A DNA stretch of 24,459 bases, from positions 1 to 24,459 of the IMG/VR virus record IMGVR_UViG_3300009610_000089. One strand, written 5' to 3'. Source of the DNA: a virus. Below, in pieces: positions 1 to 24,459 of the stretch; position 1 is the stretch's first letter, and every line of letters begins with the position of its first letter. The notes beneath the pieces were generated by a model. The model ran no database searches, was not told the origin of the DNA, and saw only the letters and a program-made list of their open reading frames with translations. The position numbers were made by a program, and so were the translations under genes.

Positions 1-3
1 CAT
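1..3 (-). CDS. Start codon of a further downstream gene (partial)
   Basis: An ATG reads leftward off the edge of the window. It is preceded on the minus strand by an AGGAGAG-type ribosome site about 5 bases upstream, which overlaps the stop codon of the preceding gene. This matches the junction style of the rest of the operon, so another gene very probably follows. Its position next to the ejection-type protein would fit a further internal virion protein, but nothing of its coding sequence is visible. Confidence 0.55.
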
Positions 4-12
4 TGTACTCTC

Positions 13-870
13 CTATCCGAGGAATGAAAGTAACGCGCCAAGTCCGCCTCCGGCGGCAGTACCCATCGGTCCAAACAACGAGCCCAGACTTGCGCCTGAC
101 GCCGCGCCGCCCAACGCGCCGAGGAACTTGTTCTGCTGCGGCATCGTAGCCGTCGTGGTCGTACTGCCACCCGGAATGCCACTCAACATCGCCATGATTT
201 CCTTCGACTGAAGGAATGGCGCAAGTTGATCGTACATATATTTGTTGACATTTTCGCTCAGCAACGACTGTGTCATTCCCTGCCGCACATCACCGACGCC
301 CGACTCCGTATACGCTCCGACGGGCTGCGTCGCCTGCGTCTGTGGTAGCAGTCCCAGCGCCTTCAGTTGCGCATTGACCTTCGTCGCATAGGCGTCACTT
401 GCGATCTTCGACCCCACATCGCCCGCGGCCTTCCCCGTCTCTCCAATGGCGAGGCCTTCGGCTATACCCTGACGAGAGCTACCAAAGTTGTTCGTTCGTT
501 CCGCCGAATCGCGAATCCCCGGTAACGCCTTCCGTTCTAGATTCTCATACAGCGGGCGTGTGGCCGCATCAATCGAACCTTGGACGATTGGATCGTTCTG
601 TACGTCGAGCGCTCTTGAATTGAGCCATTCAGCCGTAGTTCCAGATCCTAAGCCAGCAAGAGCGTTTTGGCGTCCAGAAGCTCGAAGCGCCTCCTCCTGT
701 CCCGCCACCTGACTGGGATCGAACCCCGCAATCGTCGAGCCGGGATACTGCTTCGGTACGCTCGCCGCGAAACTCGTGACGCCCGGCATCGCAAGATTCA
801 TCAGCTGGCGCTGTTCTGGCGACAATTCATACGTCGTAGTTTGCTTCTGTTCCTTAGAACCGCCACCCAT
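13..870 (-). CDS. Putative internal virion / DNA ejection protein (285 aa)
   Basis: The protein opens with a short Gly/Ser stretch (MGGGSKEQ), has a mostly helical, Ala/Gln-rich middle, and ends in a Gly/Ala-rich, weakly hydrophobic tail (about residues 247-285) with repeated GALGG and GMG-like small-residue patterns. Such tails are common in podovirus proteins ejected into the host envelope ahead of the DNA. The middle holds a GSSRQGIAEG segment (about residues 130-140) that I associate with a widespread family of phage structural proteins annotated as DNA-transfer or virion proteins. It lies 13 bases after the GNAT-like gene, behind an AGAGGA ribosome site, and close to the hub/nozzle gene, as expected for tail or ejection genes. 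No catalytic motif is visible. The ejection role is inferred from composition and position. Confidence 0.6.
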   Translation of the reverse strand: MGGGSKEQKQTTTYELSPEQRQLMNLAMPGVTSFAASVPKQYPGSTIAGFDPSQVAGQEEALRASGRQNALAGLGSGTTAEWLNSRALDVQNDPIVQGSIDAATRPLYENLERKALPGIRDSAERTNNFGSSRQGIAEGLAIGETGKAAGDVGSKIASDAYATKVNAQLKALGLLPQTQATQPVGAYTESGVGDVRQGMTQSLLSENVNKYMYDQLAPFLQSKEIMAMLSGIPGGSTTTTATMPQQNKFLGALGGAASGASLGSLFGPMGTAAGGGLGALLSFLG

Positions 871-883
871 CGAAGTATCCTCT

Positions 884-1357
884 CTAATGTACTTTTGACT
901 GGTGAATGGTGCGCGTCAAGAACACACCCTCCTTGCGAAATCCATGCTTGAGCATGATCGGCTCCCAACCAAAGCGCCCCAACACTTCGGCCTCATCACA
1001 CTTCTGTATCCTCGCATACTCTGTGAACACCGTCTCGACGATTCCCGGCATGTCCTCCGTCAACGTCCCACCTGTCCAGAACAGCGTTAGTACGCGCATC
1101 GCGGGGAACACATTGACCATCGTGAGTATCACCATGATCGCCGTTGGCGGCGGACCAATTCCCCACAACTGCATTCGCCCATCGACGCACGCATCGTAAA
1201 TGGCATTCTTCGTCCATCGCCGCCACGTATGGGGAACGCTGTCTAGCATCTCTTCGAGTTGTGGCCAGAACATGCAGAATTCGTCCACCGTGAACAACGT
1301 CATCACGCAACGCTGCGGCTTCGCCGTCACCGTCTCGACGCTCACAACTTTACCCAT
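884..1357 (-). CDS. GNAT-fold-like phage structural-module protein (157 aa)
   Basis: The C-terminal third (about residues 118-149) has the arrangement C-x-E-x(3)-GR-x-GWE-x(4)-hydrophobic-x-GF that I recognise from a conserved podovirus family with a GNAT (acyl-CoA N-acyltransferase) fold, usually encoded beside tail-hub and ejection genes. The middle has the QLWGIG segment and hydrophobic strands expected of that fold. Whether the family is enzymatic is not established, and a clear acetyl-CoA P-loop (Q/RxxGxG/A) is not visible here. I chose the ATG at 1357, which overlaps the upstream stop by 16 bases. An in-frame ATG at 1405 would overlap the upstream gene by 64 bases and has no well-spaced ribosome site. 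An ATG at 1303 is also possible. Confidence 0.62.
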   Translation of the reverse strand: MGKVVSVETVTAKPQRCVMTLFTVDEFCMFWPQLEEMLDSVPHTWRRWTKNAIYDACVDGRMQLWGIGPPPTAIMVILTMVNVFPAMRVLTLFWTGGTLTEDMPGIVETVFTEYARIQKCDEAEVLGRFGWEPIMLKHGFRKEGVFLTRTIHQSKVH

Positions 1358-1590
1358 ACGCCACCCGTCCGTTGATACAACCCGCGTCCGCCGCCCGGAT
1401 TCCAATCCGTTCCGTCCGCGAACACCGTCATGCCATCTACAAGAAACGTTGGGGGTGCATAGGTGACGTTGAACGTCACACCGTCCACGACCGCCGTCGC
1501 CTGTGCGATACGAAGGAACTCATCCTGTACCCACCGACGGAGTCCATCCGTATCAACGTCCGCCGGGCACTGCGTAGGAATATATGGCAT
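1342..1590 (-). CDS. Small conserved phage structural-module protein (82 aa)
   Basis: The protein has an N-terminal segment (residues 1-40) that fits a short helix after a Pro-rich start, then a C-terminal region with ADGTDWNPGGGRGLYQR followed by GGVWVKL. A small ADG-x-WNPG-x-G-x-G-x-Y-x(6)-WV protein recurs between the hub gene and the GNAT-like gene in podovirus genomes, but its job is not known to me. The start at 1590 is chosen because its ATG overlaps the upstream stop as TGATG, the junction used repeatedly in this operon. A longer in-frame start at 1641 would run 52 bases into the hub gene. The WNPG region could be a surface loop of a virion protein, but this is inference. Confidence 0.7.
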   Translation of the reverse strand: MPYIPTQCPADVDTDGLRRWVQDEFLRIAQATAVVDGVTFNVTYAPPTFLVDGMTVFADGTDWNPGGGRGLYQRTGGVWVKL

Positions 1591-3191
1591 CAATACGGTC
1601 CAATCACTTCGACGTTCATCGAGTACCCATCGAGCCGCCACGGTGCAGCCGTCGTGGCAGAGAACTCAATACTAACGGCCTTCCCGCAGCCGGGGAGGTT
1701 TTCGTTGACGATAGTGTTGACCCATAGATCGGTGGCTGGGTCGAACGTCGTGTAGTCCTGCCACGTCAGCGTCCCGCCCACCAACTGACGGAATCCCACC
1801 CGGAGCTTGATCGGCGCACCGGACAACTTCGGCCAGACGGAGTCCACCATCTTCATCTGTTTGAAGTCGTTTATCAACTCCCCACTACGTTTCATCCCCA
1901 CCACACCGAGATCTTCCCGGATCAGAATCGGCGCGAACGGTACACCATCCCGCGTCGTTCCAAGGTCCAGCTGATAGAACTTCGTAAAGTCCGGCGCACA
2001 CAATACGATTTTCTGGCGGAACACCTGGGACCACGGACCCGTATCTTCCTCCCACAAATCCGTCCCGTCTGACCACGCCTCCGGGTCAACGCCCTGAACG
2101 TCGCCTAGCGCCGCATTGCGGAACGTAATGCCGGGCGCGTAGCTAATCGCACCAACTCCGTTCTTGGCGTTCCAAATCAACGCTCGCGTTGGCTGTAGCC
2201 GTCCGGCCTCTGGAAAACAGAACCAAATTTCGTCCTTGGCCTTATTGAGGAACAAGAAACTCGTATGCGCCTCGTCCTTATTAAGAGTCGCAAACAATGT
2301 AATACGTTGCCGATCCGTGAGGATACTTTGCGTAGTATTCCCGTTGTGAATAATAATATCGTCCTGCGTCACCACTACGTGTTTCGTACCAGTCAAATCC
2401 ATACATACGCACCGAGGCGCCAGTATCCCCGTATCCGTCAAAAATGGGTCGAATTGAAAAATGTATTGGCCCCCGATATAGCTCATCTTCCATACGCTTC
2501 GCTCCTTGTAGATGAACATCGTGTTACCGAGCTGCATTGCTTCAAGGATTTCGCCACTATTCACGTCCGGCAAATCCTTCCGTCCACCCTCCACTGCCGG
2601 ATTGCCGTACTCCCAACTTGTCGGCAACGTGCCGGGTCCGGCCGGATTCGACCACTGGACCAGATGCGGAAGTAGGTTCGGCGTAAACGTCGTATCCTTA
2701 ATGTTGAACGCCACGAGGTAACTGTTAAAGTTCCGTAGGATCTTCGCGCTCATCGTCGTGGGCCACGCCGTGAGATTCTGAAGCTTCAGCGTCAACGTCG
2801 GAACGCCGGTCCACATCTGCGGCGGGTCCTGACCGTTATTCAATATCGGCGTTCCACCGAACACCACGCCGTTCCAGTTTTCAGTGAGTGTTGGAGAGTA
2901 CGGGCCAGAGGCCCGAGTAATCTCGGCGTGTACGTTTCCGTCAAAGACGAACGCCCGATCGGTGCTCGTATATAACCACCACGTCTGCGACACGCCCTTG
3001 AATGGGAGGGCGAAATGGGGCGGTGCCAGTGGCGTGTAGAATACCCACTGCCAACCGTCGAGCACTGCCGGTGCCCCACGCTCGTAGCGAATATTCTCCG
3101 CGAACGTCCACGCCTCCGGGGGAAGCATATGGGCGGCTATATCATTGATTTGACCGATTTTGGCCAAATCATTGATTTCGACCACTGGCAT
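1590..3191 (-). CDS. Putative tail hub / nozzle protein, P22 gp10 / T7 gp12-like (533 aa)
   Basis: The protein is almost entirely beta-strand-like with many Trp, Tyr and Gly residues. It contains recognisable pieces of the phage tail hub/stabilisation family: a strand-rich N-terminal part built around WQWVFYTPLAPPHF, a segment LVQWSNPAG followed by TSWEYGNP, the IYKERSVWKMSYIGG motif near residue 235, a TGIL turn, a QDDIIIHNG strand, and DEIWFCFPEAG near residue 310. These fit a propeller-type body like that of P22 gp10 or T7 gp12, which closes the portal channel and anchors fibres. The start at 3191 has a strong AAGGAGA site 6-7 bases upstream, and the upstream stop lies 11 bases away. The hub role is family-level recognition rather than residue-level proof. 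Host-side tip function is also possible. Confidence 0.72.
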   Translation of the reverse strand: MPVVEINDLAKIGQINDIAAHMLPPEAWTFAENIRYERGAPAVLDGWQWVFYTPLAPPHFALPFKGVSQTWWLYTSTDRAFVFDGNVHAEITRASGPYSPTLTENWNGVVFGGTPILNNGQDPPQMWTGVPTLTLKLQNLTAWPTTMSAKILRNFNSYLVAFNIKDTTFTPNLLPHLVQWSNPAGPGTLPTSWEYGNPAVEGGRKDLPDVNSGEILEAMQLGNTMFIYKERSVWKMSYIGGQYIFQFDPFLTDTGILAPRCVCMDLTGTKHVVVTQDDIIIHNGNTTQSILTDRQRITLFATLNKDEAHTSFLFLNKAKDEIWFCFPEAGRLQPTRALIWNAKNGVGAISYAPGITFRNAALGDVQGVDPEAWSDGTDLWEEDTGPWSQVFRQKIVLCAPDFTKFYQLDLGTTRDGVPFAPILIREDLGVVGMKRSGELINDFKQMKMVDSVWPKLSGAPIKLRVGFRQLVGGTLTWQDYTTFDPATDLWVNTIVNENLPGCGKAVSIEFSATTAAPWRLDGYSMNVEVIGPY

Positions 3192-3201
3192 TTCCGTCTC
3201 C

Positions 3202-3618
3202 TTACTTCTTCGTGTTAGGATGCAACGGCGACGTAGCTGGCTTCGTATCCACGACGTTGTTCGGCTTAATCGAGGAACCAGACGCCGTGGCGTGGCCCGC
3301 CTCCGGAGCTTTTCCCATTCCTGCGGCCCCCGGCAACGGTTGACCCGGCTTTGGGCGATTGGGGTCCGACAACTTATCGTCCGGCGTCAGATCCATCGGG
3401 ACTGCCGCCTTCTGCTCTTGATCGTACACCAGCGGGCGCTCAGCCTCCTTTATCCGGATCTCGCCGCCCGGTACGAGTGTGAGGCGGGTTTCCGCCGTCT
3501 CACCTTCCAACACGTATTGACCGCCGGTCTGAATGCCATTCGCATCGTGGACCGTAATCGTGGCCTTCGACACGGTCTTATCTCCAACGTGCGGCAACAT
3601 CTTCACAGTAAAGTCCAT
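3202..3618 (-). CDS. Hypothetical protein with beta N-terminus and disordered Pro-rich C-terminus (138 aa)
   Basis: I do not recognise this family. Residues 1-75 look like alternating beta strands (MDFTVKMLP, KATITVHDANG, TRLTLVPGGEIRI). Residues 76-138 are rich in Pro, Lys, Asn and Ser and probably disordered. There is no signal peptide, membrane segment or catalytic motif. The start is well supported by AAGGAGA seven bases upstream. It sits between a holin-like membrane protein and the tail hub, so a minor virion or assembly role is plausible but unproven. Confidence 0.6.
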   Translation of the reverse strand: MDFTVKMLPHVGDKTVSKATITVHDANGIQTGGQYVLEGETAETRLTLVPGGEIRIKEAERPLVYDQEQKAAVPMDLTPDDKLSDPNRPKPGQPLPGAAGMGKAPEAGHATASGSSIKPNNVVDTKPATSPLHPNTKK

Positions 3619-3642
3619 TCGAGTCTCCTTGTGGTTGACGTC

Positions 3643-3750
3643 TCAACATCCCGGAGCACCTTTGCATATACTCGGCGGCGCTGGCGGAATCGGTGGAAGT
3701 GGTTCTACTCTGCTCTCATCGTAACGAGGGAAAGTGCAGTGGACCGCCAC
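3643..3750 (-). other. Possible short Pro/Cys-rich reading frame (35 codons, GTG start)
   Basis: After the holin-like gene stops at 3716 there are 97 bases before the next start. One minus-strand frame across this gap, open from about 3768, ends in a Pro-rich stretch (PLPPIPPAPPSICKGAPGC) before a TGA at 3643. The first plausible start is a GTG at 3750 without a properly spaced ribosome site. It would overlap the holin-like gene out of frame. Rz1-type lipoproteins are short and Pro-rich, but there is no signal peptide or lipobox here. A +1 shift from the holin-like frame would append it. It may simply be chance. Confidence 0.15.
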
Positions 3751-3937
3751 CTCCGGCGACGGCCGTAATTAGAGCAATGAGCGCGAGGAGCAACACTATG
3801 ACCCACACTCCTTGCTTGACCTTCTCCGGAATGGGCGTAATGAACTGCTCAATCACCCATATCGCAACGTAGATTACACCACACAGCAGTATGAGTGCTA
3901 TGAGGAACCACAGAACGCTAATTGCTACTGCGACCAT
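3716..3937 (-). CDS. Two-helix small membrane protein, holin candidate (73 aa)
   Basis: The protein has two hydrophobic helices, roughly residues 4-31 and 44-61, separated by a short loop with FITPIPEKVKQG and followed by a Gly-rich, short C-terminal tail. Size, two membrane spans and location among small exported proteins fit a class II-like phage holin or related membrane protein, but holins share little sequence and no endolysin is visible in this window. The start at 3937 is fixed by a strong GGAGG five bases upstream. The in-frame ATG at 3964 would place charged residues before the first helix and overlap the upstream gene. It is also compatible with a family of small phage membrane proteins of unknown role. 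Confidence 0.6.
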   Translation of the reverse strand: MVAVAISVLWFLIALILLCGVIYVAIWVIEQFITPIPEKVKQGVWVIVLLLALIALITAVAGGGGPLHFPSLR

Positions 3938-3942
3938 CGTTT

Positions 3943-3947
3943 CCTCC
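3943..3947 (-). promoter_or_regulatory. Ribosome binding site fixing the holin-like start
   Basis: GAGGAGG lies five bases upstream of the ATG at 3937 and overlaps the TGA stop of the preceding gene at 3950-3948. A ribosome terminating on the upstream gene would finish directly on this site, implying coupled translation. It favours 3937 over the in-frame ATG at 3964. Confidence 0.75.
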
Positions 3948-4145
3948 TCAATCCAGACACGCATCAGTGCGTATCACGGTATTCCGAGTCCTACCCGTCA
4001 CCAACACGTCACTAATGCGCTTCTCCTGTACGACCTTGCCGCCCGGGCAACTTCGCTCGAACGCTTGTTCCTGATACACCCACTGACCGCCCCGGCAGTC
4101 GGTCAATCCGAGCGCGAGTATCGCCATACAAATCTTCACTGACAT
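3948..4145 (-). CDS. Small exported, lipoprotein-like protein, possible o-spanin (65 aa)
   Basis: A short N-terminal hydrophobic segment after a single Lys (MSVKICMAILALGLTDC) is followed by about 48 polar residues with further Cys at positions 38 and 63. Cys17 is preceded by L-T-D, close to a lipobox but with Asp at -1 where Gly, Ala or Ser is normal. It could therefore be an atypical lipoprotein or a secreted disulfide-bonded peptide. It overlaps the preceding membrane-anchored gene by 10 bases and precedes the holin-like gene, an arrangement that invites an Rz/Rz1 (spanin pair) reading. It lacks the Pro-rich body typical of Rz1. The start at 4145 has GGGAG nine bases upstream. An alternative ATG lies at 4160. 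Confidence 0.5.
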   Translation of the reverse strand: MSVKICMAILALGLTDCRGGQWVYQEQAFERSCPGGKVVQEKRISDVLVTGRTRNTVIRTDACLD

Positions 4146-4465
4146 ATCACCGGCTCCCACTGTCTGATGTTAGCGCGAGCACGAGCATAAGCAGAAATGT
4201 TAATCTGCATACCCGACACAGCGCGCCTCGGTTGATCGGCAGGATCACGAACCCAAATGCCGAACAGACTCTTGACCTGATCTTTGTATGCTTCATCGAC
4301 TGCTTCATGCGCGAGTTGGATTAATCGGTCTTTCTCCTGCGGAAAGAAGCACGGCATCGCCGCCTGACCCTGCGCCGCCGTGACGGCGCGATACACGCCG
4401 AACGCCAACAGCGCAAGCGCAAAAGCCAATAATGTGACAGACACCTTAATCACGTTGTTGACCAT
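4136..4465 (-). CDS. Membrane-anchored small phage protein, possible i-spanin-like (109 aa)
   Basis: One hydrophobic helix spans about residues 6-30, after a short basic start (MVNNVIKVS). The remainder would then be periplasmic. A short amphipathic helix (about residues 45-65, EKDRLIQLAHEAVDEAYKDQ) is followed by IWVRDPADQPRRA and a C-terminal region ending in EPVICQ. The W-x-x-DP-x-x-QP-x-RA arrangement with a following AYxxAR segment recurs in small phage proteins of unknown function in lysis or tail neighbourhoods, from memory. The coiled coil is shorter than in typical Rz proteins, so the spanin assignment is only a possibility. It overlaps the end of the protease gene by 16 bases, with a weak AGG ribosome site. 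Confidence 0.55.
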   Translation of the reverse strand: MVNNVIKVSVTLLAFALALLAFGVYRAVTAAQGQAAMPCFFPQEKDRLIQLAHEAVDEAYKDQVKSLFGIWVRDPADQPRRAVSGMQINISAYARARANIRQWEPVICQ

Positions 4466-5664
4466 ATAACCTGTCGCGAATTCGGACCAATCGTAGGCGG
4501 CGTTCCACCCACCAAATCACTCACCGGCACATTCGCCACGTCCGAGAAGGATACGAAATCCACCGTAGTACAGAGATACATCGTCGAGTCCGACGTACGT
4601 GTTCCAGCCCAATTACGACCAGAGCCGGACCACGTATAGGCGCTGCGAAGCCCTGGTATCGTAATCTTATTGCCAGTCAAATTCGTATTGAACGTGAACG
4701 TGCCGCCACCAGAGCCAGCGATGATGAACTTAAACGGATCGTTGCTGTACGGCATACAGACGTTGCCGGGCGCATTATTTCCGCCGCCAAGACTCGCGAC
4801 CATCGCACCGAAGAACGTCGACCACTGGAGTCGATTGAGGTTGATGTTTACAAACTCATTCGAACTACTAACATCGAACGTATTAGTGGTCGTCGGCTCC
4901 CACAGACAACAATGAATGCACGGCACAGTCGGGGAGAACCAAGGCGTACCGTCCCTGTACGTCCATCCATTCGACGCGTTGAACGAATAAATCGCCGGAG
5001 CTAGGACCGTCGACTTACCGTACATCGTATGTAGCGCTTCAAAGTCGAACGCCATCGGACCCTGCGGGTGGTGTCCCGTCGCAATCGTCAGCGCCGCAAT
5101 GGAGCTACCCGGATAACTGTGGTAGCTCATGATCGTGTAACTGCGGCAATCGAAGGTTGCATTCGGCATCGCCGGCGCCTCGTGACTGTGCTTCAAGCCG
5201 TGCGCGTGACCAAGCTCGTGCAGAACTCCTGTACCTTCATACGTCCCGTCAGAATACGCCGCAATAGAGAACCGCGTATTGCCGAGCCAAATATCGCCCG
5301 CCTCCGTCGTGTTACCCGGAAAGTACCCCCACGCCGTTGACGGCAAGTTGCTGCGCGAGATCCTAATATCAGCGTGAATGCTCGACGTCTCATCCAGCTG
5401 ACCATATCCCATCGTCGTAACGTAGGCGTACCGTCCGACCATCGCATCGACGGAGGCTCGTTGCGATCCACTCAACGTCACGAACGTCGTCATTTCGCCA
5501 CTAGCATAGCTAGCGCCGCCGAACTCAAACTCCGCTGGCGAGTCCGGATAGCTCCACTTAATACTGTTCCCTGTCCAGCGCGAACCACTGAACATTGCAT
5601 TAACGTTCGCATCAACGTGCGATCCGCTATACGACGCCGATCCTGCTGGTCCGTTACCACTCAT
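4450..5664 (-). CDS. Serralysin-like (M10, metzincin) zinc metalloprotease in the tail cassette (404 aa)
   Basis: Residues 149-159 read HELGHAHGLKH, a complete metzincin zinc motif HExxHxxGxxH. A Met-turn follows at residues 177-181 (TIMSY) with Tyr184 nearby, then DFEALHTMYG at about 207-216, which resembles the D-x-x-A-x-Q-x-L/M-YG element after the serralysin catalytic domain. Upstream, ADIRIS (98-103) and GDIWLG (123-128) match the ADIR and GDIW strands of serralysins. Residues 225-275 resemble the start of the Peptidase_M10_C region, but I see no RTX (GGxGxDxLx) calcium repeats, and the rest is beta-rich with a Cys cluster (PCIHCC, 248-253) unusual for this family. No signal peptide is present. 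Start 5664 uses a TGATG overlap. Likely a virion-attached protease acting on host surface protein, by inference from position. Confidence 0.85.
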   Translation of the reverse strand: MSGNGPAGSASYSGSHVDANVNAMFSGSRWTGNSIKWSYPDSPAEFEFGGASYASGEMTTFVTLSGSQRASVDAMVGRYAYVTTMGYGQLDETSSIHADIRISRSNLPSTAWGYFPGNTTEAGDIWLGNTRFSIAAYSDGTYEGTGVLHELGHAHGLKHSHEAPAMPNATFDCRSYTIMSYHSYPGSSIAALTIATGHHPQGPMAFDFEALHTMYGKSTVLAPAIYSFNASNGWTYRDGTPWFSPTVPCIHCCLWEPTTTNTFDVSSSNEFVNINLNRLQWSTFFGAMVASLGGGNNAPGNVCMPYSNDPFKFIIAGSGGGTFTFNTNLTGNKITIPGLRSAYTWSGSGRNWAGTRTSDSTMYLCTTVDFVSFSDVANVPVSDLVGGTPPTIGPNSRQVIWSTT

Positions 5665-5918
5665 CAGAAGTATCTCCATGTATCGCCCGGCAGAATGCCA
5701 TCAATGCTATCGACCGTCAGCATTCGGAGGTTCTGATTATCATTCAAGATTTGACGAATTTTCCCCGTCGCCTCGCCACTGAGAACCTCCAATCCCCACC
5801 GATACGACAACCTCCGTAGCGGCGGTGAGTCCGCCGTGACAATCACATACTGCTCATCGCCATCAATGATAGCATCGAGTACCGTATATACTTCTTGCAC
5901 GTCTGGCGGTTGTGGCAT
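5664..5918 (-). CDS. Small beta-rich tail-cassette protein (84 aa)
   Basis: The family is not firmly recognised. The N-terminal half has strands (EQYVIVTADS) and the C-terminal half the arrangement LEVLSGEATGKIRQIL, then LRMLTVDSIDG and a final GDTWRY. That SG-x-A-x-G-x-x-R-x-I ... D-G-x-x-x-GD-x-W/F pattern occurs as a small module in phage tail and fibre proteins, from memory. Neither a signal peptide nor a catalytic motif is seen. It is placed between the glycosidase-like protein and the protease and joined to the latter by TGATG. It could be an adaptor or accessory piece for these surface proteins, but that is inference. Confidence 0.55.
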   Translation of the reverse strand: MPQPPDVQEVYTVLDAIIDGDEQYVIVTADSPPLRRLSYRWGLEVLSGEATGKIRQILNDNQNLRMLTVDSIDGILPGDTWRYF

Positions 5919-5927
5919 CGTCTCGTC

Positions 5928-8900
5928 CTACGTTATTGTCATTGCGAACATTGGACCCCACGTACTCGTATCGTACTTGGCCTCGACGGCGTACGTACCG
6001 GGCGTCAGCGTCGGCATGGCATTGAACGTAATCGTCGTCGCGCCACTCGCCGCCTCGGGCGTCGTAATGGCGTGATAGCCAATTCCGCCGATGTTTATCG
6101 GCATTCCATTCAGCTTCAAATACACCTTCCGGCCTGCGACCGGCGGCGTGTGAAAGTCGATCAAAAGGTTCGGCGTCGCCCCGACGCTGAGCGCTGAGAC
6201 TGTCGGCGCTTCGAGTCCGGGTCCGGTAATGGTCGAATCATTGAACACCCCAGCCGCAATCTGCGCCGGGGGTATCGCTGACCACTCTGGCGCATTGCGC
6301 GTTCCCGCTACCCACGGATTTCCGAGCGTGAAGCCCCACCTTGCGCCTTGCCACGCAATGATCGTCAGATCAGACATACACTCAATATCGTCCCTGAACT
6401 CCTCCTCCGTCGGCAGCGCCAAGTAATCCCGCTGCGCTTCTCCCTTACGGTTGCTGTAGTACACAGCCCGCCAGAACGCTAGGACCTGCCCATCCGTACA
6501 CGTCGGCACGGCGCTCGTGACAAGCCCGCCGTAGTACGACGAATTGAACTGAGCAAGACCCCGCGTGTAGCCCTGATGAATTTCCGGCGCACCCTCATAG
6601 CTGGCGATCTTGACGTGCGCCAACTCCGGCTGCTCACGCAACCTAGCCACGTAGTTGCGGAAGTTCGCCCGCATCCACGGAATGTTAACGTGCTTGCCGT
6701 TGTAGTCCAGCATTTGCTTATTCGAATCCAGATACGGACCTTCGTCGTTGTACATGAAGTTCATAAACTCGGTCAAATACGGCTCCTGCGCCGCATTGCG
6801 GAAGTGCATAATATTGGCCGATCCAACGCCGCCGAGCTGGTTCGAATCCATGTTGATCGTGAACGTTTTTCCGGCCTTGTTTGAATTCGTAACCACGAAC
6901 GGCCAAAGTTCGATCAACCTCTGATCGCCCCAAATCTGCACCACGTCCGTAAAGATCACCAAATCCCCATCGTTGAATTGATGCGGCGTCGTCGAAACGA
7001 TGTTAGTTGTGTAGGGGTCTGCCGAATTGACGGCATGACTCGCAAGTTGAACGACATTGCCCGCCGCCGCATAACCCGCCGTCGTACTCACGAAGTGCAA
7101 ATTATGCCAATGCGCCGTCGGAATGTGATAGTAACCCGGCGACACATAATCGTAGTTCGCGGCGAAGCACTTGGTAGGGTCTCGATCTGTCGGCCAATAT
7201 GGCGCACTCGCCTCTGGCGGAACCTTATTCGTAAAGGCGAAATGGACGTCACCCGGCGTCCGCCCCGGATACTGCGCGTGATACCACGTAGCGTACAGCG
7301 GCGGAACCAAATAAGCGCCAGTAGTCTCCCCATCCCCCATCGCGCCGCACGTACCGCGCGTGGCGAACACCACATAATCACCACCACCGAACGTACCGTT
7401 GCCGCTGTCGTGATATGCTTTGCCCTTGATGCCAAAGTCCCATTGCGCCATAACGCGCTTCAACCGATGCTTCTCCGCCGGGTACGCCAATTCGATGTCG
7501 CGCCACATATGGATCGACCGCATCATCGTGCCATCGGTCCACGAATTGCCCCTCCACCGCCACCACGATTGCGCGTAGTGGTACGACGTACAGACGCCCG
7601 CGTTGAAGCTCTCATTGGCGTTCTCAATCGCAATCGAACATCGTCCCGGCAGCTTCGGCCACCCATTGATGCCCTCGAACGAAGCCTTCGCGAACCCAAT
7701 AGCGTAGTTGTCGAGTGGGTCGTAGTCAGGATCAATCGACAGCATTCCCATACACGGCAAACAGTACCACGGATTGATCGGCCCCTTCGTGTCCTGCTGC
7801 CCCGTCTCAATAATCCGCTCTTCCAGTTCGACGTGCAGCTTGACCTGGAACTCGACCGGGAGTAGATTTGTAATGGGGAACAACGACCCATCATACCACT
7901 GTGAGGGGAATAACCCGCACCACGCGCCCCATTGTGCAACGTCACCAGCAGCGTTCCGGTAAGCGCCGACGTCTTTGTGAAAATACATCGTGCGAACATT
8001 GATGTAACCACTCGTCGGATGCACCCCACCAAAAACGTTCGAGAAGCTCGCCCCAACCGGCACGTAGCCGCCTTGACAGAGGATAGGAAATCCCTTGCCA
8101 CTCGGACCATCGCGCGTCCCGCCCGTACCAACCTTCATGTACGCGAGAATCGACAAGCCGCCATACGGCGCAATGATCGGCCAGAAGCCCGTCGTATCAA
8201 TATCAATCTTGTAGTGGCAGTTGTCGATCCGCTCCGTGATCGTAACGATACGATCATTGAGTTCCATACACCCCGCATTGTCGAAGAAGTTGTGTGCCAG
8301 CAACTTATCGCCAACATGCCAACGACGGCCACGAAGCAACGTAACAATCGGATTCGCCTTAAACTCGATGCCAGCAACATTCCCCGTCATGCCGTAGTTG
8401 ACCTGCACGACCGCCCCACCGGGGAACGCCGGATAAGCTGCCGTGAACGCCACAACCGTAAACGTCGTCGGCGACGGAACGGCGACCACCTGAATGGTCG
8501 AACTGTCAAAATACTTCCACGGACTGCCAGTCGGTGACGTTGTCGAAATATACACCGTCTCTCCGACGATAAATCCGTGTGGCGTCGCCGTCGTAACAAC
8601 CGGCGCTACGCCTGTCCCCGCATCATAATTGACCAACGTGATGTTCGTAACAGTAATGCTCGGTCCATTCGCCTGTTGCGCCTTCGTCCCTTGCGCCGTC
8701 TCCCAATCTTCCGGGATTTCGACGCGCACCATTTCCCCATGTTTCATATTCGCGGGCGTACCCGCAACGCCCGCTACCGTGTACAGCGGCTCTCCAGTTC
8801 CAGCGACAAAGCTCCGTACCGCCGTCGTGTATGGGAGTATCTGGGCGCGATTCGTGCCCCAAATCATCGCATTCGGACTCGCAACCGTTCCGGCAGTGCC

Positions 8901-9602
8901 GCGATCCCGGAACCTCACTTGCCACGCCAGATCAAGAACGCCATTCATAATCTGATACCGAATCCACGCCGGATTCAGCTTGATAATCATATCCTTGTAC
9001 GGCTTGCGCCAAATCTTCCCAGCCTTCCAATCAGCATAGTCATCTTCGCGACACAGACAAACATCCTTGATGTAGTAACCTCGTGACGCATAGTCGGAAT
9101 TCGTAAAATGTATCTGCGTTCCGTAGGCCGGGAACGGCGTCGCCTGATGATCGTTCCGCGTGAACACAAGTTTCCACGGCGGAGCCGCATCAGTCGATTC
9201 GTGCGTATTCTGCGCTTGGACCGTGTAGCAATTTGGTAGCGGTGAACTGACGTAGCCCACGCACTCAGCCGGAACCAGCGTCCAACCATATCCCTCACCG
9301 GACTGATTCATCCGCACTTCGCCATCGCCCCGTCCGACCATAATGTAGCGACCGGGATAGTGGATTGGCGGCTGTACGCCAATGACGAGGAATCCAAAGA
9401 TCGCACTCGTATGACCAGGTTGATTGATCCACCCCTGTTCGTCTGTAATGTCGCTGAAGCCCATCTGCTCCATGCCCGTCCCATTACAACTGAACATATT
9501 GATGAAGGACTGAATGGGGTCCCACGGCCACGACATGCCGAAGAGGCTCCGTTGTAGCGACATTGCGTTCCGGTTAGCAGTGATTGCCGCGGTCCAAGCC
9601 AT
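5928..9602 (-). CDS. Large tail protein with glycoside-hydrolase-like motifs (1224 aa)
   Basis: This is the largest protein in the window and is rich in Trp, Tyr and Gly, like phage tail depolymerases. Two motifs resemble clan GH-A glycosidases: an Asn-Glu pair at 663-664 inside SIAIENANESFNAG (acid/base position) and Glu1003 in IASYEGAPE (nucleophile position). The MYFHKDVG, LPVEFQVKLHVE and IPWMRANFRNYVARLRE segments look like barrel strands and helices. Two modules of about 90 residues, at 316-405 and 847-935, share VxTTxPHxFxxGxxVxI and xxFTVxxF/xTFTINM features, like the FCCH-type domains of phage tail proteins. The second lies between the two Glu motifs. Residues 1130-1224 form a beta domain shared with the Ig/FN3 adhesin encoded at 10993-12924. 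Substrate unknown. The gene starts 11 bases after the LamG gene behind AAGGG. Confidence 0.72.
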   Translation of the reverse strand: MAWTAAITANRNAMSLQRSLFGMSWPWDPIQSFINMFSCNGTGMEQMGFSDITDEQGWINQPGHTSAIFGFLVIGVQPPIHYPGRYIMVGRGDGEVRMNQSGEGYGWTLVPAECVGYVSSPLPNCYTVQAQNTHESTDAAPPWKLVFTRNDHQATPFPAYGTQIHFTNSDYASRGYYIKDVCLCREDDYADWKAGKIWRKPYKDMIIKLNPAWIRYQIMNGVLDLAWQVRFRDRGTAGTVASPNAMIWGTNRAQILPYTTAVRSFVAGTGEPLYTVAGVAGTPANMKHGEMVRVEIPEDWETAQGTKAQQANGPSITVTNITLVNYDAGTGVAPVVTTATPHGFIVGETVYISTTSPTGSPWKYFDSSTIQVVAVPSPTTFTVVAFTAAYPAFPGGAVVQVNYGMTGNVAGIEFKANPIVTLLRGRRWHVGDKLLAHNFFDNAGCMELNDRIVTITERIDNCHYKIDIDTTGFWPIIAPYGGLSILAYMKVGTGGTRDGPSGKGFPILCQGGYVPVGASFSNVFGGVHPTSGYINVRTMYFHKDVGAYRNAAGDVAQWGAWCGLFPSQWYDGSLFPITNLLPVEFQVKLHVELEERIIETGQQDTKGPINPWYCLPCMGMLSIDPDYDPLDNYAIGFAKASFEGINGWPKLPGRCSIAIENANESFNAGVCTSYHYAQSWWRWRGNSWTDGTMMRSIHMWRDIELAYPAEKHRLKRVMAQWDFGIKGKAYHDSGNGTFGGGDYVVFATRGTCGAMGDGETTGAYLVPPLYATWYHAQYPGRTPGDVHFAFTNKVPPEASAPYWPTDRDPTKCFAANYDYVSPGYYHIPTAHWHNLHFVSTTAGYAAAGNVVQLASHAVNSADPYTTNIVSTTPHQFNDGDLVIFTDVVQIWGDQRLIELWPFVVTNSNKAGKTFTINMDSNQLGGVGSANIMHFRNAAQEPYLTEFMNFMYNDEGPYLDSNKQMLDYNGKHVNIPWMRANFRNYVARLREQPELAHVKIASYEGAPEIHQGYTRGLAQFNSSYYGGLVTSAVPTCTDGQVLAFWRAVYYSNRKGEAQRDYLALPTEEEFRDDIECMSDLTIIAWQGARWGFTLGNPWVAGTRNAPEWSAIPPAQIAAGVFNDSTITGPGLEAPTVSALSVGATPNLLIDFHTPPVAGRKVYLKLNGMPINIGGIGYHAITTPEAASGATTITFNAMPTLTPGTYAVEAKYDTSTWGPMFAMTIT
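5931..6170 (-). other. C-terminal domain shared with the adhesin at 11782-12018
   Basis: Codons for residues 1145-1224 of the 1224-aa protein encode a beta domain. Its pattern is L-x-L/V-N-G, then GGIGYHAITTPEA, then L-x-PGTY-x-V/I-E-x-KY, then S-x-WG and an ending (A)-M/L-TIT. The same order and spacing occur in residues 303-381 of the adhesin. This is a paralogous domain pair within one phage, placed at the C-terminus here and internally there. Confidence 0.8.
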
Positions 9603-9613
9603 TTCATCGTCCC

Positions 9614-10993
9614 TTATGCGAATTCGGAATACGGCAGGCCAGCGCCGCCAGCGAAAATCGTCGTCTTATCATACGCACTTAGAGTGCGCGCCCAGATCAC
9701 CGTCTCATCAATTATCGCGTCAGCACTGTTATTCACATAGTACGAATCCCTAGCGCCGATACCGAACCGACCACTACCGTTAAACACACCGAGGGTGTGT
9801 GCGACCGGCGTCTGCGCCACGTCGTTGACCGACATTCGCAGAAGATTAGCGATCTTATCGTGTTCGACAATCACATTATACATCACACCAACCACGGGCG
9901 TGACCGTATTGGACACAACGCCAACAGCCGTCGTTCCATTGTGCGTAACGTAGAAGGCGAACTGGTGCGGAATTGCATTGTACATTAGAATGTACTCGTA
10001 CTGATCCGGCCCATTCCATTTACCGACAATATTCTGATGACTAGTAAGAGACTTACCTTTGAACCACGTCGAAATAGCGAAATTATCATCCCCCATGGAA
10101 AGGCTCGGCGCGGCGGCGTCAAGGACAAACAGTCCTTGCTGGTTTGCAACGACAAAATCCCGCCCTCCATTAATGACACCGGGAGCCGTACCCGGACTCG
10201 TACCCCCCGTCCCTTCCGCCGTAAGATGATTCGTCCCATGCGCGTCCGTTGCGCCACCCGTCGCTTCATCCAACTTCCAATAAGACACCAAGCCGGTACG
10301 CAGCGTATTTCCCTGTCCCCACGCCACCGTCCCAATGTTCGACTTCAAACCAACCGCATTTTCCTGTACGACGTACAGGTATATCGTGGTCATTGTCGGA
10401 AGCCCAATGGCCGTACCCGTATGCGGGCCTACAGCCGAAATGGTCTGATTACCCGCATATGTCGCCGGGGCGTTACTCGCATCGTGACCGGCTTTGATCT
10501 GAGCGAACGTAATGGTCGGTTGCGGCGAGCTACACGCCACATAGTACGCTATCCCATTATCCTGATCCGTAGTGAACGTGAAGTTTGCACTCGTACCAGC
10601 AACCGACGTTTTATTCACTGCCGAGATAACCGGCGGCGTCGTGAGAACCGTAAACACGCACGCCGGCGACACCGGATAAATCGGCGTCGTCCCATCGCTA
10701 GCCATGAGTTGAATTGTACACGAGTGCGGACCCGGCAGGAACGGGTCCATTAGCAGCTTGATACTTTGCGAGGCAATCTGATCCGCGCGAATTACGTGGC
10801 CCCGTCCCGGACCACCCCTGTCATTTATGACGCCATCCGTTTTCCAGATGAGTACCTGCCCAGCCGTCGGAGCGGTCGGCAACGTTACATCGAACTCCAA
10901 CGTTCGCAACGCCGTGACACCGCCAACGTTACTCGACGTAAGTACGAGCATCGGAGTGCTTGCAACAACCTGCCTGAGTGTCCATGTTGCCAT
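9614..10993 (-). CDS. LamG / concanavalin-A-like lectin tail protein with FN3-like domain (459 aa)
   Basis: Three parts are visible. Residues 1-115 are a beta-rich N-terminal region. Residues 119-222 are an FN3/Ig-like domain (TTDQDNG, AQIKAGHDAS, YLYVVQENAVGLKSNI) closely matching one in the upstream protein. Residues 232-459 form a LamG-type jelly roll that begins GLVSYWKLDEATGG plus DAHGTNHLTA and ends AIIDETVIWARTLSAYD, the characteristic first and last strands of concanavalin-A-like lectin domains. Such domains bind glycans, so a receptor-binding or cell-surface role is expected. The ATG at 10993 overlaps the upstream stop as TGATG with GGAG eleven bases upstream, implying coupled expression with the preceding adhesin. 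Confidence 0.75.
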   Translation of the reverse strand: MATWTLRQVVASTPMLVLTSSNVGGVTALRTLEFDVTLPTAPTAGQVLIWKTDGVINDRGGPGRGHVIRADQIASQSIKLLMDPFLPGPHSCTIQLMASDGTTPIYPVSPACVFTVLTTPPVISAVNKTSVAGTSANFTFTTDQDNGIAYYVACSSPQPTITFAQIKAGHDASNAPATYAGNQTISAVGPHTGTAIGLPTMTTIYLYVVQENAVGLKSNIGTVAWGQGNTLRTGLVSYWKLDEATGGATDAHGTNHLTAEGTGGTSPGTAPGVINGGRDFVVANQQGLFVLDAAAPSLSMGDDNFAISTWFKGKSLTSHQNIVGKWNGPDQYEYILMYNAIPHQFAFYVTHNGTTAVGVVSNTVTPVVGVMYNVIVEHDKIANLLRMSVNDVAQTPVAHTLGVFNGSGRFGIGARDSYYVNNSADAIIDETVIWARTLSAYDKTTIFAGGAGLPYSEFA

Positions 10994-12924
10994 CAGACTG
11001 GTGCTCCGATTGACGTAAGATAATTTAAGAATGCCGTTCTAACGGCAGCGCGCATAGTGGCGTCCATGCCACCACCGCCAAACGTCAGAATGCCGATGGT
11101 GCAGGTGTCGAAACCAGAACCATCGCCCCACAGCACGAAGTTTGTATTGAGCGGCGCAATAGACGGTATTGACGGAAACGTACCAATCGACACGCCGTCG
11201 TGATCGCAGCCGCGCCCCGTCGAACTGGAGCGATACGAGAACCAGTAGCCCTTCTGCGTCCCGGCATTGGGAAAGCCAGCAGCCTCAGGGTTGTCATTGA
11301 CACGGGAATACGTATTGCCGTCGTTGAACTTCGGATAGAGGCTCGACCCCGGCGCACTCGCATACGCAATGATGGGTCCAGGCGTCGTGTCGGTTGTTGA
11401 CAAAATCCACACCGAATGATGCGCGCTATTTTGGGTGTAGTTTAGACCGGCGGCAGTCGGATTGAAGTCTGTGACGCCGTAGCCGCTTCCCGATGGATTA
11501 CCCGTCCCCACTGCGGGCGTAAATGTAAGACCCGTTCCACTCTGTAGAAAAAATCCACGGGTTTTAAGACACGTCTGCGCCTGCTTGAAGTTTTCAGCAC
11601 TCGGAATCCAGATACGATCAAACATCGTCCACGCCCCGGCATTCATCAAGTCTTCCATCAACAGCTTGACGCGCGCTTCTTGTGTCGAACTAACCGAACC
11701 GCCACCAGACCCACTTACAACTATAACTTCCGCCTTCCACGCCGCAACCTCCGCCGACGCATCAGCCCCGCCCGACGCAGCAATCGTCAACGCAAGTATC
11801 GTCCCCCAACCCGACCCCTCGTATTTCCCCTCAATGTTATACGTGCCCGGTGCCACAAGTGCCGTCATTCCGGTGAGAGTAATGTTACCGCCACCAGCTT
11901 CCGGTGCCGTGAGCGCATGGTAGCCCAAGCCGCCCATCGACTCGACCACGCCATTAACGCGAATATAAAGCTTCCCTCCCGTGACCGTCGTAACGCCATT
12001 GAAATTGACGTTAAGATCTGGGTTCACCACCGTAGTCGTATTATCGCCAACCGTCCCCGTATCATGCCCCGGATACAACTCCAACGACGGCGCGGCTATC
12101 GCCAACGTCGTGAACGACCACGCCGTCGGCGATGTGTAGGCGGCAGAGCCGTTGCCTGCCGCGTCCTGAACCGAGAACGCTCCAATAATAACGTAGTATT
12201 CCGTCCCAGGTACCAGCGGCGCACTGATCGTGAGGGTCGAAACTGCCCCTGCAATAGACCACGTAGTCCCAAAGTCACTAGCAAACCACGTCTGAACCGT
12301 CACCCCATCCGACGCTCGGTGAATGTGCATACTCGTTCCGAGCGGCGTCGGAAGGAACACTGGCTCATTCCACGTAATAACGAGATTCGTTGTAATCGAC
12401 ACGCCCGTCGCATTATCCACCGGCGACAACGACACAATCGTCGGCCCCGTCGTGTCCAGCGACAACGTGTGAAACTCATCATTTGGAATGTTAGACGAAT
12501 TTAGCGCGGCGTCGCGATGTACGACATAGAAGTCGTAAAACGTATTAGTCGCCAGCCCATTTGGCGTCATCGCAGGTTGCGGCCCCACGCCGAACACCGG
12601 CTGCGAATCCTTATCCGTCGCAGGATTTCCACTTCCATCCGTTCCGGCCACAATCTGCGCCGCATTCGGCGGCACCGCAGCCGTCGGCACCACCACCCAC
12701 CAAATCGTCCCGTTATTCTCATCCGTCGTCACAACATACGACGCCGTAGTCGTTCCCGTCTCCCCTCCCGTGAGTGCCGTCAAAATTGGAGCAATAAGGT
12801 CCGGCGCTAGTGCCGGCGCTACAGTCCATTTCTCGCCGTCCCAAGTGTACTGCGTCTGTCCAGTACCCGGAAACACCGGATAATGCTGTCCGACCGTAGG
12901 TGAAGATGGAAAATCAAATGCCAT
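10993..12924 (-). CDS. Multi-domain adhesin-like tail protein (FN3, Big_5/SbsA-Ig, shared beta domain, conserved C-terminus; 643 aa)
   Basis: The N-terminus (residues 4-34) has the phage tail motif FP-x-x-PTVGQ-x-YP ... YTWDGEKW. Residues 44-146 are an FN3-like domain (VTTDENNG, AQIVAGTDGSGNPAT). Residues 158-275 match a SbsA-type Ig domain (SPVDNATGVSI, FLPTPLGTSMHI, YYVIIGAFSVQDAAGN, WSFTTL). Residues 303-381 are the beta domain also found at the C-terminus of the 1224-aa protein. From about 390 the chain resembles a conserved phage structural C-terminus: a helix with AWTMFDRIWIPSAENFKQA, LTFTPAVGTG, the YRSSSTGRG turn and a final helix with NYLTSIGA. The overall build suggests an elongated fibre-like or receptor-contact protein. 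Start 12924 has AAGGG upstream. Confidence 0.75.
   Translation of the reverse strand: MAFDFPSSPTVGQHYPVFPGTGQTQYTWDGEKWTVAPALAPDLIAPILTALTGGETGTTTASYVVTTDENNGTIWWVVVPTAAVPPNAAQIVAGTDGSGNPATDKDSQPVFGVGPQPAMTPNGLATNTFYDFYVVHRDAALNSSNIPNDEFHTLSLDTTGPTIVSLSPVDNATGVSITTNLVITWNEPVFLPTPLGTSMHIHRASDGVTVQTWFASDFGTTWSIAGAVSTLTISAPLVPGTEYYVIIGAFSVQDAAGNGSAAYTSPTAWSFTTLAIAAPSLELYPGHDTGTVGDNTTTVVNPDLNVNFNGVTTVTGGKLYIRVNGVVESMGGLGYHALTAPEAGGGNITLTGMTALVAPGTYNIEGKYEGSGWGTILALTIAASGGADASAEVAAWKAEVIVVSGSGGGSVSSTQEARVKLLMEDLMNAGAWTMFDRIWIPSAENFKQAQTCLKTRGFFLQSGTGLTFTPAVGTGNPSGSGYGVTDFNPTAAGLNYTQNSAHHSVWILSTTDTTPGPIIAYASAPGSSLYPKFNDGNTYSRVNDNPEAAGFPNAGTQKGYWFSYRSSSTGRGCDHDGVSIGTFPSIPSIAPLNTNFVLWGDGSGFDTCTIGILTFGGGGMDATMRAAVRTAFLNYLTSIGAPV
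11782..12018 (-). other. Internal domain shared with the 1224-aa tail protein
   Basis: Codons for residues 303-381 of the adhesin carry LYIRVNG, GGLGYHALTAPEA, L-x-APGTYNIEGKY and SGWG-x-x-LALTI, in the order and spacing of the C-terminal domain at 5931-6170. In this copy about 260 further residues follow, showing that the domain is a movable module rather than a terminal cap. Confidence 0.8.
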
Positions 12925-12936
12925 TGAGGTATCCCT

Positions 12937-14259
12937 TCACGCCGCCACCTGTACCCACTGCGTCGACGTCCCATCGTTATACCGAATGTATAGCCTACCC
13001 GTATCACTCTCCCACCAAAGCTGGCCAACCGTCGGACTGGCCGGTGGCGTATCGGAGATACTGACCACAGTACCGCCCCCGCCACTCGGCACCGCCGTCC
13101 ACGCCGCATTCCGCCGTCCATAAATCGTCCCATCCGTGGGCGCTTCGGGTATCCCCCCGCCACTCCCACCGCCGAGCACCAGCGATACGGGGGCGCGAAG
13201 ATGCTCGCCAGTGGACTGCGAGACGTACATAAATTCATCCACGCCCACCGGCGTACCCGCGTTCAACGACGGAATACTCACTGCCAACGACCGCGACGAG
13301 AGCAGATTACCTCCACCCGTGAGTCCCGTACTGGCAACGATACTTACGACCGAATGGTCAATATGTCTGTTCGCCACGTAGCCCGCTAACGTGTCGTGAT
13401 TGATGATCGTATTGATCGACGAAATGAGACTCCGCCTCGGCCCGCCTGCGGCAATATCGACCACGAAGTAATCCAACCCCGACAACGGAACAACGGCAAG
13501 TTCGCTCGGAGCAAAGTCGAACGTCCGACTCGTCACAATATTCCCACCGCCCGACAATCCGAGTCCCGCCGTCAGCACGACGAGAGAATGCCCGACATGC
13601 CGATCAGTCGAATAATTGAGGAGGAGATTATGGTCGATCTGCGTCTGATCGAGCGTGAATCGGATCGATTTCGGCGTCGTACCCGCATTCGCCAGAATCG
13701 CTATCGCCGCATTAGCTGACGTCAGTTCAATCGCCTCCGCACCGACTGGCGTCAGTGTGACGGCCCCACCCTTCCAGGTGTAGAAGTACGCATTGCTCGC
13801 AGCCAGCCCGGCAACCGTCGACCACCCCAACTCACTCAAGAACCGCATCGGGGACCCTACGGGTCCCGGACCAGGGTCCGGTACGAGTCCCGTGGAGTGA
13901 GACGGACCAGTATAGCCAAACACTTCAAGATCGAGTGACGCACTCACGCCGATCCAATTCGAATCGCTGGCAAAGAGCAATGACGACCCACCAACCACAA
14001 TCGTCGCCTTCGTGACACCCAGCGCATCATTAATCGTCAGATTGCCCGCCGTCCCGATATTGGCCACAACGTAGAATCGTCCGGCCTCATACGGCGGCAA
14101 CGTGACAACGCGATCCACACCCCCCGCATCGAACACATTGACGATCGAACCATTCTTGGTGATCGTAACAGGTCCCGTTAGCACCTTCTGCGAATGCGAA
14201 AACTTCCCACTCTTCCACCGCGTGTTGAAATTTGCAGAATCCTCATTGTCCGTTCGCAT
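12937..14259 (-). CDS. Tail fibre protein with repeated GLxGGGN / RHxxHS motif (440 aa)
   Basis: Two tandem units occupy about residues 208-248 and 287-328. Each has an (I)NH-x-x-L-x-NY-type start, then RH-x-x-HS-x-V, GL-x-GGGN and SR. This DHxxL..Y...RHIDHS..GLTGGG pattern is widespread in trimeric tail-fibre shafts. The N-terminal 1-115 residues are beta-rich (VTITKNGSIVNVFDAGG) and could bind the virion. The C-terminus (about 402-436) has PASPTVGQLWWESDTGRLYI then WVQVAA, a small beta module common in phage fibres. A Pro/Gly hinge (PDPGPGPVGSP) sits at 127-137. It starts 11 bases after the collar fibre, whose TAG overlaps the AGGA ribosome site. Probably a fibre shaft or connector, with the receptor tip uncertain. 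Confidence 0.78.
   Translation of the reverse strand: MRTDNEDSANFNTRWKSGKFSHSQKVLTGPVTITKNGSIVNVFDAGGVDRVVTLPPYEAGRFYVVANIGTAGNLTINDALGVTKATIVVGGSSLLFASDSNWIGVSASLDLEVFGYTGPSHSTGLVPDPGPGPVGSPMRFLSELGWSTVAGLAASNAYFYTWKGGAVTLTPVGAEAIELTSANAAIAILANAGTTPKSIRFTLDQTQIDHNLLLNYSTDRHVGHSLVVLTAGLGLSGGGNIVTSRTFDFAPSELAVVPLSGLDYFVVDIAAGGPRRSLISSINTIINHDTLAGYVANRHIDHSVVSIVASTGLTGGGNLLSSRSLAVSIPSLNAGTPVGVDEFMYVSQSTGEHLRAPVSLVLGGGSGGGIPEAPTDGTIYGRRNAAWTAVPSGGGGTVVSISDTPPASPTVGQLWWESDTGRLYIRYNDGTSTQWVQVAA
13276..13401 (-). repeat. Fibre shaft repeat, copy 2
   Basis: Second of two coding repeats in the 440-aa fibre, residues 287-328. It carries NHDTLAGYVANRHIDHSVV and then GLTGGGNLLSSR. It matches copy 1 (residues 208-248) at the RH-x-x-HS and GL-x-GGGN positions. 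Confidence 0.7.
13516..13638 (-). repeat. Fibre shaft repeat, copy 1
   Basis: First of two coding repeats in the 440-aa fibre, residues 208-248, with DHNLLLNYSTDRHVGHSLV and GLSGGGNIVTSR. The period between copies is about 79 residues. Confidence 0.7.
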
Positions 14260-14270
14260 GACGAATGTTC

Positions 14271-15269
14271 CTAACAGGCTCGAACAAGTTTACGCACGAC
14301 AATCGTCGGCTGGACGTTGGGATGTGGCACACCGCCAGCGGTGCTGCTCCCTGTAATGCTGCCACTGCCACCGCCGGAAAAGCTGTTAGTGCTATTAGAA
14401 ACATTCGTGGTGTCATACGGAACGCCGCCACCACCAACAGGGCCACCACCAGCAAAAGCGCCAACAGCATAGGGAACATACAAACCTGGGTTGCCCGCTG
14501 GATAGACCGTAACGGAGACGGAAGCACTTCCCGTCACCGGGACACTCGGTATATGCGAGGCTGAGAGTAAATATGCCCCCGCGCCACCAACCGAACCAAC
14601 CGCCGACGCAACGACTCCAGCCAACAATCCCAACGTATCCTCACCAACCTCCGTCCGTCCGCGTTTATCGCGCAACGTCGTCGTACCGAGCGCCAGTGCC
14701 AGCTCAGCGAACGTCGTCCCACTGAACACCGTCCCGTCCAACACGAGGTGTCCAGCTGGCGTCCCCGTCCCATCAAAGTTAATCGTGGAGCCAATCATCG
14801 GCCCATTCTTGATACAGAACCACGCACTCCCGTTCCAGAGGAACTTCGCTGGACTCGCTGTGACGCCCACTCGCACCGTCGACGTCGGGCCGAACTGTCC
14901 GAAGATATTCCCGCTCGGCGGCGAAACCGTGATGGCATTGGCATCCGTTGAATACTTGAGTATTTCGCAGTGCCATCCAAGATCCGTCACGCCCAGCGCC
15001 GGTAATGTGACCGTCGCATTACCCGCCGTCGTGTCGTAGAGGATACTTTGACCATTCTGCGCCATCGTCAGCGTGGTAGACCCACCACCAGTCCCAACTC
15101 CCGTCGACGGCAAGTAGAACGGCCCCGTCGCATTCGGGAACGTATTTTGCAACACGCCCTTAATCAGCCGTATATGATCGTCACCTTGTGACTTCGGCTC
15201 ACCCGCCGTCGGCCACTCCTTCGTGAGTCCGGCGATGAACGTGGACGGCGTTAGTGCTTCGAGGCCCAT
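14271..15269 (-). CDS. Tail fibre / collar-domain protein (332 aa)
   Basis: The N-terminus has EWPTAGEPKSQGDDHIRLIKG followed by NTFPNATGP, a conserved phage and prophage fibre start probably involved in attachment to the tail. Residues 65-155 are beta-rich. Residues 158-205 match the phage tail collar domain (GS-x-INFDGTGTPAGHLVLDG ... LALALGTTTLRDKRGR), and the end carries the collar-associated PHPNVQPTIVVRKLVRA. Between them lies a Gly/Ser/Val-rich region (about 215-310), likely a flexible or knob-like tip. It starts directly at the adaptor's stop (TAATG), with GGGGAGG upstream, so the two are translated together. Collar-domain proteins in short-tailed phages are fibres or needle-like adhesins. 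The exact receptor is unknown. Confidence 0.85.
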   Translation of the reverse strand: MGLEALTPSTFIAGLTKEWPTAGEPKSQGDDHIRLIKGVLQNTFPNATGPFYLPSTGVGTGGGSTTLTMAQNGQSILYDTTAGNATVTLPALGVTDLGWHCEILKYSTDANAITVSPPSGNIFGQFGPTSTVRVGVTASPAKFLWNGSAWFCIKNGPMIGSTINFDGTGTPAGHLVLDGTVFSGTTFAELALALGTTTLRDKRGRTEVGEDTLGLLAGVVASAVGSVGGAGAYLLSASHIPSVPVTGSASVSVTVYPAGNPGLYVPYAVGAFAGGGPVGGGGVPYDTTNVSNSTNSFSGGGSGSITGSSTAGGVPHPNVQPTIVVRKLVRAC

Positions 15270-15883
15270 TAGTTGTTCCTCCCCATGATGAGGGGCCTTC
15301 CGGCCAGCTCGTCCTCGACCACATCACCGATGAACGCCCGACCACCGATTTTGGCCATGAGGCCAAACTTCTCCGCCGCGCCCTTATCGCGCACGTCACC
15401 AGCGACCGCGAGTCCAGCGAGGCCAATCATGTAGTTGGGAGCGTGCTTCAACCACGCATTCTCAATATCGGAGTCTAACGGCAGCGCGGCCTTGTAGTAC
15501 GTCAGGTACACAATCCCCGCGACCTTCGGCACTGGATTGAATTCAATCCGCGTCTTATCAAGGAGTACGTAATGCCGCATCTCGGCTGTCGTAATCGGCT
15601 CGTCGGAGCGCCTACGACTCAGCTCGACATACGTGTCATACGTATCGTAGAAGTATGGTGGGTAATCATCATGCAGTCGGATAAACCCCGGCGGCAGAAC
15701 GTACGCTCCCGTACCAGCCACCACCGGAATTTCCACATCGAACACCAGTAGCCAGTTTGGCAGCGTCTGGCCCAGCTCGAGGTCCCGCTGTACCTGCTTG
15801 AGGGCGGAAATAATGGCCGCATCTTGGGTCTGGCGGAACCCTAGTCCGCGCTTGATAATCGTAATGGCTTCGGAACGTAGCAT
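15269..15883 (-). CDS. Putative head-tail adaptor / tail tube terminator-like protein (204 aa)
   Basis: The protein has an N-terminal helical part (EAITIIKRGLGF, AAIISALKQVQRDLELG), a beta section with GAYVLPPGFIRLHDDYPP near residue 65 and a helical C-terminus with NAWLKHAPNYMIGLAGLAVAG. The LPPGFIRL segment and the later N-x-WL-x-x-P-x-x-hydrophobic helix fit podovirus portal-tail adaptors (P22 gp4 or T7 gp11 type). The position after capsid genes and before fibres is right for such a protein. It begins the tail operon just after a terminator-like hairpin, with AAGGAA upstream. The exact homologue class (gp4 or gp11) cannot be settled by eye. Confidence 0.68.
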   Translation of the reverse strand: MLRSEAITIIKRGLGFRQTQDAAIISALKQVQRDLELGQTLPNWLLVFDVEIPVVAGTGAYVLPPGFIRLHDDYPPYFYDTYDTYVELSRRRSDEPITTAEMRHYVLLDKTRIEFNPVPKVAGIVYLTYYKAALPLDSDIENAWLKHAPNYMIGLAGLAVAGDVRDKGAAEKFGLMAKIGGRAFIGDVVEDELAGRPLIMGRNN

Positions 15884-15900
15884 AGCGGTTTCCTTCTGGA

Positions 15901-15936
15901 AATAAATGGGCGGTTAACAATCGTATTAACCGCCCA
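15901..15936 (-). terminator. Rho-independent terminator between capsid and tail modules
   Basis: Bases 15907-15917 and 15926-15936 form a perfect 11-bp stem (TGGGCGGTTAA arm) with an 8-base loop. On the minus strand the stem is followed by TTTATTTCC. It lies in the 60-base gap between the 117-aa capsid-associated gene and the adaptor. The adaptor ATG follows within about 20 bases, leaving no room for a promoter, so it probably attenuates rather than ends transcription. Confidence 0.75.
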
Positions 15937-15943
15937 CTCCCTA

Positions 15944-16297
15944 CTACAGACCGCCCGTCCAACCCCCAATGCCAAGGGCAGAATCACCCAGACAGGTGAT
16001 ATTACCCGTCGCCCCGACTGTAGCAGGAATCACCGCCACAGCACCAGCAGCCGCATTGTTGACCGTCAGCGTGAACGCCGCCCCGTTCGTAATCATGAAC
16101 GTCAGCCCACGCATATCGGCAGAGACTGCCGGGAGCGTCAGCACCCGCGCAGCGGTTGGGGTCATCTGGATGATCGGCCCCATGTCCTGATCCAACGTCG
16201 CATTCGCCGTACCCGGCAGCGTCGTAATTCCATACTTGATCCCGCCCCGAATTATAGGACGTTCGATGATGGGATCTTCCAAATTAATTCTCGACAT
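15944..16297 (-). CDS. Capsid-associated / decoration-like small protein (117 aa)
   Basis: The protein follows the major capsid gene directly and ends just before the terminator. Residues 1-40 are polar, then about 41-117 are beta-rich and small-residue-rich with IIQMTPTAARVLTLPAVS, FTLTVNNAAAGAVAVIPATVG and LGIGGWTGGL. This looks like the beta domains of phage head-decoration or fibre N-terminal proteins rather than an enzyme. Position after the capsid gene and lack of membrane or catalytic motifs suggest a decoration protein. The beta module also resembles the N-terminal parts of the downstream fibres (strands with VVTLP, TLP). Assignment is tentative. AAAGGA precedes the ATG at 16297. Confidence 0.55.
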   Translation of the reverse strand: MSRINLEDPIIERPIIRGGIKYGITTLPGTANATLDQDMGPIIQMTPTAARVLTLPAVSADMRGLTFMITNGAAFTLTVNNAAAGAVAVIPATVGATGNITCLGDSALGIGGWTGGL

Positions 16298-16323
16298 AGT
16301 CGTGTCCTTTCTTCGCGCGACCG

Positions 16324-17562
16324 CTAGGTCTTGCTGATGTTGCCGAGATAGGCCATCGTGAGGCCGCCATACCCCACCTCAAGCCCTGCCTCAGTCTGGA
16401 TATAGCCGCGACGAACGTCCTCATCTTCAGCCTGAACGTCGTCCTTCGTCTTCGTGTCCCGTCCCTCCAGCGGGGCCCACTTGATCGCATCGAAGTCCAA
16501 CACGAACATCGACTTGGAGTAGACGCCATGACGGCTCATCAGCGGGTGCGTCTTAATCAACAGCCGACCCATCGGCAGGATCAACTCCTGGAAGTGAATG
16601 CCGTAGATCTTCACGCGCTCTGTCGTGTTGATCTGCACATTCGTCGCGGCATTGAAGATCTTACCCAGCTCCATCGCCGCCGCATTGCCGACGAACGCCA
16701 CGCGCGTATCACCCGCCCCGGTGTTGAAGTCGAACACCGGCGCAATGTCAGTCGTCAGCGTATCAATCGTCACGGCAGACGAGTAGATCTTCGTATTGCT
16801 CGCAGGAATGAACGTCCTGAGTCCGCCCATCGTGCGCTTCGGCTTGCCGTTCTCGCCAGTCGTTTCAGACCTTCGTCCGAACAGAATGGCCATCTCGATG
16901 TCGCGAGAGTGGTCATACGACTTACGCTTCTTGTCGTTCGACCACGGATCGCCCGTCCGAAACTTCGTGTGATCCACCGTTCCGGTGAGTTCATACGTAT
17001 TCTTGAAGATCTGCGTATAGTTGTAGAACTTGATCGGATTCCGACTGACGGCTCGCGGCGCGCCCGTGCCTTCAGCGTAGGAGCTACCGATCAGCGTCAT
17101 CCACGAACTCGCAGCTACCGAACCCGCCGTGGAGCCTGCCGCGCCCCGCTTCGCCGTAAACTGCGTGTCGGACAGCACGTTGTCGATCTCGATAATCTCT
17201 GGCGTCCAAGCCGCAGGTTCCGGGACGACCTCAATCATCAGCAAATCGCCCGGCTTGAGATGCGTCGCCGTGCCGTAATTCGCGCCGAGCGTGGTGGCCG
17301 TCGGATCAGCCGATCCAATCGTGAACAACGTGTCGCCCGCCGCGTATGTGGCTGACGTGGTCTGAAGGCGCACCAACGCATTACCCTCATTCCACCACGC
17401 AAATTCCGGATCTTTCACGACCCGCTTTCCCGCTTTCGCCGAGAGGGCGAAGATCGGCGCCTCGCCATTCGGATTGAACCACAGAATGTTCTCTCTGAAG
17501 TCCTTTGGCCGTTCGTCTGCACCGAAGTCTCCAGTTCCCCGGAGCCCTGCAATACCACTCAT
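16324..17562 (-). CDS. Major capsid protein, SU10-like (DUF5309-type, HK97-like fold; 412 aa)
   Basis: Residues about 175-250 carry the family's characteristic sequence: NPIKFYNYTQIFKNTYELTGT, then a Lys-rich helix, SRDIEMAILFGRRSET and KPKRTMGGLRTFI. The pattern of a DIE-x-A-hydrophobic-x-G-R-R segment followed by a T/R-x-GGL element is typical of SU10-type major capsid proteins. The C-terminal third (ERVKIYGIHFQELILP, then RLLIKTHPLM) has the expected P-domain and strand pattern. It follows the scaffold gene by 20 bases with GGAG upstream of the ATG, and precedes the decoration-like protein. Length (412 aa) suits the family. It would form the icosahedral head shell around the scaffold product. 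Confidence 0.88.
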   Translation of the reverse strand: MSGIAGLRGTGDFGADERPKDFRENILWFNPNGEAPIFALSAKAGKRVVKDPEFAWWNEGNALVRLQTTSATYAAGDTLFTIGSADPTATTLGANYGTATHLKPGDLLMIEVVPEPAAWTPEIIEIDNVLSDTQFTAKRGAAGSTAGSVAASSWMTLIGSSYAEGTGAPRAVSRNPIKFYNYTQIFKNTYELTGTVDHTKFRTGDPWSNDKKRKSYDHSRDIEMAILFGRRSETTGENGKPKRTMGGLRTFIPASNTKIYSSAVTIDTLTTDIAPVFDFNTGAGDTRVAFVGNAAAMELGKIFNAATNVQINTTERVKIYGIHFQELILPMGRLLIKTHPLMSRHGVYSKSMFVLDFDAIKWAPLEGRDTKTKDDVQAEDEDVRRGYIQTEAGLEVGYGGLTMAYLGNISKT

Positions 17563-17582
17563 TTTCGTCTCCTACTACGACC

Positions 17583-18587
17583 TTAGTCGTAATTTGTACC
17601 GAGTCCACTCCAAGGATTGGCTGGCTCGGTGGCTATTGGGGCACCCCCTCCACCATTGACTGCGGGCCGGAATGACGTTCCGCCTCTCGGCAACTGCGCC
17701 GCAGGCGCAGGAGCTGTCGGAGCAGTAGTCGTTCCTTGCGGAATACGAAGGCTTGCCATTACCATCGGACCGACCTCCTGGATCAACTGATCCAGCGAGA
17801 TGCCCGGATTGGCCTTACGGTAAACCGTCGCAATACGTGCCGCAACTTCACGGTGTTGAGGATTCGAAACATCAAGCGCCTTGTGGGTTTTGAAGAACTG
17901 CTCCTCCGCCCCATCATTGGCCTTGACCACGGTATTGTAATTCTTAATCATTCCCGGCACAGCCTGCGCCAGGAATTTCTGCATCGACACCTGACTCTCG
18001 AAGAAGGCCCTCGCGAGCATCTTAGGTATCGCTGCCCCCGGATCAGCATCTAGCTCCCGGAGGTCCTCCTCGGATAACGCAAACTTGGTCGCCGCCAAGT
18101 GCGGTATCACAGCGTCGCGGTTAGCTTCTAGGCCCTCCGCGATTCGCCACGGGTCAGACGCCGTGAGTGGCCGGGCGTCGCCCGTCCCCTCTGGAGGTTG
18201 CGCTGCCGTGGGCGGCGGAGCCGGTGGCACCGGCGGTGGCTGCACAGGCGGCGGCTGTAGCGGCTGCTCTGGAGGCACCGGAGGCACAACTGGCTCCGTC
18301 GGCGGCGGAGGTGGCTCCGCCGGAATTGACAAATAGTCTAAATCATCGGTGGAGCCAAGTTGGGACCAGTCAGGTCCCGCCGCTGGCGTCGCCGCGGGTT
18401 CGGCGGGAGCAGCACCACCAACAGTACCACCCCCGCCGTCCGTCGAAGCGGGAGACGGCGCAGGGGTCACGGAAGTCCCACCGCCACCGCCATCACCGCC
18501 TGAGGCGCCTGCGGCGCCTGTACCGCCGCCGTCATCAGGGCTCAACGTCATCATTGGCATAAGCCATTTGTTGTTGAATGTCAACAT
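17583..18587 (-). CDS. Putative scaffolding protein with Gly- and Pro-rich N-terminal part (334 aa)
   Basis: The N-terminal half is low complexity: a Gly-rich stretch at residues 20-37 and a Pro-rich tract at about 90-132. The C-terminal half (145-285) is strongly helical and charged (SEEDLRELDADPGAAIP, ARAFFESQVSMQKFLAQ, DLSNPQ-like turn, EQFFKTHKALD, RIATVYRKANPGI), then a Pro/Gly-rich end. A disordered, acidic N-terminus followed by helical bundles, immediately upstream of the capsid gene, is the usual podovirus/siphovirus scaffold pattern, and the position supports this. No prohead-protease motif is visible. Start 18587 is preferred because GAGGA lies nine bases upstream. The in-frame ATG at 18560 has none. 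Confidence 0.65.
   Translation of the reverse strand: MLTFNNKWLMPMMTLSPDDGGGTGAAGASGGDGGGGGTSVTPAPSPASTDGGGGTVGGAAPAEPAATPAAGPDWSQLGSTDDLDYLSIPAEPPPPPTEPVVPPVPPEQPLQPPPVQPPPVPPAPPPTAAQPPEGTGDARPLTASDPWRIAEGLEANRDAVIPHLAATKFALSEEDLRELDADPGAAIPKMLARAFFESQVSMQKFLAQAVPGMIKNYNTVVKANDGAEEQFFKTHKALDVSNPQHREVAARIATVYRKANPGISLDQLIQEVGPMVMASLRIPQGTTTAPTAPAPAAQLPRGGTSFRPAVNGGGGAPIATEPANPWSGLGTNYD
18192..18320 (-). repeat. Low-complexity Pro-rich coding tract in the scaffold gene
   Basis: The plus strand reads as repeated GGCGGCTG/GGAGG/GGCACC units over about 130 bases. On the coding strand these encode the proline-rich tract (residues 90-132) with repeats such as PPVPP and QPPPVQPPP. It is the only low-complexity coding DNA of this length in the window and may differ in copy number between relatives. 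Confidence 0.7.
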
Positions 18588-18592
18588 TGGTG

Positions 18593-18895
18593 TTATTCCT
18601 CATCGCTATGGGCGGGGCGCAACTCGAGCGCTTCGCGCATTTTCATATGTGGGAGCGTAGCGGCGAGACTCAGCCCGCTCAATACGCCCTTAGCGAACTC
18701 GACCTTAGTCGATTCCAAGACGTTCTCCAGTGGCTTCATAACCGCCGCGTGATGGTTCTGCGCCACCGCGTCGATCAACGCGATGAAGCGCGGCCAACCC
18801 TTATGCGCGATTAACCCGGCGAACAACTCAGCATCCTCACGGACCTGCCGTCGTTCCTCCCGCTGCTTCAGTTCAATATCATTCACGACGTCCAT
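18593..18895 (-). CDS. Small helical protein between portal and scaffold (100 aa)
   Basis: The protein is almost wholly predicted helix: a Glu/Arg-rich N-terminus (LKQREERRQVREDAELF), then HKGWPRFIALIDAV, a middle KPLENVLESTKVEFAKG, and a C-terminal LSGLSLAATLPHM segment. A similarly placed protein with a GW-x-x-L/F element and E-x-x-KG-x-hydrophobic-G helix occurs between portal and scaffold genes in podoviruses, from memory. I cannot assign a function. It is separated from the portal stop by nine bases, with the TGA overlapping a GAGG ribosome site, and from the scaffold start by about five bases, so all three are co-translated. A portal-associated or assembly role is possible. Confidence 0.65.
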   Translation of the reverse strand: MDVVNDIELKQREERRQVREDAELFAGLIAHKGWPRFIALIDAVAQNHHAAVMKPLENVLESTKVEFAKGVLSGLSLAATLPHMKMREALELRPAHSDEE

Positions 18896-18904
18896 GTTGG
18901 TGCC

Positions 18905-20857
18905 TCAATATGCTGGTGGTGGAGTGGCTAGTGCGTTATTGCCGCTGACCGTGGCGCTATCCGCGCCCGGCGGCGGAATGCCCGGACGCCCCGGCATCGG
19001 AATGACGTTACCTGCGCCTACGGCATTCGTCATGTCCATCCCCGGCGGCATGACTTGTACTTTGAACTGGTTAATATTCTTCAACCCTGCAAGGGTTCCG
19101 ACCCACGAGAAGATCTTCACCCAATCGAACCCCATCGCGACCTGCGGCGGCATCATTCGCAGGTTACTCATCATATCCTTCCAGAGGTTCGCCTGCGCCG
19201 CACGGTCTATCGGCAGCGTCCCATCCACCGGCACGAAATTGAAGAACCCCAGAATATCATCCGGCGTCACGTTCAGGAAGTTTGGCCCGGCGGCTAGCGC
19301 CAGATCGCCAACGATTTTAAGTTTCAAGTTCGAGTCGTAGAACTGCTGTGAGTTCTGGACTAACTTCTGCGAATGGGGCGAGAAACCCATCGTCGACATG
19401 TATTCTGTGTTTGTTTTCAACCTGTTAGTACCGAACCCCGCCGCCGTCCTCACTTCCGTAGCGGTCTTGCGCCCGCCGGTGTTCAGGACGCCCATGATCT
19501 GGTCATTGATACCCAACGTACGCTCACCAAGTGTGAACATCTGTTGAAGGTCTTGCATGTTCGTACGCGTAACGTCAGTGACGGGAATCTGCGTAAAGAT
19601 GGAACGGATGTCAGTGCCGAAGGCTTCGGGGCGCAAGCGCCAGATGAAGCCGGGTTCGCCCGCCTCAACGTCCTTCAACACGAGTTTCGACGGGTCCACA
19701 ATGAATTGATTATTGAGCGCGGCACGGACATTATAAAAGTGACTATTAACAAGCCAGTCCATCGTATTCTGTAACGGAGCCACAATTTCCGGTATGCCGC
19801 GAGACTCCGCCGAGTACCCCTCCACCTCACTCTCAAGGATCGAGAACGGGAACTTCGAATGCATATGGCCAAGCGGGCACGCGCCAATAATGAGGCCAAA
19901 GTCCTCTGTGATCGTAAAACACCACTTCTGAGGGAACGACTCTGGTCCGACGCCCCAATCCCGGGGGACCAGATCGACATAAAACTCGAACGCGAAGACG
20001 GCAGCCGGGTGCTTCTTCTTCTCATTGTCGCCACCCTCGGAGTCCGCATCCATGTTCAACTGCGCCGCGGCCCAATCTGGCCTCTTCAGTTGCGCTGAAT
20101 TATCATCCGAGTGCCGATTAGTCGCATGTTTTTTGAGGTTCTCCAGGTTCGTATAGTATCCCGAATCGGCTCTCCTCATCACGTCGTTCCACAACATCCT
20201 CTTCAGGACGAAACAAAACTCCCCGCTCTGGAAGTTCTTCATCGACACTCTCGGATCTCTCCAGAAGTCGAACGGGTTCACGTTGTACGCTTTGTTCCCC
20301 GTGTAGCCCGTGAGTTCCACCGTGGCCTGATAGAGGCCCATCTGGCCCGTGACTGGATCGGGCATCTCCGCAAGCTGGCCATATGCAATCTTCTCGACAT
20401 CCCAGTATTCCCCCAGAATCCCACAGCCATATTTCCCGGCGTCGTACATCCACACATAATACGGGCCGAGTAGACGGCCCACTTCGACCTGATAGTCGAT
20501 CAGCGCCTCCATCGACTGAACCTGCATCTCGCTCTCGCCGTGACGGCCCGAGTACTGATGTACTGGCGTCCTCCCAAAGAACACAGACGTCCAATACGTG
20601 TGAGCACTCATCAATAAGGCGTAAGAGTAAGGCAGCATTATCGTCGTGTACGTCTGCGTCCCCTTGAGGTCCCTCCGGTTGCGTCTCGTCGCATCGACGT
20701 CGCTCTCCGGAACATACGCCAGCGTCCTTTCCTCCGCCTTTCGCCATATCCCCTCCTGCGTCGTCCGGTCCTTTTTGGCGAGCATCACGCGTGACTGTAT
20801 CATCGCACAGAGCTTTTTATGGAGCGGCGTATCTTCTTTGAGTCGGAGCGTTGGCAT
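18905..20857 (-). CDS. Portal protein (head-to-tail connector, 650 aa)
   Basis: The protein is long (650 aa) and sits directly after the large terminase with a TGATG overlap and GAGGAG ribosome site, the usual place for a portal. Residues 70-100 (TTIMLPYSYALLMSAHTYWTS) resemble the N-terminal wing strand of P22/T7-type portals. Residues 440-485 include LGINDQIMG and GRKTATEVRTAAGFGTNRL, the G-x-x-TATE-x-R signature found in the stem/clip region of portals. The last 45 residues are Pro- and Gly-rich (PMPGRPGIPPPGAD) and probably disordered. It would form the dodecameric ring through which DNA is packed. A long C-terminal barrel-like extension as in P22 is not evident. Confidence 0.85.
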   Translation of the reverse strand: MPTLRLKEDTPLHKKLCAMIQSRVMLAKKDRTTQEGIWRKAEERTLAYVPESDVDATRRNRRDLKGTQTYTTIMLPYSYALLMSAHTYWTSVFFGRTPVHQYSGRHGESEMQVQSMEALIDYQVEVGRLLGPYYVWMYDAGKYGCGILGEYWDVEKIAYGQLAEMPDPVTGQMGLYQATVELTGYTGNKAYNVNPFDFWRDPRVSMKNFQSGEFCFVLKRMLWNDVMRRADSGYYTNLENLKKHATNRHSDDNSAQLKRPDWAAAQLNMDADSEGGDNEKKKHPAAVFAFEFYVDLVPRDWGVGPESFPQKWCFTITEDFGLIIGACPLGHMHSKFPFSILESEVEGYSAESRGIPEIVAPLQNTMDWLVNSHFYNVRAALNNQFIVDPSKLVLKDVEAGEPGFIWRLRPEAFGTDIRSIFTQIPVTDVTRTNMQDLQQMFTLGERTLGINDQIMGVLNTGGRKTATEVRTAAGFGTNRLKTNTEYMSTMGFSPHSQKLVQNSQQFYDSNLKLKIVGDLALAAGPNFLNVTPDDILGFFNFVPVDGTLPIDRAAQANLWKDMMSNLRMMPPQVAMGFDWVKIFSWVGTLAGLKNINQFKVQVMPPGMDMTNAVGAGNVIPMPGRPGIPPPGADSATVSGNNALATPPPAY

Positions 20858-22359
20858 CAGGGCGCTCCTCGAACTAGTTTCAACGGCTCCACATCCGCCC
20901 CTTCGGAGCTACCGTCGCCCGCCGCCCACGGATTGACGAGCACACTCAACGCAATACTCGCCGCGTCGAGTTCATCGTCATGATCGGAGCTGGGATACGT
21001 ATCGAACTGCGCGATGAACGGCGTGTCCTCTGGTCGTACCCACATATGACCGTGGCTCGCTTGCGGCGCAATAACGGAACGAATCCGCGCATACTTGTTC
21101 TTCCCGACGAACGGGACGACAGTGTAATACTGCCGACGCCGGCTCATTTCCTTTTCGAGCAGCCACTTCAACGTCCGTTGGTACATGACGGACTCTACGA
21201 CGATACTTACGACACGATATTTCTGCGCCATCTCGAACGCATTAGTTATGGTCCAATCCGGGGACTCGCCACGCACGCTTCGCCGCTCCTGAAGGTAGTA
21301 ATTATCGCCGCGGCGTCCCCACACGTGGAGTACCTCGTAGTCGTCTCCCTTGAAGCCCTTCTCCATCTGCGCGTCACTCGGCGGCGGCGTCGGATCAATC
21401 GCCAGCACGTTCGTGGCATTCGGGACTGGCCCCGGCTCCGTAATGTACTTCAGCCACTCACTACGGAACTCACACAGCTCCGGCGAGACGAGACGGAGTT
21501 CCATCTCACGCGCAAACACCGAGAGCTTATTAATTGCTACGGCGGCGCGCTTCTCATCCCGGAGTGTGTCACTAGGATAACGTTCGGGCCATACACTGAT
21601 TTGCTTGTCCACCGGAAGGTCCGCTGTCGCGGGTGTCCAGCAACTGACCTCGATAGTCTTCCACGTTGGATCACCACGCGCCACCGAACTAACGTCCTCA
21701 CGATGTTGGGGCGTGACGAGCATGGACATCTTCGCATTCGGGTCATCGACGACCGGGGCCAGTGATCGTTTGAGGGCACCATGCACCAAGTCACTTATTT
21801 TCTCCCGCTGTTCCTGTGTGGCACAGTTCTCATCCGTGAGGATGTCGTCTAAAACAATGTAGTCTGGTCGGTAGTCGTCGAAGTTGATTCCTCGGATGTT
21901 ACCAGTGATGCCCACGAAAAGGCACCAGATGTTCGTTTTGAGCGTCTCGTGCCAGACTTCGAACTCAATATCCGTCCACTTACGTCCAGGGGATAGAGCA
22001 AAGGTTCCTGCCCAAAGTTTGTTACGTTCGACGTTATTCCTAAGCCAAGCGCCCGACCGAGCTGCCGCGCCCTCGCTCGCGCCAACGTAGAGGATGGTCT
22101 TTGACACTCCATAGGCAATCCGTTTGGAAGTGTTAACGCGAGCGATAGTTGTCTTCGCCCCGCCGCGGAAGATGCGCTGATTGGAGTATCGGATCGCGGG
22201 ATCATTGAGGTCATCCCAGATCTCCTTTTGGAAGGCCGGTGACTTCTGTCGAAACGTGTTCGGAAAAAACGTGCGGGCGTAGATGTCATTATCAATGGCC
22301 CCGAGCGCCACGGCGTCAGCGACGGACAGCTTGACTTTCGGCGTCCCTAGATCTTCCAT
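20857..22359 (-). CDS. terL: Large terminase subunit (ATPase/nuclease, 500 aa)
   Basis: Numbering is from the chosen start at 22359. Residues 65-71 (RGGAKTT) are the phage-type Walker A, residues 168-172 (IVLDD) the Walker B with catalytic acid, and a C-motif-like LVTPQ lies at about 214-218. The C-terminal nuclease has LAIDPTPPPSD (Asp322), IVVESVMYQRTL (Glu389) and HDDELDAASIAL (Asp465), giving the RNase H-like acidic set. Together these define a DNA-packaging motor that cuts the concatemer and pumps it through the portal. Start 22359 has GGAGGT at 22366-22371 and a 13-base overlap with the nuclease gene. An earlier in-frame start at 22452 would overlap by 106 bases. Confidence 0.93.
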   Translation of the reverse strand: MEDLGTPKVKLSVADAVALGAIDNDIYARTFFPNTFRQKSPAFQKEIWDDLNDPAIRYSNQRIFRGGAKTTIARVNTSKRIAYGVSKTILYVGASEGAAARSGAWLRNNVERNKLWAGTFALSPGRKWTDIEFEVWHETLKTNIWCLFVGITGNIRGINFDDYRPDYIVLDDILTDENCATQEQREKISDLVHGALKRSLAPVVDDPNAKMSMLVTPQHREDVSSVARGDPTWKTIEVSCWTPATADLPVDKQISVWPERYPSDTLRDEKRAAVAINKLSVFAREMELRLVSPELCEFRSEWLKYITEPGPVPNATNVLAIDPTPPPSDAQMEKGFKGDDYEVLHVWGRRGDNYYLQERRSVRGESPDWTITNAFEMAQKYRVVSIVVESVMYQRTLKWLLEKEMSRRRQYYTVVPFVGKNKYARIRSVIAPQASHGHMWVRPEDTPFIAQFDTYPSSDHDDELDAASIALSVLVNPWAAGDGSSEGADVEPLKLVRGAP

Positions 22360-22865
22360 TGAAGGACCTCCAGCCCGTGACCGGGCCGATGGAGGGACGT
22401 GATACGACGGTACTCGCCCGGCAGCTGGATACTCGGATCGTAGCTGCGGCAAATCTCCACCGTCCGAATGCGCTGACTAGGAAGTAACTTTGTAACTAGA
22501 AGCCGGTATCGTACCATTAGCTGCTCCCACACGCGCTCTGTGTGGGAGAGTTTGACCTCAACGATCAGCGTTTCGGGACCAAGGTGGAGGAGGCCGTCGA
22601 GGACTGCCGCTTTTGGTTTCGAGCGATATTTGTAGCGTATTGTGGGAGACCGAACGAAGCAACCACCGTAGATGGCTGTCAATACGTCCACCACGCGTTG
22701 CTCGTACTGGAGGCCTGCCTTCTGCGAGCCCTTGTAACGGTTTCTGGTCTTCCATGATACGGGGGCGCTCCAATAGACGTCGGTGAATGATGGTCGTTGC
22801 ACAGCGGGGCGCGCCCCGGCCAAAGGCCGCTCTGGCAGAAACACGTCGGCGTTAAATACGTTCAT
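22347..22865 (-). CDS. PD-(D/E)XK nuclease-like protein (172 aa)
   Basis: The core is in residues 48-120: a helix with QKAGLQYEQRVVDVL (Glu55 candidate), then AVLDGLLHLGPETLIVEVK, in which Asp90, Glu103 and Lys105 form the D-x(n)-E-x-K set, followed by an RVWEQLMVRY helix. This is the standard PD-(D/E)XK layout, and similar proteins occur just upstream of large terminases in some phages. Residues 1-45 are basic and probably DNA-contacting or disordered. The gene begins in an ATGA overlap with the preceding gene and overlaps terL by 13 bases. It could trim or process DNA during packaging, or recombination intermediates. I rank packaging higher from position. Confidence 0.78.
   Translation of the reverse strand: MNVFNADVFLPERPLAGARPAVQRPSFTDVYWSAPVSWKTRNRYKGSQKAGLQYEQRVVDVLTAIYGGCFVRSPTIRYKYRSKPKAAVLDGLLHLGPETLIVEVKLSHTERVWEQLMVRYRLLVTKLLPSQRIRTVEICRSYDPSIQLPGEYRRITSLHRPGHGLEVLQWKI
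22366..22371 (-). promoter_or_regulatory. Strong ribosome binding site for the large terminase
   Basis: GGAGGT lies six bases upstream of the ATG at 22359, and the site is inside the preceding gene. It decides the start of the large terminase against the longer in-frame ORF beginning at 22452. Confidence 0.75.
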
Positions 22866-23113
22866 GACGTCAGTGGTGGCTCACTCGGTTTGCGACGGAG
22901 GAATATCACGTCGTGGTCCCCGAAGTTCTTCATGGTAGCTCCCTCCTCGCCTGGAGGGCGGGTGCGCATAAAGTCCTCGGGTTTCATTCCATTCAGTGGT
23001 AGGATCTCGCCCCATTGTTCTCCCCACTCTTTGAACACGTCAGGCTCTAGCTCCGGATCGACATGGCCGAAGTATTGACCCGTGAGGGCGCGGCCAACGT
23101 CTGCGTCAGCCAT
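22862..23113 (-). CDS. Hypothetical protein in the terminase cluster (83 aa)
   Basis: I do not recognise a family. The chain is acidic in its first half (VDPELEPDVFKEWGEQWGEI) and ends in KPSEPPLTS, with a predicted helix around EPDVFKEWGEQW and strand DVIFLRRK. The start at 23113 overlaps the previous stop in ATGGCTGA (8 bases), with a GGGGA/GAAGG region immediately upstream. The longer ORF from 23290 would overlap the small terminase by over 180 bases and begins in an Arg-rich stretch typical of shadow coding. It sits between putative small terminase and nuclease, so a packaging accessory role is conceivable. Confidence 0.6.
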   Translation of the reverse strand: MADADVGRALTGQYFGHVDPELEPDVFKEWGEQWGEILPLNGMKPEDFMRTRPPGEEGATMKNFGDHDVIFLRRKPSEPPLTS

Positions 23114-23822
23114 CCTTCGTCCCCGGCTCCGCCGGAGTAATGGTCTGCGCCCCCGCCCCAAGAGCGCGAGCTTCGCTCGAAGATCCTGTCGCGCCGTCGC
23201 CAAGAGGCGACAATTCTGTCGCGCCCCCGGCAAAGCCGGGTCGTTCCAGGTCTCGAACAGACGCCGTGTCTGAGGTAGGCGTGACGTCAACTAGCTGAGG
23301 GGCCTGTGAACGACGTAACGCTTCACGGGCCTGTTCGAGATCCGTTAGGGATACAGCGACGTGGACCGACTGGGGAGCCTGACCCACGTTCACCGTGACG
23401 GCGCCACCGGGAGGAGATGCGCCGTAACCGAGATTCTTCAGGGAGCTTTCGCTGACCCGTGCCAGCATTTCCAGCGGAATGGTGTCACGCTTTTTGTCCA
23501 GCGTCTCAAGCATGTGGTCGAGGGACTTCGAGGCCACGGTGAATAGCTTGTCCCGCACGACGCTGTCGAGCTTCTCGGCGTGGTGCGCGCGGCGCTGACG
23601 GAAATACGCCTTGAAGGCGTCGGTGGCGATGACCGTCGAAATCGTGGCGGGGTTCCGTCCGAAGTGCGCCGCCATTTCATTCTGGGTGGCGCTGGGGTTG
23701 GCGATCATGAAGTCGGCGAGGGATTCGTACCACCAGCGCATTTTGCGCGTGGTTTTGCGGAACTCGTGGATACTCCCGCCGGAAGCGGCGATAGCGGCCT
23801 CTTTGGTTTGCGGGGCGCTCAT
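23106..23822 (-). CDS. Putative small terminase subunit / DNA-binding protein (238 aa)
   Basis: A helix-turn-helix is visible at about residues 34-62 (LADFMIANPSATQNEMAAHF then RNPATISTVI). A helical, charged middle (about 70-135: AYFRQRRAHHAEKLDSVV, KSLDHMLETLDK, LEMLARVSESSLKNLGYG) would suit oligomerisation. The final 100 residues are low-complexity with Gly/Ala/Ser and Glu. Length, HTH and position two small genes ahead of the nuclease and large terminase fit a small terminase that recognises the packaging site, which may lie in the upstream non-coding region. A transcription regulator is an alternative. The ribosome site is weak (AGGA about 11 bases upstream), and the start is the first Met in frame after the non-coding region. 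Confidence 0.65.
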   Translation of the reverse strand: MSAPQTKEAAIAASGGSIHEFRKTTRKMRWWYESLADFMIANPSATQNEMAAHFGRNPATISTVIATDAFKAYFRQRRAHHAEKLDSVVRDKLFTVASKSLDHMLETLDKKRDTIPLEMLARVSESSLKNLGYGASPPGGAVTVNVGQAPQSVHVAVSLTDLEQAREALRRSQAPQLVDVTPTSDTASVRDLERPGFAGGATELSPLGDGATGSSSEARALGAGAQTITPAEPGTKDG

Positions 23823-23892
23823 GGTCGGAGTTGTCCTGTGTGGTAGGAGTATGCCGCCTTAGGCGGCGGCGGGGCAAGGGGAATGCGATAAC

Positions 23893-23928
23893 GGGGCAGT
23901 TTACTCATGGAACCATTTTGACGCGCCG
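23893..23928 (-). repeat. Direct repeat, copy 1 (candidate regulatory/packaging site)
   Basis: GGGGCAGTTTACT (23893-23905) is followed, after 9 bases, by ATTTTGACGCGCCG (23915-23928). The 13-mer is identical in copy 2, and the second block differs at two of 14 positions. The 9-base spacer (positions 23906-23914) together with flanking bases has an ATGG-AA-CCAT dyad. Confidence 0.7.
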
Positions 23929-23951
23929 CAAAATCACCGGACGTCATACTG

Positions 23952-23975
23952 CATCGTGGCCGGAAGGCCATGATG
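23952..23975. repeat. Inverted repeat between the two direct repeats
   Basis: CATCGTGGCC and GGCCATGATG are arms of 10 bases that match with a single G-T exception, separated by GGAA. In RNA of the plus strand this would be a hairpin with a GNRA loop. On the minus strand, the expected transcript, the loop is UUCC with one C-A mismatch. It ends exactly where copy 2 of the direct repeat starts. It may be an operator or RNA structure. Confidence 0.6.
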
Positions 23976-24008
23976 GGGCAGTTTACTTTCCGAAATTTTG
24001 GCGCGTCG
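23975..24008 (-). repeat. Direct repeat, copy 2 (candidate regulatory/packaging site)
   Basis: GGGGCAGTTTACT (23975-23987) is followed, after 7 bases, by ATTTTGGCGCGTCG (23995-24008). Copy 1 is 82 bp away. Here the spacer with flanks contains TTTC-C-GAAA, a dyad at the same place as the different dyad of copy 1. Confidence 0.7.
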
Positions 24009-24018
24009 GGAATGGTAT

Positions 24019-24046
24019 GAAAAAGAAGCGGCGGGCCCCCCGCCGT
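24019..24046 (-). terminator. Possible second terminator hairpin
   Basis: Bases 24029-24035 (CGGCGGG) pair with 24039-24045 (CCCGCCG), a 7-bp all-GC stem with a 3-base loop, followed on the minus strand by CTTCTTTTTC. The stem is strong but the T-tract is interrupted. It lies about 50 bases after the first terminator, so the two could form a tandem stop. Confidence 0.5.
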
Positions 24047-24096
24047 GGGGAGTGTATGGGCCGGCGCAGTCCAGGGCGATTAGTGACAAGCCACGG

Positions 24097-24127
24097 AATA
24101 AAAAAACGGTGGCCAACATGGCCACCG
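24097..24127 (-). terminator. Rho-independent terminator after the upstream gene
   Basis: Bases 24107-24114 (CGGTGGCC) pair with 24120-24127 (GGCCACCG), an 8-bp stem with loop AACAT, followed on the minus strand by TTTTTTATT. It lies 41 bases after the stop codon of the partial gene at 24168 and separates it from the packaging operon. Confidence 0.85.
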
Positions 24128-24167
24128 CAGTGTCTTGATAGGGATGGGGGACACCCCCATCAGGCTG

Positions 24168-24459
24168 CTAGGCCAGCGAATCGAGGGACTCGGCACCCGC
24201 GCTACCGCGCGCCTTTGCCCGCATGGCAAGGTAAATGGCCTTAACGGCCTTGTTACCGAATACCTTTGCGAGATATTCCTCGTCCTGCATTTTGGCAACG
24301 TAATCGTCCACGCTACCCTTTGCGCCAGTCCCCAGCGCCTCAATCAGCGCAGCGGCGAGTGTGGGCTTATCCGCACGGCTACCCGTGCCAGCCTCGCCTT
24401 CCTGCCGCTCGCGCCAAACATTATTGCCAATTTGCGCGAATACATCATGCAACGCAGCA
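24168..24459 (-). CDS. Partial hypothetical protein, C-terminal part (about 97 codons visible)
   Basis: The frame is open to the right edge of the window, so the start is outside. The only start-like codon (TTG at 24452) is not convincing, because coding continues upstream of it. The visible part has short helices: LAAALIEALGTG, VDDYVAKMQDEEYLAKVFGNKA and KAIYLAMRAKARGSAG, with an acidic hydrophilic end. I do not recognise it. Alternating Lys and Glu with LAMRAKAR suggests a small helical, possibly nucleic-acid-associated protein, but this is weak. It is closed by the terminator at 24097-24127, so it belongs to a separate transcription unit upstream of the packaging operon. Confidence 0.6.
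   Translation of the reverse strand, partial: AALHDVFAQIGNNVWRERQEGEAGTGSRADKPTLAAALIEALGTGAKGSVDDYVAKMQDEEYLAKVFGNKAVKAIYLAMRAKARGSAGAESLDSLA

Follow-up and report, generated by a model that had tools for sequence, protein, structure and literature searches.

In lambda cosB and SPP1 pac, repeated blocks bound by TerS lie upstream of terS. T7-type promoters consist of one rigid block, a repeated motif located upstream of late genes. In the cluster A mycobacteriophage L5, operators and stoperators are dispersed, phage-specific sites at promoters and in short intergenic gaps, and a block of elongation is proposed for the stoperators (PMC9283540). The L5 sites are asymmetric 13-mers, present in more than 20 copies per genome in temperate phages and bound by a monomeric helix-turn-helix (HTH) repressor. 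Ribbon-helix-helix (RHH) dimers contact the major groove through a sheet of two strands; in the case of AmrZ, two half sites are recognized, and the protein is a repressor or an activator according to the site (PMC3325190).

The DNA analyzed here (the window, 24,459 bases) derives from a tailed phage with an SU10-type capsid and portal, and most of its genes are on the minus strand. The terS region contains the following features (G002 is a close relative described below).

20857-22452, minus strand: terL, large terminase gene
23106-23822, minus strand: terS, small terminase candidate, assigned from its position ahead of terL and its conservation
23848-23877, minus strand: weak sigma70-like sequence TTGCCC-18-CATACT (8/12), downstream of copy B
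23893-23905, minus strand: predicted downstream half-operator, copy B, sense AGTAAACTGCCCC; perfect repeat, contains T[AT]AAC[CT]GCCC
23915-23928, minus strand: block 1 of copy B, sense CGGCGCGTCAAAAT; 14-mer partner
23975-23987, minus strand: predicted upstream half-operator, copy A, sense AGTAAACTGCCCC; perfect repeat, aligns with the G002 element
23995-24008, minus strand: block 1 of copy A, sense CGACGCGCCAAAAT; conserved in G002
24029-24045, minus strand: second terminator-like hairpin, adjoining copy A upstream
24106-24128, minus strand: strong intrinsic terminator of the upstream gene

The order on the minus strand is thus upstream gene (ending at 24168), terminator, second hairpin, copy A, copy B, terS (from 23822) and terL. 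The terS candidate had no match in Pfam or PHROG. Since the terminator at 24106-24128 precedes terS, this gene needs its own promoter downstream of it. With two terminators ahead, a late-gene start is expected within 24028-23823, the stretch that carries both copies. The preliminary description saw no sigma-70 promoter there. At a threshold of at least 9/12 this was correct for the terS leader (24028-23823); below it, weak matches are present, the best being TTGCCC-18-CATACT (8/12) and CCGACG-18-TAAACT in copy A (7/12). In copy A, TAAACT (23985-23980) could be a -10 hexamer, and CCGACG (24009-24004), 18 nt from it, could be a weak -35.

The 13-mer GGGGCAGTTTACT occurs exactly at 23893-23905 and 23975-23987, with a spacing of 82. 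It is the sole exact 13-mer repeated less than 150 nt apart in the whole window; such repeats numbered 0.12 on average, and 2 at most, in dinucleotide shuffles. The 14-mers at 23915-23928 and 23995-24008 are 80 apart and identical at 12 of 14 positions, and the gap between 13-mer and 14-mer is 9 in copy B and 7 in copy A. Over about 49 nt, copies A and B align with a score of 24, which was reached in 0 of 2000 shuffles. The perfect repeat 82 bp apart upstream of the small terminase and its near-identical partner at 7-9 bases, as first described, are therefore confirmed. In contrast, the different dyad assigned to each spacer was not substantiated, because the arms are merely 4 bp (ATGG-aa-CCAT and TTTC-c-GAAA) and such dyads are present in 6-9% of equal-sized random windows. 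By eye, a short hairpin lies 3' of each half-site (window 23848-23972), GGCC-TTCC-GGCC after A and GCCGCC-TAA-GGCGGC after B. The terS half-site of G002 is likewise followed by a 12-bp hairpin, also by eye.

Two longer records belong to the same phage group. G001 (IMGVR_UViG_3300011423_000016, 40,387 bp) is 99.7% identical to the window over 24 kb, and both copies are unchanged in it. The two records diverge just 5' of the pre-terS terminator (window 24150, G001 position 20), near the end of G001. G002 (IMGVR_UViG_3300046516_000729, 45,267 bp) has a TerL of 83% identity and possesses a single copy of the element, which comprises both blocks and occupies the corresponding position, between the terminators of G002 itself and terS. 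The G002 element aligned with copy A at a score of 25 (0 of 2000 shuffles) and with copy B at 16 (20 of 2000). The conservation between copy A and G002 spans CCGACG to TWAACT, with a spacer of 18 or 17 nt. The spacing of the blocks is 14 nt in copy A, 16 nt in copy B and 13 nt in G002.

Other features of these genomes were observed along the way. The family A DNA polymerase is split over two reading frames (G001 33403-36155 in L016; G002 13-2685 in L018). The G002 gene between the halves is presumably dUTPase-like, and a similar split is annotated in Vibrio phage MF497422. In G002, the region that separates early from late genes contains tandem CGTATGGGG-type repeats in two inverted copies of 56 bp (32549-32604 and 32826-32881), possibly a replication origin or control region. 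A ParB_N domain fused to an N6/N4 DNA methyltransferase (G001 36094-37470; L016:16094-17470) is kept in relatives, and the late operon of G001 ends with a 2,164-residue protein without Pfam match (25650-32144; L016:5650-12141).

The sense-strand 13-mer contains TAAACTGCCC, which is half of a 28-bp palindrome, GGGCRGTTAA-N8-TTAACYGCCC. The palindrome occurs once in the window, and further ones are found in G001 and G002.

15269-15883, minus strand: late gene p204 (204 aa), directly 3' of the putative full operator; used as the anchor 'p204' in relatives
15908-15935, no strand assigned: putative full palindromic operator GGGCGGTTAACAATCGTATTAACCGCCC, in the gap before gene 15269-15883; the equivalent G002 site is 23706-23733

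A genome-wide search for the consensus, which the preliminary description had proposed, returned many copies and not one cluster near terS. T[AT]AAC[CT]GCCC was matched 6 times in G001 (shuffle mean 0.26), 9 times in G002 (0.28) and 4 times in the window (0.13). Most of these matches are paired arms of palindromes, of which G001 has 2 and G002 has 4 at no more than one mismatch. The 13-mer is thus not limited to the terS leader: its core recurs as half of a dispersed palindrome, and at the sequence level the terS copies in the window are lone right arms. The window half-site agrees with the operator arm at 9 of 10 positions, a match that is weak when taken alone (41/500 shuffles). In both G001 and G002, a palindrome separates the C-terminal DNA polymerase gene from the DUF3987 gene. 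A third is located at G002 37538-37565 and in L023 (IMGVR_UViG_3300015371_000898), followed by a ribosome binding site. By eye, it is directly 3' of TTGACA-17-TAATCT or TTGACA-17-TATAAA in these two; in L023, it comes right after TTGACA-17-TATAAA and just ahead of the ribosome binding site of a candidate regulator gene. Furthermore, the 12-mer GTTAACTGCCCA is identical between the terS site of G002 and its palindrome 37538-37565. In G002, two secreted-looking proteins (37587-38869), which we take to carry a VPGP-type C-terminal sorting-like signal, are encoded between the operator and the candidate regulator; they are not so placed in L023.

The number of palindromes per genome ranges from two to about seven. 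In 257 Gb of bacterial and archaeal genomes, the palindrome gave 16 scattered matches, several of which could be ordinary hairpins, against an estimated chance expectation of about 4 for 18 fixed bases. A host regulon was therefore rejected. The repeat, which itself is confirmed, would be part of a dispersed, phage-specific operator system. As in L5, the same motif is found at several places of one genome, at promoters and in gaps. Unlike in L5, the main form here is a symmetric palindrome, and orientation with transcription is seen only at the terS half-sites. Integrase (PF00589) was detected in none of 10 genomes, unlike in temperate L5. By likeness to the L5 system, the sites may be counterparts of those at which a phage repressor binds and blocks initiation or elongation.

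A terL profile search provided 77 new, more distant loci. The exact motif gave no site family in these 77 loci, and the palindrome at up to three mismatches was present in 0 of 32 records. Pattern matches in L028, L030, L031 and L027 were judged by eye to be chance matches in or near unrelated genes. Vibrio phage VS-ABTNL-3 has two copies of TTAACCGCCC, one intragenic and one after the late operon, and no site family. With the exact searches empty, only de novo and position-based searches revealed positions that are kept while the sequence has diverged. In a de novo scan of 28 genomes for recurring palindromes, families were detected in G014 (TTGTAAAAT..., four places), G015 (CGGGCGGTG..., three places) and G025 and G024 (TGRTCRGTT..., 3 and 2 places). 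The same statistic was 0 or 1 in eight shuffles per genome (six genomes), and the value of 1 observed for G001 and G034 is not above this. The two named isolates contained no such family. The same palindrome was found at both the polC/DUF3987 and the pre-p204 junctions in 6 of 19 testable genomes (G001, G002, G009, G010, G012 and G015; 0/100 shuffles each), and no palindrome was common to this pair of junctions in the other 13. In G014, G025 and G034, the polymerase region and the stretch 3' of the capsid gene also carry sites, the junctions differing slightly. Palindromes of diverged sequence thus stand at corresponding places in the relatives, namely at the polymerase/DUF3987 junction, 3' of the capsid gene and at sigma70-type promoters.

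In the 9 genomes having both arms and a terS region, the arms known from other parts of each genome were used to score the 300 nt preceding terS; G012 was left out since its record is without terS. Lone or full sites were detected ahead of terS in 5 of the 9. Perfect arms were found in G002 (2/500 shuffles), G014 (3/500), G025 (0/500) and G034 (1/500), the figures for the last three being descriptive because these sites had been seen by eye before scoring. For G001, and hence the window, only the weak 9/10 match given above was obtained. In G009, G010, G015 and G019, no site was present within the 300 nt. In all five genomes with a terS site, the right arm is on the sense strand. The G034 leader carries the whole palindrome with one change, GGGTGGATTA-N7-TAATCCGCCC, and that of G025 two overlapping arms, AACTGATCAGTT. 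Since the half-sites of G014, G025 and G034 lie upstream of the presumed promoter and not on it, no single rule of action applies throughout.

In L023, the operator is immediately followed by a gene for an 81-residue protein, whose G002 homologue is 68% identical. Another L023 gene, of the HTH type (1071-1364), was dropped as the regulator because it is without homologue in G002. By tblastn, homologues of the candidate were found in 17 of 26 other genomes, G024 and G025 being near-duplicates. An AlphaFold2 model from two sequences was poor; the model from 18 sequences was better (mean pLDDT 84.5), with helices at 19-29 and 41-68 that are preceded by an extended N-terminal segment and, in the monomer, no strand assigned ahead of the helices. 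A PDB profile search gave weak RHH matches (EndoAI, E 0.09; CopG, E 0.15). Foldseek with the model returned nothing relevant, RHH chains being absent among the matches listed, and Pfam and PHROGs gave nothing useful for all 18 family members. Like Arc, CopG and AmrZ, the candidate is small and, in the model, has an extended segment and then two helices; unlike them, it has about 11 residues between the helices and no Pfam, PHROG or Foldseek match. In L023, G010, G015 and G034 a putative operator is visible at the candidate gene's own promoter, and in G002 upstream of its operon; in G012 none was found at its promoter, and in G014 the site is 3' of the gene. Pairwise scoring of the candidate-gene site gave 0/100 for G010, 6/100 and 13/100 for G015 and a non-significant result for G034. 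These observations suggest that this small, RHH-like protein, encoded beside the operator in several relatives, may be the regulator. Half-site reading and dual action as in AmrZ would suit the lone half-sites at terS. On this clade, the open-access literature yielded nothing concerning dispersed operators with RHH proteins in phages.

Overlap of sites with promoters is clearest in G034. There, the site is built into the sigma70 promoter before the candidate regulator gene, TTGACAccGGGCGGGTAATGTGCCATAATCCGCCCC, and a similar one is at 18,644; in these two promoters, the full site lies across the spacer and the -10. At about 17,293, TTGACA-17-TATAATCCGCCCC carries the right arm alone, on the -10. 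The G015 site likewise spans the -35/-10. Since the G034 site is built into -35/-10 promoters, it acts as DNA and not as RNA. Of these sites, that at 17,293 is most like copy A, in which TAAACT would be the arm-overlapped -10.

The three candidates of the preliminary description were a phage RNA polymerase promoter, a repressor/activator binding pair and the packaging recognition site. The binding pair is best supported, because the core of the repeat recurs as one half of the palindrome that stands at several regulatory junctions of the same phages. The phage RNA polymerase promoter was dropped: unlike T7-type promoters, the block spacing varies (13, 14 and 16 nt) and the dispersed form is symmetric, and no PF00940 polymerase gene was found in 10 relatives or 2 named isolates, the window record being incomplete. 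T7, fetched as positive control because the bacterial controls of the first search were without that family, was detected. A packaging site, that is, TerS-binding repeats beside the genome end as in pac or a lambda-like cosB, would explain direct repeats placed directly upstream of terS. It also agrees with the contig ends: G001 and the window end within 0.7 kb upstream of terS, and among the 33 contigs of 30 kb or longer that carry this terL, 12 have an end no more than 4 kb upstream of the terL match and none has one in the 4 kb downstream of it (counted by hand from the table of the terL profile search). However, the overlap in five circular records is exactly 127 nt, a length that we take for an assembler signature rather than a terminal repeat, and this weakens contig ends as physical termini. 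G002 has one copy, and its circular record closes inside the polymerase gene. Moreover, the relatives have other sequences before terS, arms of their own operators. Unlike in lambda cosB or SPP1 pac, the core is found at promoters and within operons as well, and a half-site common to dispersed palindromes argues against a signal of the terS end only. Packaging is thus an unlikely function of the repeat.

Quite unlikely, too, is a plain late promoter, at which host RNA polymerase and some further factor would use -35/-10-like blocks and the likeness to the palindrome would be coincidental. The two terminators ahead and the conservation of CCGACG to TWAACT between copy A and G002, with a spacer of 18 or 17 nt, fit such a promoter. 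The sigma70 score of just 7/12, the differing spacing in copy B and the exact sharing of GTTAACTGCCCA between terS site and palindrome in G002 do not. It is very improbable that the copies arose by chance or by a recent functionless tandem duplication: although there are only two of them and the window does not match the operator arm perfectly, neither A against B nor A against G002 was equalled in 2000 shuffles. Action as RNA, through hairpins in mRNA leaders, can be given hardly any weight either. Several palindromes are just ahead of a ribosome binding site, and 10-bp hairpins are expected from them; however, the G034 and G015 sites span the -35/-10 and would be mostly untranscribed, the terS half-sites are without such a hairpin, and the polC sites of G001 and G002 each contain an A-C mismatch in the sense RNA.

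It is probable, judging from sequence comparison, that each 13-mer represents a lone half-site of an operator recognized by a phage-encoded DNA-binding regulator and that the pair controls the terS late unit. The full operator GGGCRGTTAA-N8-TTAACYGCCC would sit at early/middle sigma70-type promoters, at the polymerase/DUF3987 junction and in the capsid-gene region. Before terS, half-sites would replace it, two in the window phage and one in G002. By binding these half-sites, the regulator would set the timing of terS and structural gene transcription. Copy A (CCGACG-18-TAAACT) may itself be the late promoter, with the half-site over its -10. At terS, the half-sites could act by repressing at the -10, by activating from upstream or by blocking elongation; repression at the promoter is the most likely, and the effect would mainly be repression. 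Block 1 (GACGCG) falls outside the half-operator explanation.

In this reading, an isolated repeat becomes a node of a regulatory network, legible in nine or more phage genomes for which metagenomes are the sole source, and a repeat before terS is not necessarily a packaging signal. The analysis also predicts which small gene would be the master regulator, and its sites. Tentatively, this uncultivated SU10-capsid-type clade, in which neither integrase nor RNA polymerase genes were detected, may time its whole lytic programme with one small phage-encoded regulator, using operators at conserved positions, half-sites at terS and an operator code specific to each lineage. The control points would be the regulator's own gene and early promoters, the polymerase/DUF3987 junction and the capsid region. 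The clade would then offer a natural series of operators and regulators that vary jointly, with the positions unchanged.
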